Of a stretch of DNA of 64,000 nucleotides, positions 1 through 64,000 are shown one piece after another (within the stretch, counting starts at the first letter, position 1; each line of letters starts with the position of its first letter). The notes beneath the pieces were generated by a model, which had not been told where the DNA came from, searched no databases, and saw only the letters and a program-made list of their open reading frames with translations. Position numbers and translations under genes: made by a program. Source of the stretch: Piscinibacter sp. (GTDB taxonomy: Bacteria > Pseudomonadota > Gammaproteobacteria > Burkholderiales > Burkholderiaceae_C); the NCBI GenBank assembly GCA_017983795.1, contig JAGOAS010000021.1:26267-90266 (forward strand), given 5' to 3'.

Positions 1-435
1 AAGAAGAGCCGCAGCGAAGGCTTCGGCCCCGAGGTCAAGCGCCGCATCATGATCGGCACCTACGTGCTCTCGCACGGCTACTACGACGCCTACTACCTGC
101 AGGCGCAGAAGCTGCGCCGCATGATCGCCGACGACTTCCAGCGCTGCTTCACGCAGTGCGACCTGATCGCCGGCCCGGTGGCGCCGAGCGTCGCCTGGAA
201 GATCGGCGCGCAGGGCGACGATCCGGTCGCCGCCTACCTCGCCGACATCTTCACCCTGCCGGCCAGCCTGGCCGGCCTGCCCGGCATGAGCGTTCCGGCC
301 GGCTTCGGCGAGGCGAGCATGCCGGTCGGCCTGCAGCTGATCGGCAACTACTTCCAGGAAGGCGCGCTGCTGCACGCCGCGCACGCCTTCCAGCAGGCCA
401 CCGACTGGCACGCGCGCGCGCCGGCCGGCTTCTGA
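1..435 (+). CDS. gatA: Asp-tRNA(Asn)/Glu-tRNA(Gln) amidotransferase subunit A, C-terminal part
   Basis: The window opens inside this gene; the reading frame is open from base 1 to a TGA at 433-435. The visible part is the last ~144 residues of an amidase-signature protein. It has the GatA-type stretches [13 protein letters not shown] and YYLQAQKLR and the end typical of GatA ([15 protein letters not shown]). GatA releases ammonia from glutamine for transamidation of misacylated Glu-tRNA(Gln) or Asp-tRNA(Asn) in the GatCAB complex. gatB follows after 8 bases, the usual gatCAB operon order. The catalytic Ser-cisSer-Lys triad lies upstream of the window and cannot be checked. Confidence 0.95.
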
Positions 436-443
436 ACAGCAGC

Positions 444-1892
444 ATGAGCAGCCCCCAACTCATCCGCGGCTACGAGGTCGTCATCGGCATCGAGACGCAC
501 GCCCAGCTCTCCACGCGCTCGAAGATCTTCAGCGGCTCGAGCACGCAGTTCGGCGCCGCGCCGAACACGCAGGCTTCGCCGGTGGACCTGGCGCTGCCCG
601 GCACGCTGCCGGTGATGAACCGCGGTGCGGTCGAGCGTGCCATCCGCTTCGGCCTGGCGGTCGGCGCCACGGTCGCGCCGCTGTCGATCTTCGCGCGCAA
701 GAACTACTTCTACCCCGACCTGCCCAAGGGCTACCAGATCAGCCAGTACGAGATCCCGGTCGTGCAGGGCGGCGAGGTGGAGTTCTTCATCGGCGAGCAG
801 CGCCATGTCGTGCACCTGACGCGCGCCCACCTCGAGGAAGACGCCGGCAAGTCGCTGCACGAGGACTACCACGGCCAGACCGGCATCGACCTGAACCGCG
901 CCGGCACGCCGCTGCTGGAGATCGTCACCGAGCCCGACATGCGCAGCAGCGCGGAGGCCGCCGCCTACGCGCGCGCGCTGCACGCGCTGGTGGTGTGGCT
1001 GGAGATCTGCGACGGCAACATGCAGGAAGGCTCGTTCCGCTGCGACGCCAACGTGTCGGTGCGCAAGCCCGGTGCGCCCTTCGGCACGCGGCGCGAGATC
1101 AAGAACCTGAACAGCTTCAAGTTCCTGCAGCAGGCGATCGACTTCGAGGTGCAGTGGCAGATCGACCTGATCGAGGACGGCGGCAAGGTCGAGCAGGCCA
1201 CCGTGCTGTTCGACCCCGACAGCGGCGAGACGCGCGCCATGCGCAGCAAGGAAGACGCGCACGACTACCGCTACTTCCCCGACCCCGACCTGCCGCCGCT
1301 CGTGATCGCGCCCGAGTGGGTGGCGCGTGTGAAGGCCGACATGCCCGAGCTGCCGCGCGCCATGGGCGAGCGTTTCCAGCGCGATTACGGCCTGCCCGCC
1401 TACGACGCGGCGATGATGACGCAGGGCAAGGCCATGGGCGCCTTCTTCGAAGCCGCGGCCAAGGCCTGCGGCCAACCCAAGCTGGTGGCCAACTGGCTGA
1501 TGGGCGAGGTGTCGCGGCGCCTCAACGCCGAAGACCGGTTGATCGAGGCCAGCCCGGTGAGCGCGGCGCAGCTGGCCGCGATGATCGGCCGCATCGCCGA
1601 CGGCACGATCTCCAACAACGGCGCGAAGCAGGTCTTCGACGCGCTCTGGACCGGCCAGGGCAGCGAGGTCGATGCGGTCATCGAGGCCAAGGGCCTGAAG
1701 CAGATGTCCGACAGCGGCGAGCTGGAACGCATCCTCGACGAGGTGCTCGCGGCCAACGCCAAGTCGGTGGAGGAATACCGCGCCGGCAAGGACAAGGCCT
1801 TCAACGCCCTGGTCGGCCAGGCCATGAAGGCGACCAAGGGCAAGGCCAACCCGGCCCAGGTCAACGAGCTGCTGAAGAAGAAGCTCGGCTGA
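444..1892 (+). CDS. gatB: Asp-tRNA(Asn)/Glu-tRNA(Gln) amidotransferase subunit B
   Basis: A 482-residue protein, normal length for GatB. The ATG at 444 begins [22 protein letters not shown], which matches the family N-terminus; the open frame continues upstream into gatA, but that extension is only a shadow. The GatB signature lies around residues 135-155 ([16 protein letters not shown]), followed by the kinase-type core ([29 protein letters not shown]). The C-terminal GatB/YqeY tail domain begins near residue 330. The protein activates the mischarged tRNA by phosphorylation and takes ammonia from GatA. The gene is translated just after gatA and runs convergently into the DUF4124 gene with a 9-bp gap. 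Confidence 0.97.
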
Positions 1893-1901
1893 TCGCGGCC
1901 C

Positions 1902-2618
1902 TTACGGCTTGGCCGTCTTGGGCTTGGCCGGCGCCGAAGCCGGCGCCTCCGCGCTGGCGATGATGCCCATCGAGCCGGGCTGGGCGCCCGACCACAGCTT
2001 GCGCAGCCGTTCGAGTTCCTCGTCGTACAGCTTGGTGACGCGCACCATCTCGGCCTTCTGGTTGGCCACGAGGCTGCGCTGCGCCTCGGTGGTGGCGTCG
2101 TTCGCGTCGATCTGCTGCTTGAGCTTGGCCGGCAGCGGCTTGCCGACGTAGAACTCGGTCTCGTCCATCAGCGGCTTGCGCTCCTTCTCCAGGGCGGCCA
2201 GGCGCTGTTCGGACGCCTTGATGCCGGTGCGCAGGCTGTCCAGCGCCGCTTCACGCGCCTTGTCGTGCGCCTTCTGGTTCGGGAATCGCGCCAGCAGGTT
2301 GCGGTCGCGCCGGATCGCCTCGCGCTGCTGGGCGCGCGCCAGCGCTTCCTCCTGCTGCTTCGCTTCCATCGCGGCGCGCTCGTCGGAGGTCAGCTCGGGC
2401 GTACGCAGGCCGCGCGTCGAGCCGTCGGAGTTCAGGATGCGCTGCTCTTTCGAGGCGCACTCCGGAATCGGGCGATCCAGCACGACGGTGCGGCCGTTGA
2501 CCACGCAGCTGTAGATCGCCCCCGGCTTCTTCTGCTCCTGCGCCAGCGCTGCGGCGGGCGCAGCCGCGATCGCCGCCGCGAGGGGCGTGGCTGCCAGCAG
2601 TCGGGCCAGGGCGTGCAC
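1902..2618 (-). CDS. DUF4124-type secreted protein with coiled-coil region
   Basis: Predicted 238 residues starting at a GTG at 2618. I chose this start because it follows the pyrE stop by one base and has GGAG six bases upstream, inside the last pyrE codons. The longer frame to 2663 would overlap pyrE by 44 bases. Residues 1-27 look like a Sec signal peptide ending in an Ala-rich AAALAQ cleavage site. A short DUF4124-like segment follows (IYSCVVNGRTVVLDRPIPEC, two Cys). The remainder is charged, Ala/Glu/Lys/Arg-rich and probably helical or coiled coil, with an Ala/Pro/Lys tail. The function is unknown. It is probably co-transcribed with pyrE. Confidence 0.75.
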   Translation of the reverse strand: MHALARLLAATPLAAAIAAAPAAALAQEQKKPGAIYSCVVNGRTVVLDRPIPECASKEQRILNSDGSTRGLRTPELTSDERAAMEAKQQEEALARAQQREAIRRDRNLLARFPNQKAHDKAREAALDSLRTGIKASEQRLAALEKERKPLMDETEFYVGKPLPAKLKQQIDANDATTEAQRSLVANQKAEMVRVTKLYDEELERLRKLWSGAQPGSMGIIASAEAPASAPAKPKTAKP

Positions 2619-2619
2619 G

Positions 2620-3297
2620 TCAGACTCCGTAGCGTTCTCGGTAGGCGGAAACCGCCGCGACATGGGCCTGGAGGCCGGCGTCGGCGGTTGAATTCAAGTA
2701 TTGCAGCAAGTCGGCGAGCGTCGCGATCGCCGCCACCGGCAGGGCAAGCTTTTGCTGGACATACTGCACGGCCGACCAGGGCGCGTCAGCGCCGTTCTCG
2801 GTGGCCTTCTCCTGCCGATCCAGCGCGATGGCCACGCCGCAGGGCGTGGCGCCCGCCGCCTGGATCATCGAGATGGATTCGCGCACCGAGGTTCCTGCCG
2901 AGATGACGTCATCGACGATGAGAACGCGGCCGGCCACCTTCGCGCCGACCAGCGTGCCGCCCTCGCCGTGATCTTTGGCTTCCTTGCGGTTGTAGGCGAA
3001 GGGCACGTTGCGGCCGAGCCGCGCCAGCTCGATGGCCACCGCCGCCGCCAGCGTGATGCCCTTGTAGGCCGGGCCGAACAGCATGTCGAAGGGCAGCCCG
3101 GACGCCAGCAGGCGGCGTGCATAGAATTCCGCGAGGCGGCCGAGCTTGGCGCCGTCGTCGAACAGGCCGGCATTGAAGAAGTAGGGCGACAGCCGGCCGG
3201 CCTTGGTCTTGAATTCGCCGAAGCGCAGCACGCCGGCATCGACCGCAAACCTCACGAAGTCCTGGGCCAGGGGATCGGTGGCGGGGCTCGTCGTCAT
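2620..3297 (-). CDS. pyrE: Orotate phosphoribosyltransferase
   Basis: 225 residues from ATG 3297 ([20 protein letters not shown]), close to the family length of ~213. The 67 codons upstream in the same frame lie inside the xth gene on the other strand and are ignored. Key features are the orotate-site region ([16 protein letters not shown]), [21 protein letters not shown] and the PRPP-binding loop [13 protein letters not shown]. The enzyme joins orotate to PRPP to make OMP in de novo pyrimidine synthesis. It is divergent from xth, with only 13 bases between the start codons, so the two share one short control region. The secreted DUF4124 gene follows directly. Confidence 0.97.
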
Positions 3298-3310
3298 CGG
3301 AGGGTTTCTC

Positions 3311-4096
3311 GTGTTCCGTCTCGTCACGCTCAATCTGAACGGCATCCGCTCGGCAGCGACCAAGGGCTTCGAGGCCTGGGCCGAAGGCGTGGCGGCCGAT
3401 TGTATGGGGGTGCAGGAGGTCAAGGCGCAGGCCGCCGACGTGGCCGGCCGCTTCGAGAGCGTGGCCGGCCTTGCCGGGCACTTCCACTTCGCCGACAAGA
3501 AGGGCTACTCGGGCGTGGGCCTGTATACGCGCAAGAAACCCAGCGCGGTGATCACCGGCATCGGCAACCCCGAGTTCGACGCCGAGGGCCGCTACGTCGA
3601 GGCGCGCTACGACAACGCGCGGCGCAAGCTGTCCATCATCAGCTGCTACTTCCCGAGCGGCTCCAGCGGCGAGGAGCGCCAGCAGGCCAAGTTCCGCTTC
3701 CTCGCCCTGATGGCGCCGCACCTCGTCAAGCTCAAGGCCGAGCGCGAGTTCATCCTGGTCGGCGACGTCAACATCGCCCACAAGGAGATCGACCTCAAGA
3801 ACTGGAAGAGCAACCAGAAGAACAGCGGCTTCCTGCCCGAGGAGCGCGCCTGGATGAGCGAGCTGCTCGACGGCATCGGCCTGGTGGACGTCTTCCGCAC
3901 GCTCAACCCGCACCCCGAGCAGTACACGTGGTGGAGCAACCGCGGCCAGGCCTGGGCGAAGAACGTGGGCTGGCGGCTCGACTACCACCTCGCCACGCCG
4001 GCGATCGCCGCCAAGGCACGCAGCGAGCACATCTACCTCGAGCAGCGTTTCTCCGACCACGCGCCGCTGGTGATCGACTACGACTTCACACTCTGA
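3311..4096 (+). CDS. xth: Exodeoxyribonuclease III (AP endonuclease)
   Basis: 261 residues from a GTG at 3311, chosen because GGAGG (3299-3303) lies seven bases before it and the protein then begins with the family motif ([14 protein letters not shown]). The endonuclease/exonuclease/phosphatase fold is complete. It has Asn in NLNGIR, metal-binding Glu in [16 protein letters not shown] (catalytic Asp and Asn), [15 protein letters not shown] and the final SDHAPL Asp-His pair. It cleaves DNA 5' to abasic sites and degrades 3' ends in base-excision repair. It is divergent from pyrE, with the two start codons 13 bases apart. A 72-bp gap separates it from the next gene. Confidence 0.96.
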
Positions 4097-4168
4097 GTTC
4101 GCGTTGCGCTCCGTCAACGCCGCGCGCGCCCGGCCCCCTAGGCTCGCGCGACGGGATCCGGACCGCTC

Positions 4169-6244
4169 ATGGACATCACGCGCTCAGCGCAACTCCGCTC
4201 ATGGCTTGCGCTGTTGCCGCCGCTGGCGGCGCTGGCGGTGCAGCTGCTGCTGTGGTCGCTGATCCAGCCCTACGTCTGGTTTCTCTTCTACCCCGCGGTG
4301 TTCATCAGCTCGTGGATCGGCGGGTTCCGTGCCGGCCTGGGTGCCACCGCCCTGTCGACGCTGATCGTGCTGTGGTTCTTCGTGCCGCCGACCCACGCAC
4401 TGCTCAAGGGCGAACCGCGGGCCTGGTTTCCGACCGTGGTCTTCGTGGCCATGGGCGTGCTGTTCAGCATCTTCCATGAACGGCTGCGGCGCAGCGAGCG
4501 CCGTTCGCGCGACAGCGAGGCGCAGGCGCGCTCCATGCTCGAAAGCGTGCGCCAGGGTGCCACGGTCTTCGAGGCCACCAACGAGGCCATCACGGTGACC
4601 GACACGGCGGCGCGGATCGTCGCCGTCAACGCCGCCTTCAGCACCATCACCGGCTTCGCGGCCGGCGAGGCGCTCGGCGCGACGCCGCGCATCCACCGTT
4701 CCGGCCGCCAGGACAAGGACTTCTACGAGCGCATGTGGCACAGCCTGCAGACCACGGGGCAGTGGCAGGGCGAGATCTGGAACCGGCGCAAGAACGGCGA
4801 GACCTACCCGGCGTGGGAGAACATCAGCGCGGTGCGCGACGCCGACGGCACGGTCAGCCACTACGTGTCGATGCTGTCGGACATCACCGCCCTCAAGCAG
4901 GCCGAGGAACAGCTGCGCCACATGGCCTTGCACGACGTGCTCACCGGGCTGCCCAACCGCCGCCTGCTCGCCGAGAACCTCGAGAGCGCCCTGGCGCGCG
5001 CCCAGCGGCACGGACACCGGCTGGCGCTGCTGTTCCTGGATCTCGATCGCTTCAAGCTGGTGAACGACACGCTGGGCCACGCCGCCGGGGACGAGCTGCT
5101 CGGGGAGGTCGCGCGCCGCCTGCGCGCCGCCGTGCGGCAGGAGGACCTGATCGCACGCCTGGGCGGCGACGAGTTCACCGTGGTGCTCGAGGAACTGCAG
5201 CACCCCGACAACGCCGCCCACCTGGCCAGGAAGCTGATCGAGGCCGTGGCGCGGCCGATGCAGCTGTGCGGGCGCGAGCTGACGCCGTCGACCAGCGTGG
5301 GCATCGCCATCTATCCGGACGACGCCCGCTCGGCCGCCGATCTGAGCAAGGCGGCCGACGCCGCGATGTACCGCGCCAAGCAGCGCGGCCGGCACACCTT
5401 CGAGTTCTATACGCCCGAGATCACGGCGGAGGCCATGGAGCGGCTGGCCATCGAGAACGACCTGCGCCGCGCGCTGGCCCGCGGCGAGCTGCTGCTGTAC
5501 TTCCAGCCGCAGGTGGCCTTGCGCAGCGGCCGCATCCTCGGCTTCGAGGCGCTGCTGCGCTGGAATCATCCCGAGCGCGGCCTGCTGCTGCCGGACCAGT
5601 TCATCCCGATCGCCGAGGAATGCGGCCTGATCCATGCCCTGGGCGGCTGGGCCATCGACGCGGCCTGCGCGCAGGCACGCCGCTGGGCGGACGCCGGACT
5701 GAACCCGCAGCGCATCGCCGTGAACGTGTCGGGCAGCCAGCTGCTGCACAAGCACCTGATCGAGACGGTGCGCGCCGCGATGGCCGAGCATCGCATCACG
5801 CCCGGCGAGCTGGACCTCGAACTCGAGATCACCGAGAGCGTCCTGCAGTCGGCCTCGCGCAGCGCGCCGGTGCTGAGGCAGCTGCGCGAGCTGGGCGTGC
5901 GCATCGCGATCGACGACTTCGGCACCGGCTATTCCTCGCTGGGCGTGCTGAAGCACATGCCCATCGACACCCTGAAGATCGACCGGCTGTTCATCCGCAA
6001 CGCACCCGACGACAGCGACGCACAGGCCATCGCCAAGGCCATGATCGTGATGGCGCACGGGCTGGGGCTGCACGTGGTGGCCGAAGGCGTGGAGACGCCC
6101 GCGCAGTGCCGCTTCCTGCTGGAGCAGGGCTGCGACGAAGTGCAGGGCCACCTGTATTCCCCGGCCCTGCCCGGCGACGAGGTGCCGGCCCTGATGGCGC
6201 ACCACGCGGCAGGGTTGCCCTGGCCCGACACGACGCACCACTGA
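4169..6244 (+). CDS. DUF4118-PAS-GGDEF-EAL cyclic-di-GMP protein
   Basis: 691 residues. The N-terminus (about 10-110) has several membrane segments of the KdpD-like DUF4118 type (FLFYPAVFISSWIGG). A PAS domain covers about 130-250. GGDEF begins near 252 (HDVLTGLPNRRLL) with an intact active site RLGGDEF near 330. The EAL domain begins near 430 and keeps the usual catalytic set: FEALLRW (~458), NVSGSQL, LEITES, DDFGTGYSSL (~582), KIDRLF and AEGVET. Both cyclase and phosphodiesterase activity therefore look possible, unlike the second GGDEF/EAL protein of this window (40359-42680). The PAS ligand is unknown. It appears to be a single-gene unit before gdhA. Confidence 0.95.
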   Translation: MDITRSAQLRSWLALLPPLAALAVQLLLWSLIQPYVWFLFYPAVFISSWIGGFRAGLGATALSTLIVLWFFVPPTHALLKGEPRAWFPTVVFVAMGVLFSIFHERLRRSERRSRDSEAQARSMLESVRQGATVFEATNEAITVTDTAARIVAVNAAFSTITGFAAGEALGATPRIHRSGRQDKDFYERMWHSLQTTGQWQGEIWNRRKNGETYPAWENISAVRDADGTVSHYVSMLSDITALKQAEEQLRHMALHDVLTGLPNRRLLAENLESALARAQRHGHRLALLFLDLDRFKLVNDTLGHAAGDELLGEVARRLRAAVRQEDLIARLGGDEFTVVLEELQHPDNAAHLARKLIEAVARPMQLCGRELTPSTSVGIAIYPDDARSAADLSKAADAAMYRAKQRGRHTFEFYTPEITAEAMERLAIENDLRRALARGELLLYFQPQVALRSGRILGFEALLRWNHPERGLLLPDQFIPIAEECGLIHALGGWAIDAACAQARRWADAGLNPQRIAVNVSGSQLLHKHLIETVRAAMAEHRITPGELDLELEITESVLQSASRSAPVLRQLRELGVRIAIDDFGTGYSSLGVLKHMPIDTLKIDRLFIRNAPDDSDAQAIAKAMIVMAHGLGLHVVAEGVETPAQCRFLLEQGCDEVQGHLYSPALPGDEVPALMAHHAAGLPWPDTTHH

Positions 6245-6299
6245 AGTGCACGCAGACGCACCAGCATTGGCATCAAGCACCAAGTAAGGTCGCAAAACA

Positions 6300-6305
6300 G
6301 ATAAT
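6300..6305 (+). promoter_or_regulatory. Possible -10 element upstream of gdhA
   Basis: GATAAT (one mismatch to TATAAT) lies in the most AT-rich part of the 98-bp gap before gdhA, 37 bases before the start codon. No convincing -35 hexamer is visible at 16-18 bases upstream, so this is a weak call. Confidence 0.3.
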
Positions 6306-6342
6306 TTGGGGCATTCCCACCCCTCCAACCCCCGCCAGACCC

Positions 6343-7689
<1,347 letters not shown>

Positions 7690-7695
7690 GGCCGC

Positions 7696-8379
7696 TCACG
7701 GCAGCGCGCCGAGCACGCGCAGCAGCCACTGGTTGAGCGCGCCGATCTCGTCGGGGCACACCGAGTGCTCCATCGGGTACTCGTGCCACTCGACCGCGTG
7801 GCCGAGCGCCGCCAGCGCATCGCGCGAGGCGCGGCCGCGCGCCGGCGCGACGATCTCGTCCTCGCTGCCGTGCGCCAGGAAGATGGGCACGTCACGGTTC
7901 GCTTCGCTGCGCTCGGCCGCGGTGCTGTCGGCCAGCGGCAGGTAGCCCGACATGCCCGCCAGCCCGGCCAGGCGCTCGGGGTAGCGCAGCCCGGTCAGCA
8001 GCGTCATCGCGCAGCCCTGCGAGAAGCCGGCCAGCGCGATGCGATGGGCGGCGATGCCGCGTTCGCGCTCGCGGTCGATCAGCGCGGCGATCGCCTGCGC
8101 CGATTCGCGCAGGCCGGCTTCGTCTTCGCGGCGCTGCAGATCGGCGCCGAGGATGTCGTACCAGGCGCGCATGCGGTAGCCGCCGTTGATCGTCACCGGC
8201 CGCACCGGCGCGTGCGGGAAGACGAAGCGCACCGCGCCGACGGCCGAGAGGTCGAGCGCCTCGGCCACCGGCACGAAGTCGCTGCCGTCGGCGCCCAGGC
8301 CGTGCAGCACGATCACGCTGGCCACCGGGTGCTCGCCGGTGGCGCCTTCCAGGGTTTCGAGTTCGGGGCTGATGGTCAT
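7696..8379 (-). CDS. Phospholipase/carboxylesterase family serine hydrolase
   Basis: 227 residues of the alpha/beta-hydrolase fold, usual length for the YpfH/EstB-type carboxylesterases. The oxyanion segment is LHGLGADGSDF, the nucleophile is Ser in GFSQG (near residue 120), the acid is Asp in HGSEDEIV and the base is the His of PMEHSV. It probably hydrolyses short acyl esters in the cytoplasm; no signal peptide is present. It sits between gdhA (convergent) and the aromatic hydroxylase gene (same strand, 43 bp upstream). A -10-like CAGAAT lies six bases before the ATG, so it may have its own leaderless transcript. Confidence 0.9.
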   Translation of the reverse strand: MTISPELETLEGATGEHPVASVIVLHGLGADGSDFVPVAEALDLSAVGAVRFVFPHAPVRPVTINGGYRMRAWYDILGADLQRREDEAGLRESAQAIAALIDRERERGIAAHRIALAGFSQGCAMTLLTGLRYPERLAGLAGMSGYLPLADSTAAERSEANRDVPIFLAHGSEDEIVAPARGRASRDALAALGHAVEWHEYPMEHSVCPDEIGALNQWLLRVLGALP

Positions 8380-8385
8380 GGCGCC

Positions 8386-8391
8386 ATTCTG
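8386..8391 (-). promoter_or_regulatory. -10-like hexamer 6 nt before the esterase start
   Basis: CAGAAT on the minus strand ends six bases before the ATG at 8379, a spacing that would put transcription start at the start codon. No clear -35 is seen. It is one of ten similar cases in this window. Confidence 0.35.
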
Positions 8392-8422
8392 ACCGCTGCC
8401 CGAGGGCTGCAGCGCCCGCCGC

Positions 8423-10330
8423 TCAGCCGCGCACGCGCAGGATGGCGCCGAAGTAGGCCGTCAGTTCGTCGCGCGAGTGCAGCGGCAGCACGTGGCCGAC
8501 ATACTGGTCGGGCCGCACGATGACCACGCAGCCGGCGGCGCGATCGATGCCGCGCATCGCGAAGATGTCCTCGCCGCGCTTGAGGTCCGCGCAGAAGATC
8601 TTCTCGTAGTCGGTGAGCCCGTAGCGGCCCACCGCCGGGCGCAGCAGCGTGGGCATCGCCGCGTGGTCGAGCTCGCGGAAGCCCTGCTGGAAGACGGCGC
8701 GGGTGTCGATCACCGCGTCGATGTCCTCGCCCGCCACGGTGTGGCGGCGCAGCGGCGAGGCCCGGTCGTGCTCGAGCCAGTCGCACAGATTGGCGACGGC
8801 GCCGCCCGGCGTGCCCGCATCGCCGGCCGGCGCGAAGATGAAGAGGCGGAAACGCGCGTCGGCCGCTATGCAGTGGCCCAGGTGCATGGGCTTGGCGTCG
8901 GCCAGGCGCACCACCGGCGCCGAGTGGAAGCGCTTGCCGATGTCGAAGCCCGTGGCGAGCCGCTGGTGCGTGGGCGCGCCCGTCAACGCACTGCGCTCGT
9001 ACTGGATGGTCAGCCCGCAGGTGAAAGGCAGGTTGGCGACGAACTCGCGCGCCACGCGCGGCAGGCCGTCTGCGCCGTCGTCCGCGGCGCGGGCGCCGAC
9101 CACGCGCGCCCACTTGTGGTCGAACTCCACCAGGCCCTTGGCCGCGGCGCGCCGCTCGCCGGAGTAGCTGTGCAGCAGCGCCGGCTCGGCGCGGCCGGTC
9201 AGCACCGCGATCAGCTTCCAGCCGAGGTTGAAGGTGTCACCCATCGACACGTTCATGCCCTGCCCGGCCTTGGGGCTGTGGGTGTGGCAGGCGTCACCGG
9301 CCAGCATCACGCGCGGCGCGCGCGTCGCCACCTGCGCCTCGGGCACGTCGTCGAACTTGTCGGTCAGGCGGTGGCCGATCTCGTAGATCGACCACCAGAC
9401 CACTTCCTTCACGTCGAGCGCGAACGGCCGGAAGATGCGCTGCGCACGGGCGATGATGTCGGCGGCACCCATGCCGCGCTCGGCCACGCGCTCGTGCTCG
9501 CCCAAGGCGTCGAGCTCGACGTACAGGCGCACCAGATGCCCGCCCTCGCGCGGCAGCACCATCAGGATGCCCTCGTCCTTGGAGCGCACGAAGGACTTCA
9601 TGCGCCAGTCGGGGAAGTCGGTGGTGGCCAGCACATCCATCACGCCCCAGGCCTGGTGCGCCGCATCGCCGTGCAGCGCGCCGCCGATGGCCGCGCGCAC
9701 GTTGGAGCGCGCGCCGTCGCAGCCGATCACATAGTTGGCGCGCACGGTCGCCGTCTGGCCCTCGCGGCCGGGCGCGGTGTGCTCCAGCGTGACGGTCACC
9801 GGGTACTCGGCGGCGGCCGGGTCGATGCGCAGGTCGGCCACCTTCAGGCCGTAGTCGGGCTCGAGCCGCGTCGGCGAGTGGCGCATCACGTCGAGGAACA
9901 TGTCGTGCACGCGCGCCTGGTTGATCAGCACGTGCGGCATCTCGGAGATGCCGTCGGGCACGTCCTGCACGCGCGCGACGCGCGTCAGCGGATCGCTGCC
10001 GCCGGGCGCCCAGAAGGTGGTCTCGTTGATCCACACCGACTCGCGCGCCACCTTCTCGCCGAAGCCGAAGGCCTGGAACATCTCCATCGAGCGCACGCTG
10101 ATGCCGTCGGCCTGGCCCTTCTCCATGGGCCCGAGCTTGGGCTCGACCAGCAGGGTGCGGATCCGCGGCACGCGCGCCAGCTGCGCGGCCAGGCACAGGC
10201 CGGCCGGGCCCGAGCCGGCGATCAGCACGTCGACCGTCTGCGGCAGGGGGTCGCCGGCGCGGCGGCAGCCCGGCGCCGCCGGCAGGACATCGGGATCGCC
10301 GGGATGGAAGCCGTTGGTGTGGAATTGCAT
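8423..10330 (-). CDS. mobA: FAD-dependent aromatic hydroxylase, 3-hydroxybenzoate 4-monooxygenase-like
   Basis: 635 residues, the size of the phenol hydroxylase/MobA class and longer than the ~400-residue PobA type. It has the FAD dinucleotide motif GSGPAG near 40, the mid-protein CDGARSNVR (DG motif) and GDACHTHSPKAGQGMN (GD motif). A C-terminal thioredoxin-like domain is typical of phenol hydroxylases. It hydroxylates a phenolic ring with NAD(P)H and oxygen. 3-Hydroxybenzoate is inferred because the divergent neighbour is a MarR regulator, the mobA/mobR arrangement known from Comamonas testosteroni. No ring-cleavage genes are in the window. The start at 10330 leaves a short gap to the operator-like palindromes. 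Confidence 0.82.
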   Translation of the reverse strand: MQFHTNGFHPGDPDVLPAAPGCRRAGDPLPQTVDVLIAGSGPAGLCLAAQLARVPRIRTLLVEPKLGPMEKGQADGISVRSMEMFQAFGFGEKVARESVWINETTFWAPGGSDPLTRVARVQDVPDGISEMPHVLINQARVHDMFLDVMRHSPTRLEPDYGLKVADLRIDPAAAEYPVTVTLEHTAPGREGQTATVRANYVIGCDGARSNVRAAIGGALHGDAAHQAWGVMDVLATTDFPDWRMKSFVRSKDEGILMVLPREGGHLVRLYVELDALGEHERVAERGMGAADIIARAQRIFRPFALDVKEVVWWSIYEIGHRLTDKFDDVPEAQVATRAPRVMLAGDACHTHSPKAGQGMNVSMGDTFNLGWKLIAVLTGRAEPALLHSYSGERRAAAKGLVEFDHKWARVVGARAADDGADGLPRVAREFVANLPFTCGLTIQYERSALTGAPTHQRLATGFDIGKRFHSAPVVRLADAKPMHLGHCIAADARFRLFIFAPAGDAGTPGGAVANLCDWLEHDRASPLRRHTVAGEDIDAVIDTRAVFQQGFRELDHAAMPTLLRPAVGRYGLTDYEKIFCADLKRGEDIFAMRGIDRAAGCVVIVRPDQYVGHVLPLHSRDELTAYFGAILRVRG

Positions 10331-10359
10331 GCTGGTCCTCGAGGTGCCGTCCGGCTACG

Positions 10360-10383
10360 ATACGCATGCATATGGTAAGCATA
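10360..10383. promoter_or_regulatory. Overlapping palindromes in the mobA-mobR gap (probable MarR operator)
   Basis: ATACGCATGCATAT at 10360-10373 is a palindrome with one mismatched pair of seven. A second imperfect one, TATGGTAAGCATA, covers 10371-10383. They lie 30 bases from the mobA start and overlap the annotated mobR start codon. The position and half-site style fit MarR-family autoregulation and repression of mobA relieved by the aromatic substrate. That assignment is by context, not by a tested site. Confidence 0.6.
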
Positions 10384-10827
10384 CATACTAAAGCCGTCAA
10401 AGGCAGGGATCCGACCGAGATGGCCGGCCACCTGATCCGGCGGCTGCACCAGCAGTCGACCCAGGTCTTCCAGGCGCGCACGCAGGCCGCCGGCTTCGAC
10501 CTCACCTCGGTGCAGTTCGCGGCGCTCGACGGCATCGAGCGACAGCCCGGCATCGACCAGGCCAGCCTGGCCGCGGCCATCAGCTTCGACCGCGCCACCA
10601 TCGGCGGCGTGATCGACCGGCTGGAGCAGAAGGGCCTGGTGGAGCGCGCGGTCAGCGCCCAGGATCGGCGCGCGCGCCAGCTGCAGCTGACGGCCGCAGG
10701 CGTGCAGCTGCTGGCCGCCTGCCGGCCGGTGGTCGAGGCCCTGCAGGCCGAGATCCTGGCGCCGCTCTCGGCGGCCGAGCGCAAGAGCTTGCTGGCGCTG
10801 GCGCGCAAGGCACTCGGGCTGGGCTGA
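10366..10827 (+). CDS. mobR: MarR-family regulator, MobR-like
   Basis: 153 residues if started at ATG 10366. A winged-helix MarR fold is visible: LTSVQFAALDGIERQPGIDQ, recognition region ISFDRATIGGVIDRLEQKGLVER and the wing SAQDRRARQLQLT. It is divergent from the aromatic hydroxylase and probably represses it until the aromatic ligand binds. The start is uncertain. The operator-like palindromes overlap this ATG, and an ATG at 10420 (MAGHLIRRLHQQ, 135 residues) would leave them in a true intergenic region. GTG 10375 is a third option. Confidence 0.85.
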   Translation: MHMVSIHTKAVKGRDPTEMAGHLIRRLHQQSTQVFQARTQAAGFDLTSVQFAALDGIERQPGIDQASLAAAISFDRATIGGVIDRLEQKGLVERAVSAQDRRARQLQLTAAGVQLLAACRPVVEALQAEILAPLSAAERKSLLALARKALGLG

Positions 10828-10836
10828 GGCCGGCCC

Positions 10837-10842
10837 TACCAT
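10837..10842 (+). promoter_or_regulatory. -10-like hexamer 8 nt before the MBL hydrolase start
   Basis: TACCAT lies eight bases before ATG 10851, immediately after the mobR stop. The spacing suggests a leaderless or nearly leaderless mRNA. No -35 is recognised. Confidence 0.3.
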
Positions 10843-10850
10843 TGGCGGCC

Positions 10851-11492
10851 ATGAGCTTCCGCCACCGCACCATCCCCGTCACACCCTTCCAGCAAAACTG
10901 CTCGCTGGTGTGGGACGACGCCACGCACCAGGCCGCCGTCATCGACCCCGGCGGCGACATCGAGGTGCTGCTCGCCGCCGTGAAGGAGCTCGGCCTCACG
11001 CTCGAGCAGATCTGGCTCACGCACGCGCACATCGACCACGCCGGCGCCACCGGCACGCTGGCGCGCACGCTCGGCCTGCCCATCGAAGGCCCGCACGAGG
11101 CCGACCAGTTCTGGATCGACGCGCTGCCGCAGCAGAGCCGCATGTTCGGCTTCCCCGAAGCCGAACCCTTCACGCCGACGCGCTGGCTGCACGACGGCGA
11201 CACGGTGAAGATCGGCGGCTGCGAACTGCAGGTGCGCCACTGCCCCGGCCACACGCCGGGCCACGTGGTGTTCTTCGAGCCGGGCACGAAGCACGCCTTC
11301 GTCGGCGACGTGCTGTTCGCCGGCAGCATCGGCCGCACCGACTTCCCGCAGGGCGACTTCGACGCCCTGGTGCGCTCCATCACCACGCGGCTGTGGCCGC
11401 TCGGTGACGAGGTGCGCTTCACGCCAGGGCACGGGCCGCAGAGCACGTTCGGCCACGAGCGGCGCAGCAATCCCTTCGTCGGCGGGACTTGA
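10851..11492 (+). CDS. Metallo-beta-lactamase-fold hydrolase (YcbL/glyoxalase II-like)
   Basis: 213 residues from ATG 10851 (an in-frame TTG nine bases earlier is possible). The zinc-binding motif is THAHIDHAG near residue 58. Further ligands are His in CPGHTPGH, Asp in FVGDVLFAGSIGRTDFP and His in FTPGHGPQSTF. This is the class II glyoxalase-like family that hydrolyses thioesters such as S-lactoylglutathione, though the real substrate cannot be read from the sequence. It lies just after mobR but probably has its own transcript. It converges with the M48 protease gene; a long inverted repeat lies between them. Confidence 0.9.
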   Translation: MSFRHRTIPVTPFQQNCSLVWDDATHQAAVIDPGGDIEVLLAAVKELGLTLEQIWLTHAHIDHAGATGTLARTLGLPIEGPHEADQFWIDALPQQSRMFGFPEAEPFTPTRWLHDGDTVKIGGCELQVRHCPGHTPGHVVFFEPGTKHAFVGDVLFAGSIGRTDFPQGDFDALVRSITTRLWPLGDEVRFTPGHGPQSTFGHERRSNPFVGGT

Positions 11493-11520
11493 GGGCACTT
11501 GCGATCGGGTCGCATGGATC

Positions 11521-11591
11521 CCGTTCGGGCTGAGCCTGTCGAAGCCCCACCGAGCCACTCGCTGGCCCTTCGACAGGCTCAGGGCGAACGG
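11521..11591. repeat. Dispersed inverted repeat (REP-like hairpin) between convergent genes
   Basis: The left arm 11521-11546 and right arm 11564-11591 pair as CCGTTCG/CGAACGG plus a 15-bp CTGAGCCTGTCGAAG/CTTCGACAGGCTCAG stem, with a short mismatch between. The loop is about 17-18 bases. A single-arm copy recurs at 16111-16137. The hairpin could stop transcription from both sides; there is no U-tract, so Rho-independent termination is not assured. Confidence 0.8.
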
Positions 11592-11608
11592 AAATCCTCC
11601 CGCCTGCG

Positions 11609-12520
11609 TCAGCTCTGCCTGGGCGGCGGCTCGTAGCGTCGCGGCGGCTTGGGCGCGCGCTCGTAGAGCGGCTTCACCTTGGGCAGGTTGGCCTCGATGT
11701 CGTGGATGCGCGTCGGGCCCGAGGGGTGGGTGCTCATGAACTGCGGCGGCGCGCCCTTGGCGGCCTGCGCCATCTTCTGCCACAGCGTCACGCCGGCGCC
11801 GGGGTCGTAGCCGGCGCGCGCGGCGAGCTCGATGCCGATCAGGTCGGCCTCGGATTCGTCTTCGCGGCTGAACCTGAGCGTCAGCAGGTTGCCGCCGATG
11901 TCGGCCGCGGCGCGCCCCATGTTGCCGAGCCCGAAGATGGCCGAGCCGATCTCGATGGCGCCGCGCGTGGCCATGGTCTTGCCCATGCGCTCGCGCGCGT
12001 GCTCGCGCAGCGCGTGCGCCGCCTCGTGGCCCATGATCATGGCCACCTCGTCGTCGGTGAGCTGCAGCTGCTGCAGGATGCCGTAGTAGAAGGCGATCTT
12101 GCCGCCCGGCATGCAGAAGGCGTTGAGCTCCTTGCTGCCGATGACGTTGACCTCCCACTTCCAGCCCTGCGCGCGCGGGTTCCACTCGTAGGTGAAGGGA
12201 ATGATGCGCTGCGCGATGGCGCGCAGGCGGATCACCTGCGGGTGGTTGTCGGGCGCGAGCGCGTTCTTGGACGCGGCCTCCTGGCGCAGCTGCTGGTAGT
12301 TGCCCACGGCCGCCTTCTCCACCTGCTCGGCCGACACCAGCTTGGTGAAGCTCGAGCGCGGGCCCACGTCCACGCCCTCGCGCGCCAGCGCCGGCAGCGC
12401 GGCGGCGGCGAGCAGGCCGCCGGTGAACAGGCGTCGCGAGTGCAGCGCGCAGCGGCAGCCGCGCGCGTGGACAAACGCGGGCAGGGCAATGTCGGCGTCG
12501 GTGCGGAAGCAGTCGTTCAT
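11609..12520 (-). CDS. M48-family metalloprotease, exported
   Basis: 303 residues. Residues ~27-46 form a twin-arginine-like signal (HSRRLFTGG then AAAALPALA), so export to the periplasm or its membrane is likely. The zinc motif HEAAH lies near residue 163 (MGHEAAHALREHARERM) and the third ligand Glu in EDESEADLIGIELAARAGYDP. Other M48 features are NAFCMPGGKIAFYYGIL and STHPSGPTRIHDI. It is a periplasmic quality-control peptidase of the BepA/LoiP kind, not the membrane-embedded HtpX. It is the last gene of the sigma/anti-sigma/AmpG cluster, 21 bp after ampG. A TTAGAT hexamer eight bases before the ATG may be an extra promoter. Confidence 0.92.
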   Translation of the reverse strand: MNDCFRTDADIALPAFVHARGCRCALHSRRLFTGGLLAAAALPALAREGVDVGPRSSFTKLVSAEQVEKAAVGNYQQLRQEAASKNALAPDNHPQVIRLRAIAQRIIPFTYEWNPRAQGWKWEVNVIGSKELNAFCMPGGKIAFYYGILQQLQLTDDEVAMIMGHEAAHALREHARERMGKTMATRGAIEIGSAIFGLGNMGRAAADIGGNLLTLRFSREDESEADLIGIELAARAGYDPGAGVTLWQKMAQAAKGAPPQFMSTHPSGPTRIHDIEANLPKVKPLYERAPKPPRRYEPPPRQS

Positions 12521-12528
12521 GGCGCGGA

Positions 12529-12534
12529 ATCTAA
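12529..12534 (-). promoter_or_regulatory. -10-like hexamer 8 nt before the M48 protease start
   Basis: TTAGAT on the minus strand ends eight bases before ATG 12520 in the 21-bp gap after ampG. No -35 is evident. It may allow separate leaderless transcription of the protease. Confidence 0.3.
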
Positions 12535-12541
12535 GCCAATC

Positions 12542-14101
12542 TCAATCGTCGGCCGCGCGTGCGGCTTTCGGGTCGACTTCGAGTGCCCGCACGGGGCCGC
12601 GCAGCCGCCAGAGCATCCACAACGCCGGCACGGCGGCCAGCGTCGACACGAGGAAGAACGGCGGCCAGCCGATCGCCTCGGCCAGCACGCCGGCCAGCGG
12701 CCCCACCCACACGCGGCCCACCGAGGCGAAGGCCGACAGCAGCGCGAACTGCGTGGCGGTGAAGCGCTGGTTGCACAGGCTCATCAGGAAGGCCACGAAG
12801 GCCGCCGTGCCCATGCCGCCGGAGAGGTTCTCGAAGGCGATCACCATGAGCAGCCCGCCGTCCACCGGCGTGGCCGCGGCGAGCTTGACGAAGCCCCAGT
12901 CGAAGGCGGGAATCGTGAGGCCGGGCAGCACGCCCTTGCCGTTCACCGCCAGCCACCAGAAGCCGAGGTTGCTGGCCATCTGCAGCAGCCCGAAGAGAAA
13001 CAGCGAGCGCCACAGGCCGAGCTTGAGCATCAGCGCGCCGCCGACCAGCGCGCCGCCGATGGTGAGCCACAGGCCGATCACCTTGTTGACCACGCCGACC
13101 TCGGCCGGCGCGTAGGCCATGCTCTTGAGCAGGAAGGGCGTCATCAGCGAGCCGGCGAAGGCGTCGCCGAGCTTGTAGAGCACGATGAAGGCGAGGAAGG
13201 CCGCGGCGCCCGGCTGCGCGAAGTAGTTCGCCAGGCCCGACAGCAGCGTCTCGAAGCGCGCGCGGCGCGCGGCGAAGGCGGCCAGCGGCAGCGTGATGGC
13301 GATGCCGGCGAGCAGCGCCAGCAGGTCGGCCCACTTGGGCGCAGCGGGCAGCAGCGCACGCGCCAGCGGCGTGATGGCGCGGTCGGTGAGCAGCGCGCCC
13401 ACGGCCACCGCGGCGAGCAGGGCGAAGAAGCCGATCAGGTCGTGGCGCGCGTCGGTCTTCGCCACGGCGGCGTTCGTATTCGTCAGGCGCGGCAGCAGCA
13501 GCGCCGACACCACGGCGGCCGCCACCATCACGCCGGCCATGAAGCGGTAGACCTCGGGCCAGCTCCAGCCGCCGCCTTGCTGCGGGTCGGTCCAGATGAG
13601 CGCCAGGCCGCCGGAGACGATCATCGCCAGGCGGTAGCCCAGCACGTTCAGCGACGAGCCCAGGCCGCGCTCGGCGGCCGGCAGCAGGTCGGTGCGGTAG
13701 GCGTCGATCACCACGTCCTGCGAGGCCGAGACGAAGGCCACGCCCACCGCCAGCAGCGCGAAGGCGCGCGTCGCCTCGGTGGGCGAGGTTCCCGCCATGG
13801 CCAGCAGCGCGCCGGCCAGCGCGAGCTGCGTGATCACCAGCCAGCCGCGCCGGCGGCCCAGCCAGGGCAGCTCGAAGCGGTCCATCAGCGGCGCCCACAG
13901 GAACTTGAAGGTGTAGGGCAGGCCCACCAGGCTGAGGAAGCCGATGGTGGCCACGTCCAGCCCCTCCATGCTCAGCCAGGCCTGCATGGCCTGGCCGGTG
14001 AGCGCGAGCGGCAGGCCGCTGGCAAAGCCGAGCAGGACGACGACGAGGAGGCGGTGCCCCGCAGCCAGGCGCTGCGCGACGGTGCGGTGTTCGGTGGGCA
14101 C
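12542..14101 (-). CDS. ampG: AmpG-type muropeptide permease (MFS)
   Basis: 519 residues with about 12-14 membrane segments. The AmpG-like N-terminus is LLGFASGLPLALTG, followed by GLPYTFKFLWAPLMDR, a motif region FVSASQDVVIDAYRTDLL and FENLSGGMGTAAFVAFLMSLCNQRF near residue 415. AmpG imports anhydro-muropeptides from the periplasm for peptidoglycan recycling. It starts at GTG 14101, seven bases after the anti-sigma stop, with GATAAT six bases upstream. A position behind an ECF sigma/anti-sigma pair is unusual and suggests wall-stress control. Substrate specificity is inferred from family similarity. Confidence 0.9.
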   Translation of the reverse strand: MPTEHRTVAQRLAAGHRLLVVVLLGFASGLPLALTGQAMQAWLSMEGLDVATIGFLSLVGLPYTFKFLWAPLMDRFELPWLGRRRGWLVITQLALAGALLAMAGTSPTEATRAFALLAVGVAFVSASQDVVIDAYRTDLLPAAERGLGSSLNVLGYRLAMIVSGGLALIWTDPQQGGGWSWPEVYRFMAGVMVAAAVVSALLLPRLTNTNAAVAKTDARHDLIGFFALLAAVAVGALLTDRAITPLARALLPAAPKWADLLALLAGIAITLPLAAFAARRARFETLLSGLANYFAQPGAAAFLAFIVLYKLGDAFAGSLMTPFLLKSMAYAPAEVGVVNKVIGLWLTIGGALVGGALMLKLGLWRSLFLFGLLQMASNLGFWWLAVNGKGVLPGLTIPAFDWGFVKLAAATPVDGGLLMVIAFENLSGGMGTAAFVAFLMSLCNQRFTATQFALLSAFASVGRVWVGPLAGVLAEAIGWPPFFLVSTLAAVPALWMLWRLRGPVRALEVDPKAARAADD

Positions 14102-14107
14102 CGGGGG

Positions 14108-14113
14108 ATTATC
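14108..14113 (-). promoter_or_regulatory. -10-like hexamer 6 nt before the ampG start
   Basis: GATAAT on the minus strand overlaps the anti-sigma stop codon and ends six bases before GTG 14101. The spacing is that of a leaderless transcript. No clear -35 is seen. Confidence 0.35.
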
Positions 14114-14957
14114 CCGGTGCGCCCGCCTCGCCGCCCTGCCGCTCGATCGCCTGCGCCAGCGCCAGCAGGCGCTCCTTGGGCAGTTCGCCGACGATGGCGT
14201 AGCCGCAGGGCGGCTGGCCCGCTCTCGCGCCCTCGACCCAGTAGAACAGCCCGGCGGCGCCCTGCTGCTCGTAGCGGAACGCGGCCGGCGTGCCGTCTTC
14301 CGGCTTGCGCAGGTAGACCGTCACGCGCAGCGGCGCCTGGCCGGCCGGCGGCTCGCCGATGGCCTGGTACATGAGCTGCGCGCTCGGCCCCTTGGCATCG
14401 GGCAGCAGGCGCCCGCCGACCAGCTCGAAGCCCTGCGCACGCAGGTCGAACAGCTTGACCGGCATCTCCAGCCGCTTGGTCAGCCAGCGCGCGAGGTGTT
14501 CCTCCTGTGCCTTCACCTCGACCGGGTGGCGCACTTCGGGCACGTAGACGCTGTGCGCCACCGCGGCGCGCTGCACCCAGCCCTGGCCGTTGGCCTGCGC
14601 GGCAGCCTGCAGCACCGCGGGGCGTTCGGCGCGCCACACCAGGCCGGCGCCCACGACACCACCGAGCGCGAAGACCGCCAGCGCCGCCGCCCAGCGCTGC
14701 CAGCCAGCGAAGGCGCTGCCGGCGCGCGCCGGGCCGCGCCGCCACAGCGCCTGTTCGAGGCGCGCCGGCACGGGCTCGGCGAGCACGGCGTCGAGTCGCG
14801 TACGCAGCGCTTCGGCATCGGCGGCCCACAGGCGCACGCGCGCGGCGTCTTCGGGATGCTCGCGCAGCCAGGCGTCGACGCGGGCGCGCTCGTCGGCCTC
14901 GAGCTGGTCGTCCAGCCAGGCGCTGAGTTGGGAGTCGGAGATCGTCGGGGCGTTCAT
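14109..14957 (-). CDS. Membrane anti-sigma factor (RskA/zf-like family)
   Basis: 282 residues. The N-terminal cytoplasmic anti-sigma domain begins SDSQLSAWLDDQLEADERARV. One membrane helix lies near 88-110 (WAAALAVFALGGVVGAGLVW). A periplasmic domain of about 170 residues follows, with FDLRAQGFELVGGRLLPD, a DUF/anti-sigma C-terminal pattern common in proteobacteria. No CHCC zinc motif is visible. It should hold the ECF sigma factor encoded 19 bp upstream until a periplasmic signal releases it. It is followed closely by ampG. Confidence 0.87.
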   Translation of the reverse strand: MNAPTISDSQLSAWLDDQLEADERARVDAWLREHPEDAARVRLWAADAEALRTRLDAVLAEPVPARLEQALWRRGPARAGSAFAGWQRWAAALAVFALGGVVGAGLVWRAERPAVLQAAAQANGQGWVQRAAVAHSVYVPEVRHPVEVKAQEEHLARWLTKRLEMPVKLFDLRAQGFELVGGRLLPDAKGPSAQLMYQAIGEPPAGQAPLRVTVYLRKPEDGTPAAFRYEQQGAAGLFYWVEGARAGQPPCGYAIVGELPKERLLALAQAIERQGGEAGAPG

Positions 14958-14976
14958 GGCGGTTCGGTTCGGGCGC

Positions 14977-15504
14977 TCACACCACGCGGCGCAGGCCGCG
15001 CGCGTTCGCGGGGGCGCGGCCGTCGAGCAGGTCGCGCAGCGCCGTGCGCGCGCGCGAGATGCGCGACATCACCGTGCCCACCGGGATGCGCAGCACTTCG
15101 GCGCACTCGGCGTAGCTGAGCTGTTCGAGGGTGACGAGCAGCAGCGGCTGGCGCTGCTCGACGGGCAGTCTGGCGAGCGCGGCCAGCAGGTCCATGCGCA
15201 GGCCGAGGTCGTTGCCGACGGCGGGCAGCGCGTCGATCACGTCGTCGGCATCGACCCAGCTGGCGCGCTTGTCGCGCCGGCGCTCGTCCATGAAGGCGTT
15301 GTGGGCGATGGCCAGCGTCCAGACCAGGATGTCGCGCCGCTGGTCGAACTGGTGCCAGTGGGCGAGCGCCCGCTCGAGCGTGGTCTGCACCAGATCGTCG
15401 GCGGCGCTGGTGTCGAAGACCAGCGAGCGCGCATAGCGCCGCAGCCGCGGGATGGTGCCCAGCAGCTGCTGGCGGAAGGCGGTCGGTGCGTCCACGCGGG
15501 GCAT
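14977..15504 (-). CDS. ECF-type RNA polymerase sigma factor
   Basis: 175 residues with sigma-2 (RRYARSLVFDTSAADDLVQTTLERAL and VWTLAIAHNAFMDERRR) and sigma-4 (LPVEQRQPLLLVTLEQLSYAECAEVLRIPVGTVMSRISRAR). The lack of regions 1 and 3 is typical of ECF factors. It is the first gene of a minus-strand set with the anti-sigma factor, AmpG and an M48 protease, so it may answer envelope stress. The gap to the divergent flavin reductase (about 78 bp) contains GGAATAATTC, which could belong to an autoregulated promoter. Confidence 0.93.
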   Translation of the reverse strand: MPRVDAPTAFRQQLLGTIPRLRRYARSLVFDTSAADDLVQTTLERALAHWHQFDQRRDILVWTLAIAHNAFMDERRRDKRASWVDADDVIDALPAVGNDLGLRMDLLAALARLPVEQRQPLLLVTLEQLSYAECAEVLRIPVGTVMSRISRARTALRDLLDGRAPANARGLRRVV

Positions 15505-15570
15505 ACGGCGGGGGGTGGCGAATTATTCCGTTCATTGCCCCGCCGCGCGGCAAGGCCGCGGCCGCTCGGC

Positions 15571-15576
15571 GAGAAT
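15571..15576 (+). promoter_or_regulatory. -10-like hexamer 6 nt before the flavin reductase start
   Basis: GAGAAT lies six bases before ATG 15583 in a short AT-richer patch. No SD sequence is visible, so a leaderless transcript is plausible. Confidence 0.35.
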
Positions 15577-15582
15577 TCACGC

Positions 15583-16104
15583 ATGACGCCGCCGTCACAG
15601 GCCGCCGCCCGGGCGCGCTCTCCCTCCTTCTCGTCTGTCGAGTTCCGCGCGGCGCTGGGCATGTTCGCCACCGGCGTGACCATCGTCACCGCGCGCGGCG
15701 CCGACGGCACGCTGGTCGGCCTGACGGCCAACTCCTTCAACTCGGTCTCGCTGAGCCCGCCACTGGTGCTGTGGAGCCTGGCGCGCCGCGCCGGCTCGAT
15801 GCCGGCCTTTCGCGCCGGCTCGCACTACGCGATCAACATCCTCGCCGCCGATCAGCACGCACTGGCCGAGCGCTTCGCCAGCAAGGTCGGCGACCGCTTC
15901 GCCGGCGTCGCTTGGCGCGAAGGCACGGCCGGCGCACCGCTGATCGAAGGCGCGGCGGCGGTATTCGAGTGCTTCAACCGCAGCCGCTACGAGGAGGGCG
16001 ACCACGTCATCTTCGTCGGCGAGGTGGAGCGCTGCACGCACCGCGCCGGCGCGCAGCCGCTGATCTTCCACGGCGGGCGCTACTACACCGAGCTGCCGCT
16101 GTAG
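15583..16104 (+). CDS. Flavin reductase-like domain protein
   Basis: 173 residues from ATG 15583; the much longer open frame upstream lies over the sigma/anti-sigma genes and is a shadow. Family features are FRAALGMFATGVTIVTARG, GLTANSFNSVSLSPPLVLWSL, YAINILAADQHALAERFA and the ending PLIFHGGRYYTEL. Such proteins reduce FMN or FAD with NAD(P)H to supply two-component monooxygenases (HpaC type) or act on other flavin substrates. No partner oxygenase gene is adjacent, so the partner is unknown. It is convergent with the next minus-strand gene, and a REP-like repeat arm lies between them. Confidence 0.9.
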   Translation: MTPPSQAAARARSPSFSSVEFRAALGMFATGVTIVTARGADGTLVGLTANSFNSVSLSPPLVLWSLARRAGSMPAFRAGSHYAINILAADQHALAERFASKVGDRFAGVAWREGTAGAPLIEGAAAVFECFNRSRYEEGDHVIFVGEVERCTHRAGAQPLIFHGGRYYTELPL

Positions 16105-16110
16105 CGCGGA

Positions 16111-16137
16111 GCCCTTCGACAAGCTCAGGGCGAACGG
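16111..16137. repeat. Second copy (one arm) of the REP-like repeat
   Basis: The 27 bases match the right arm of the 11521-11591 repeat with one substitution (CAAGCTC for CAGGCTC). No opposite arm is present here. As with the first copy, it lies between two convergent genes. Confidence 0.75.
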
Positions 16138-16155
16138 AGTTCGGGCGACTTCGTC

Positions 16156-17211
16156 TCAGCCGGCCAGACCGGCGTAAGCCGCGTCGAGCTCCTGCGTGAC
16201 CGCCGGCACCAGCGTGCGCGCGAGGTCGTGGCGGCCGATGCGCGCGGCGCGCCCGCTGCCGGGCAGCGAAAGCGCGAAGGCGCTGTCGTCGTCGACCAGC
16301 TCGACCACGCGCAGGCGTGGCTGCACGGCGCGCAACTCCTCGATCAGCGCGGCGCACTCGCCGCGGTCGGAGGGCAGGCCGGTGACGAGCAGTTCGGGCC
16401 GGCGCTCGTGCAGCGCGGCGCGCGCCTGTTCGAGCGAGGCCGCCACGTCGACGCGCAGGCCGGCGCGGCGCAGCAGGTCGAGCGCCAGCACGCGCGGCCG
16501 CTCCAGCGGTTCGAGCAGCAGCACCTGGCGGCGCGCCACGTCCATGCGCGTGCGCGGCAGGCCGGTGAGCGGCGCCACCGGTGCGGCATCGGCGCCGCCG
16601 GGTTCGCCGAGGTCGAGCATCAGCGTCACGCTGTCGCCCGCCGCCACGCGGTAGGGCGTCATGCCGCGCGCGCGGGCGAGCAGCTCGCACAGCAGCCAGT
16701 GCACTTCGTCGACGCCGTCGGCGGCGCGCCCGCCTTCGCGGCGCACGCGCAGCACCAGCATGGGCCGGGCGGCCTCGCCGTGGCGTTCGAGCGCGCACTG
16801 CACCTCGTCGCCCAGGCGCGTGGCGTGGTCGAGCAGCAGTTCGATCAGCTGGTCGAGCACGCCGGCCACGGCGCGCACCGCGAAGGCCTCGCCACGCGGC
16901 GGCGGCCCGGCGAGGCGCGCGCCGCGGCGCCGGGCCGCGGCCTGCCAGCCGGCGCAGGCCTGCACGAGCGCCTCGCGCAGATCGATGGTCTCGGTGGCCG
17001 GTTTGCCCTCGGCGGCGAGCACGCGGGCCAGCTCCTGCAACTGGATGGCGAGATGGCGCAGCCGCTCGACGCCGGCACGCACGGCCTCGCTGTCGGCGGG
17101 CGACGCCTGCGGTGCGGCAAGACGGCGCTGCAGCGCATCGAGCGAGACCGCGAAGGCCTCGCCGACCTTGCCCAGCACCTCGGGGGGAACGGTGATGTCG
17201 CTCATGGTCAT
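16156..17211 (-). CDS. Degenerate histidine-kinase/receiver-like protein coupled to the GspE-type ATPase
   Basis: 351 residues from ATG 17211, whose ATGA overlaps the ATPase stop; ATG 17205 is also possible. The N-terminus has an HK-like helical segment (RLRHLAIQLQELARVL) but no phosphorylatable His in an H-box context. The middle (LDQLIELLLDHATRLGDEVQ to VTLMLDLGEP) resembles an HATPase fold without recognisable N, G1 and G2 boxes. The C-terminal ~120 residues look like a receiver fold (RRQVLLLEPLERPRVLALDLLRRAG) lacking the acidic pocket and phospho-Asp. It may be a signalling scaffold. Function is unassigned. Confidence 0.65.
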   Translation of the reverse strand: MTMSDITVPPEVLGKVGEAFAVSLDALQRRLAAPQASPADSEAVRAGVERLRHLAIQLQELARVLAAEGKPATETIDLREALVQACAGWQAAARRRGARLAGPPPRGEAFAVRAVAGVLDQLIELLLDHATRLGDEVQCALERHGEAARPMLVLRVRREGGRAADGVDEVHWLLCELLARARGMTPYRVAAGDSVTLMLDLGEPGGADAAPVAPLTGLPRTRMDVARRQVLLLEPLERPRVLALDLLRRAGLRVDVAASLEQARAALHERRPELLVTGLPSDRGECAALIEELRAVQPRLRVVELVDDDSAFALSLPGSGRAARIGRHDLARTLVPAVTQELDAAYAGLAG

Positions 17212-19196
17212 GCGTTGGTGGCGGCCAGCACTTCGGCCAGGTCGGTGCGCCCGGCCAGCACCTTGGCGATGCCGTCCTGGCGCAGCGTCTTCATGCCGGC
17301 GGCGAGCGCCGCGGCCTGCAGCGCGCCGGCATCGTCGCGGTGGCGGATCAGGCGGCGCACGGCGTCGTCGGCCAGCATCAGCTCGTGGATGCCCATGCGG
17401 CCGTGGTAGCCGGTGCCGCCGCAATGGTCGCAGCCGCGCCGGCGCTGCAGCCGGATGCGGCCGCGCGCATCGCCGTGCAAGGCGCGCCAGCGTTCGCGCA
17501 GGGCGGCGTGCGCCGCGCCGCGCGCGCACGCGCTGCCCGAGCCGAGGTATTGCGCGGCCAGCGCATCGAGTTCGTCCTCGCCGGCGATCTCGCTCTCGCA
17601 GCAGTGCGGGCACAGCGTGCGCACCAGCCGCTGCGCCAGGATGGCCAGCAGCGAATCGGAGAAGTTGTACGGGTCGAGCCCGATCTCGAGCAGCCGCGCG
17701 ATGCTCTCCGGCGCCGAGTTGGTGTGCAGCGTCGAGAGCACGAGGTGGCCGGTCAGCGAGGCCTCGACGGCGATGCGCGCGGTCTCCTCGTCGCGCATCT
17801 CGCCGATCATGATCACGTCGGGGTCGGCGCGCAGGAAGGTGCGCATCGCCGCCGCGAACGTCCAGCCAATGCGCGCATTGACCTGCACCTGGCGCAGCCC
17901 GTCCTGCGTGATCTCGACCGGATCCTCGGCCGTCCAGATCTTGCGGCCGACGGTGTTGATGTCGCGCAGCACCGAGTGCAGCGTGGTGGTCTTGCCGCAG
18001 CCGGTGGGGCCGCAGATGAGGATCAGGCCGTAGGGCTTGGCGATCACCGAGCGCAGCGCGGCCAGGCTCTCGTCGGCCAGGCCGATCTGCTCCAGCGCCA
18101 TCGGCTTGCGGCCGCCGAGCAGGCGCAGCACCACGTCTTCGAGCCCGCGCGCGGTCGGCACGGTGACCACGCGCAGCTCGACCGCCGGCCCGCCGAAGCG
18201 CGCGAAGTCGATCTTGCCGTCCTGCGGCTTGCGGTGCTCGGAGATATCGAGCTCGGCCATGATCTTGATGCGCGCGACGATGGCGAAGCGCAGCCGCGCC
18301 GGCACTTCCAGCACCGGCACCAGCTCGCCGTCGACGCGCATGCGCACCTGCACCTGGCGCGGCTCGTCGGCGGTCTCGATGTGGATGTCGGAGGCGTTGC
18401 GGCGCACCGCCTCCTCGATCAGCGAGTTGATCAGGCGCACCAGCGTGTTGTCCGACTCCGAGACCATCTCGGCCTCGACCGGCAGCGTGGCATCGGCCGC
18501 ACTGCGCAGCTGCGCGGCCAGCTCCTGCAGGCTGTTGCGCGCCGGGCTGCTGCCGGCCGTGTCGGCCCGCACGGCCGCCGCATAGGCGCGGTGCACCGCC
18601 GGCATCAGGCTGCCCGGCAGCGCCATCAGCGGGCGGATGCGCCGCTGCGTGGCGAAGCGCAGCTGGTCGAGCAGCGCGTGGTCCCAGGGGTCGGCCACCA
18701 GCACGACGAGCGCGTCGCCGTCCATCAGCAGCGGCAGCACGCCGTCGCGTTCGGCCAGCGCGCGCGGCACGGCGGCGAGCACGTTGGCATCGGGCTGGAG
18801 CTCGTGCGGATCGATCACGCGCACGCCCTGCCACTCGGCCAGCGCCATGCGCAGGCGCAGCTCGGAGAGCGCGCCGATGTCGACGAGGATGCGGCCCAGC
18901 GCGCGGTGCGCTCCGGGGCGTGCCTGCAGCGCGAGCGCGCGTTGCAGCGTGGCGGGGTCGATCAGCCCGGCCTGCAGCAGCGCCTCGCCCAGGTGCGGCG
19001 CGGCGTGGTGCAGCTCCGGCAGCTCGTGCAGCGCGGCGCGCAGCGCCTCGCAGCCGGCCGGGCGCAGCGCCTGCGGGCCGGGGCGCGCGTTCGCGTCGTC
19101 GGCGGCGAGCGGAATCGGGTGCGTCGGCAGGTCGGCCAGCTCCTGCGCGGCCCGTTCGGGCGCCGGAGCATGGAAGAAGCGCGGGTCGAGGTTCAT
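17208..19196 (-). CDS. GspE/PulE/PilB-family secretion or pilus ATPase
   Basis: 662 residues from ATG 19196. An N-terminal MshEN-type domain (LGRILVDIGALSELRLRMALAEW, about 90-130) is the kind that can bind cyclic-di-GMP. The ATPase core has Walker A GPTGCGKTTTLHS, the Asp box (EDPVEI), Walker B (DVIMIGEMRDEETA) and the His box (TGHLVLSTLHTN). A four-Cys zinc site follows (LCPHC and CDHCGGTGYHGR). It powers assembly of a type II secretion or type IV pilus-like machine. No pseudopilin, secretin or GspF gene is in the window, so it may be an orphan or act with a remote locus. Its stop overlaps the signalling-like gene that follows. Confidence 0.93.
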   Translation of the reverse strand: MNLDPRFFHAPAPERAAQELADLPTHPIPLAADDANARPGPQALRPAGCEALRAALHELPELHHAAPHLGEALLQAGLIDPATLQRALALQARPGAHRALGRILVDIGALSELRLRMALAEWQGVRVIDPHELQPDANVLAAVPRALAERDGVLPLLMDGDALVVLVADPWDHALLDQLRFATQRRIRPLMALPGSLMPAVHRAYAAAVRADTAGSSPARNSLQELAAQLRSAADATLPVEAEMVSESDNTLVRLINSLIEEAVRRNASDIHIETADEPRQVQVRMRVDGELVPVLEVPARLRFAIVARIKIMAELDISEHRKPQDGKIDFARFGGPAVELRVVTVPTARGLEDVVLRLLGGRKPMALEQIGLADESLAALRSVIAKPYGLILICGPTGCGKTTTLHSVLRDINTVGRKIWTAEDPVEITQDGLRQVQVNARIGWTFAAAMRTFLRADPDVIMIGEMRDEETARIAVEASLTGHLVLSTLHTNSAPESIARLLEIGLDPYNFSDSLLAILAQRLVRTLCPHCCESEIAGEDELDALAAQYLGSGSACARGAAHAALRERWRALHGDARGRIRLQRRRGCDHCGGTGYHGRMGIHELMLADDAVRRLIRHRDDAGALQAAALAAGMKTLRQDGIAKVLAGRTDLAEVLAATNA

Positions 19197-19292
19197 GCGG
19201 TTCCCGGTGATACCCCCTATGGTGCCCGCTTGAATCCGCGCGCGACGCCGCCATGTGCCCTGCAGTGCAGCATTCCGCGGGAGAAAGTCACC

Positions 19293-19706
19293 ATGCACGT
19301 CGTCTGCAGCCACTGCCGTACTGTCAATCGCGTGCCCGACGAGCGCGCCGGCCAGGATCCGGTGTGCGGCCAGTGCGGCCGCGCGCTGCTCGATGGCCAC
19401 CCGGTCGAATTGACGGACGACAACTTCGACGCGGTGATCAGCCGCACGGATCTGCCCATCGTGGTCGACTTCTGGGCCGCCTGGTGCGGCCCCTGCCGCA
19501 TGATGGCGCCGCAGTTCGAGCAGGCGGCGCGCGCGCTCAAGGGCCGCGCGCTGCTGGCCAAGGTCGACACCGATGCCAGCCCGCTGGTGGCAGGGCGCTT
19601 CGGCATCCGCAGCATCCCGACGCTGGTGAAGCTGCAGGGCGGCCGCGAGCTCGATCGTGTCTCGGGCGCGATGCAGGCGGCGCAGATCCTCAGCTGGGTG
19701 AAGTGA
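19293..19706 (+). CDS. trxC: Thioredoxin 2 with N-terminal zinc ribbon
   Basis: 137 residues from ATG 19293, matching E. coli TrxC (139). The N-terminal zinc ribbon has two Cys pairs (CSHC and CGQC), and the thioredoxin active site is WCGPC within VVDFWAAWCGPCRMMAPQF. The cis-Pro lies in RSIPTLVKL. It reduces protein disulfides in the cytoplasm and is often induced by oxidative stress. GGAG... is weak before the start (GGGAGAAAGTCACC). It is divergent from the GspE-type gene and its 3' end overlaps the aacS 3' end on the other strand by 17 bp. Confidence 0.95.
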   Translation: MHVVCSHCRTVNRVPDERAGQDPVCGQCGRALLDGHPVELTDDNFDAVISRTDLPIVVDFWAAWCGPCRMMAPQFEQAARALKGRALLAKVDTDASPLVAGRFGIRSIPTLVKLQGGRELDRVSGAMQAAQILSWVK

Positions 19707-21735
19707 CCCGTCTGGCTGCGAAGTCCACGAACCAGGGCACGCAATCGGCATTGGCCATCGCGTCGAGCTTGAACACCTGTTCGGCCGGCGTGCCCAGCAG
19801 CAGCTTCTTGACCGGCAGTTCCATCTTCTTGCCCGAGAGCGTGCGCGGGATCGCGCTCACCTGGAAGATCTCGTTGGGCACATGGCGCGCCGAGAGCGCT
19901 TCCTTGATCGCCTGCTTCAAGCGCTTCACCAGCGCCTCGTCCAGCGTGAGGCCCTCGCGCAGCACCACGAACAGCGGCATGTAGCTCTCGCGCCCGAGGT
20001 ATTCGAGGTCGACCACCAGGCTGTCGATCACCTCGGGCTGCGCCTCCACCGCGCGGTACAGCTCGGCCGTGCCCATGCGGATGCCGTGGCGGTTGATGGT
20101 CGCATCGCTGCGGCCGTAGATGATCGCGCCACCGCGCGGCGTGATGCGGATCCAGTCCCCGTGCCGCCACACGCCGGGGTACATGTCGAAGTACGAGTCG
20201 AGGTAGCGCTTGTTGCCCGCATCGTTCCAGAAGCGCAGCGGCATCGAGGGCATGGGCTTCACGCACACCAGCTCGCCGACCTCGTCGACCAGCGAGCGCC
20301 CGCGGCCGCTCGCATCCGCCTCGCTCCAGGCCTCCACCGCCGCGCCCAGGCAACGCACCTGCATCTCGCCTTCGACCACCGGCAGCGTGATCAGCCCGCC
20401 GACGAAGGCGCCGGCGAAGTCGGTGCCGCCCGCGATCGGCGTGAGCCAGATGCGCTGGCCGTCCACCTGGGGCATCTGCTCCCACACCCAGCGGTAGCCG
20501 TCCACCGCCAGCGGCGAGCCGGTGGAGCCGATGGCGCGCAACTTCGACAGGTCGGCCACCTTGGCGGGCTGGATGCCGGCTTTCAGGCAGTTCGCATAGA
20601 AGGCCGCGCCGGCGCCGAAGAAGGTGGCGCCGGCGTCGGCGGCGAACTGCCAGATGGTGTTGAGGTCGGGCGATGCGATACGTCCGCCGGGGTTGCCGTC
20701 GAAGGTGCACACCGTGGTGCCGCCCAGCAGCGCACCGGGCTGGGTGTTCCACATGATCCAGCCGGTCGAGCTGTACCAGTGGTAGCGGTCGCCCGTCTCG
20801 ACGCTGGCGCCGACGTTGTTGTGCAGCGCGCCCATCTTCAGCGACTCCAGCACGATGCCGCCATGGCCGTGCACGATGGGCTTGGGCAGGCCGGTGGTGC
20901 CGCTCGAATAAACAACCCATAGCGGGTGGTCGAAGGGCAGCCACTCGGGTGCGAACTCGGCCTCGCCCGCCACCAGCGCGGCGAAGTCGTGCAGGCCACG
21001 GCCGGGGGCGGCGAGCACCGAGGCATCCGCGTTCTCGTCGCGGTAGCGCAGCAGCACCGCGTGCCGCACGCTGGGCAGCTCGGCGAGCAGCTGGCGCAGC
21101 ACCGCCATGCGGTCGTGCGCTACGCCGCCGTAGACGTAGCCGTCCACGCCGATCAGCACCTTGGGCTCGATCTGGCGGAAGCGGTCGAGCACCGCCAGCG
21201 GGCCCATGTCGGGCGAGCACACCGACCAGATCGCGCCCAGGCTGGCAGCGGCGAGGAAGGCAACGATGGCATGCGGCGTGTTGGGCAGGAAGGCGCAGAC
21301 GCGGTCGCCGCGCTGCACGCCCATGCCGCGCAGCGCCGCCGCCAGCGAGGCCACCTGGCGGCGCAGCTCCGGCCACGAGAGCTGCTGCATCTGGCCGCGC
21401 TCGCGCATGCGCTCGTTCTGGAACACGATGGCCGGGTGCCCGGCCGCGTGCGCCGCGTCGGCATGGCGCAGCACCTGGCGCGCGTAGTTCAGCTGCGCGC
21501 CCTCGAACCAGCGCGCGCCGGGCATCACCGCTTCGGCGAGCACGCGCTCGTGGCGTGTCGGCGACTCGATGGCGAAGTAGTCCCAGATCGCGCCCCAGAA
21601 GGCCTCGAGATCGCTCACCGACCAGCGCCACATCGCGTCGTAGCCCTCGACCGTCGTCGGGTCGAACTGCAGGCCGCGGGTCTCGTTCAACCAGCGCGTG
21701 AACTTCAGGATGCGCGGCTCCGGCAAAGTGCTCAT
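19690..21735 (-). CDS. aacS: Acetoacetyl-CoA synthetase
   Basis: 681 residues from ATG 21735. The same frame remains open far upstream through the binding-protein gene, but the family N-terminus (FTRWLNETRGLQFDPTTVEG) fixes the start. AMP-forming ligase motifs are YSSGTTGLPKPIVHGHG, TGWIMWN and GRSDATINRHGIRMGTAE, with the C-terminal catalytic Lys in LSGKKMELPVKK. It activates acetoacetate for ketone-body or polyhydroxybutyrate-related metabolism. Its ATG overlaps the stop of the preceding solute-binding protein gene (ATGA), so they are translationally coupled. Its end overlaps convergent trxC by 17 bp. Confidence 0.94.
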   Translation of the reverse strand: MSTLPEPRILKFTRWLNETRGLQFDPTTVEGYDAMWRWSVSDLEAFWGAIWDYFAIESPTRHERVLAEAVMPGARWFEGAQLNYARQVLRHADAAHAAGHPAIVFQNERMRERGQMQQLSWPELRRQVASLAAALRGMGVQRGDRVCAFLPNTPHAIVAFLAAASLGAIWSVCSPDMGPLAVLDRFRQIEPKVLIGVDGYVYGGVAHDRMAVLRQLLAELPSVRHAVLLRYRDENADASVLAAPGRGLHDFAALVAGEAEFAPEWLPFDHPLWVVYSSGTTGLPKPIVHGHGGIVLESLKMGALHNNVGASVETGDRYHWYSSTGWIMWNTQPGALLGGTTVCTFDGNPGGRIASPDLNTIWQFAADAGATFFGAGAAFYANCLKAGIQPAKVADLSKLRAIGSTGSPLAVDGYRWVWEQMPQVDGQRIWLTPIAGGTDFAGAFVGGLITLPVVEGEMQVRCLGAAVEAWSEADASGRGRSLVDEVGELVCVKPMPSMPLRFWNDAGNKRYLDSYFDMYPGVWRHGDWIRITPRGGAIIYGRSDATINRHGIRMGTAELYRAVEAQPEVIDSLVVDLEYLGRESYMPLFVVLREGLTLDEALVKRLKQAIKEALSARHVPNEIFQVSAIPRTLSGKKMELPVKKLLLGTPAEQVFKLDAMANADCVPWFVDFAARRVTSPS

Positions 21736-23522
21736 GACGATGTCTCCATGTCGACCCCGGTGTAGACCCAGGTGTCGCGTGCAAAGGGATGCCGCCACCA
21801 GCCGCGCACGCGCGGCTGCAGCAGGTCGTTGGTGATGGTGTGCACATGCGCCTTGTACGGCATGTGCGCGGCCAGCATGTTCTTGCCCTCGCGCATCAGC
21901 GCGAGGCGCTCGGCGCCGTCGGGCAGCACGCTCTGGCGCTCGAACAGGCGGTCGAAGGCGGGCAGCGCGAAGCGCGCGTCGTTCGATTCGCCCGAGTTCG
22001 GCCCGTAGGCGATGCCGAGGAAGAAGCCGCCGTCGGGCGACTGCGCCACCCAGCCGTAGCCCCACATCATCAGCGTGGCGTTGCGGCTGCGCTTGAGCAG
22101 ATCCGGCCAGGTGGCGACGTCGAACTCGATGCGCAGGCCCACGCGCGCCAGGTGCTTGCGCCACAGCTCGTTGCCGCGCCGCGAGATCTGGCTGCTGGTG
22201 GACGACAGGCGCAGCACCAGCGGCGAGCCGTCGGGCAGCTCGCGCCAGCCGTCGCCGTTGCGGTCGAGGTAGCCGTAGAGATCGAGCAGGGCCATGGCGC
22301 GTGCCGGGTCGTGCGCGCTCATCTCGCTGCGGTAGCCGCTCTCGTAGCCCGAGGTGAAGGGCGGGATGGTCGATTGCGCCGCGATGCCCTGGCCGTTGCG
22401 CAGCGCACGCAGCTCCTCGTCGTTGTCGTAGGCCAGCGCGATGGCGCGGCGCAGCGCCACCTTCTCCGGCGCGTAGCCGCCCACCAGCGGGTGCAGCATG
22501 TTGAAGTAGGTCATCACCATGTCGGGCTGCGGCACGCGCTGCAGCCGCACGCCGCGCCTGGCGAGATGAGGCGCGAGCGCGCCGCCGGGCACGGCCACCG
22601 GTGCGAAATCCACCGGCAGCTCGATCTGGTCGAGCGAGCCGTCGAGAAAGGCCAGCCAGCGCGGCTGCGATTCCTCGATCACGCTGATCTCGACGCGCTC
22701 GGCCAGCGGCAGGCGCCGCCCCGCCAGCGCGCGCGCGATCGCCTGCGCCTGCGCGTCGCCCGGCGCCGGCGTGGCCTCGAAGATGCGCTCGCGGTAGCGC
22801 GGGTTGCGAACAAGCTCGATGCGCGAGCTGCGCCGCCAGGCGGCGAGCACGTAGGGCCCGGTGCCCACCGGGTGCGCGGCGATGTCGGCGCCATAGGCCT
22901 CGACCACCTCGCGTGCGATCGCGCCGGCCAGGCCGGTCTGCGCGAAGAGGAATGCGAAGCGCGGCCCCGGCTTCGCCAGGCGTACGGAAAACGTGTAGCG
23001 ATCGAGCGCGCGGATGCCTTCGACCGTCGCGTCGTAGTCGAAGGGCTTCTTCTCCTTCAGGGCGCGCTCGCGCAGCTCGGTCAGGCCGAGCACGCCGGCG
23101 TTCTCCCACAGGTAGAGCAGCTCGCTGTTGTTGCGCGGGTCGTAGTAGCGCTTGATGGCGTAGACGTAGTCCTGCGCCACCAGCTCGCGCGGCCGGCCCT
23201 GGAACACCGGGTCGTCGGCGAAGAAGATGCCCGGCCGGATGCGGAAGGTGAAGCTGCGGAAATCGTCCGCCACCTCGGGCAGCGCCTCGGCGGTGAGCGG
23301 CTGCATCGCCACCGGCCGGGCCAGGTGGTCGTAGGTCAGCGGCGACTCGAAGATGCAGGCGGCGACGCGATTCGAGTTCTCGTCGCCGATGGCGACCGGG
23401 TCGAAGCCGGTCTCGGCGACGCGGAAGGCGACGCGCAGGGTGTTGTCGCGCGCCGCGGCTGGCGCGAGCCGCGGCGCCGCGAGCAGCGCCGCCGACGCGC
23501 CGAGCCAGTGGCGCCGCCGCAT
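21732..23522 (-). CDS. Oligopeptide-type ABC substrate-binding protein, paralogue 1
   Basis: 596 residues, family 5 extracellular solute-binding (YejA/DppA-like). A signal peptide with an RRRHW start and an Ala-rich core ends near PAAARD. Conserved family stretches are VAETGFDPVAIGD, AHPVGTGPYVLAAWRRSSRIELVRNPRYRE and GGYAPEKVALRRAIALAYDN. Near residue 420 a DRNGDGW segment resembles a DxDxDG calcium loop. It is the last of three tandem paralogues; translation is coupled to aacS by a 4-bp overlap. The substrate is unknown, but the divergent permease/ATPase genes are the obvious partners. Confidence 0.93.
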   Translation of the reverse strand: MRRRHWLGASAALLAAPRLAPAAARDNTLRVAFRVAETGFDPVAIGDENSNRVAACIFESPLTYDHLARPVAMQPLTAEALPEVADDFRSFTFRIRPGIFFADDPVFQGRPRELVAQDYVYAIKRYYDPRNNSELLYLWENAGVLGLTELRERALKEKKPFDYDATVEGIRALDRYTFSVRLAKPGPRFAFLFAQTGLAGAIAREVVEAYGADIAAHPVGTGPYVLAAWRRSSRIELVRNPRYRERIFEATPAPGDAQAQAIARALAGRRLPLAERVEISVIEESQPRWLAFLDGSLDQIELPVDFAPVAVPGGALAPHLARRGVRLQRVPQPDMVMTYFNMLHPLVGGYAPEKVALRRAIALAYDNDEELRALRNGQGIAAQSTIPPFTSGYESGYRSEMSAHDPARAMALLDLYGYLDRNGDGWRELPDGSPLVLRLSSTSSQISRRGNELWRKHLARVGLRIEFDVATWPDLLKRSRNATLMMWGYGWVAQSPDGGFFLGIAYGPNSGESNDARFALPAFDRLFERQSVLPDGAERLALMREGKNMLAAHMPYKAHVHTITNDLLQPRVRGWWRHPFARDTWVYTGVDMETSS

Positions 23523-23532
23523 CGCGCCGGCC

Positions 23533-25353
23533 CTAGCGCGGGCGCGGCTGGCGCGCCGCGTCGATGTCGATGTATTGCCAGAAGCGGTTGCCGTAGAGCG
23601 GCCGGCGGAAGCCGCTGAGCCAGGGCTGGGTGAGGTCGTTGACGATGCGGTGCACGTTGTACTTGTGCGGCGCCAGCGCGGTGATGATCTTCTGCGCCTC
23701 GCGCAGCAGGCCCAAGCGCTCCGGCCCGTCGGGCAGCGACTGCATGCGCACGTAGATCTCGTCGAAGCGCGCGTTGTGGAAGCGCGCCAGGTTCTGCCCG
23801 CCCGCCGCCGGGCCGTAGAGGATCTGCAGCGCGTCCTGCACGTCGGGGCTGCCGGCCGAGTAGCCGAGCTGCCAGATCATCAGCTGCCCGGCGCGCGCCA
23901 TCTTGAGCTGCTCGGGCCACTGGCCCTTGAGAACCTTCAGGCGCACGCCGATGCGGTCGAGGTTGCGCTTCCACAGCTCGTCGAACTGGCGCGAGAGGTC
24001 GTCGGGCTGGGTGGCGTACTCGATCGTGAGCGGCGAACCGTCGGGCCGCTCGCGCCAGCCGTCGCCGTCGCGGTCGAGGTAGCCGTACAGGTCGAGCAGC
24101 GCCATCGCGCGCGCCGGGTCGTAGTCGCCGCCTTCGAGCTTGAGCTGCGGGTCGTAGCCCCAGGTGCCCGGCGCCACCAGCGACTGCGCGGGAATCGCCT
24201 GGCCGCGGCGTATGCCGTTGATCTCGCGGTTCACGTCGGTGGCCAGCGCGATGGCGCGCCGCAGCGCCACCTTCTCCGGCGTGTAGCCGCCGACCACCGG
24301 GTCTTCCATGTTGAAGTAGAAGAGCGTGCGGTCGGGGTTGACGATGCGATGCAGCGCGATGCCGCGCTTGGCGAGGTTGGGCGCGAGCTTGCCGTTCGGC
24401 AGGGCCGCGCCGGCGAACTCCAGCGGCACGGTCACGAGGTCGAACTGCTGGTTGAGGAAGGCCAGCCAGCGCGGCTGGCCGACCTCGATGATGCTGACCT
24501 CGACACGGTCGATCATCGGCAGCGTGCGGCCGGAAAAGCGCGCCAGCAGCGCCTGGCCTTCGGCATCGTCGGGCGCGGGCGAGACCACGTCTTCGTAGCG
24601 CACGCTGCGATAGCCCGGGTTGCGCTCCAGCACGATCAGCGAGCTGCGCCGCCACTGCGCCAGCTTGAAGGGCCCGGTGCCCACCGGGTGGGCCATGATC
24701 TGGTCGCCGTAGAACTCCACCACCTCGCGCGCCACCGCGCCGATCAGGTCGCTCTGCGCGAGCGTGTAGAGGAAGCGCGGGCGCGGCTGCTCGAGGCGGA
24801 ACTGCAGCGTGTGGCGGTCCAGCACGCGCAGGCCCTCGACGGGCGCGTCGTAGTCGAGGGGCTTCTTGTCCTTGAGCGCACGCTCGCGCAGTTCGCTCAC
24901 GCCGAGCACGCGCTCCTCCTCGAAGCCGGCCACATTCGGGCTCTTGGTGGCCGGGTCGAAGTGGCGCTTCCAGGCGTAGGCGAAATCGGCCGCCACCAGC
25001 TCGCGCCGCTGCCCCTTGAAGGCCGGGTCGTCGGCGAAGTAGATGCCCGGCTTGACGCGGATCGTCCAGGTGCGGAAATCCGCGCTGACCTCCGGCATGC
25101 CCTCGGCGACGTTGGGCCGCACGAGGAAGGGCCGCGCCAGATGGTCGTACATGTACAGCGCATCGAAGATGTGCGCGGCGACGGTGCGCGAATACAGGTC
25201 GGCGATCTGCGCCGGGTCGAAGCCGGTCTCGGCGATCGGGAAGGCGTAGCGCAGCACCTTGGCGCGCTGCGGCTCCTCGGCCTGCACCGCCCAGGGCGCC
25301 GCCAGGCCGGCGGCGGCGAGTGCGGCGAATTCGCGCCGGCGCAGGCGGCTCAC
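23533..25353 (-). CDS. Oligopeptide-type ABC substrate-binding protein, paralogue 2
   Basis: 606 residues from GTG 25353, which overlaps the previous paralogue's stop (GTGA). AAGGAGG lies four bases before it, so this start is well supported and the much longer frame to 26475 is not used. The signal begins MSRLRRREFAALAAAG, a twin-arginine-like pattern. It shares YAFPIAETGFDPAQI, YFADDPAFKG, MAHPVGTGPFKLAQWRRSSL and YTPEKVALRRAIALA with its neighbours, and has DRDGDGW near residue 422. A duplicated receptor gene with diverged ligand loops is likely. Confidence 0.93.
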   Translation of the reverse strand: MSRLRRREFAALAAAGLAAPWAVQAEEPQRAKVLRYAFPIAETGFDPAQIADLYSRTVAAHIFDALYMYDHLARPFLVRPNVAEGMPEVSADFRTWTIRVKPGIYFADDPAFKGQRRELVAADFAYAWKRHFDPATKSPNVAGFEEERVLGVSELRERALKDKKPLDYDAPVEGLRVLDRHTLQFRLEQPRPRFLYTLAQSDLIGAVAREVVEFYGDQIMAHPVGTGPFKLAQWRRSSLIVLERNPGYRSVRYEDVVSPAPDDAEGQALLARFSGRTLPMIDRVEVSIIEVGQPRWLAFLNQQFDLVTVPLEFAGAALPNGKLAPNLAKRGIALHRIVNPDRTLFYFNMEDPVVGGYTPEKVALRRAIALATDVNREINGIRRGQAIPAQSLVAPGTWGYDPQLKLEGGDYDPARAMALLDLYGYLDRDGDGWRERPDGSPLTIEYATQPDDLSRQFDELWKRNLDRIGVRLKVLKGQWPEQLKMARAGQLMIWQLGYSAGSPDVQDALQILYGPAAGGQNLARFHNARFDEIYVRMQSLPDGPERLGLLREAQKIITALAPHKYNVHRIVNDLTQPWLSGFRRPLYGNRFWQYIDIDAARQPRPR

Positions 25354-27161
25354 TTCGCCTCCTTCGCGCGCAGCGCCGGGTCGACGTCGAGAAACTTGTA
25401 GAACTCGCGCACGAAGGGGTTGCGCCGAAAGCCCAAGACCCAGGGCTGCATCAGGTCGGTGGCGATGCGGTGGCAGCTCAGCTTGTAGGGCACGTAGGCC
25501 ACCATCAGCTTGCTCGCTTCCGCTATCACCCGCTCGCGCTCGGGGCCGTCGGGCAGCACCTTCTGCTTGTCGTAGAGCGCATCGAAGGCCGGCAGCGCGA
25601 AGCGCGCGTGGTTGGCGCCGCCCTTGTTGGGGCCGTAGGCGAGCGCGAGGAAGGTGTCGGCATCCGGCGTGGTGGCCGACCAGGCCACGCCCCACATCAT
25701 CAGCTTGCCGGCGCGCGAGGCTTTCAGGTTCTCCGGCCACTTGGCCACCTTGAAGACGATCTTCAGGCCGACCGCCTTCATGCTCTTTTCCCACAGCTCG
25801 GCGAGCTGGCGGCTGGCCTGGTCGGGCTGGGTCGCGTACTCCAGCACCAGCGCCGAGCCGTCGGGTCGATCGCGCCAGCCGTCGCCGTCGCGGTCGACAT
25901 AACCGTAGAGATCGAGCAGCGCGCGGGCACGCGCCGGATCGTGGTCGCTCATGCTCGTCTTGAGCGCGGGGTTGTAGCCGAAGGCCAGCGGCGCCACGGC
26001 GGTCTGCGCTGGCACCGCCTGCGCCTTGCGCACCAGGCGGATCTCCTGCTCGCTGTTGTAGGCCAGCGCGATGGCGCGGCGCAGCGCCACCTTCTCGGGC
26101 GTGTAGCCGCCCACCACCGGGTTGTCCTGGTTGAACAGCGCGGCCAGCGTGATGTCGACCATCGGCGCGCGGTCCATGCTGATGCCGCGCTTGGCGAGGT
26201 TGGGCGCGAGCTTGTCGTTCGGAATCACCACCGGCGCAAACTCGTTGGGCAGGCGCTCCATCAGGTCGGTCTGCTCGTTCAGGAAGGACAGCCAGCGCGG
26301 CTGCGACTCCTCGATGATGGCGATCTCCACGCGGTCGAGCATGGGCATGCGGCGGCCCTTGAGCTGCGCGGCGATGGCCTGCGAGCGCGCATCGTCGGCC
26401 GGCGCCTCTTCGTCGTAGAACACCTCGCGGTAGCCGGGGTTGCGCTCGAGCACGATGCGCGAACTGCGCCGCCATTCGGCGAGGCGGAAGGGGCCGGTGC
26501 CCACCGGGTGCTCCATGATCTTCTCGCCGTAGGCCTCGACCACCTCGCGCGCCAGCGCGCCGAAGTTGCCGGCGTCGGTCATCACGTCCTGGTGGAAGCG
26601 CGGCGAGGGTTCGGCCAGCCGCACCTGGAAGGTGTAGCGATCGAGCGCGCGCAGGCCCTCGACCTCCTGCCCGTAGGGGAAGGGCTTCTTGTCCTTCAGC
26701 ACCTGCTGTCGCAGCTCCGACAGGCCGAGGATCTTGGCCGCCTCCAGCCGGTAGAGGTTGGGGCTGTTCCAGCGCGGGTCGTAGTGGCGCTTGAGGCTGT
26801 AGACGTAATCCTCGGCGACCAGCTCGCGCTTCCTGCCCCTGAAGGCCGGGTCGTCGGCGAAGTAGATGCCGGGCTTGATGCGGAAGGTGAAGGTGCGGAA
26901 GTCGGCGCTGATCTGCGGCATCTCGGCCGCGGTATTCGGCTTGAGCTTGAAGGGCCGCGCGAGGAAGTCGAAGGCCAGCGGCGTCTCGATGATGCCGGCC
27001 ATCACGGTGCGCGAATACAGGTCGGAGATCTGCGCCGGGTCGAAGCCGGTCTCGGCGATCGGGAAGGCGTAGCGCAGCACGCGCGGCGCGGCATCGGCCG
27101 CAGCGGCACCGCCATGGAGGAGCGAAAAGATCAGGGCGGCAGCGAGGGCGCGAACAGACAT
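25350..27161 (-). CDS. Oligopeptide-type ABC substrate-binding protein, paralogue 3
   Basis: 603 residues from ATG 27161. The frame also runs 22 codons further up to 27227, but that would cross the divergent permease start, and the residues from 27161 (MSVRALAAALIFSLLHGG) make a clean Sec signal peptide. The family core includes YAFPIAETGFDPAQISD, GIYFADDPAFRGRKRELVA, MEHPVGTGPFRLAEWRRSSR and DRDGDGW near residue 419. It is the first gene of the leftward set of three receptors plus aacS. An inverted repeat in the 64-bp divergent gap probably controls both directions. Confidence 0.93.
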   Translation of the reverse strand: MSVRALAAALIFSLLHGGAAAADAAPRVLRYAFPIAETGFDPAQISDLYSRTVMAGIIETPLAFDFLARPFKLKPNTAAEMPQISADFRTFTFRIKPGIYFADDPAFRGRKRELVAEDYVYSLKRHYDPRWNSPNLYRLEAAKILGLSELRQQVLKDKKPFPYGQEVEGLRALDRYTFQVRLAEPSPRFHQDVMTDAGNFGALAREVVEAYGEKIMEHPVGTGPFRLAEWRRSSRIVLERNPGYREVFYDEEAPADDARSQAIAAQLKGRRMPMLDRVEIAIIEESQPRWLSFLNEQTDLMERLPNEFAPVVIPNDKLAPNLAKRGISMDRAPMVDITLAALFNQDNPVVGGYTPEKVALRRAIALAYNSEQEIRLVRKAQAVPAQTAVAPLAFGYNPALKTSMSDHDPARARALLDLYGYVDRDGDGWRDRPDGSALVLEYATQPDQASRQLAELWEKSMKAVGLKIVFKVAKWPENLKASRAGKLMMWGVAWSATTPDADTFLALAYGPNKGGANHARFALPAFDALYDKQKVLPDGPERERVIAEASKLMVAYVPYKLSCHRIATDLMQPWVLGFRRNPFVREFYKFLDVDPALRAKEAK

Positions 27162-27190
27162 CACGGGAATTCTCGGGGTCTCCTGCACGC

Positions 27191-27219
27191 CGAGTCTATC
27201 GGCGCAGGCCCTAGACTCG
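27191..27219. promoter_or_regulatory. Inverted repeat with back-to-back -10-like elements
   Basis: CGAGTCTA (27191-27198) and TAGACTCG (27212-27219) are perfect 8-bp inverted repeats with a 13-bp spacer in the 64-bp gap between the receptor and permease genes. Each arm contains TAGACT reading outward. The plus-strand copy ends eight bases before the permease ATG (27226), giving a nearly leaderless mRNA. The minus-strand copy would give a leader of roughly 25 bases. It may serve as paired promoters, a regulator site, or both. Confidence 0.5.
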
Positions 27220-27225
27220 CGCCTC

Positions 27226-28164
27226 ATGGCCGCTTACCTGATCCGCCGCCTGTGGCAGATGATCCCGACGCTCGCCGGCGTCGTGCTGCTGGTGTTCTTC
27301 CTCTTCAAGGCTTTCGGCGGCGATCCGGCCGAGATCCTCGGCGGGCTGTCGGCCTCGCCCGAGCAGATCGAGGCGATCCGCCAGCAGCTCGGCCTCGACA
27401 AGCCGTGGTGGACGCAGCTGGGCATCTTCCTGAAGCAGATCGTCAGCTTCGACTGGGGCCGCAGCTGGGCCACCAACGAATCCGTGGCCAACCTGTTCGC
27501 CACGCGGCTGCCGGCCACGCTGACGGTGATGGTGCCCATCCTCATCCTCGACACCCTGCTGGCGATTCCGATCGCGCTGCTGGTGGCCTACCTGCGCGGC
27601 TCGCTGACCGACCGCACGATCATGGTGGCCACCACCATCGCGCTGTCGATCTCCTTCCTCGTCTACGTGATCATCGGCCAGTATCTGTTCGCCTTCCAGC
27701 TCGGCTGGTTCCCGGTGCAGGGTTGGACGGACAGCGTGGCCACCAACCTGCTCGTCTATACGCCGCTGCCCGTGCTGCTGGCGGTGATGGTGGGCCTGGC
27801 GCCGCAGACGCGCCTGTATCGCACCTTCTTCCTCGACGAGATCGGCCAAGACTACGTGCGCACCGCGCGCGCCAAGGGCCTCACCGAGCCGCGCATCCTG
27901 CTCACGCACGTGATGCGCAACGCGCTCATCCCCATCCTCACCAACGTGGCGGTATCGCTGCCGGGCATCTTCGTGGGCTCCTTCCTGATCGAGGTGTTCT
28001 TCTCCATCCCCGGCCTGGGCCGCGAGGTGCTGCTGGCGGTAAACCGCAGCGACTACCCGGTGATCCAGGCGGTGACGATCTACCTGGCGGTGATCACCAT
28101 GGTGGTGAATCTCGCCACCGACGTGCTCTACAAGCTGGTCGACCCGCGGGTGGTGCTGAAATGA
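27226..28164 (+). CDS. Oligopeptide ABC transporter permease (DppB/YejB-like)
   Basis: 312 residues. The family N-terminus is MAAYLIRRLWQMIPTLAGVVLLVFFLF, and about six membrane helices follow. The cytoplasmic EAA-type loop is YVRTARAKGLTEPRILLTHVMRNALIP near 215-240, which docks on the ATPase. The end (LYKLVDPRVVLK) is typical of the BPD transport family. It forms the channel with the second permease encoded after the hairpin element. It is divergent from three receptor genes. The 250-bp gap to the second permease gene is odd in an otherwise tight operon. Confidence 0.95.
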   Translation: MAAYLIRRLWQMIPTLAGVVLLVFFLFKAFGGDPAEILGGLSASPEQIEAIRQQLGLDKPWWTQLGIFLKQIVSFDWGRSWATNESVANLFATRLPATLTVMVPILILDTLLAIPIALLVAYLRGSLTDRTIMVATTIALSISFLVYVIIGQYLFAFQLGWFPVQGWTDSVATNLLVYTPLPVLLAVMVGLAPQTRLYRTFFLDEIGQDYVRTARAKGLTEPRILLTHVMRNALIPILTNVAVSLPGIFVGSFLIEVFFSIPGLGREVLLAVNRSDYPVIQAVTIYLAVITMVVNLATDVLYKLVDPRVVLK

Positions 28165-28202
28165 GCTTGCCTTTGATGAGGGTCGCCGAACAGACGTTGG
28201 CG

Positions 28203-28393
28203 CACGGCGCGGGTCGGGCGGGCTGGGCTGTGCGCGGCCCGATATCCGTGCTCGCCCAGCCCGCCCGACCCGCGCCGTGTCACCGCTCGCTGACTCAGCG
28301 CGCGCCCCTGGTTGCCGCTTCGGCGAGGCCGGGGCCTGCCGGTCGAGCACGGATATCGGGCCGCGCACAGGCCGGCAGGCCCCGGCCTCGCCG
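28203..28393 (+). repeat. Two long hairpins with mutually complementary loops inside the ABC operon
   Basis: Hairpin 1 has perfect 26-bp arms, 28203-28228 and 28254-28279, with a 25-base loop (28229-28253). Hairpin 2 has perfect 22-bp arms, 28321-28342 and 28372-28393, with a 29-base loop. Bases 28345-28369 of loop 2 are the exact reverse complement of all 25 bases of loop 1. The RNA could thus form two hairpins with a loop-loop contact, or one long-range 25-bp stem. The element fills the 250-bp gap between the two permease genes. Neither hairpin is followed by a U-tract. It may be an inserted palindromic element or an RNA control structure. Confidence 0.9.
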
Positions 28394-28414
28394 TGCTCGG
28401 TGGTGGAGCCGGAC

Positions 28415-29458
28415 ATGAGCGCCGTCCTCACGATCAACGGCGCCACCGCGCGCTCCGAAGGCGTGTGGGCCGCGGCCTGGCGCCGCTTCAAGGGCGACCG
28501 CGTCGGCATGGTGTCGTTGGGCCTGGTCGCCGCCTTCGTGCTGCTGATGCTGGCCGCGGCGCTCAAGCTGGTGGCCGGCGACTGGCAGCGCGAGATCGGC
28601 GTGCCCGACGCGCCGCCCACTTTCATGGGCCCGGCGAAGAAGGAAGCCGCGAGCGCGATCCCCGTGCCCACCGGCCCGAACGTCGACATCTCGGCGGTCG
28701 ACCCGCTCGCGCCGCGTTATGCCGAGTGGGCCGAGCTGGCCAAGAAGTACGAGACCGCGCAGGAGATCAGACACGAGACCCTGCCCTTCGGCGGCGACCG
28801 CCTCGGCCGCGACGTGCTCGCCAAGGCCATCAAGGGCGCGCAGATCTCGGTATTCGTCGGCGTGGCCGCGGCGCTGGTGGCCACGCTGATCGGCACCGTG
28901 CTGGGCGCGCTGGCCGGCTTCTTCGGCGGCCGCATCGGCGACTTCCTCGAGTGGCTCTACAACGTCTTCACGTCCATCCCCGGCATCCTGCTGATCTTCG
29001 CCTTCGCGGCGGTGGCCGGGCGCGGCGTGCAGTCGGTGGTGCTGATCCTCGGGCTGACCGGCTGGACGGGCATCTACCGCCTGGTGCGCGCCGAATTCCT
29101 CAAGCATTCGGTGCGCGAGTATGTGCGCGCCGCCGAGGCGATCGGCGCGAGCGCGCTGTCGCGCATCTTCCGCCACATCCTGCCCAACGTGAGCCACGTG
29201 ATCCTGGTGCAGCTGTCGATCCTGGTGGTCGGCTTCATCAAGGCCGAGGTGATCCTCTCCTACCTCGGGCTGGGCGTGAGCGTCGACCAGGTCAGCTGGG
29301 GCACCATGCTCGCCGAGGCGCAGAGCGAGCTCATCCTCGGACACTGGTGGCAGCTCGCCGCGGCGACGGCCTTCATGGCTGTGTTCGTCACCGCCTTCTC
29401 GCTGATGACCGACGCGCTGCGCGACGCGCTCGATCCCAAGCTGCGCGGAGCCGAATGA
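28415..29458 (+). CDS. Oligopeptide ABC transporter permease (DppC/YejE-like)
   Basis: 347 residues from ATG 28415, with TGGAG eight bases upstream. The same frame is open to 28277, but that would read through the hairpin element. A first membrane helix (LGLVAAFVLLMLAAALKLV) is followed by an unusually long periplasmic stretch of about 90 residues before FGGDRLGRDVLAKAIKGAQISVFVGV. The EAA loop is EYVRAAEAIGASALSRIFRHILPN. It pairs with the DppB-like permease. Its stop overlaps the ATPase start (ATGA). Confidence 0.94.
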   Translation: MSAVLTINGATARSEGVWAAAWRRFKGDRVGMVSLGLVAAFVLLMLAAALKLVAGDWQREIGVPDAPPTFMGPAKKEAASAIPVPTGPNVDISAVDPLAPRYAEWAELAKKYETAQEIRHETLPFGGDRLGRDVLAKAIKGAQISVFVGVAAALVATLIGTVLGALAGFFGGRIGDFLEWLYNVFTSIPGILLIFAFAAVAGRGVQSVVLILGLTGWTGIYRLVRAEFLKHSVREYVRAAEAIGASALSRIFRHILPNVSHVILVQLSILVVGFIKAEVILSYLGLGVSVDQVSWGTMLAEAQSELILGHWWQLAAATAFMAVFVTAFSLMTDALRDALDPKLRGAE

Positions 29459-31161
29459 TGTTGCTGAGCATCCAGGATCTTCGCGTGCGCTTCCGCATGG
29501 GGCGCGGGCCGAACGTGGCGTATGCCGAAGCCGTCGGCCGCGGCGACGCCGGCGTGAGCTTCGAGGTGCCCGAGAACGGCACCGTGGCGCTGGTGGGCGA
29601 GTCGGGCTCGGGCAAGAGCGTCACCGCCATGTCCATCCTCAACCTGCTGCCGGAGAACGCCGAGCGCCAGGGCACGATCCGCTTCCAGGGCCGTGACCTG
29701 CTCGCCGCCTCGCTGGCCGAGCTGCAGGCGCTGCGCGGCAAGGACATCGCCTGCGTGTTCCAGGACCCGATGACCTCGCTGAACCCGGTGTTCACGATCG
29801 GCCACCAGCTGTGCGAGCCGATGCAGCGGCACCTGGGCCTCACGCGCCGCCAGGCGATGGAGAAAGCCGAGGCGCTGCTCGCCGAGGTGGGCCTGCCCGA
29901 GCCGAAGCGGCGCCTCGCGGCGCACCCGCACGAGCTCTCCGGCGGCCAGCAGCAGCGCGTGATGATCGCGATGGCGCTGGCCTGCGAGCCGCGCCTGCTG
30001 ATCGCCGACGAGCCGACCACCGCGCTGGACGTGACCATCCAGCGCCAGATCATCGAGCTGCTCGCGAGGCTGAAGGACAAGCACCGCATGAGCATGCTGT
30101 TCATCAGCCACGACCTCGGCCTGGTCGGCGAGATCGCCGACCGCGTGGTGGTGATGCGCCAGGGCACGGTGCGCGAGCAAGGCGCGGTGGCCGACATCTT
30201 CGCGCGCCCGCAGGACGCCTATACGAAGGCGCTGCTGGCCTGCCGGCCGACGCTCGATCAGCGCGGCGCGCGGCTGATGGTGATCGACGACCACATCGCC
30301 GGCAACGGCGCGGCCGCCGAGCGCGTCGCCAAGGCGAAGGATCCCGAAGCGCCGGTGGTGCTGCAGGCCAGCGACGTCACCAAGAGCTTCTGGATCCGCA
30401 GCGGCGTATTCGGGCGGCGCGAGTTCCAGGCCGTCAGGGGCGCGAGCTTCACGCTGCGGCGCGGCCACACGCTGGGCATCGTCGGCGAATCGGGCTCGGG
30501 CAAGACCACGCTGGGCCTCACGCTGCTGCGCCTGCACGAGCCCGCCGGCGGCCCGGCGGGCGGCAAGGCAGTATTCGATGGCCGCGATCTGCTCGCGCTC
30601 AGCCGCGAGCAAATGCTGCCCATGCGCCGGCGCATCCAGGTGGTGTTCCAGAACCCCTACGCCTCGCTCAACCCGCGCTTCACCGTGGCGCAGACGCTCA
30701 CCGAGCCGATGGCCATCCACGGCATCGCCGCAAGCGACGCCGAACGCACGCAGCGCGCGCGGGCGCTGCTCGCCAAGGTCGGCCTCGACGAGGGCGCGCT
30801 CAACAAATATCCGCACGAGTTCTCCGGCGGCCAGCGCCAGCGCATCGCGATCGCGCGCTGCCTGACGCTGGAGCCCGAGGTGCTGGTGCTCGACGAGGCG
30901 GTGAGCGCGCTCGACGTCTCGGTACAGGCGCAGGTGCTCAATCTCCTGAAGGACCTGCAGGACGAACTCGGCCTCGCCTACATCTTCATCAGCCACGACC
31001 TCGCGGTGGTGCGCTTCATGGCCGATGAGGTGCTGGTGATGAAGGACGGCCAGGTGGTGGAGCAGGCCGGCGTCGAGCAGATCCTGGCGGCGCCGCGCGA
31101 GGAGTACACGAAGCGGCTGCTGGGGGCGGTGCCGCGGGGGTACGTGGCGGCAACGGCTTGA
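29455..31161 (+). CDS. Fused double ATPase of an oligopeptide ABC transporter (YejF-like)
   Basis: 568 residues holding two complete ABC domains in one chain, as in YejF. Domain 1 has [11 protein letters not shown] (Walker A), LSGGQQQR (signature) and [12 protein letters not shown] (Walker B). Domain 2, after about residue 300, has [19 protein letters not shown] and [12 protein letters not shown]. The oligopeptide-transporter C-terminal segments are visible ([11 protein letters not shown] and [12 protein letters not shown]). Two ATGs in tandem (29455 and 29458) are possible; GCGGAG upstream fits 29458 slightly better, while 29455 gives the ATGA overlap with the permease. It energises uptake through the two permeases. 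Confidence 0.95.
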
Positions 31162-31210
31162 AGCCTCGTCACCCACACGCGCTGGCCGGGCATTTGCCCC
31201 GCGAACGGCG

Positions 31211-31230
31211 ATGTAGTAACGTGCCTACAT
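31211..31230. promoter_or_regulatory. Inverted repeat upstream of the toxin-antitoxin pair
   Basis: ATGTAG (31211-31216) and CTACAT (31225-31230) are perfect inverted repeats around an 8-base centre, 25 bases before the antitoxin start. The location fits autorepression by a Phd/YefM-type antitoxin. The area is AT-richer than its surroundings. Confidence 0.55.
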
Positions 31231-31254
31231 TGTTTGTTCGCTAAGGAGCCGCCC

Positions 31255-31509
31255 ATGACCATCACGACGCTGTCCAGCCGGGAACTGAACCAGGATGTGA
31301 GTCGGGCCAAGAAGGCAACCCGCAACGGCCCTGTGTTCATCACGGATCGCGGCAAGCCTGCGCACGTGCTGTTGAGCTTCGAGGACTACCAGCGGCTGAC
31401 GAAGCAGCGGCGCAACGTTGCCGATGCGCTGGCGATGCCCGGCATTGCCGAGATCGAATTCGAGCCGCCGCGCGCGCGCGTCGCCGTCCGACCGACCGAT
31501 CTTTCGTGA
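31255..31509 (+). CDS. Phd/YefM-family antitoxin
   Basis: 84 residues from ATG 31255, with AAGGAG seven bases upstream; a TTG-started longer frame from 31234 is unlikely. The N-terminal DNA-binding part is typical (TITTLSSRELNQDVSRAKKA, then GPVFITDRGKPAHVLLSFEDYQRL). The C-terminal tail, rich in charged residues, should wrap and block the toxin. The pair is transcribed together; the stop overlaps the toxin start region. Base composition is noticeably less GC-rich than the flanking ABC genes, which suggests horizontal gain. Confidence 0.92.
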   Translation: MTITTLSSRELNQDVSRAKKATRNGPVFITDRGKPAHVLLSFEDYQRLTKQRRNVADALAMPGIAEIEFEPPRARVAVRPTDLS

Positions 31510-31943
31510 TGTACCTGCTCGACACCAACGTGCTTTCCGAGTTGCGCAAGGTGCGGCTCGGCAAGGCCGATGCGAACCTGGCGGCATGGGCGGAAAGCGT
31601 CGATGCCGCCGAGCTCTTCGTGTCGGCCATCACCATCATGGAGTTGGAACTCGGCGTGCTGGCTATCGAGCGCAAGGACACCCCCCAGGGAGCCATGCTG
31701 CGCGCGTGGCTGGAACAGCATGTTCTGCCCGAGTTCGCCGGCCGCACGCTGCCCGTCGACACCGCAGTGGCGCAACGCTGTGCCCGGCTACATGTGCCCG
31801 ACAAGCGCGGCGAGCGTGACGCGCTCATCGCGGCGACAGCGCTAGTGCATGGCATGGCAGTGGTCACGCGAAACGTGGCGGACTTCGAGCCCACGGGTGT
31901 GGCCATCGTCAATCCATGGGAGGCCGTAGCTCGCGACGAATAG
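31509..31943 (+). CDS. PIN-domain ribonuclease toxin (VapC/FitB family)
   Basis: 144 residues from ATG 31509, one base inside the antitoxin stop; GTG 31506 would give a 4-bp overlap. PIN-domain acidic residues are present: Asp in YLLDTNVLSEL, Glu in TIMELELGV, Asp near RGERDALIAATALVHG and Asp in TRNVADFEPTG. VapC toxins cleave structured RNA such as initiator tRNA. The combination of a Phd-type antitoxin with a VapC-type toxin is common. Composition is lower in GC than the neighbours. The 210 bases after it hold no recognisable gene. Confidence 0.93.
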   Translation: MYLLDTNVLSELRKVRLGKADANLAAWAESVDAAELFVSAITIMELELGVLAIERKDTPQGAMLRAWLEQHVLPEFAGRTLPVDTAVAQRCARLHVPDKRGERDALIAATALVHGMAVVTRNVADFEPTGVAIVNPWEAVARDE

Positions 31944-32153
31944 CGTCGGCCTTGTATCGAAGCACTTACATTTCAGCCCGTTTTCGCCCGCACCCCCGTG
32001 GCGCCGCTGCCAAGCGCGGTCTCTTTTCGTGACTTTCCGCACGGCACTTGTTCCGCGCAGGGATGGCACGGACGATGCGTTGGCAAGTGCACACGCCCGG
32101 TGATCGTCACCCACGCCGCCGGGACGCAAGACCTACCGGACGTCGTTGACACC

Positions 32154-32375
32154 ATGCCGCAGACCCGCTCACCGTTCGCTCCCGCCTCGCGCCGCCTGCG
32201 CCCGGCCGGCCCGCATTGCCACGGTGGCGCGTCGTCGCTGCTGCGCCTGTCGAATGCCGCGGCGCCGCGCCTGCCCACGGCGCCGGCCCTGGCCGACTGG
32301 GTGCAGCGCGCCGCCGGCGTGCTCGGCCTGAAGCAGGACGGCCCGGCCTTCGCGGCCAGCGAGTTCCTGCGCTGA
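32154..32375 (+). CDS. Possible small protein, 73 residues, unknown
   Basis: An open frame from ATG 32154 codes for a Pro/Ala/Arg-rich start followed by a more protein-like end (LADWVQRAAGVLGLKQDGPAF). There is no clear Shine-Dalgarno sequence, and the upstream region 31944-32153 has no visible gene. It lies 25 bp before a better supported micro-ORF in the same strand. No family is recognised. It could be a chance frame in high-GC DNA. Confidence 0.35.
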   Translation: MPQTRSPFAPASRRLRPAGPHCHGGASSLLRLSNAAAPRLPTAPALADWVQRAAGVLGLKQDGPAFAASEFLR

Positions 32376-32400
32376 TCGCCTGGCCGAAGGAGCGCACACC

Positions 32401-32565
32401 ATGCCCCCGATCGCACTGACCCCCGCGCCCCGGCTCGCCGCCGCGCAACCGGTGCGCCCCAGCACCGTCCGGCCGGTGGTGGCGTCGCGCCAGACCCAGG
32501 TTCTGAGCTCGGGCCGCGAGCCGGCCCAGCTGTCCTTGTTCCCGCGCCCGAGCGGCGCGCGCTGA
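32401..32565 (+). CDS. Possible micro-protein (54 residues) with a QLSLF motif
   Basis: ATG 32401 is preceded by AAGGAG (32387-32392) at an ideal 8-base spacing. The predicted product is basic and Pro/Ala-rich, with PAQLSLFPRPS near the end (Q43 to F47). QL(S/D)LF is the classic pentapeptide by which polymerases and repair proteins bind the DNA sliding clamp. The rest has no known domain. An 11-bp hairpin with a T-run lies 80 bases after the stop. The coding status is uncertain; the ribosome-binding site and motif are the only support. Confidence 0.45.
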   Translation: MPPIALTPAPRLAAAQPVRPSTVRPVVASRQTQVLSSGREPAQLSLFPRPSGAR

Positions 32566-32644
32566 GTTTTTCCTGCGTGTTTCGAGTGAGAGTCGAGTGA
32601 GAGGTTGAGAGGAAGTTTTTTCGCGGACTGACACCTGTCCACCA

Positions 32645-32715
32645 AGGGAAGCGGGCGACTCCGGGGAGGTTGAGAGCGAGCCTCGGAAACTTTGTCCCGC
32701 TTCCCTCTCTTTTTT
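32645..32715 (+). terminator. Hairpin with T-run, likely intrinsic terminator
   Basis: GGGAAGCGGG (32646-32655) pairs perfectly with CCCGCTTCCC (32696-32705), plus one A-T pair; TCTCTTTTTT follows. The loop is long (about 40 bases) and holds smaller stems. It lies after the micro-ORFs and 100 bp before the TctC gene. Confidence 0.6.
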
Positions 32716-32813
32716 CCCGCCTCCGCCTGCTCCCGGGTTCCACCCCTGACACCGCTTCCCCCGGCCGCGTGACACTGCGGGTTCCGCTTCGAGAACCTGC
32801 GAGGATCCCCGTC

Positions 32814-33806
32814 ATGCGCCGCCTCATTCGCCGCCGCCTCCTGATCACGGCCGCGGCCGTCACCTTCGCCCCCCTGCCCGTGCTCGCGCAGAGCGCCTGG
32901 CCGAGCAAGCCGGTGCGCATCGTCGTGCCCTTCGCGCCGGCCGGCACCACCGACATCCTCGCCCGCGCGCTGGCGCCCGAACTGAGCCGCGCCTTCGGCC
33001 AGCCCTTCGTCATCGAGAACAAGCCCGGCGCGGGCGGCAATGTGGGTGCCGACCTGGTGGCCAAGTCCAGCGACGGTCACACGCTGCTGATGGGCACGGT
33101 GGGCACGCACGCCATCAACCCGGCGCTCTACGCCAGGATGCCCTATGACCACGTGAAGGACTTCGTGCCGGTCACGCTGGTGGCCGGCGTGCCCAACGTG
33201 CTGGTGATGAACCCGGCCAAGGCCGAGGCGATGGGCATCAAGGGCGTGCCCGACCTGATCCGCGTCGCGAAGGCCAACCCCGGCAAGCTGAACATGGCCA
33301 GCAGCGGCAACGGCACCTCGATCCACCTCGCCGGCGAACTCTTCAAGACCATGACCGGCACCTACATGGTCCACTTCCCCTACCGCGGCTCGGGCCCGGC
33401 GCTGCTCGACCTGATGGGCGGCAACATGGACCTGATGTTCGACAACCTGCCCTCGGCGATGCCGCACATCAAGGCCGGCAAGCTCAAGGCGCTGGCGGTC
33501 ACCAGCGCCGAGCGCAGCAGCGCGCTGCCGGATCTGCCCACGGTGGCCGAGGCCGGCCCGCTCAAGGGCTTCGAGGCGAGCTCGTGGTTCGGCCTGCTGG
33601 CGCCGGCGGGCACCGCGCCCGAGGTGGTCAACCGCCTGCAGCAGGAAACCGCCAAGGCGCTGGCCACGCCGGCGCTGAAGGAGCGGCTGCAGGCGCAGGG
33701 CGCGATCCCGAGCGGCATGAGCCCGGCCGACTTCGCCAAGTTCATCGCCGCCGAGACGAAGAAGTGGGCCACGGTCGTGAAGGCGTCGGGCGCTACAGTG
33801 GACTGA
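32814..33806 (+). CDS. Bug/TctC-family periplasmic substrate-binding protein
   Basis: 330 residues from ATG 32814 (GAGG about nine bases upstream). A signal peptide ([16 protein letters not shown] to VLAQS) is followed by the family start [23 protein letters not shown] and [19 protein letters not shown]. Later markers are [17 protein letters not shown] and [21 protein letters not shown]. Bug receptors bind carboxylates or amides and are hugely expanded in Burkholderiales, often without adjacent TctAB membrane genes, as here. The SulP gene begins directly after the stop, which suggests co-transcription. The ligand is unknown. Confidence 0.94.
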
Positions 33807-35495
33807 ATGAGTTCGCGATGGCAGACCTACCGGCGTGATGCACTGCGCGACGACCTCGTCGCCGCGTTCATCGTCGCCATCCTGCTGATCCCGCAAAGCC
33901 TCGCCTACGCGCTGCTGGCCGGCCTGCCGCCGCAGGTGGGCGTGTACGCCAGCCTGCTGCCGATGGCCGCCTATGCGCTGCTCGGCTCCTCGAGCGTCAA
34001 CTCGGTGGGGCCGGTGGCGGTGGTGGCGCTGCTCACCGCGCAGGCCATCGCGCCGGCGCTGGCCGACGGCACGCCGGCCACCGCGGCGGCACTGGTGCTG
34101 GCCGCCGAGGCCGGGCTGCTGCTGGCGGCGGCCGCGCTGTTCCGCCTCGATGCGCTGGCGGCGCTGCTGTCCACGCCGGTGCTGCACGGCTTTTCCACCG
34201 GCGCGGCGCTGGCGATCACGCTGTCGCAACTGCCGGCGCTGCTGGGCAGCCCGGCGCGCGGCTTCACCGCGCCGGCGCTGATCCGCTCGTGGTGGGCGAG
34301 CGGCGTGGCCGGCCATGCGCTCACCGCCGCGTTCGGCCTCGCCGCGCTGGCGCTGCTGTGGTGGTCGCGCCGCTCCGCGCGCGCCCTGCTGGCACGCTGG
34401 CTGCCGCCGCACAACGCCTCGCTGCTGGCACGCTGCGCGCCGCTCGCGGTGGTGACGCTGGGCATCGCGCTGGCCTGGGCCTCGGGCGCCGATGCGCGCG
34501 GCGTGGCGCTGGTCGGCACGCTGCCGGCCTTCGCGCTGCCGCTGGCGCTGCCGCCGCTCGATCCGGCCCTGTGGTGGCGCCTGCTGCCCAGCGCCGCGCC
34601 GCTGGCGCTGGTGACCTTCGTCAGCAGCCTGGCGGTCTCCGAAGGCCTGGCGCTGCGCCGCCGCGAGCAGGTCGACGCGCGCCGCGAGCTCACCGGCCTG
34701 GCCGCGGCCGACCTGGTGGCGGCCTGCTCGGCCGGCATGCCCATCGGCGGCAGCTTCTCGCGCGGCGCGCTCAACGCCGAGGCCGGCGCGCGCACGCGTG
34801 CCTCGGGCGGCTGGGCGGCGCTGCTGATGGCGCTGGCCATGCTGCTGCTCACCGCGCCGCTGGCCTGGCTGCCGCGCGCGGTGCTGGCGGCCAGCATCGT
34901 GCTGGCCGTGATGGGCGTGGTCGAGTGGCGCGCCTTCGCCGAGGCCTGGCGTTATTCGCGCGCGGAGTTTCTGGTGATGGTGCTGGTCGGCGCGCTGACG
35001 CTGTTCGTCGGCTCCGAGGCGGCGCTGGCCGCCGGCGTGGCGCTGTCGATCGCGCTGCTGCTGCAGCGCAGCGCCAACCCGCACGTGGCGCGCATCGGCC
35101 GCGTCGGCGACACCGAGCACTACCGCAACGTCGACCGCCACGCGGCGCGCAGCACGCCCGGCGTGCTGGCGCTGCGCATCGACGAGAGCCTGGTGTTCAC
35201 CAACGCGCGCCAGCTCGTCAACGTGGTCGACCGCCACCTCGCCGCGCTGCCCGACACGCGCCGCGTGGTGCTGCTGATGTCACCCGTCAACGCGATCGAC
35301 TACAGCGCGCTGGAGGCGCTGCGCGCGCTGCACGATCTGCTCGCCGAGCGCGGCATCCGCCTCGACTTCACCGAGGTGAAAGGCCCGGTGCTCGACCGGC
35401 TGCGCGCCGGCGGCTGGGCGCAGTGGTTCCGCGGCCGCGTGTTCCTCAGCCACCACCAGGGCATGCTGGACGAAGGCGGCCAGGGCGCCGCCTGA
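33807..35495 (+). CDS. SulP/SLC26-family anion transporter with STAS domain
   Basis: 562 residues. The start codon touches the TctC stop. About 12 membrane segments cover residues 15-415, with SulP markers LVAAFIVAILLIPQSLAYALLAGLPPQ near the start and GMPIGGSFSRGALNAEAGARTRASG near 310. A cytoplasmic STAS domain follows from about 440 (LRIDESLVFTNARQLV, VNAIDYSALEALRAL). It probably takes up sulfate or another small anion; specificity cannot be read. The gene ends three bases before the convergent acyl-CoA synthetase. Confidence 0.93.
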   Translation: MSSRWQTYRRDALRDDLVAAFIVAILLIPQSLAYALLAGLPPQVGVYASLLPMAAYALLGSSSVNSVGPVAVVALLTAQAIAPALADGTPATAAALVLAAEAGLLLAAAALFRLDALAALLSTPVLHGFSTGAALAITLSQLPALLGSPARGFTAPALIRSWWASGVAGHALTAAFGLAALALLWWSRRSARALLARWLPPHNASLLARCAPLAVVTLGIALAWASGADARGVALVGTLPAFALPLALPPLDPALWWRLLPSAAPLALVTFVSSLAVSEGLALRRREQVDARRELTGLAAADLVAACSAGMPIGGSFSRGALNAEAGARTRASGGWAALLMALAMLLLTAPLAWLPRAVLAASIVLAVMGVVEWRAFAEAWRYSRAEFLVMVLVGALTLFVGSEAALAAGVALSIALLLQRSANPHVARIGRVGDTEHYRNVDRHAARSTPGVLALRIDESLVFTNARQLVNVVDRHLAALPDTRRVVLLMSPVNAIDYSALEALRALHDLLAERGIRLDFTEVKGPVLDRLRAGGWAQWFRGRVFLSHHQGMLDEGGQGAA

Positions 35496-35498
35496 AAC

Positions 35499-37184
35499 TC
35501 AGCCCAGCTCCCAGATCACCTTGCGCCGCGCCGCCACCCAGCCCTCGTAGCGCGGCGCGTAGACCTCTTCGATGCGGTTGCGCCGCACCTTGAAGGTGGG
35601 CGTGATGAAGCCGTTGTCGACCGTCCAGGGCGTGCTCACCACCACCAGGCAGTCGAGCTGCTCGTGCGGGTCGAGCGGCGCGTTCACCGCCGCGAGGTGC
35701 TCGGCCAGCGTGGCCTCCATCGCCGTGCGCCGCGCCGCATCACGCGCCTGCTGCGCGGCCTCGGCGTTGAGCATCACGATGCCGACCGGCTGGCCGAGGT
35801 TGGCGCCGGTGACGACGCAGGCCTCCACGCTGGCGTGCATGACGAGGCGATCCTCGATCGGCGCGGGCGCGACGTACTTGCCCTTGCTGGTCTTGAACAG
35901 GTCCTTCACGCGGCCGGTGATGCGCAGATAGCCGTCGCTCTCGAGGCTGCCCTTGTCGCCGGTGTGCAGCCAGCCATCGGGCGTGAAGGTCTGGCGCGTC
36001 AGCGCCTCCTCCTTGTAGTAGCCCAGCATCAGCCCCGGGCTCTTCACCTGGATCTCGCCGTTGGCCGGATCGAGCCGGCTGCCCACGCCCTCGTAGGGCA
36101 GCCCGACGGTGCCGGGGCGCTGCACGCCGGGCACCGTAGCGTGCGAGACGCCGCAGTTCTCGGTCATGCCGTAGACCTCGATGATGGGCAGGCCGAGCCG
36201 GGCATACCAGCCGAGCAATTCGGGCGGCATGGGCGCGGCGCCGCCGGCGGCGAAGCGGCACTGGTCGAGCCCGAGCGCGCCGAGGATCTTCTTCTTCACG
36301 ATGCCGCGCAGCAGCGGGATCTTCAGCAGCCGCTCCAGCTTGGCCGGCGGCATCTTGGCGAATACGCCCTGCTGGAACTTCACCCACAGGCGCGGCACCG
36401 AGAAGAACACGGTCGGCCGCGCGCGCTGCAGGTCGGCCGTGAAGGTGTCCAGGCTCTCGGCGAAGAACACCTCCATGCCGGTGGCCAGCAGCCCGTGCTC
36501 GACCAGCGTGCGCTCGGCCACGTGGGCCAGCGGCAGGTAGCTCAGCATGCGCGAGTTCGTGTCGATGGGCACGCGCTTCAGGCCGGCCTGGATGGACCAG
36601 GCGAAGGTCGCGAAGCTGTGCATCACGCCCTTCGGACTCCCGGTGGTGCCCGAGGTGTACATGATGGTGGAGAGCTCGTCGCCGTCGCGCAGCGGCTCGC
36701 CTTGCAGCGGCGGCGTGCGCTTGACGATCTCGTCCCAGCCCGGGTAGTCGGTGGGCGGCGCGAGCGGGTAGGCGATGCAGGGCAGGCCGGCGGGCACGCC
36801 CGGCTTCATCGCCTCCCAGCCGTCGAGCTTGCCGACGAACAGCAGCTTCGCTTCGCTGTGCTGCAGGATCTGCCGGATCGTGTCGGCAGCGAGCGTCGGG
36901 TACAGCGGCACCGACACGTGGCCGGCCATCCAGATCGCCCAGTCGCTCATCAGCCAGTGGGCGCAGTTCTTCGACAGGATGGCGATGCGGCTGCCCGGCG
37001 CGAAGCCGTAGGACTGCAGGTGCGCGGCCATGCGCCGCGTCTCGTCCATCAGCTCGCGCCAGTTCATCGTGCGCAGCACGCCGCCGCCCAGGGGCTGGGT
37101 AAAGACGCGCCGCTCGGGCGCGCTCTTCTCCCAGTGATAGAGACGCTGCAGGGCCAGGTGCTCGGGCGCGATCGCGGCGGTCAT
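35499..37184 (-). CDS. Long-chain fatty-acid-CoA ligase type AMP-binding protein
   Basis: 561 residues from ATG 37184, with GAGGAG six bases upstream; the longer open frame to 37763 overlaps the HDOD gene and is rejected. Motifs are TIMYTSGTTGSPKGVMHSF (P-loop), LPLAHVAERTLVEHGLL, FAAGGAAPMPPELL, VYGMTENCGVS and GWLHTGDKGSLESDGYLRITGRVKDLFKTSKGKYVAP. This is the FadD15-like long-chain acyl-CoA synthetase group, with an adenylate-forming mechanism. No beta-oxidation genes are adjacent. It is the downstream neighbour of the HDOD gene on the same strand. Confidence 0.92.
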   Translation of the reverse strand: MTAAIAPEHLALQRLYHWEKSAPERRVFTQPLGGGVLRTMNWRELMDETRRMAAHLQSYGFAPGSRIAILSKNCAHWLMSDWAIWMAGHVSVPLYPTLAADTIRQILQHSEAKLLFVGKLDGWEAMKPGVPAGLPCIAYPLAPPTDYPGWDEIVKRTPPLQGEPLRDGDELSTIMYTSGTTGSPKGVMHSFATFAWSIQAGLKRVPIDTNSRMLSYLPLAHVAERTLVEHGLLATGMEVFFAESLDTFTADLQRARPTVFFSVPRLWVKFQQGVFAKMPPAKLERLLKIPLLRGIVKKKILGALGLDQCRFAAGGAAPMPPELLGWYARLGLPIIEVYGMTENCGVSHATVPGVQRPGTVGLPYEGVGSRLDPANGEIQVKSPGLMLGYYKEEALTRQTFTPDGWLHTGDKGSLESDGYLRITGRVKDLFKTSKGKYVAPAPIEDRLVMHASVEACVVTGANLGQPVGIVMLNAEAAQQARDAARRTAMEATLAEHLAAVNAPLDPHEQLDCLVVVSTPWTVDNGFITPTFKVRRNRIEEVYAPRYEGWVAARRKVIWELG

Positions 37185-37252
37185 GGGGGCTCCTCGTTCC
37201 GGCGCGCCACCGTAGTGGATGCCGGCCGCGCCGCCATCGGGATTCACCCGCC

Positions 37253-38074
37253 TCAGGCGCGCTCGCGCTCCACCGCGTTCTCGATCTGCTCCTGCACCTT
37301 GCGCGCGCCGCGGATCACCAGCGTCGGCTCGAGCTCGGCCTGCGGCGCCACCTTGGCGGCCACCACGTCGAGCGTGGCGGGGTCGCGCATCATCGCGTTG
37401 GCGATCGCCGAGATCGCGCAGATGGCGCGCCGCTGCACCTGCATCGGCAGCTGCAGCGTGGCGTTGACCATCACATGGAAGCGCACGCTGTGCACCGCCG
37501 CGGGCGCCAGGCCCCAGGTCTCGCACAGCGCGGCGCCGAGCGCGTCGTGGCTGACGCCGAATTCGTCGTGTTCGAGCAGCAGCAGATCCTCGTCGTTCTC
37601 GGCGGCGCGCAGCAGCGGCTTGTAGCGCTGCGGCGCGTGGCGGAACAGCACCGCCTTGCCGCATTCCTCGAACAGCCCGGCCGAATGCGCCGCCCAGGGG
37701 TCGACGCCGATCGCCTGGCCGATGCGGCCCATCAGCAGGCCGCGCACGCTGGCGCGCTCCCACACCGCCTCGAGCTCGGGCGCGGCCGGGAATACCGCCT
37801 TCAGGCCCATCTCGAAAGTGACCGCGGCCACCTCGCGCGTGCCCAGGTAGGTGATGGCCTGCTGCACGCTCTGCACGCGGCCCGACAGGCCGTAGAGCGA
37901 AGAATTGACCGCCTTGAGCACCGCCGCGGCGAGCGCCATGTCGGAAGTGATGAGCCCGCCGACCGCCTGCAGGTTGACGTCCTCGTCGGCCAGCAGCAGC
38001 GAGAGCTTGACCAGCGACTCCGGCTGCGCCGGCACGTCGATGGCGAGGGATCGCAGTTGCTTGTCGACAGGCAT
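37253..38074 (-). CDS. HDOD-domain protein
   Basis: 273 residues from ATG 38074. The HDOD domain spans about 10-215 (LAIDVPAQPESLVKLSLLLADEDVN, LKAVNSSLYGLSGRVQSVQQAITYLGTREV). Metal-binding HD pairs are not preserved, as usual for HDOD, which is considered a signalling and non-catalytic fold. It probably relays two-component or c-di-GMP signals, but no partner domain is attached. The TAGCAT hexamer seven bases before the ATG suggests a leaderless transcript. It lies between a sulfite-exporter-like gene and an acyl-CoA ligase gene on the same strand. Confidence 0.92.
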   Translation of the reverse strand: MPVDKQLRSLAIDVPAQPESLVKLSLLLADEDVNLQAVGGLITSDMALAAAVLKAVNSSLYGLSGRVQSVQQAITYLGTREVAAVTFEMGLKAVFPAAPELEAVWERASVRGLLMGRIGQAIGVDPWAAHSAGLFEECGKAVLFRHAPQRYKPLLRAAENDEDLLLLEHDEFGVSHDALGAALCETWGLAPAAVHSVRFHVMVNATLQLPMQVQRRAICAISAIANAMMRDPATLDVVAAKVAPQAELEPTLVIRGARKVQEQIENAVERERA

Positions 38075-38081
38075 GGCCTGA

Positions 38082-38087
38082 ATGCTA
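38082..38087 (-). promoter_or_regulatory. -10-like hexamer 7 nt before the HDOD start
   Basis: TAGCAT on the minus strand ends seven bases before ATG 38074. No Shine-Dalgarno sequence is present. No clear -35 is seen. Confidence 0.35.
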
Positions 38088-38139
38088 GGCGGCGCAGCGC
38101 GCGACGATGCGCGGAACTGGCCGCGAATCGTGCGGCAAT

Positions 38140-38901
38140 TCAGCGCACGAACGCGTCCCAGCCGGTCTTGGCGATCAGCGCGGCGACCACGGCGATGAAG
38201 GCCACGCGCACGAAGCCGGCGCCGTGGCGCAGCGCCAGCCGCGTGCCGATCAGGCTGCCGATCACGTTGGCCACCGCCAGCACCGCCGCCACCTGCCACC
38301 AGACGTGGCCCTTGAAGCCGAGCAGCAGCAGCGCCGCCGCGTTGGTGGCGGTGTTGAGCAGCTTGGCGCTGGCCGAGGCGTGCAGGAAGTCGTAGCCCAG
38401 CCAGTGCACGAACAGGAAGACGAAGAAGCTGCCGGTGCCGGGCCCGAAGAAGCCGTCGTAGAAGCCGACCACCATGCCGATGGTGCAGGCCGGCAGCGCC
38501 TGCGCGGCACCGGCCAAGCGCGGCGCATGGTGGCGGCCCAGGTCCTTGCGCGCCAGCGTGTAGGCGAGCACCGCCAGCAGCACGAGGGGCAGAGCCTTGC
38601 GCAGGCCGTCGGGGTTGACGAGCGTGAGCGCCCAGGCGCCGGCGAAGCTGCCGGCGAAGGCCGCCAGCGCGGCCGGCAGCAGCGCCGCCCAGGACAGCTG
38701 CACGCGGCGCGAGAACTGCCAGGTGGCCCAAGCCGTGCCCCAGATGCCCGAGCCCTTGTTGGTGCCCAGCAGCGTGGCCGGCGCCGCGCCGGGGTACATG
38801 CCGAACAGCGCGGGCACGAGGATCAGCCCGCCGCCGCCGACGATCGCATCGACGCAGCCGGCGAACAGCGACGCCAGTGCGACGAGGGCCAGTTCGGTCA
38901 T
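38140..38901 (-). CDS. TSUP (TauE/SafE) family membrane exporter
   Basis: 253 residues from ATG 38901 with about eight membrane helices. TSUP markers are LASLFAGCVDAIVGGGGLILVPALFG near the start and MVVGFYDGFFGPGTGSFFVFLFV in the middle. The family moves sulfite, sulfoacetate or similar organosulfur anions. The start is not certain: an in-frame ATG at 38952 would extend the product by 17 residues but would put a 13-bp hairpin inside the coding region, while ATG 38901 has no Shine-Dalgarno sequence. I prefer 38901 because it gives the usual family N-terminus. Confidence 0.88.
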   Translation of the reverse strand: MTELALVALASLFAGCVDAIVGGGGLILVPALFGMYPGAAPATLLGTNKGSGIWGTAWATWQFSRRVQLSWAALLPAALAAFAGSFAGAWALTLVNPDGLRKALPLVLLAVLAYTLARKDLGRHHAPRLAGAAQALPACTIGMVVGFYDGFFGPGTGSFFVFLFVHWLGYDFLHASASAKLLNTATNAAALLLLGFKGHVWWQVAAVLAVANVIGSLIGTRLALRHGAGFVRVAFIAVVAALIAKTGWDAFVR

Positions 38902-38909
38902 GGAAGTGA

Positions 38910-38941
38910 AAAGGGCGCCGGGTGTTGGCCCGGCGCCCTTT
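38910..38941 (-). terminator. 13-bp hairpin with short T-run just before the TSUP gene
   Basis: Positions 38910-38922 and 38929-38941 are perfect inverted repeats (AAAGGGCGCCGGG type) with a 6-base loop. On the minus strand the arm ends in CCCTTTT, eight bases before the TSUP start codon. It resembles an intrinsic terminator for leftward transcription, or an attenuator in the TSUP leader. It is nearly symmetrical, so it could work in both directions. Confidence 0.6.
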
Positions 38942-39024
38942 CGATTGTGCATCGGCCACCTGCGTGACCTGCTGCTGCGCCACCTGCGGAGCTTGCCGCG
39001 GCGCGCCTTCTAGCGTCTCCTCAG

Positions 39025-39083
39025 TCCCCCGCCCAGTCGTGCCCCCGGGGGGGCCGCTGCGCAGTGGGCGAACTGTAGGGGGG
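39025..39083. repeat. G/C-run palindrome in the region before the hydrolase remnant
   Basis: CCCCCGGGGG at 39042-39051 is the centre. GCCCA (39031-39035) and TGGGC (39065-39069) flank it as inverted repeats, with C and G runs outside. The 200-bp stretch 38902-39107 has no gene other than this and the 38910-38941 hairpin. Confidence 0.4.
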
Positions 39084-39107
39084 TGCCCGTGCGCGCCGCA
39101 GCAGGAC

Positions 39108-39491
39108 TTACCCTGAACCGCCGGGCGCCGAAATGTGCTCCAGCGAGCCGAGCCAGGCCTGCAGCAGCGCGTTCACGGCCGCCGGTTTCTCCATGGTCGG
39201 CATGTGCCCGCACTCGGGCAGCCACTCGAGCCGCGCAGCGGGAATGGCGGCGGCCATCTCGCGCGAACATTCCGGCGGCGTGATGGCATCACCCTCGCCG
39301 CAGACCACCAGCGTCGGGCAGCCGACACCCGGCAGCGCGCGGCGCAGGTCGGCGGCTGCCATCAGCTCGCCGCTCTGCTCGGCCAGCAGCTGCCGGGCCA
39401 TCGCCGGCAGCGTGTCGGCACGGGTGTGAACATCGGCAACACGCGGCGCGTAGCGCGGCGCGAGGGCGGCGAGCTGGTCGCGCCGCAGCAA
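39108..39491 (-). pseudogene. Alpha/beta-hydrolase remnant (C-terminal part only)
   Basis: 127 codons code for the C-terminal lid and core of an alpha/beta hydrolase. The acid (CGEGDAITPPE) and the catalytic His (PECGHMPTMEKP) are present. The N-terminal half with the nucleophile Ser elbow and oxyanion loop is missing, and no related frame is seen upstream toward 39565. I read it as a decayed, 5'-truncated gene. The start codon, if any, is arbitrary. Confidence 0.7.
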
Positions 39492-39565
39492 CCGGTTACC
39501 AAGTCGGGCTCAGCCCGGCGCGCCGCGGCGACGAAAACCCGGCCATCAACGTGAAGGAGTTATCG

Positions 39566-40375
39566 ATGCACGCTGCCGCCTGCCAAGCCTACCGCCCGGC
39601 CTCCTGGGATGCCGCGATCGCGAGCCGCGCTGCCGCCCAGGCCAGTTCGGCCGCCTCCGCGGATTCCACCGATTCGGCCGATGCCCCCGCGCGCACCGAG
39701 CACCACCATCGCCACCATGGCGAGCGCCGCCACCCGCTGGTGGCCGCCATGACCGAAGCGCTGCGCAACCTGATGCCGGCCGACACGAGCACGGCCGACA
39801 GCAGCGAGGTGCAGGACAGCGCCCGCGCCTTCGCCCACGAGCTCTCGGATGCGCTGCGCGGATCCGACGGCGGGCGCCGCGGCATGCACGGCGCGCACCA
39901 CGGCTACGACAACCTCGCCCAGCGGCTCGACCGGCTGGCAGGCACGCTGGAACAACCCGCTGCTGCGAGCAGCACGGCCGCCACCCCTGCCGCCAGCAGT
40001 TCGCTCAGCGCCAGCCTGAGCAGCGCATCACTGAGCGTCACGGTCGACGAGAACGGCACCAGCGCCTCGCTGTTGATCACCTCGGTGAAGCTGCAGGTCT
40101 CGCAGCAGAACACCACCGCGGCGGATGCGAGCCCTGCGGCCGCCAAGGAATCGCCGCTGCTCGCGGCCTTCCGCCACCTGATGTCGGCACTGCAAGGCGG
40201 CGCCACGCCGGCCGCCGACGCGGCCGAGGGCAGCACGGGCAGCAGCGGCAACACCGACGACACGAGCAAGCTCGCGGCCTTCCTGCGCCAGCTCGCCAGC
40301 GCGCTGCGCGGAGACGCCGAAACGCCGGCCGAGCCGGCCGCCTCGACCGGCACGCTGGTCAGCGTCGCAGCCTGA
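39566..40375 (+). CDS. Ala/Ser-rich protein of unknown function with four helical repeats
   Basis: 269 residues from ATG 39566, with GAAGGAG eight bases upstream, a clear ribosome-binding site. No signal peptide or membrane helix is seen. A His-rich patch lies at about 46-56 (EHHHRHHGERRHP). Four related segments of about 14 residues recur: 57-71 (PLVAAMTEALRNLMP), 87-100 (RAFAHELSDALRGS), 197-211 (PLLAAFRHLMSALQG) and 236-249 (LAAFLRQLASALRG). They are separated by Ser/Thr/Ala-rich linkers, with a beta-like stretch (SLSVTVDENGTSASLLI) in the middle. I do not recognise the family. Its end overlaps the convergent EAL gene by 17 bp. Confidence 0.8.
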   Translation: MHAAACQAYRPASWDAAIASRAAAQASSAASADSTDSADAPARTEHHHRHHGERRHPLVAAMTEALRNLMPADTSTADSSEVQDSARAFAHELSDALRGSDGGRRGMHGAHHGYDNLAQRLDRLAGTLEQPAAASSTAATPAASSSLSASLSSASLSVTVDENGTSASLLITSVKLQVSQQNTTAADASPAAAKESPLLAAFRHLMSALQGGATPAADAAEGSTGSSGNTDDTSKLAAFLRQLASALRGDAETPAEPAASTGTLVSVAA

Positions 40376-42680
40376 TCACGCCCGGCGCGCCGTCGCCGCC
40401 GGCGCGGTCCAGCCAGCGGGCGGCTTCGGCCGGCGCCAGCGGGCGCGCGTACAGGTAGCCCTGCATCACCGTGCAGCCGGCGGCGCGCAGCGCCTCCGAC
40501 TGCGCCGGCGTCTCCACGCCCTCGGCGATCACGTACAGATCGAGCGTCGTTGCGAGGTCGCAGATCGCCTTGACCACCGCGGTGGCGTCCGGCGCGGGCA
40601 GCGGCTCGACCAGGCTGCGGTCGATCTTGACCGTGCGCAGCGGCAGGCTGCGCAGCATGTTGAGCGAGGAGAAGCCGGTGCCGAAATCGTCCAGCGCCAC
40701 GTCGATGCCGTGGGCGCGGAAGCGCGCGATGCGGCCGCGCGCCTGCTCCATGTGCGTCACCGCGACGCTCTCGGTGATCTCCAGCGACAGCAGCGAGGGC
40801 GGCACGCCGTGGCGGGCCAGCAGCGCCAGCACTTCGTCGACGAAGCCGGGGTCGAGCAGCTGCAGCGGCGACACGTTCACCGCCACCGGCACGGCGTGGC
40901 CGTAGTCGGCGCGCCAGCGCGCCAGCTGCGCGCAGGCACGCTCGAGGATCAGCGCGCCGAGCGCGCGAACCATGCCGGTGCGCTCGGAGGCGGGCACGAA
41001 TTCGAGCGGCGACATGCGGCCGCTGACCGGGTGATCCCAGCGCACCAGCGCCTCGAAGCCGACCAGCAGCGGCGGCCGTGCGGCGCTGCGCACCTCGACC
41101 TTGGGCTGGTAGACGAGGCTGAACTGCTCGTCGCGCAGGCCGGCGCGCAAGGCCTGCTCGGCCAGCAGCGTGGCGCCCGAGCCGCGCTCGAAGCGCTCCT
41201 CGGCGAACTGCAGCGAGACGCCCGGCACGCTCTTGGCCTCGTGCATCGCGGCATTGGCGGCGCGCAGCAGCGCCTCGGCGCCGCGGCCGTGGGCCGGGTG
41301 CAGCGAGACGCCCATCGAGACATCGAGGAAGAACTCCTGCCCCGGCAGCGCCAGCGGTTGCGCCAGCAGCGCGCGCACGTGCTGCGCCAGCGCGTGGGCG
41401 GCGCGCTCGGGGTCGTCGGCCGGCGCGAGCAGCGCGAACTCGTCCTCGCCCAGGCGCATGGTCTCGGCCTCGCCGCGCAGCGTCTCGGCCAGCCGCGCCG
41501 CCAGCGCACGCAGCACCTCGTCGCCGAGCGATGGGCCGTGGGCCTCGTTGAAGAGCTTGAAGCGGTCGACGTCGAGCAGCAGCAGCGCGAAGCCGGCATC
41601 GGCAGCGCACAGCTCGCGCAGCCGCGCCAGCAGCGCGCTGCGGTTGGGCAGGCCGGTCAGCTCGTCGTGCGTGGCCTGGTGCAGCAGCGCGGCGGTGGCG
41701 TCGTGCTGCACGGTCTCGTCGGTCACGATCACCTGCTCGGCGGCGCCGCCGTCCCAGTCGACGCGCCAGGCCGAGAAACGCAGCCGGATCGGCGTGCCGT
41801 CGAAGCGGTAGCGCAGGCCCGACCAGTCTTCGCGCTCGGACTCGCCGGCGATCAGGCGGCGGTGGCGCTCGCGGCCGGTGGCGCGCTCGGCCTCGGGCAT
41901 GGTCGCCTCGCGCCACAGCGTGCGCACCTCCTGCAGCGAGGCCAGCCCGTAGATGCGCAGCAGCGCCGGGTTGGCGTAGAGCATCTGCTCGCCGCGGATC
42001 ACCGCCACGCCCTGGTGCGAATGCTCGGTGAGGCGCTCGAAGCGTTCGCGCGCGAACTGCGAGGCCTCGGCCGAGCGCCGCCCCGCGGCATGCAGCAGCG
42101 CCAGCGTGATGCCCAGGCGCAGCACCATGCCCGCCACCATCTGGCGCTCCACCACCTCATGGCCGAAGAAGAACAACTGCAGCGCATTGAGCAGCAGCAG
42201 CACCAGCAGCACGCCGGCCAGGCGCTCGGCGCCGCCGCGCTCCCACAGCCACAGCAGCGCGACCATGCCGAGCAGGCCGTTGAGCAGGGCCGGCACCACC
42301 AGCGCCTGCGGCTCACCCAGCGGCAGCAGTACCAGTGCGCCGAGCGCGAGCACGGCGGCGCCGATGCGCTGCTCGCGCTTGGACAGCGGCCGCTCGGCGA
42401 GGTAGGCCACGCTCATCAGGATCAGCCCGGCCGAGAACAGCGCGGCCAGCAGCAGCACGCCCAGCGCGATGAGGCTCGCCGGCGCCGGGCTGGAGCGCGC
42501 CAGCGCATAAGCACCCGGCAGCAGCGCATGCAGCAGGAAGGCCAGGCCGACCATGCGCAGGAAGGACTGGTTGTGGTCGCGCCGCCAGGCCAGCAGCAGA
42601 GCCACGCCGCAGGCCAGGCAGATGGCCGTGCTGGCGAAGTACAGCGGGTCGATCACGGCGGGGCCGTCAGCGGCCGTCAA
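40359..42680 (-). CDS. Membrane GGDEF/EAL protein with degenerate GGDEF
   Basis: 773 residues from a TTG at 42680, supported by GAGGA six bases upstream and a TTGA overlap with the upstream gene's stop; GTG 42656 is an alternative. The N-terminus has about seven membrane helices, then a PAS domain (about 210-330). The cyclase motif is GEDEF instead of GGDEF near 410, so diguanylate cyclase activity is doubtful. The EAL domain is complete ([10 protein letters not shown] near 540, [23 protein letters not shown] near 660, KIDRSL, AEGVET), so it is most likely a c-di-GMP phosphodiesterase. It follows the GMC oxidoreductase gene on the same strand. Confidence 0.93.
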
Positions 42681-44356
42681 CGGCCGTCCTCAGCGATCCA
42701 CTGCGCGGCGCGCTCGGCGATCATCAGCGTCGGCGAGTTGGTGTTGCCGCTGGTGATGGTGGGCATCACGCTGGCATCGGCCACGCGCAGGCCGGCCACG
42801 CCGTGCACGCGCAGGCGCGCGTCGACCACCGCGGTCGGATCCTCGGCCGGGCCCATCTTCGCGGTGCCGACCGGGTGGAAGATGGTCGTGCCGATGTCAC
42901 CGGCCAGGCGCGCGAGCTCCGCGTCGCTCTGGAACCGCACGCCGGGCTTGAACTCGCGCGGCTGGTAGCGCGCCAGCGCCGGCTGCGCGACGATGCGCCG
43001 TGTCAGGCGCAGCGACTCGGCGGCGATCAGCCGGTCTTCGTCGGTGCTGAGATAGTGCGGCGCGATGCTCGGCGCATCCAGGCTGTCGGGCGTGCGGATG
43101 CGCACCGCGCCGCGGCTCGTGGGGTTGAGGTTGCAGACGCTCGCCGTGAAGGCCGGGAAGGCGTGCAGCGGCTGGCCGAAGGCCTCGAGCGAGAGCGGCT
43201 GCACGTGGTATTCGAGGTTGGCGTGCGGCTGCGACGGGTCGCTCCTCGTGAACGCGCCCAGCTGCGAGGGCGCCATGCTCATCGGCCCGCTGCGCTTGAA
43301 GAGGTATTCGAGGCCGATGCGCGCCTTGCCCCACCACGAGTTCGCCAGCGTATTCAGCGTGGTCACGCCCTCGACCTGGAATACCGCGCGGATCTGCAGG
43401 TGGTCCTGCAGGTTCTCGCCGACGCCGGCCAGTTCGTGCTCGACCGCGATGCCCTGCTCGCGCAGCAGCGCCGCCGGCCCGATGCCGGAGAGCTGCAGGA
43501 TCTGCGGCGTGCCGATGGCGCCGGTGGCGAGGATCACCTCGCCGCCATCGGCCAGCCGCGCTTCGATGGGTGCGTCGCCGCCCTGCGGCAGCACCTCGAT
43601 GCCGACGGCGCGCCGCGAGCCGTCCCAGGATCCGCCGCCGTCGCGGTGCGCCAGCAGCAGGCGGCGGATGTGCGCGCCGGTCCAGACCTGCAGGTTGTCG
43701 CGCTGCTCCACCGGGCGCAGGAAGGCCTTGGTGGCGTTCCAGCGCACGCCGGCGCGCTGGTTGACCTCGAAGTAGCCCACGCCTTCGTTGTCGCCGCGGT
43801 TGAAGTCGTCGCTCGCCGGGATGCCGGCCTGCTGCGCCGCCTGCGCGAAGGCGTCGAGGATCTCCCAGCGCAGGCGCTGCTTCTCCACGCGCCACTCGCC
43901 GCCGGGGCGCTCGCCGCTGGCGTCGAAGCCGGGCGCGGCGTGGAAGGCGTCGGCACCCTTGTGGAAGTCCTCGTGCTTGAGGAAGTGCGGCAGGCACTCG
44001 GCCCAGCTCCAGCCCGGGTTGCCGAGCGCGCCCCAGTGGTCGTAGTCGCGCGCCTGGCCGCGCATGTAGATCATGCCGTTGATGCTCGAGCAACCGCCCA
44101 GCACCTTGCCGCGCGGGTAGCGCAGCGAGCGGCCGTTCAGGCCGGGGTCGGGGTCGGTGGCGTAGAGCCAGTCGGTGCGCGGGTTGCCGATGCAGTAGAG
44201 GTAGCCCACCGGCACGTGCACCCAGAGGTAGTCGTCGTTGCCGCCGGCCTCCACCAGCAGCACGCGCTTGCGCTTGTCGGCGCTCAGGCGGTTGGCCAGC
44301 AGGCAGCCGGCCGTGCCGGCGCCGCAGACGATGTAGTCGTAGCGCGTCTCGCTCAT
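42677..44356 (-). CDS. GMC-family FAD oxidoreductase (choline/alcohol dehydrogenase type)
   Basis: 559 residues. The N-terminus carries the FAD motif CGAGTAGCLLANRLS, and the two GMC signatures follow: RGKVLGGCSSINGMIYMRG near 85 and ATGAIGTPQILQLSGIGP near 280. The C-terminus has FHPVGTAKMG and NTNSPTLMIAERAAQWI, with the catalytic His and Asn. Relatives oxidise choline, alcohols or polyethylene glycol. No betaine-aldehyde dehydrogenase is adjacent, so the substrate is unclear. The start lies behind an SD-like AAGGGCGGGG, and its stop is coupled to the next GGDEF/EAL gene. Confidence 0.93.
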   Translation of the reverse strand: MSETRYDYIVCGAGTAGCLLANRLSADKRKRVLLVEAGGNDDYLWVHVPVGYLYCIGNPRTDWLYATDPDPGLNGRSLRYPRGKVLGGCSSINGMIYMRGQARDYDHWGALGNPGWSWAECLPHFLKHEDFHKGADAFHAAPGFDASGERPGGEWRVEKQRLRWEILDAFAQAAQQAGIPASDDFNRGDNEGVGYFEVNQRAGVRWNATKAFLRPVEQRDNLQVWTGAHIRRLLLAHRDGGGSWDGSRRAVGIEVLPQGGDAPIEARLADGGEVILATGAIGTPQILQLSGIGPAALLREQGIAVEHELAGVGENLQDHLQIRAVFQVEGVTTLNTLANSWWGKARIGLEYLFKRSGPMSMAPSQLGAFTRSDPSQPHANLEYHVQPLSLEAFGQPLHAFPAFTASVCNLNPTSRGAVRIRTPDSLDAPSIAPHYLSTDEDRLIAAESLRLTRRIVAQPALARYQPREFKPGVRFQSDAELARLAGDIGTTIFHPVGTAKMGPAEDPTAVVDARLRVHGVAGLRVADASVMPTITSGNTNSPTLMIAERAAQWIAEDGR

Positions 44357-44406
44357 CCCCGCCCTTCAGCCCGGCCCTCGTTCGTGGCCGCGATGATAGG
44401 CGCGGC

Positions 44407-45045
44407 TCAGCGGAGGGTGGACGCCAGCACGGGGAAGAGTTTTACCAATCCATCGCTCATCACTTCGACCGCCAGCGCCGCGAGGATCAGGCCCATCAGC
44501 CGCGTCATCACGTTGATGCCGGTCTGCCCGAGCACGCGGGCGATGCGGCCCGACAGCTTGAACGCCGCCCACACCGCCAGGCCGATCACCACGCCGTAGC
44601 CGACCAGCACGGCGAGCTGCCACCAGTGGCGCGTCTTGTCGGCGTAGATGACCATGGTCGAGATCGTCGCCGGGCCGGTCAGCAGCGGGATGGTCAGCGG
44701 CACCACGGCGATGCTGTCGCCGGCATCGACCTTGCTGTCGCCCGCGGTGACGTCCTCCTTGCGCCCCTCGGCCGGCTGGGCGTTGAGCATCTGCAGCGAG
44801 GAGATCAGCAGCAGCATGCCGCCGCCCACCTGGAACGAGGCCAGCGAGATGCCGAAGAACTCGATGATGCGGATGCCCGCCAGCGCACTCACCGCAATGA
44901 CGCAGAACGCACTGAAGGCGGACACGCGAATGGTGCGCGCACGCTGTTCGGCACTGAAACCCTGCGTGAAATGGATGAAGAAAGGGATAACCCCTATCGG
45001 GTTGACGATGGCCAGCAACGCGATCAGGGGTTTGAACAGGTCCAT
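44407..45045 (-). CDS. MarC-family integral membrane protein
   Basis: 212 residues from ATG 45045 with about six membrane helices (an in-frame TTG nine bases upstream is possible). Family features are LLAIVNPIGVIPFF, HFTQGFSAEQRARTIRVSA and PLTIPLLTGPATISTMVIYAD. MarC/YchE proteins are widespread and their function is not established. TAGCAT lies eight bases before the ATG and no SD sequence is visible. The gene is divergent from the RRM gene downstream to the right. Confidence 0.91.
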   Translation of the reverse strand: MDLFKPLIALLAIVNPIGVIPFFIHFTQGFSAEQRARTIRVSAFSAFCVIAVSALAGIRIIEFFGISLASFQVGGGMLLLISSLQMLNAQPAEGRKEDVTAGDSKVDAGDSIAVVPLTIPLLTGPATISTMVIYADKTRHWWQLAVLVGYGVVIGLAVWAAFKLSGRIARVLGQTGINVMTRLMGLILAALAVEVMSDGLVKLFPVLASTLR

Positions 45046-45053
45046 GGTGCGCA

Positions 45054-45059
45054 ATGCTA
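45054..45059 (-). promoter_or_regulatory. -10-like hexamer 8 nt before the MarC start
   Basis: TAGCAT on the minus strand ends eight bases before ATG 45045. It matches the same hexamer and spacing seen at the HDOD gene. Confidence 0.35.
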
Positions 45060-45129
45060 GGCCCGGCGCGGGCTTGCGGGCGATGGCGGCTTGCGGCGCG
45101 CTGTGAGCCCGAAAACAACACTTTCTCGC

Positions 45130-45167
45130 TTGACACCGTGCGCAGTTTTGCGCAGTTCACTTATATT
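45130..45167 (+). promoter_or_regulatory. Promoter region of the RRM gene
   Basis: TTGACA at 45130-45135 and TATATT at 45162-45167 are both good hexamers but 26 bases apart, too far for one standard promoter, so only one of them may be used. Between them GCGCAGTT is repeated (about 45140-45157). The leader to the ATG (45261) would be about 90 bases, unusually long here. Confidence 0.4.
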
Positions 45168-45260
45168 CCTCAGCCTGTGCATGGACGCGGCGCCTTCGCT
45201 TGAATGGTTCACGATGGGTAGAAGCTCCAGTTCTGCAGATTCTTGAAAGGCGCTCTTTCC

Positions 45261-45746
45261 ATGGGCAACAAACTCTACGTCGGCAACCTCGCCTACTCGA
45301 TCCGCGACGAGGATCTCCAACAATCCTTCTCGCAGTTCGGCACGGTGACGTCTGCCAAGGTCATGATGGACCGTGACACCGGCCGCTCGAAGGGCTTCGG
45401 CTTCGTCGAGATGGGCTCGGACGCCGAGGCGCAAGCCGCCATCAACGGCATGAACGGCCAGTCCATCGGCGGCCGCGCGGTCGTCGTCAACGAGGCCCGC
45501 CCGCGCGAAGAGCGTCCGGGCGGCTTCCGTGGCGGCTCCGGCGGTGGTGGCTACGGTGGCGGTGGCGGCGGCTACGGTGGTGGCGGCGGCTACGGCGGCG
45601 GTGGCGGTGGCCGCTCCGGCGGTGGCGGCGGCTACGGCGGCGGCGGTGGCCGCTCCGGTGGCGGCGGCTACGGCGGTGGCGGCGGTGGCCGCTCCGGTGG
45701 TGGCGGCGGCTACGGTGGCGGCGGCGGTGGCCGCAGCGGCTACTGA
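45261..45746 (+). CDS. RNA-binding RRM protein with glycine-rich tail
   Basis: 161 residues. One RRM covers residues 1-80, with RNP2 LYVGNL and RNP1 KGFGFVEM intact. Residues 91-161 are a low-complexity tail of GGGGGYGGGG and GGGGRSG units. Similar proteins are cold-inducible in cyanobacteria and betaproteobacteria and act as RNA chaperones. A 90-base leader and a strong terminator just after the stop suggest a single, well-expressed gene. The tail-coding DNA is a repetitive GGC/GGT array, which could expand or contract. Confidence 0.94.
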   Translation: MGNKLYVGNLAYSIRDEDLQQSFSQFGTVTSAKVMMDRDTGRSKGFGFVEMGSDAEAQAAINGMNGQSIGGRAVVVNEARPREERPGGFRGGSGGGGYGGGGGGYGGGGGYGGGGGGRSGGGGGYGGGGGRSGGGGYGGGGGGRSGGGGGYGGGGGGRSGY

Positions 45747-45768
45747 AGCACGACAGCTTCGATGAAGA

Positions 45769-45798
45769 GGGCGGATGCGAGAGGCATCCGCCCTTTTT
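45769..45798 (+). terminator. Strong intrinsic terminator after the RRM gene
   Basis: A 10-bp stem (45769-45778 with 45784-45793, GGGCGGATGC/GCATCCGCCC) has a 5-base loop and is followed by TTTTT. It lies 22 bases after the RRM stop and is the clearest terminator of the window. Confidence 0.9.
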
Positions 45799-45817
45799 CA
45801 TTCAGGGCCCGAATCAT

Positions 45818-48082
45818 TCAGGGCCCGAACTCGACCGAGACCTTGGCGAACAGCTCGCGTTCGCGCGTGCACGGCGCGCCGGGCGCCGGCCGCTCGCTCT
45901 GCCGGCTCAGGCCGAAGCTCGCGCTGCGGCCGACGCCGAAGCGGCGCATGGCCACCAGGCTCGCGACGCGGCCGCGGCTGTCTTCGGGCGGCAGCGCCTC
46001 GCCGCTGCCGTAGCGCACGAAGCGCGTGCCCTGCCAGATCGCGCGCAGCGAATCGCGCGCGTCGAGGTGCAGCACGGCAAGCCACTGCAGCGCCGTGTCG
46101 GCCAGGGCGCGCCGGCCGTCGGGCGCGGCGATGCGGGTGTGCTCCAGGCGCTGCTCCGATTCCAGAGCCCAGCGGCCGAGCGGCGCTCTCAGGTTGAACT
46201 CACCGAGCAGGTGTGCGCTGCGGCCGACCCGATCGGCATCGACGTCGAGCTTGCGGCCGAACTGCGCTTCGACATTGAGCTTGGTAAACCACGGCGCCGG
46301 GTTCGCCGTGTAGCCGGCCGCCAGCGAGTTCATGCTGCGCAGCGCGGTCTCGCGGCGCGCGCGTTCGGCATCGAACTGCAGCTGCACCCAGGCCTCGGTG
46401 TTGCGCGAGGCCAGCAGCCAGATGCCGGGGCGCAGGTAGCGCAGCACGGTCTGCCCGGCGCGCTGCTCGCCGTCGGCCAGCGTGGAACGATGCTGCGCCC
46501 ACAGGTAGGTCTCGAACTCATGGGCCTGCACGGCGAACGGGCCGGGCACCTCGACCTCGCCCCAGCGGCGGATGAGCTCGGTCTGCAGGATGCGCACGCC
46601 GGTCTGTTCGAGGAAGCCGTTGTCGTTGCGAAAGCGCGGGCTGATCTCGGTGGCTTCGGCCGTGAGGTTCCAGCCCGTCGTGCGCATGCGCCAGGCGGCG
46701 TGCAGGTGGTGGCCGCTCTCGCCCGGGCCGAGGGCGTTGTCGCGGCTGCGCGAGGCCATCGCGCGGGCGCTCCAGCGCTGCGCCTCGCTCGGCCACCAGT
46801 CGAGATCCAGGCCGGCCACCCGATCGCTCGCGCCGCCATCGACCTCTTCACGCGTGGTCGCCAGCGCGCCGACGCTGAACTGCTCGCCGTGCCAGCGCCC
46901 GCGCAGCAGCGTGGCCTGCGAGCGCCGCTCCTGCGGCAGCAGCGTGGTGCTGTAGGGCCCCGGGCGCCGCAGCAGGCCGCCGCCGTCGTCGCGCAGCGAC
47001 AGCGCGGTGGCATCGGCGCCGGCGCCGCGCCAGGTGGCGCGCAGCCCCCAGCCGGGGTCGGTGACGGTGCGCGAGTAGAAGGCCGCCTCGGGCAGCGCGA
47101 TCACGTCCTTGCTTTCGAGGAAGAACGGCCGCTTCTCCGGAATCACCTGCGCGAAGCGGGTGTTGACGGCGAGCTGCGGCACGTCGAGCTCGACCTGCGA
47201 GAAATCGGGGTTGAGGGTGGCGTCGAACACCCAGTCGGCGCGCGGCCGCCACTTGATCTCCGCGCCCAGCGCGGCGCGTGTCTCGCCGGTGCGCAGCCCC
47301 AAGCCGTCGTCGCGGCGCGTCGAGCGCAGCGTCAGCTCGGGCCGCATCGACAGCAGGGCGTGCGAACGCACGCGCTCGGCGATGTCGGCCAGGCCGCCGA
47401 TCTCCTGCAGCTCGTCGAGGACGCTCAGCGCGTCCTTCGTGAGCGGCGCGCTCACCAGCAGCATGCCTTCCTCGCGCGGGATGCTGCGCGTGGCCATGAT
47501 GCGCCAGGGCGCGCCGCCCTCGTAGGGGTAGCGCAGCGACATCAGCGGCAGGCGCAGCTCGACGCTGTAGCCGTCGGGCAGGCGCTGCACGGCGGCATCG
47601 AGCTCGAAGTCGGGCGCGAAATCCTCCTCCTTCTCGGCGCCGGGGAGGAACATGCCGTCGGCCACCACGCCGGCGGCGCTGACGCGCACGAACTGCGCGG
47701 CGCGGCGCGTGCCCATCGGGTCGATCAGCACGGAGACGAAGTCCTGGTCGCGCTCGACCTTGTCGCGGCGCATCAGCGGCGCGCGGATCTCCTCGGGGCG
47801 CGGGTCCCAGGCGCGGATGCCGATCACCAGCGCATGCTCCTCGATCACCAGCTGCAGCGTGGTGCGGTAGCCCGCGGGCACCGGCTGGCGGTCCAGCGGC
47901 AGGTACTGCACGAAGGCCTCGTGCAGCGGCGCGGCGGCCCAGGCAGCATCGTCGAGCCGGCCGTCGATGCGCAGCGGCGCCATCTCGGCGCCGGGGCGGA
48001 AGGCCTGCGGCTGCGCCGCCGCGTCGGCCAGGCCGAGCAACGCGGCCAGCAGGGCGGCAGGCAGTGCGGCGAGCGGCTTCAC
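45818..48082 (-). CDS. DUF5916-type protein with CBM9-like N-terminal domain, probably outer membrane
   Basis: 754 residues from GTG 48082, which overlaps the stop of the upstream SDR gene (GTGA). A signal peptide (LAALPAALLAALLGLADAAAQ) is followed by a carbohydrate-binding-like domain (RIDGRLDDAAWAAAPLHEAF, residues ~40-210). A DUF5916 domain follows (FDATLNPDFSQVELDVPQLAVNTRFA, EKRPFFLE). The C-terminal half has alternating aromatic and polar beta strands, consistent with an outer-membrane barrel. The function is unknown; such proteins often sit with envelope genes, as here (LptC and KdsC are upstream). Confidence 0.88.
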   Translation of the reverse strand: MKPLAALPAALLAALLGLADAAAQPQAFRPGAEMAPLRIDGRLDDAAWAAAPLHEAFVQYLPLDRQPVPAGYRTTLQLVIEEHALVIGIRAWDPRPEEIRAPLMRRDKVERDQDFVSVLIDPMGTRRAAQFVRVSAAGVVADGMFLPGAEKEEDFAPDFELDAAVQRLPDGYSVELRLPLMSLRYPYEGGAPWRIMATRSIPREEGMLLVSAPLTKDALSVLDELQEIGGLADIAERVRSHALLSMRPELTLRSTRRDDGLGLRTGETRAALGAEIKWRPRADWVFDATLNPDFSQVELDVPQLAVNTRFAQVIPEKRPFFLESKDVIALPEAAFYSRTVTDPGWGLRATWRGAGADATALSLRDDGGGLLRRPGPYSTTLLPQERRSQATLLRGRWHGEQFSVGALATTREEVDGGASDRVAGLDLDWWPSEAQRWSARAMASRSRDNALGPGESGHHLHAAWRMRTTGWNLTAEATEISPRFRNDNGFLEQTGVRILQTELIRRWGEVEVPGPFAVQAHEFETYLWAQHRSTLADGEQRAGQTVLRYLRPGIWLLASRNTEAWVQLQFDAERARRETALRSMNSLAAGYTANPAPWFTKLNVEAQFGRKLDVDADRVGRSAHLLGEFNLRAPLGRWALESEQRLEHTRIAAPDGRRALADTALQWLAVLHLDARDSLRAIWQGTRFVRYGSGEALPPEDSRGRVASLVAMRRFGVGRSASFGLSRQSERPAPGAPCTRERELFAKVSVEFGP

Positions 48083-48858
48083 TCGCCCTGGCGGCGCTTG
48101 CGCGGCCGGCCCGCCAGCACGCGGTCGAGCAAGGGGTTGGGCAGCAGCCGCATCAGCTTGGCCACCACGCCCATCTGCCAGGGAATGACGCGGTAGCTCG
48201 TGCCGGCCTCGATGGCGCGGAAGGCGCGCTCGGCGAACTCTTCGGGCTGCAGCAGGAAGGGCATGCCGTAGCGGTTGCGCTGCGTCAGCGGCGTGGCGAT
48301 GTAGCCGGGCAGGAGCGTCACCACGCGCACGCCGCTGCCGCGCAGCTCGCCGCGCAGGCTCTCGCAATAGCTGATCACCGCGGCCTTGCTCGAGCAGTAG
48401 GCGCCATGGCCGGGCAGGCCGCGGATGCCGGCCACGCTGGCGATGCCCACCAGCGTGCCGCTGCCGCGCTCGCGCATCGCGCTCAGGAAGGGGTGGAAGG
48501 TGGCCGCCATGCCGATCACGTTGGTCTCGAAGGTGGAGCGCATCACCTCGAGATCCTCGAACACCTCGGTGTCGATGCCGACGCTGATGCCGGCGTTGGC
48601 GATCACCACGTCGGGCACGCCCTGGGCGGCGATGCAGGCGCGGCCGGCCGCCGCCATGGCGGCGAGGTCGCGCACGTCGGCGCCGTAGACGCCGGCGTCT
48701 TCGGCCGTGCAGCCCTGGGCCTCGGCCCAGGTGCGCAGCTCGGCCTCGCGGCGCGCCACCAGCGCGAGCCGCCAGCCGGCTTGGGCGTAACGCGCCGCCA
48801 GCGCCTGGCCGATGCCGCTGGAGGCGCCGGTGATAAAGACGAGCGGACGCTGGCTCAT
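48079..48858 (-). CDS. Short-chain dehydrogenase/reductase
   Basis: 259 residues from ATG 48858, with GAGG five bases upstream. SDR motifs are TGASSGIG near residue 10, NAG near 92, catalytic Ser in GIASVAGIRG and YCSSK near 153. It is the NAD(P)-dependent Rossmann type with no clue to substrate. The C-terminal 40 residues (VVAKLMRLLPNPLLDRVL, then RPRKRRQ) look hydrophobic then basic and could touch the membrane. It lies between lptC and the DUF5916 gene, where lptA and lptB are normally found. Confidence 0.9.
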   Translation of the reverse strand: MSQRPLVFITGASSGIGQALAARYAQAGWRLALVARREAELRTWAEAQGCTAEDAGVYGADVRDLAAMAAAGRACIAAQGVPDVVIANAGISVGIDTEVFEDLEVMRSTFETNVIGMAATFHPFLSAMRERGSGTLVGIASVAGIRGLPGHGAYCSSKAAVISYCESLRGELRGSGVRVVTLLPGYIATPLTQRNRYGMPFLLQPEEFAERAFRAIEAGTSYRVIPWQMGVVAKLMRLLPNPLLDRVLAGRPRKRRQGE

Positions 48859-48865
48859 GCGCACC

Positions 48866-49546
48866 TCACGGAGCAGCGGGGGGCCGCACGCGCGGCACGA
48901 AGGTGGCGCGCTGCCGCCCCTTCAGCTCGACGACGTGCGCCAGGTTGTCGTACTCCATGCCATCGGCGCGCAGCTCGGCGCCGCCCTGACGCACCCACAC
49001 CGGCAGGTGCGAGCGCACCCGCTCGGCGGAGAGAAAGGCGTGCAGGAACTCGCTGCGGAACTCCAGCACGTCCTGCGGCCGCGCCGCCTCGCGCACCACC
49101 TGGGCCGAGCCGAACAGCTGCACCTCGCTGCCGTCGCCGTTGGCCAGCGCGCGGATGGCCGAGGCCAGGGTCACCTGGCCGTCGGGGCCGAAGGCGCGGA
49201 TGCGCGGGCTGTCGATCTCCAGCGTGTCGGTGTCGGGGTAGTGGCGCAGCTCGGCGCCATCGATCTGCACGCGCAGGCGCCCGTCGGCGGCGAAGCGCTG
49301 CACGGTGAAGCGCTGCATCGTGTAGTCGGGCTCGTGGCGCGGCGGCATGGGCGCGCGTTCGGCCTCGGGCGCCGGCGACACGTTGACCAGCCACCAGGTG
49401 CCGAGCGCGAGCGCGCCCATCAGCAGCACCGGCAGGTAGGCGGTGGCGGCTTCGAGCAGGCGCAGGTGCCAGGGCAGGCGCAGGCGGCGCCGGTCGGTGG
49501 CCGGCGCCGGCGCGAGCACCGCCAGGTCGTCGAGGGTATCGCTCAC
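48866..49546 (-). CDS. lptC: LptC, LPS export periplasmic protein
   Basis: 226 residues from GTG 49546, overlapping the kdsC stop (GTGA). One N-terminal membrane helix (LPVLLMGALALGTWWLVN) is followed by the bent beta-jellyroll of LptC (DYTMQRFTVQRFAADGRLRVQIDGAELRHYPDTDTLEI type pattern, then PRIRAFGPDGQV). LptC receives lipopolysaccharide from the LptBFG pump and passes it to LptA. Here lptA and lptB are not downstream, so that part of the system must be elsewhere. The C-terminal end is longer than in E. coli. Confidence 0.9.
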   Translation of the reverse strand: MSDTLDDLAVLAPAPATDRRRLRLPWHLRLLEAATAYLPVLLMGALALGTWWLVNVSPAPEAERAPMPPRHEPDYTMQRFTVQRFAADGRLRVQIDGAELRHYPDTDTLEIDSPRIRAFGPDGQVTLASAIRALANGDGSEVQLFGSAQVVREAARPQDVLEFRSEFLHAFLSAERVRSHLPVWVRQGGAELRADGMEYDNLAHVVELKGRQRATFVPRVRPPAAP

Positions 49547-50127
49547 GGCGCAGCGCCGCCGTCCAGCGTGACGAGGTGGCCCTGCAGCAGATCGGCATAG
49601 CGCCCGGCCGCCATCAGCAGCAGGTCGCAGCACTCGCGCGCCGCGCCGTGGCCGCCTTCGGCGCGCGTCACGTGGTGGGCGATGGCGCGCACCTCGGCGT
49701 GCGCGCCGGCCGGGGCGCAGGCGAAGGCGGCGCGGGTCATCAGCGGCAGGTCGGGCCAGTCGTCGCCCATCGCCGCCACCTCGGGCCAGGCTACGCCGAG
49801 CGCGGCGAGCACCGGCACGGCGGCGGCCAGCTTGTCGCCGGCGCCGTAGACGGCGTGGCGGATGCCCAGATCGGCGACGCGGCGCCGCACCGCCGGCGAG
49901 TCGCGCCCGGTGATCACCACCGGCGCGATGCCGCCGCGCGCCAGCAGCTTGAGGCCGTGGCCGTCGAGCGTGCTGAAGGCCTTGAAGGCTTCGCCCTGTT
50001 CGCCGATGTAGATGCGGCCGTCGGTGAGCACGCCGTCGACGTCGAAGATCGCGACGCGCACGCCCTGCGCCGCGAGCAGGAGCTCGGGCGGGAACTGCAG
50101 CACCGGGTGGAGGGGGGCGAGCGCCAT
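49543..50127 (-). CDS. kdsC: 3-deoxy-D-manno-octulosonate 8-phosphate phosphatase
   Basis: 194 residues of the tetrameric HAD type. The nucleophile motif is FDVDGVLTDGRIYIG near 29; other motifs are VVITGRDSP and GDDWPDLPLM near 120. It removes phosphate from Kdo-8-P in lipid A core synthesis. The neighbour kdsD (arabinose-5-phosphate isomerase), normally next to kdsC, is absent; the divergent gene is the antiporter. TAGACT nine bases before the ATG suggests a leaderless transcript. It is coupled to lptC. Confidence 0.94.
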   Translation of the reverse strand: MALAPLHPVLQFPPELLLAAQGVRVAIFDVDGVLTDGRIYIGEQGEAFKAFSTLDGHGLKLLARGGIAPVVITGRDSPAVRRRVADLGIRHAVYGAGDKLAAAVPVLAALGVAWPEVAAMGDDWPDLPLMTRAAFACAPAGAHAEVRAIAHHVTRAEGGHGAARECCDLLLMAAGRYADLLQGHLVTLDGGAAP

Positions 50128-50136
50128 GGACGGCGC

Positions 50137-50142
50137 AGTCTA
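50137..50142 (-). promoter_or_regulatory. -10-like hexamer 9 nt before the kdsC start
   Basis: TAGACT on the minus strand ends nine bases before ATG 50127 in the 74-bp divergent gap with the antiporter gene. The same hexamer occurs at the ABC permease start. Confidence 0.4.
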
Positions 50143-50201
50143 GCCGAGCGTCGGGCGCCGTCACGCGTCCATTAGCATCGGCGCATCCCCTCGTCCGCTT
50201 C

Positions 50202-52205
50202 ATGGCCACCACGCTCGAACTCGTCCTGCTCTACCTGGTGGCCGCCGTCACCGGCGTGGTCGCGTGCCGGCTCGCGCGGCTGCCGCCGATGCTGGGCTAC
50301 TTGGTGGTGGGCGTGCTGATCGGCCCGAACGCCACCGCGCTCGCCAAGGATTCCGCCGGCGTGCAATACCTCGCCGAGTTCGGCGTGGTGTTCCTGATGT
50401 TCGTGATCGGGCTGGAGTTCAACCTGCCCAAGCTGAAGAGCATGCGCCGCCTGGTGTTCGGCCTCGGGCTGGCGCAGGTGCTGCTGACCATCGCCGGCGC
50501 GGTGCTCGGCAACGTGCTGCTGGCCTGGGCCTATGCGGCGCTCACCGGCAAGGCCTGGGAGCTGCAGTGGCCCGGCGCCATCGTGCTGGGCAGCGCGATG
50601 GCGATGTCGAGCACGGCCATCGTCGTCAAGCTGCTGGCCGACCGCCTCGAGCTCGAGAGCGAGCACGGCCGCCGCGTGATGGGCGTGCTGCTGCTGCAGG
50701 ACCTGGCGGTGGTGCCGTTGCTGGTGCTGATCCCCTCGCTCGATCTGGCCGGCAAGGACATGGCGATGTCGCTCGGCGTGGCGGGCGTCAAGGCCGCGCT
50801 GCTGCTGACGGTGCTGCTGGTCGGCGGCCAGCGTGCGATGCGCTGGTGGCTCACGCTGGTGGCGCGGCGCAAGAGCGAGGAGCTGTTCATCCTCAACCTG
50901 CTGCTGGTCACGCTCGGGCTGGCCTGGCTGACCGAGCACTTCGGCCTGTCGCTCGCGCTGGGCGCCTTCGTCGCCGGCATGCTGGTGGCGGAGACCGAAT
51001 ACAAGCACCAGGTCGAGACCGACATCCGGCCCTTCCACGACGTGCTGCTGGGCCTGTTCTTCATCACCATCGGCATGAAGCTCGACTGGCGCCCGGTGAT
51101 CGCCGAGTGGCCGCTGGTGATGATGCTCACGCTCGGGCCGGTGGCCGCCAAGTTCGTGCTGGTGGCAGGCCTGGCGCGGCTGTTCGGCGCGCAGCCGGGC
51201 GTGGCGCTGCGCACCGGCCTCTATCTCGCGCAGGCCGGCGAGTTCGGCTTCGTGCTGCTCTCGCTGGGCGCGGGCAACCAGCTGGTCGACCCGCGCTGGC
51301 TGAGCCCGGTACTGGCGAGCATGGTGCTGTCGATGCTCGCCACGCCGCTGCTGGTGATGTACAGCAACCGCATCGTGATGAAGCTGTCGGCGACCGACTG
51401 GCTGATGCAGTCGGTGGCGATGACCTCGATCGCCAAGCGCTCGATCAACACGGCGGCGCACGTGATCATCGCCGGCTACGGCCGCAGCGGGCAGAACCTG
51501 GCGCGCATCCTCGAGGGCGAGCACATTCCCTACATGGCGCTGGACCTCGACCCGGATCGTGTGCGCCAGGCCGCCGCCGCCGGCCAGAGCGTGGTGTTCG
51601 GCGATGCCGCGCGGCTGCAGAGCCTGATGGCCGCCGGCCTGGCGCGCGCCAGCGCGGTGGTGGTGAGCTACCAGGACACGCCCTCCGCGCTGAAGATCCT
51701 GCACCTCGTGCAGGCGCATGCGCCCAAGGTGCCGGTGATCGTGCGCACCATCGACGACAGCGAGATGGAGAAGCTGCGCGCCGCCGGCGCCACCGAGGTG
51801 GTGCCCGAGGCCATCGAGGGCTCGCTGATGCTGGCCAGCCACGCGCTCGCGCTGGTGGGCGTGCCGATGCGGCGCGTGATCCGCGTCGTGCAGGACCAGC
51901 GCGACGCGCGCTACGGCCTGCTGCGCGGCTACTTCCACGGCGCCGACGACGACACCGCCGACGACCTGCAGACCGCGCGCCTGCTCAGCGTCACGCTGCC
52001 CGCCGCGGCGGCCTGCATCGGCCAGACCCTGGCCGACCAGGCGCTGCACGCGATCGGCGTCTCGGCGCTGTCGGTGCGGCGCGCTTCGGGCGCCGTCACG
52101 CAGCCCGACGAGGCGCTGGTGCTCGGCGCCGGCGACACGCTGGTGCTCTCCGGCCTGCCCGAACCGCTGGCGCTGGCCGAGAGCAAACTGCTGGGTCGCG
52201 ATTGA
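50202..52205 (+). CDS. CPA2-family monovalent cation:proton antiporter with RCK domains (KefB-like)
   Basis: 667 residues. The membrane part (about 12 helices, residues 5-390) contains [37 protein letters not shown] and [16 protein letters not shown] TrkA-N/RCK domain follows ([20 protein letters not shown] near 420), then a TrkA-C domain to the end. Such proteins exchange K+ or Na+ for H+ and may be gated by nucleotides or glutathione. It is divergent from kdsC, a common order in Burkholderiales. apt follows with a 17-bp gap. Confidence 0.93.
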
Positions 52206-52222
52206 AGGAAAGAGCCCTCGCG

Positions 52223-52765
52223 ATGATGAACGACGCCGACTACATCCGCAGCCACATCCGCACCGTGCCGGACTGGCCCTCGCCGGGCATCCAGTTCCGC
52301 GACATCACGCCGCTGCTGTCCAGCCCGCGCGTATTCCGCGTGCTGATCGACCAGTTCGTGCACCGCTACTTCGAGCTGCGCCCGAGCGCGATCGCCGGGC
52401 TCGACGCGCGCGGCTTCATCATCGGCTCGGTGCTGGCCTACGAGCTCAACGTCGGCTTCGTGCCGATCCGCAAGAAGGGCAAGCTGCCCTTCACCACGGT
52501 GGAGGAGACCTACGAGCTGGAATACGGCTCGGCCACGGTGGAGATCCACACCGATGCCGTGCAGCCGGGCGACCGCGTGCTGCTGATCGACGACCTGATC
52601 GCCACCGGCGGCACCATGATGGCCGGCATGCGCCTGCTCGAGCGCCTCGGCGCGACGGTGATCGAAGGCGCGGCGATCGTCGATCTGCCCGAACTCGCCG
52701 GCTCGGCGCGGCTGCGCGCCGCCGGGCTCAGCGTTCACACGCTCGTGTCCTTCGAAGGACACTGA
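52223..52765 (+). CDS. apt: Adenine phosphoribosyltransferase
   Basis: 180 residues from ATG 52223; the much longer frame to the left overlaps the antiporter and is a shadow. Motifs are [38 protein letters not shown] and the PRPP loop [13 protein letters not shown]. It salvages adenine to AMP. It is probably read together with the antiporter gene. It converges with the cyclic-nucleotide-binding gene, 16 bp apart. Confidence 0.95.
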
Positions 52766-52781
52766 GCGCCGCGGCCGCGTT

Positions 52782-53249
52782 TCAGGTGAAGGGCGTCTGC
52801 TTGGCGAGGTTGGCGCGCATGCGCACCGCCATCACGTTGCCCGCCGCGCGCAGCAGTTCGAGCGCCAGCGCCGGGTTGCGCTGGGCCAGCTCTTCCAGGC
52901 GCGGGCCGCGCAAGGCCCAGACCTCGCACGCCGTCATGGCCTCGACGTTGGCCATGCGCGGGCCGTCGTTGAACAGGCCCGGCTCACCCACCACCGAGCC
53001 GGCGCGCAGGATGGCGATGCGGCTGCTGCCCGGCGGCCCGCCGCTGACGAACACCTGCAGCGAGCCCTGCGCGAGCATGTACATCGAACGATCGGCGTCA
53101 CCCTGCTTGATGAGCAGGTCGCCCGAGCGGATCTCGTGGCGCGTCAGGAACGGGGCGATCACGCGCCACTGGTCCAGCGTGAGGCGGGGGCGGAAGGCAT
53201 CGTCCGCGTTGAGCGTCTGCATGGCCTGGACCAACGGGGCGATGTCCAT
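52782..53249 (-). CDS. Cyclic-nucleotide-binding domain protein without DNA-binding domain
   Basis: 155 residues. One cNMP-binding fold covers residues 20-140 (IRSGDLLIKQGDADRSMYMLAQGSLQVFV, then SVVGEPGLFNDGPRMANVEA). The phosphate-binding cassette is loose (GEPGLF and RMANVEA, without the canonical Arg-Thr pair). No helix-turn-helix follows, so it is not a Crp-type activator by itself. It may be a stand-alone sensor module. It lies between apt and mnmE. Confidence 0.85.
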   Translation of the reverse strand: MDIAPLVQAMQTLNADDAFRPRLTLDQWRVIAPFLTRHEIRSGDLLIKQGDADRSMYMLAQGSLQVFVSGGPPGSSRIAILRAGSVVGEPGLFNDGPRMANVEAMTACEVWALRGPRLEELAQRNPALALELLRAAGNVMAVRMRANLAKQTPFT

Positions 53250-53347
53250 CGTGTTCCTTGTGCTGCGCTGTCGCGCCTTTGTCGTCGACGCATTATCGAC
53301 CGCTGTAACAAGCGCCTCAACCCGCGCACGGGCGGCGATGCAGCGCT

Positions 53348-54727
53348 TTACTTCCCGATACAGAAGCGGCCGAAGATCTCGCCGAGCAGGTCGTCGGCCG
53401 TGAAGGCGCCGGTGATCTCGCCGAGCGCATCGTGCGCGAGGCGCAGTTCCTCGGCGAGCAGATCGAGCGCCGCATCGCCCTGCGCGGCCAGCGCGTCCGC
53501 CCGGGCCAGATGCTCGCGCGTGCGGCGCAGCGCCTGCACGTGGCGCGTGCGCGCGATGAACACGCCTTCGGGCTGGGCGTGCCAGCCGGCCAGTTCGAGC
53601 AGGCGTTCGCGCAGGCGCTCGAGGCCGTCGCCGCTGCGCGCCGAGACCACGATCGCTTCACCCGCGGGACGCGCTCGCGTCGCATCGGCCTTGTTGAACA
53701 CCTCGATGAGGCGGCCGGAGTTCGCCAGGCCCTGCGGCCAGTCCTGCGCGATGCGGCGGTCGGCCTCGTCATAGTCGGGTTCGCCCAGGCGCGTGAGGTC
53801 GCGCAGGAACAGCACGGCATCGGAGCGTGCGATCTCGGCCCAGCTGCGCGCGATGCCGATGCGCTCGACTTCGTCGGCCGAGGCCTCGGGGTCGCGCAGC
53901 CCGGCGGTGTCGGTGACGTGCACCGGCACGCCGTGGATCTGGATGGTCTCGCTGACCTTGTCGCGCGTCGTGCCCGGAATCGGCGTGACGATGGCCAGCT
54001 CGGCGCCGGCCAGCGCGTTGAGCAGCGAGCTCTTGCCGACGTTGGGCTGCCCCGCCAGCACCACGCGCATGCCTTCGCGCAGCAGCGCGCCGCTGCGCGC
54101 GCGCTCCAGCACGCCGTCGAGCTCGGCGATGATGCGCGCCAGCCGCCCGCGTGCATCGGCGCGTTCGAGGAAGTCGATCTCTTCCTCGGGAAAATCGAGC
54201 GTCGCCTCGACCAGCATGCGCAGCTCGACCAACCGGTCGCGCAGCGTGTTGACCTGCTTCGAGAACGCGCCGGCCAGCGAGCGCCCCGCCGAGCGCGCCG
54301 CCTGCTCGGTGCTGGCCTCGATCAGATCGCTCACCGCCTCGGCCTGGGCGAGGTCGAGCTTGCCGTTGAGGAAGGCGCGCTCGGTGAACTCGCCCGGCCC
54401 CGCCAGGCGCAGCCCCGGCATCGCCTCCAGGCAGCGCGCCAGCAGCAGCTGCAGCAGCACCGGGCCGCCGTGCGCCTGCAGTTCGAGCACCGCTTCGCCG
54501 GTGTAGGAGTTCGGCGCCGGGAAGTGGATGGCCAGGCCCTGGTCGAGCGTCGAGCCGTCGGCGGCGAGGAAGGGCCCGTAGGTCGCCACGCGCGGCGCGA
54601 GCGAGCGAGCGCACAGCGCCGCGATCAGGGGCGACAGATCCTTGCCCGAGGCGCGCACGATGCCCACCGCGCCGCGGCCGGGCGCGGTGGCGACGGCGAC
54701 GATGGGCTCGTGGTGGCGCGGCAGCAT
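53348..54727 (-). CDS. mnmE: tRNA uridine-5-carboxymethylaminomethyl synthesis GTPase
   Basis: 459 residues from ATG 54727. The N-terminal tetrahydrofolate-binding part ([40 protein letters not shown]) is followed by the G domain: G1 GQPNVGKSS near 226, PGTTRD, DTAGLRD and NKAD. It ends with the family C-terminus FCIGK. With MnmG it modifies U34 of several tRNAs. It is the last of the rpmH-rnpA-yidD-yidC-mnmE set. CAGAAT six bases before the ATG and a hairpin upstream suggest separate transcription. Confidence 0.96.
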
Positions 54728-54733
54728 GCGGCG

Positions 54734-54739
54734 ATTCTG
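54734..54739 (-). promoter_or_regulatory. -10-like hexamer 6 nt before the mnmE start
   Basis: CAGAAT on the minus strand ends six bases before ATG 54727, directly after the 15-bp hairpin. It is one of the recurring leaderless-type signals. Confidence 0.35.
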
Positions 54740-54744
54740 AACGA

Positions 54745-54779
54745 CGAAGGCGGTGCGTCTTGTCGACGCACCGCCTTCG
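54745..54779 (-). repeat. 15-bp perfect hairpin between yidC and mnmE
   Basis: Arms 54745-54759 and 54765-54779 pair perfectly with a 5-base loop. No U-tract follows on the minus strand, so it is not a clear intrinsic terminator; it may stop or pause transcription between yidC and mnmE. The remaining ~210 bases up to the yidC stop show no gene. Confidence 0.65.
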
Positions 54780-54997
54780 CATTGGCGCGGGGGGTAGCGG
54801 CGTCCGGCCTGAGGGCACCGGTCCGTTGCACTGCCCGAGCCGGCCGGTGCACGCGTCGTGCTGGTCCGGGTCTGCCCCGCATGGAACCTGTGGAAGTGGC
54901 TTCCTTGGGCTCCATGTTCGGGCAGGGGCGACGCCTGCGCCAAGCCCCCAGGCGAGGGGACGCCGCCCCTAGCCCAAGTGGTTCACGAAAATTCCCG

Positions 54998-56707
54998 TCA
55001 GCCCTTGCCGAGCACGCCGAGCTGCTTGTTGATCAGGTACTGCTGCGCGATCGAGAGAATGTTGTTCGTCAGCCAGTACAGCACCAGGCCGGCCGGGAAG
55101 AAGAAGAACATGACCGAGAACATGAGCGGCATGATCCACATCATCTTGGCCTGCACCGGATCGGGCGGCGTCGGGTTCAGCCAGGTCTGCAGCAGGCTGG
55201 TGCCGGTCATCAGCGCGGGCAGGATGTAGAACGGGTCGATCGCCGATAGGTCGTGGATCCAGCCGATCCACGGCGCGTTGCGCATCTCGACACTGGACAG
55301 CAGCACCCAGTACAGCGCGATGAAGAAGGGCATCTGCGCCACGATGGGCAGGCAGCCGCCCAGCGGGTTGACCTTCTCCTCGCGGTAGATGCGCATCATC
55401 TCCTGCTGCATCTGCTGCGGCTTGTCCTTCAGGCGCTCGCGCAGCTCCATCACCTTCGGGTTGATGGCCTTCATCTTGGCCATCGAGCGGTAGGCGCTGG
55501 CGTTGAGCCAGAAGAAGGCGATCTTCAGCAGCACCACCAGTGCGACGATCGCCCAGCCCCAGTTGCCGAGCAGGCCGTGCAGCTGCGTGAGCAGCCAGAA
55601 CAGCGGCTTGGCGAGGATGGTGAACCAGCCGTAGTCCTTCACCAGCTCCAGCCCGGGGGCCAGCGCGGCGAGCTTGTTCTCCTCCTGCGGGCCGGCGTAG
55701 AGCTGGGCGTCGAAAGCCTTGGTGCTGCCCGCACCGACCTCGCCCACCGGCAGGAACATGCCCACCGAGTAGGTGTTGGTGTCGACCTTGCCGCTGTAGA
55801 ACTCGCGCGGCAGCTTGGCGCCGCTGCCGTTGTCGGGCAGCCAGGCGGCCGCGAAGTAGTGCTGCACCATCGCCACCCAGCCGTTCTCGCCGGTGGTGGC
55901 GTGCAGCGGGCTGTCGCCGGCCTGGTGCTTCTCGATCTTCTTGAACTCGACCTTCTGGAACTTGCTCGCGTCGGTGTAGACCGCCGGGCCGGTAAAGGTG
56001 AAGTAGAAGCTCGATTCGCCCTCCGGCGGGTTGCCGTCGCGCACCAGCTGCAGGTACAGGCGCGGGCTGAGCGCCGCGCCCGAGTTGTTGATCACCTCGT
56101 GGCGCACGCCGATCACGTAGTCGCCGCGCTTGAAGGTGTAGATCTTCGCGAGCTTCACGCCGCCGACCTCGGGCGACTCGAAACGCACCTGCAGCTCGTT
56201 GCTGCCTTCCTTCAGCTCGAGGTCGCCCGGCACCAGGTCCATCACCGTGTGGTGGTTGGGCAGGCCCGCGCCGCCGGCCGGCGGGACCAGGCCGGTCTCG
56301 GCCTTGTAGAGCCGCTTGGCCGACTGGTCGAACAGCACGACGTTCTTGCTGCGGTCGTTCTGGTCGGCCTGCTTGAGCAGCTCCAGGCGCACCAGCGAGC
56401 CGCCCTTGCTGTCCAGCGTCGCCTTGACGAGGTCGGTGCTGACGGTCACCTGCTTGGCCACCGGCGCCGATGCCGCAGCGGCCGGTGCCGCCGGCGTCGC
56501 GCCGGGCGTTGCCGCGGCCGCCGCGACGGCCGGTGCGGCCGGGTTGGGCACGGCGCCACCCGGAGCAGCCGATGCCGCGGCGGCGGGCTTGGCCGGCGCC
56601 GGGCTGAACATCGAGGGGTGGCCGTTGTGGCGTTGCCAGGCGTCCCAGATCAGCACCAGGGACATAGCGAACACCACCCACAGCAGGGTGCGACGGAAGT
56701 CGGTCAT
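54998..56707 (-). CDS. yidC: Membrane protein insertase
   Basis: 569 residues from ATG 56707. The first membrane helix is LLWVVFAMSLVLIWDAWQ, followed by an Ala/Pro-rich linker and the large periplasmic domain (about 100-340). The conserved five-helix insertase core follows (YGWFTILAKPLFWLLTQLHG, KMKAINPKVMELRERLKDKPQ, YREEKVNPLGGCLPIVAQMPFF, MFFFFPAGLVLYWLTNNILSIAQQ). It inserts and folds inner-membrane proteins with or without SecYEG. It is translationally coupled to yidD (ATGA). A gap of about 270 bases with a hairpin separates it from mnmE. Confidence 0.97.
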   Translation of the reverse strand: MTDFRRTLLWVVFAMSLVLIWDAWQRHNGHPSMFSPAPAKPAAAASAAPGGAVPNPAAPAVAAAAATPGATPAAPAAAASAPVAKQVTVSTDLVKATLDSKGGSLVRLELLKQADQNDRSKNVVLFDQSAKRLYKAETGLVPPAGGAGLPNHHTVMDLVPGDLELKEGSNELQVRFESPEVGGVKLAKIYTFKRGDYVIGVRHEVINNSGAALSPRLYLQLVRDGNPPEGESSFYFTFTGPAVYTDASKFQKVEFKKIEKHQAGDSPLHATTGENGWVAMVQHYFAAAWLPDNGSGAKLPREFYSGKVDTNTYSVGMFLPVGEVGAGSTKAFDAQLYAGPQEENKLAALAPGLELVKDYGWFTILAKPLFWLLTQLHGLLGNWGWAIVALVVLLKIAFFWLNASAYRSMAKMKAINPKVMELRERLKDKPQQMQQEMMRIYREEKVNPLGGCLPIVAQMPFFIALYWVLLSSVEMRNAPWIGWIHDLSAIDPFYILPALMTGTSLLQTWLNPTPPDPVQAKMMWIMPLMFSVMFFFFPAGLVLYWLTNNILSIAQQYLINKQLGVLGKG

Positions 56708-57030
56708 GGGGAGGTCTTGTCGGACAAGGGTGAATGCGGTGCCGCAGCGTCGGCGACGAAGCGGCGGAAGAGCGTCGGCGCCTGGCCGGGCACCGGGTCG
56801 AAGCCGCCCTGGCACCAGGGATGGCAGCGCAGGATGCGCGCCGCGGTGAGGTAGCTGCCGGCCGCCGCGCCATGGCGTTGCAGGGCTTCGAGCGAATAGG
56901 CCGAGCAGGTCGGCTCGAAGCGGCAGCTGCTGCCCAGCCACGGGCTCAGCAGCAGGCGGTAGCCGCGCACCAGGCCGATCAGTGCGCGCTGCGGCAGGCG
57001 GCGCCAGGCGAAGGCAGGGCGCTCGTTCAT
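56704..57030 (-). CDS. yidD: Membrane-protein insertion efficiency factor
   Basis: 108 residues from ATG 57030. Signature motifs are LIGLVRGYRLLLSPWLGSSCRFEPTCSAYSLEAL (three Cys) and RILRCHPWCQGGFDPVP. It supports YidC function. It overlaps rnpA and yidC by four bases each, the standard order. The C-terminal tail after about residue 80 (TLFRRFVADAAAPHS) is longer than in E. coli. Confidence 0.95.
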   Translation of the reverse strand: MNERPAFAWRRLPQRALIGLVRGYRLLLSPWLGSSCRFEPTCSAYSLEALQRHGAAAGSYLTAARILRCHPWCQGGFDPVPGQAPTLFRRFVADAAAPHSPLSDKTSP

Positions 57031-57503
57031 GGCAACGAGGCGGCGCGCGCCTGGTCGAACAGCTGCGCCAGTTCCGTGCGCGCTGCGGCGGCCAGGGCCG
57101 CCGAGGCGGCCGAGGGGAAGGCGCGCGGGTCGAAGGGGGCGCGCAGGCGCACCACCCACAGGCCCTGGGCGAGTTCGGCCTCGCCGCGCGCGGCAGCGGC
57201 GCGGATCTGCCGCTTCAGCAGCGAGCGGGTGACCGAGCGGCGCGCATGGCGCTTCGGAATGACCAGCCCGAGCCAGCGTGAAATCACCTGTGAGCTTGCC
57301 GTGCCGCAAGAGTCATCCACAGGCAGATCGACCAGAGGGGCTTCGCCTGTTGACAAGTCGGCCGGATCGCGCTTGGCGGCGGGCCGCGCAGGCGGCGTCG
57401 GCCGGGCGCGCAGGTGGTGCAGCGCGAAGTGCAGCGTGCGCGCCCGAGGCGCGCAGCGCAGCACGCGTTCGAAATCGACGGAGCGCACGATGCGGCCGAG
57501 CAC
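57027..57503 (-). CDS. rnpA: Ribonuclease P protein component
   Basis: 158 residues from GTG 57503, the only suitable start between the rpmH stop and the conserved core; GTG 57488 (VRSVDFERVL) is an alternative. The core starts RIVRSVDFERVLRCAPRAR, and the RNR-like motif is PKRHARRSVTRSLLKRQIR. Between them is an insertion of about 30 residues (TPPARPAAKRDPADLST and so on) typical of this order, longer than in E. coli. It assists the RNase P RNA in tRNA 5' maturation. It overlaps yidD by four bases. Confidence 0.92.
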   Translation of the reverse strand: MLGRIVRSVDFERVLRCAPRARTLHFALHHLRARPTPPARPAAKRDPADLSTGEAPLVDLPVDDSCGTASSQVISRWLGLVIPKRHARRSVTRSLLKRQIRAAAARGEAELAQGLWVVRLRAPFDPRAFPSAASAALAAAARTELAQLFDQARAASLP

Positions 57504-57556
57504 GGCGGTGGACAGTGGCGCTCGCGCAAGCGCTGCGGCGGCGTCGGCCGCCGGCC

Positions 57557-57691
57557 TCAGACGGCCAGGCGCTTGCGGCCCTTGGCGCGGCGCGCGTTGA
57601 TGACCGCGCGGCCGCCGCGCGTCTTCATGCGGACGAGGAAGCCGTGCGTGCGGGCGCGGCGGACTTTGGAGGCTTGGTAGGTACGCTTCAT
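57557..57691 (-). CDS. rpmH: 50S ribosomal protein L34
   Basis: 44 residues from ATG 57691: it begins [18 protein letters not shown] and ends AKGRKRLAV, the full conserved family sequence. It is too short for a typical ORF cutoff but unambiguous. It is the first gene of the leftward set and faces dnaA across the origin region. Confidence 0.97.
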
Positions 57692-57990
57692 GATGGTCCA
57701 GCGAGTGCAGTTTCGGTGGCGGTGTGCCCACGGCGGCTGCGTTCCGCGGGGCCTGGGCCGAGTCGTTCTGGGAAGCTTCGAAGAAGGCGCAGGGCAAACC
57801 CCGGACTTTCCCGAGAGCGCTTCGGCGAACCCGCGATTACAGCAAGAAAGTGCTTTGCGGTCAACGACTTGGGGCGCAAGACCCCGGGTTGCACTCCGGG
57901 CGGGGCACCTAGTTCATCTGTGGATAACCACTGGCGCGCGGCGCGCCGGCGGGTAGAATCCCGGCGCTTTCGAGAAGACTTTTCCACAAC
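57692..57990. promoter_or_regulatory. Origin-proximal divergent region with DnaA boxes and dnaA promoter
   Basis: This ~300-bp rpmH-dnaA gap has no gene. A perfect DnaA box (TGTGGATAA, i.e. TTATCCACA on the minus strand) is at 57919-57927 and a near box TTTTCCACA is at 57980-57988. A -10-like TAGAAT lies at 57954-57959, 31 bases before dnaA. A third near box (TCATCCACA) is in rnpA at 57313-57321. Placement beside rpmH and dnaA fits an oriC or its control region, but only two boxes are here, so the replication origin itself may extend elsewhere. Confidence 0.55.
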
Positions 57991-59409
57991 ATGCCCGCCG
58001 ACCTGTGGCAACGCGGCTGCGAGAAACTCGCGGCCGAGCTGCCAGAGCAGCAGTTCAACACCTGGATCCGTCCCCTCCCCGCGGCCGACGTCACGAATGA
58101 CGCCGCGGGCGGCGCGGTCGTGACCGTCCGCGTGCCCAACCGCTTCAAGCTCGACTGGATCCGCAACCAGTACGCCGGCCGCATCGAGACCGTGCTGAGC
58201 GAACTGGCCGGCAAGCCGGTGCGCCTGGACATCACGCTCGCTCCGCGCGAGATGCCGGCGGCCGCGCAGCGCCCCGCAGCGGCACCAGCCCAGCACGTGA
58301 GCGCCGCCCTGCGCGTGGCGGGCGCGGTGGCCGAAGGCACGGCGCCGGCGCCGCGGCCCACGGCGGCGACGCCGAGCACACCCGCCTCGCGCGGCCGGCT
58401 CAACCCGCAGCTGACCTTCGACACCCTGGTGCCCGGCCGTGCCAACCAGATGGCGCGCACCGCCGCGCTGCACGTGGCCGGCGCGCCGGGGCAGATGTAC
58501 AACCCGCTCTTCATCTACGGCGGCGTGGGCCTGGGCAAGACGCACCTGATCCACGCCGTCGGCAACGCGCTGCTGGCCGACAAGCCCGACGCGCGCATCC
58601 TCTACCTGCACGCCGAGCAGTTCATCACCGACGTGGTGCGCAACTACCAGCGCAAGACCTTCGACGAGTTGAAGGCCAAATACCACTCGCTCGACCTGCT
58701 GCTGATCGACGACGTGCAGTTCTTCGCCGGCAAGGAGCGCACCCAGGAGGAGTTCTTCAACGCCTTCGAGGCGCTGCTGGCCAAGCGCGCGCACATCATC
58801 ATGACCAGCGACACCTATCCGAAAGGACTGGTGGACATCGACGAGCGCCTGACCAGCCGCTTCGACGCCGGCCTGACGGTGGCCATCGAGCCGCCCGAGC
58901 TGGAGATGCGCGTGGCCATCCTGATGCGCAAGGCCGAGCAGGAAGGCTCGCCGATGCCCGAGGACGTGGCCTTCTTCGTCGCCAAGAACGTGCGCGCCAA
59001 CGTGCGCGAGCTCGAAGGTGCGCTGCGCAAGATCCTCGCCTACTCGCGCTTCAGCCAGAAGGAGATCAACATCGGCCTGGCGCGCGAGGCGCTGAAGGAT
59101 CTGCTGTCGATCCAGAACCGCCAGATCGGCGTCGAGAATATCCAGAAGACGGTGGCCGACTTCTACAAGATCAAGGTCGCCGACATGTACAGCAAGAAGC
59201 GCCCGGCCTCGATCGCGCGGCCGCGCCAGATCGCGATGTACCTGGCCAAGGAGATGACGCAGAAGAGCCTGCCCGAGATCGGCGAGCTGTTCGGCGGACG
59301 CGACCACACCACGGTGCTGCATGCGGTGCGCAAGATCGCCGGCGAGCGCCAGAAGAACAGCGAACTGAACCAGCAGCTGCACGTGCTGGAGCAGACGCTC
59401 AAGGGTTGA
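57991..59409 (+). CDS. dnaA: Chromosomal replication initiator protein
   Basis: 472 residues. Domain I ([25 protein letters not shown]) is followed by an Ala/Pro-rich linker to about residue 145. The AAA+ core has Walker [17 protein letters not shown] near 176 and Walker [22 protein letters not shown] near 237. Domain IV DNA-binding signature is [15 protein letters not shown] near 435. It binds DnaA boxes and melts the origin. It is probably autoregulated by the boxes just upstream. Confidence 0.98.
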
Positions 59410-59632
59410 AGGCCATGTGTCAAGGGACAAGTCTGGGGACAGTTCTGGAACAAGCACCGTGATGTCCACAGCCGAGCTGCCGCGCGCCGAGTTGTTCGTC
59501 TTCGGCAGGCTTGCGGCCCGCAAGCGCCGCACAGGGTTTTGCCGTCGCTAAGAGCTTGAAGGAAAAGGCGAAAATAGCGTTCTCCACAGAGACCGCGGTC
59601 CTCTACTAGAACGACCATATTCAGAGGTTCAA
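59410..59632. promoter_or_regulatory. dnaA-dnaN intergenic region with near-consensus DnaA boxes
   Basis: The 223-bp gap has no gene. TTCTCCACA (59580-59588, one mismatch to the box) and ATGTCCACA (59462-59470, two mismatches) are seen. Two more AT-rich patches lie near 59555-59580 and 59600-59632. It may hold a dnaN promoter and part of the origin region; no decisive promoter can be picked. Confidence 0.4.
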
Positions 59633-63236
<3,604 letters not shown>

Positions 63237-63305
63237 CGGTCGCCTGTTGGCGAATGGTGGCTGCGGTGGGCTTCGCCAGATTGGACGAAGGTGCGCCCGC
63301 AGTCG

Positions 63306-63875
63306 CTAGGCCGGCACTCCAGAAAGTCGAGCGGCGAACTTGCCGGCACCGCTCAGCGGAACGATCAGTCGCTGTGTTGCGCGGGTGGCGGCCACGTAGA
63401 AGAGTCGCGCTTCGTCGGCCTCGTCTTGCCCGTCTTCGGGCATCTGGCCAGCACCTGAGAGGGCCACGACGGGAAACTCGAGCCCTTTGCTGACGTGCAT
63501 GGTCAGCAGCTTGATCGTGTCGGCAAGTGGATTGAATGTGCCAGACCCCTTGCGAACTTCGTGGGGCAGCTGGCGGTGCCGCAGAACAGCGGCACAGCGC
63601 TCCATCTCGCTGTAGTGGCGGCAGATGACGGCCATGTCGCCCCACGAATAGCCCTCCTGGTGGGCCGCGCTCAGCAGTTCGGCGATCTTGAGGGCTTCGT
63701 CGCGCAGGCTCGGCAGTCGAACGATCACCGGTTCCTGGCCGTCACGGCCGCAGCTGACCGGGTGCACGAGCGGAACCCCGTCGTCAGCGCTCTCCTCCGA
63801 CTTCAGAAGATCCGCGGCCACCATGCTGGCGGTTTGCAGGATCTGGCGCGTGTTGCGGTAGTTGATCTTCAGGAT
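63306..63875 (-). pseudogene. Superfamily I helicase (UvrD/Rep-like), 5'-truncated by an insertion
   Basis: The last ~190 codons of a UvrD/Rep-like helicase are visible. They start with motif IV-like KINYRNTRQILQTA (63838-63868), then TMHVSKGLEFPVVALSG (motif V) and EARLFYVAATRATQRL (motif VI). The reading frame from the left ends at an insertion-sequence end near 63876 and meets a stop three codons inside it, so the N-terminal ATPase part (motif I-III) is separated or lost. I treat it as a broken gene. Composition is lower in GC than the origin block, consistent with a mobile or recently gained region. Confidence 0.7.
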
Positions 63876-64000
63876 TGTTGACGCTCACCCAGAACTGACC
63901 CGGTGTGCTCGTTCAATACTGACCCACCCCTGAAGGCTACTTGATGGAGCCTTGCTCTGTGGATATCTCTGCGTTCTTGGGTTTGGGGTTCGGTCCTTTC
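63876..64000. mobile_element. End of an IS21-like insertion sequence (runs off the window)
   Basis: The likely terminus begins TGTTGACGCTCACCC at 63876. ACTGACCC is repeated at 63894-63901 and 63918-63925, the subterminal repeat style of IS21-family ends. It interrupts the helicase frame. Only 125 bases are visible, so the family call rests on the terminus pattern. GC content is lower than in the rest of the window. Confidence 0.55.
63937..64000 (-). CDS. Possible C-terminal end of an IS-encoded protein (IstB-like?)
   Basis: In one minus-strand frame 20 residues run from the window edge to a TAG at 63937-63939 (ending KNAEISTEQGSIK). It lies just inside the IS terminus, where the istB transposition helper gene of IS21 elements usually ends. 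The length is too short for certain recognition. Confidence 0.3.
   Translation of the reverse strand, partial: KGPNPKPKNAEISTEQGSIK

Follow-up and report, generated by a model that had tools for sequence, protein, structure and literature searches.

Background

Among the short dispersed repeats of bacteria, MIRUs are mycobacterial sequences of 46–101 bp that show no dyad symmetry and keep the same orientation relative to transcription; Supply et al., in 1997, are said to have noted that they lack dyads of the long-hairpin kind. According to PMC12548453 they appear to insert at start codons and carry an internal ORF that is coupled to the gene there at -4 nt, so that expression is affected less. 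An excerpt of PMC3116915 describes the REP, REPIN and BIME sequences as dispersed, extragenic doublets of inverted palindromes. Small repeats that carry a translatable frame are mentioned in parts of PMC10969869, for the Rickettsia palindromic elements (RPE), and of PMC2759123, for the enterobacterial RU repeats with ORFs. Finally, a title cited in a portion of PMC10969869 places the MITE Chunjie of Geobacter uraniireducens in an operon whose structure it leaves undisturbed.

The repeat described here, from Piscinibacter, resembles each of these systems in part. Like the MIRUs, it is a short dispersed repeat found at overlapping or adjacent stop and start codons of operons (11 of 12 distinct co-directional sites) and in one orientation to transcription (again 11 of 12 such sites), and its internal ORF meets the neighboring genes, ending at most 12 nt from the next start in 10 of 12 copies, the coupling itself being predicted. 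Unlike them, it is about 205 bp long, contains two long hairpins and has a host of another phylum. By this comparison it would work like a MIRU and yet is not one, its architecture being that of an inverted hairpin doublet. It shares with REPINs and BIMEs the two inverted palindromic units and the dispersal (eight paired and three reduced copies in the genome), but differs from the REP/REPIN/BIME group in that its own genome has no Y1 (RAYT) match, and in its two different arm types, the perfect 22–26-bp stems of the copy studied here, its 11 copies and its tight operon junctions. As in RPE and RU, a small repeat has a translatable frame, but theirs lies in frame inside genes, whereas the present element makes a separate ORF between genes. 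The MITE Chunjie (Chen et al. 2008) has in common with it a location in an operon; to our knowledge, no ORF relaying translation is known for that element. The relay principle is already known from MIRUs; a hairpin-paired, MIRU-like version in a betaproteobacterium, or two relay-type families within one genus, were not found in the open-licence literature.

Results and discussion

The paired hairpins between two permease genes

In the window (the whole stretch of 64,000 nucleotides that was analyzed) one copy of the element separates two ABC permease genes. The features are:

27226..28164, + strand: upstream gene for a DppB-like ABC permease of the dipeptide/oligopeptide type (ORF; Pfam BPD_transp_1 and BPD_transp_1_N)
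28161..28418, + strand: putative bridging ("relay") ORF of 85 codons (ORF calling, sequence reading)
28199..28402, + strand: dispersed paired-hairpin element, approximate span, hairpin A first in the direction of transcription (copy alignment, extent of genome BLAST)
28203..28279, + strand: hairpin A with perfect 26-bp arms (sequence, arm computation, folding)
28229..28253, + strand: core of hairpin A, 25 nt, partly paired within (core search, folding)
28321..28393, - strand: hairpin B, a unit of A's kind but inverted, with perfect 22-bp arms (sequence, arm computation, folding)
28345..28369, - strand: core of hairpin B, of the same sequence as core A in the window copy (core search)
28415..29458, + strand: downstream gene for a DppC-like ABC permease (ORF frame and end; Pfam BPD_transp_1)

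The DppB-like permease does not reach the cut-off of any listed NCBIfam model; "Dpp" is therefore, on the sequence, a family-level name that does not settle the substrate. A close homologue of dppC is found in all eight genomes of the genus, the own genome counted, and in the five aligned relatives the gene starts at the dppB stop. The relay ORF overlaps both neighbors by the same four bases, its ATG with the dppB stop (ATGA, 28161–28164) and its TGA with the dppC start (ATGA, 28415–28418), and it has no Pfam or NCBIfam match at an E-value of 0.001. Hairpin A begins within it, 39 nt past the dppB stop.

An earlier note on this DNA had reported the perfect arms of 26 and 22 bp, the exact reverse complementarity of 28229–28253 to 28345–28369 and a gap of 250 nt between the dppB stop and the dppC ATG, all of which were borne out, the arms both by reading and by computation (no offset in hairpin A, an offset of 2 nt in hairpin B). 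In hairpin B, folding predicts that pairing reaches 24 pairs with G-U. The arms of the two hairpins, which the note called unrelated, indeed prove so, but each belongs to one of two arm types, A and B, that are found again in other copies; likewise the supposed 25-nt loop has the exact complementarity claimed for it, but is not an open loop, as it is predicted to be partly paired within and to leave a terminal loop of 8 nt. The predicted minimum-energy and centroid folds are both two separate hairpins (-168 kcal/mol). The folding z-score is -9.8 for the hairpin pair and -11.2 and -8.6 for the single hairpins, with none of 200 shuffles equally stable in each case. In window positions 27000–30000 Rfam gave only microRNA models, all sub-threshold and none above the gathering score, and for nine of 161 loci at E up to 0.1 again only sub-threshold microRNA models, in two further copies of the window family; assignment to a known RNA family was rejected for the stretches searched with Rfam.

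Two features of the surrounding genes were noted by eye. On the minus strand at 21732–27227, beside the permease operon, the ORF list suggests three tandem paralogous genes for extracytoplasmic solute-binding proteins, and at 31234–31943 two short adjoining genes resemble those for a Phd-type antitoxin and a PIN-domain (VapC-like) protein.

A dispersed family restricted to one lineage

The element is a lineage-specific dispersed palindromic repeat made of two inverted hairpin units, of arm types A and B, that share a core. When up to 3 mismatches are allowed, the own genome has 19 occurrences of the core (10 forward, 9 reverse), against no match for the reversed core pattern used as a control at the same setting, and BLAST finds 21 pieces of the element. 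These belong to 11 places, namely eight paired copies (contigs C3, C7, C15, C35, C36, C39, which is that of the window, C40 and C43) and three reduced ones (contigs C16, C29 and C45). Every full copy, about 205 bp long, consists of one type-B and one type-A hairpin, inverted to each other, with a spacer. The cores of A and B are exact reverse complements in only two of the eight paired copies (C39 and C43), differing at 1 to 3 positions in the other six, and in none of the four paired copies of Piscinibacter aquaticus (genus genome G001), which has four full copies and a 35-bp fragment.

Of the interpretations offered in the note, the RNA switch is not supported, while two inverted copies of a small mobile core is close to what was found, as the inverted units share a core, are dispersed and have empty orthologous sites. 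Absence of the core elsewhere, which the note held would speak against it, did not occur, since the search was run and the core recurs; what the note observed is right, though the hairpins are no unique switch and represent one of 11 copies scattered over the genome.

Matches were obtained in four of the eight genus genomes, with true copies only in G000 and G001; the short matches in G002 and G006 have no hairpin context and were discarded. A scan of named species genomes for the exact core, which may leave out records of the own genome, gave five stretches, four in P. aquaticus and one in an Oscillibacter bin, the last rejected as a copy since it is without hairpin arms. Two of 250 genomes of the family matched, the own genome and G063, whose 53-bp match again has no hairpin context and was not accepted; here scoring was limited to 3 candidates from each genome, and P. 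aquaticus lay outside the sample, so that copies could be missed. There was no blastn match to the element in the phage and plasmid collections and no exact match to the core pattern in viral_contigs, and cargo of a phage or plasmid was rejected on these grounds. An origin as a RAYT-driven REP was also rejected, as the Y1 transposase (PF01797) has no match in the own genome, which is 99.7% complete, while the control found PF01797 matches in 5 of 14 genomes; the search for a mobilizing transposase covered Y1 only.

Insertion at tight operon junctions

Because the five aligned relatives have a bare stop/start overlap at the dppB/dppC site (ATGA in three, GTGA in two), where the window genome has 250 nt instead, the window copy is, by this alignment, to be read as an insertion. 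The comparison comprised these five relatives and G006, whose junction was read and carries another palindromic insert, with the junction of G007 left out. Empty junctions were likewise found at the sites of other copies, and at 11 of 12 distinct co-directional sites the stop-to-start spacing in relatives is approximately -4 to 19 nt. Read partly by eye, the junctions are TGATG for C43, TGATG or ATGA for C40, TGACATG for C36 and C7, and TGAGATG for C45, with spacings of two bases for aL031 (of P. aquaticus), three for C29 and 7 to 19 for C35, C16 and aL032. At the remaining co-directional site, that of C15, the relative (L076) has a gap of about 42 nt, and the C3 copy lies between convergent genes whose flanks are apart in relatives. 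Hence, apart from these two, the distinct sites are all tight junctions of co-directional genes (11 of 13), and all 15 full or reduced copies are intergenic. In 400 kb of the own genome, gaps of at most 15 nt occur in 51 of 156 co-directional pairs and make up roughly 0.2% of bases, as estimated with a rough gene caller; placement of the element there thus points to a strong preference, whether of insertion or of survival. Stop and start signals recur at both ends of the element without exact duplication, and no clean or exact target-site duplication was seen by eye at the sites.

Hairpin A comes first in the direction of transcription at 11 of the 12 distinct co-directional sites, the exception being C15, the lone B-first copy (two-sided binomial P = 0.006). 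Each site was counted once, with C16/aL033 and C29/aL028 merged, and C29 was judged from its B hairpin alone.

The merged pairs are the two sites common to both species. The tails beside the element at the C16/L033 site look unalignable by eye despite the common site, and in G007 the junction corresponding to C16 is empty, though in DppC the own genome is nearer to G007 (94%) than to P. aquaticus (91%); for the shared C16 and C29 sites, fast decay, precise loss or repeated insertion at a hot spot are all possible. In G007 the C43 and C15 sites are occupied by inserts other than this element. That at the latter (L077) is a third, unrelated insert of approximately 100 nt with an ORF that, by eye and unscored, shares a GTGA with the upstream stop at its beginning and an ATGA with the downstream start at its end.

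An ORF linking the flanking genes

A bridging ORF was defined as one starting with ATG, GTG or TTG at -4 to +10 nt from the first base of the upstream stop and ending at most 12 nt from the next start. Of the 12 copies tested (C39, C43, C35, C36, C7, C40, C16, C45 and the four of P. aquaticus), 10 have such an ORF, leading from the upstream stop to the downstream start or close to it; its start codon is TTG in C43 and GTG in C45. The two misses are C35, whose ORF ends 43 nt within the next gene, and aL032, where the ORF from the overlapping ATG continues in the frame of the next gene to a stop 186 nt inside it. The B-first copy C15, the convergent C3, C29 with its lost hairpin A and the 35-bp fragment stood outside this test; with C15, C3 and C29 scored as misses, 10 of 15 bridge. 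Copies with internal deletions still bridge, the ORF being retained both in C16, where hairpin B is broken, and in C45, where both hairpins are.

The expected number depends on the null, and all P values are optimistic in that the 12 copies are related, two sites being common to both species, and were treated as independent. A full dinucleotide shuffle that kept the phase of start and stop gives 5.4 of 12 (P = 0.002), shifting the phase 5.0–5.1 (P = 0.003–0.004) and flipping the element 5.0 (P = 0.003). A partial shuffle, which rearranged the sequence only in part, underlies two further expectations, 4.0 of 12 when combined with a phase shift (P = 0.0003) and 7.9 of 12 with the phase kept (P = 0.085). 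Among ordinary gaps of 100–350 nt in 400 kb of the own genome, 6 of 19 are bridged (Fisher P = 0.009 against the element), and two of these six look like genes missed by the gene caller.

The element is open in most frames, and an ORF open as far as the next start, present in 12 of 12, is not in excess of the 11.0 given by the phase null. An apparent avoidance of stop codons was discarded, as it disappears when each substitution is counted once (P = 0.33). In seven copies pN/pS is 0.82 for the relay peptide, while the two remaining sense frames give 0.92 and 1.20 and the antisense frames 0.84–1.29, and codon position 3 is more variable in the relay frame with P = 0.065; these values suggest weak constraint on the peptide, or none. 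Since the frames are mostly open anyway, stop avoidance is unsupported and the peptide is hardly constrained, any importance of the ORF would probably lie in its being translated, not in the peptide that results.

A second palindromic family at similar junctions

The insert at the dppB/dppC junction of G006 belongs to another, unrelated palindromic repeat, which is also inserted at a liv-type junction of G007. Its motif, CCCCCANNCTCACTGNGTTCGCTGCCCCC, occurs 64 times in seven of the eight genus genomes with up to 2 mismatches, controls giving 0, and in 3 of 120 genomes of the order, the own genome included, with up to 1 mismatch. In 37 of 40 copies examined, out of the 64, the gene on the motif strand ends 2–20 nt before the motif, as judged by codon-position G+C; an opposite-strand ORF passed this filter as well in 6 copies of the 40, including one of the remaining three. 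Among the 35 junctions scored, 28 are bridged by an ORF of 25–36 codons, against 14 expected under the phase null (P = 3e-8, the relatedness of the copies ignored); a single base separates the stop of the ORF from the next start in 16 of them, and in 6 the two overlap by 4 bases. Three of the seven misses have an ORF open to the end of the stretch. The peptides, read by us, are mostly of the form M[KR]PP[SRH]SLRSLPP... (loci L122–L161, motif near 801–829), but all three frames of the motif are in use (in 23, 3 and 2 copies), and the relay of this second family is therefore more than one fixed peptide. One further locus, L163, has three tandem copies at about 513–697 with a spacing of 78 bp, a multiple of three, in a stretch that is open in at least one frame and is possibly an in-frame insertion in a gene.

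How the hairpin arms stay paired

In 18 of the 19 units of the own genome (C45 left out), both partners have changed in 15 of 31 pairs, a signal that is lost in sliding controls. The 80 double-changed cells overstate the number of events, as many of them stem from the contrast of arm type A with arm type B. Within the core, positions 8 and 19 are G-C in 12 and C-G in 6 of these 18 units. When 24 intact units (the A units of C45 and aL033 and the B unit of C29 dropped) are read on the A-first strand, 553 of 576 arm cells are Watson-Crick, the other 23 comprising 5 G-U, 11 A-C and 7 others, distributed in that order as 1, 10 and 4 in type A and 4, 1 and 3 in type B.

The drift of a selected RNA stem should favor G-U; type A has no such excess, while type B weakly shows it. 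From these counts we infer, more weakly than for the relay discussed below, that near-perfect arms are kept by copying between arms at the DNA level and not by selection of an RNA stem; template switching, which copies one arm onto the other during DNA replication, is described in a part of PMC8794818. A near absence of G-U (1 one-sided cell against 16 unpaired) had seemed decisive for such homogenization, but was set aside since that alignment pooled the arm types and had the strand of hairpin B flipped; after the recount on one strand the claim is weaker.

A proposed relay across the insertion and its alternatives

The explanation towards which we lean, as a fairly probable one, is that of a MIRU-like insertion that is read through as a relay ORF, so that expression of dppC survives. 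In this view the element inserted where the dppB stop and the dppC start overlapped and were coupled in translation. Ribosomes finishing dppB would restart on the relay ORF at the first ATGA, translate through both hairpins and then pass to dppC at the second ATGA. This would maintain the coupling that a bare gap of 250 nt would abolish, and would keep the mRNA covered, so that Rho-dependent polarity, which acts on exposed RNA according to a portion of PMC12548453, might be avoided. In an excerpt of PMC10666635 a distance of about 20 nt nearly abolishes coupling (six gene pairs tested); an untranslated insert of 250 nt should therefore uncouple dppC and expose the RNA to Rho, and a relay ORF overlapping at both ends would remove both problems, reasoning that PMC12548453, a review, applies to MIRUs. 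Counting against such a relay, a part of PMC7518266 states that stable structure directly past a stop codon reduces re-initiation.

The same facts might be accounted for by a neutral, MITE- or REPIN-like repeat, tolerated at operon junctions where little is damaged, with the bridging ORF a by-product of high G+C and of the stop/start signals that recur at both ends of the insertion. Long ORFs are expected in an element without stops in most frames, the peptide is under little constraint, and ordinary gaps bridge too (the 6 of 19, two resembling missed genes). We nevertheless regard this as rather unlikely, given the matching phase of start and stop in 10 of 12 copies, with about 5 expected, the single orientation that prevails at 11 of 12 sites and the like behavior of the second family, in three frames. 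Still less probable, in our judgment, is a hairpin RNA element that sets the DppB:DppC ratio, like REP sequences in operons, whether as a stabilizer of the transcript, a barrier at the 3' end or a dampener of re-initiation. Folding z-scores of about -10, the strand-biased placement within transcripts and arms that covary strongly, type B having some G-U pairs (4 of its 8 imperfect cells), are in line with such a role, as is a report, in an excerpt of PMC12306157, that REPs near stop codons act on translation; but G-U accounts for the minority of imperfect cells, unlike in the slow drift of a selected stem, and C16 and C45 keep the bridging ORF with their hairpins broken.

The switch of the earlier note, in which pairing between the loops is the alternative to the hairpins in a bistable RNA, is in our view very improbable and was rejected as the main reading. 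What favors it is the exact complementarity of the cores in the window copy and C43, i.e. in only 2 of 12 paired copies, whereas in the other 10 it is inexact. Complementarity follows in any case from the units being inverted copies, both predicted folds are those of the separate hairpins, and core positions 8 and 19 covary within each core, so that it is the local hairpin that is kept.

Conclusions

We propose the relay as an account of how this element persists between dppB and dppC. It is further possible, although we advance it only tentatively from the sequences of the copies, that several unrelated palindromic families of this lineage have converged on the stop/start overlaps of operons and survive there by means of a short relay ORF in any frame. 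They would then represent translation-transparent mobile DNA with hairpins, a palindromic counterpart of the MIRUs. If the relay works, it would explain why the downstream genes of tightly coupled operons are not silenced when repeats with strong hairpins enter them, it would make the MIRU idea testable outside mycobacteria, in two independent families of one genus, and it would provide a supply route for new small translated ORFs. Long covarying stems may also mislead searches for functional RNAs, because their pairing may be kept at the level of DNA.
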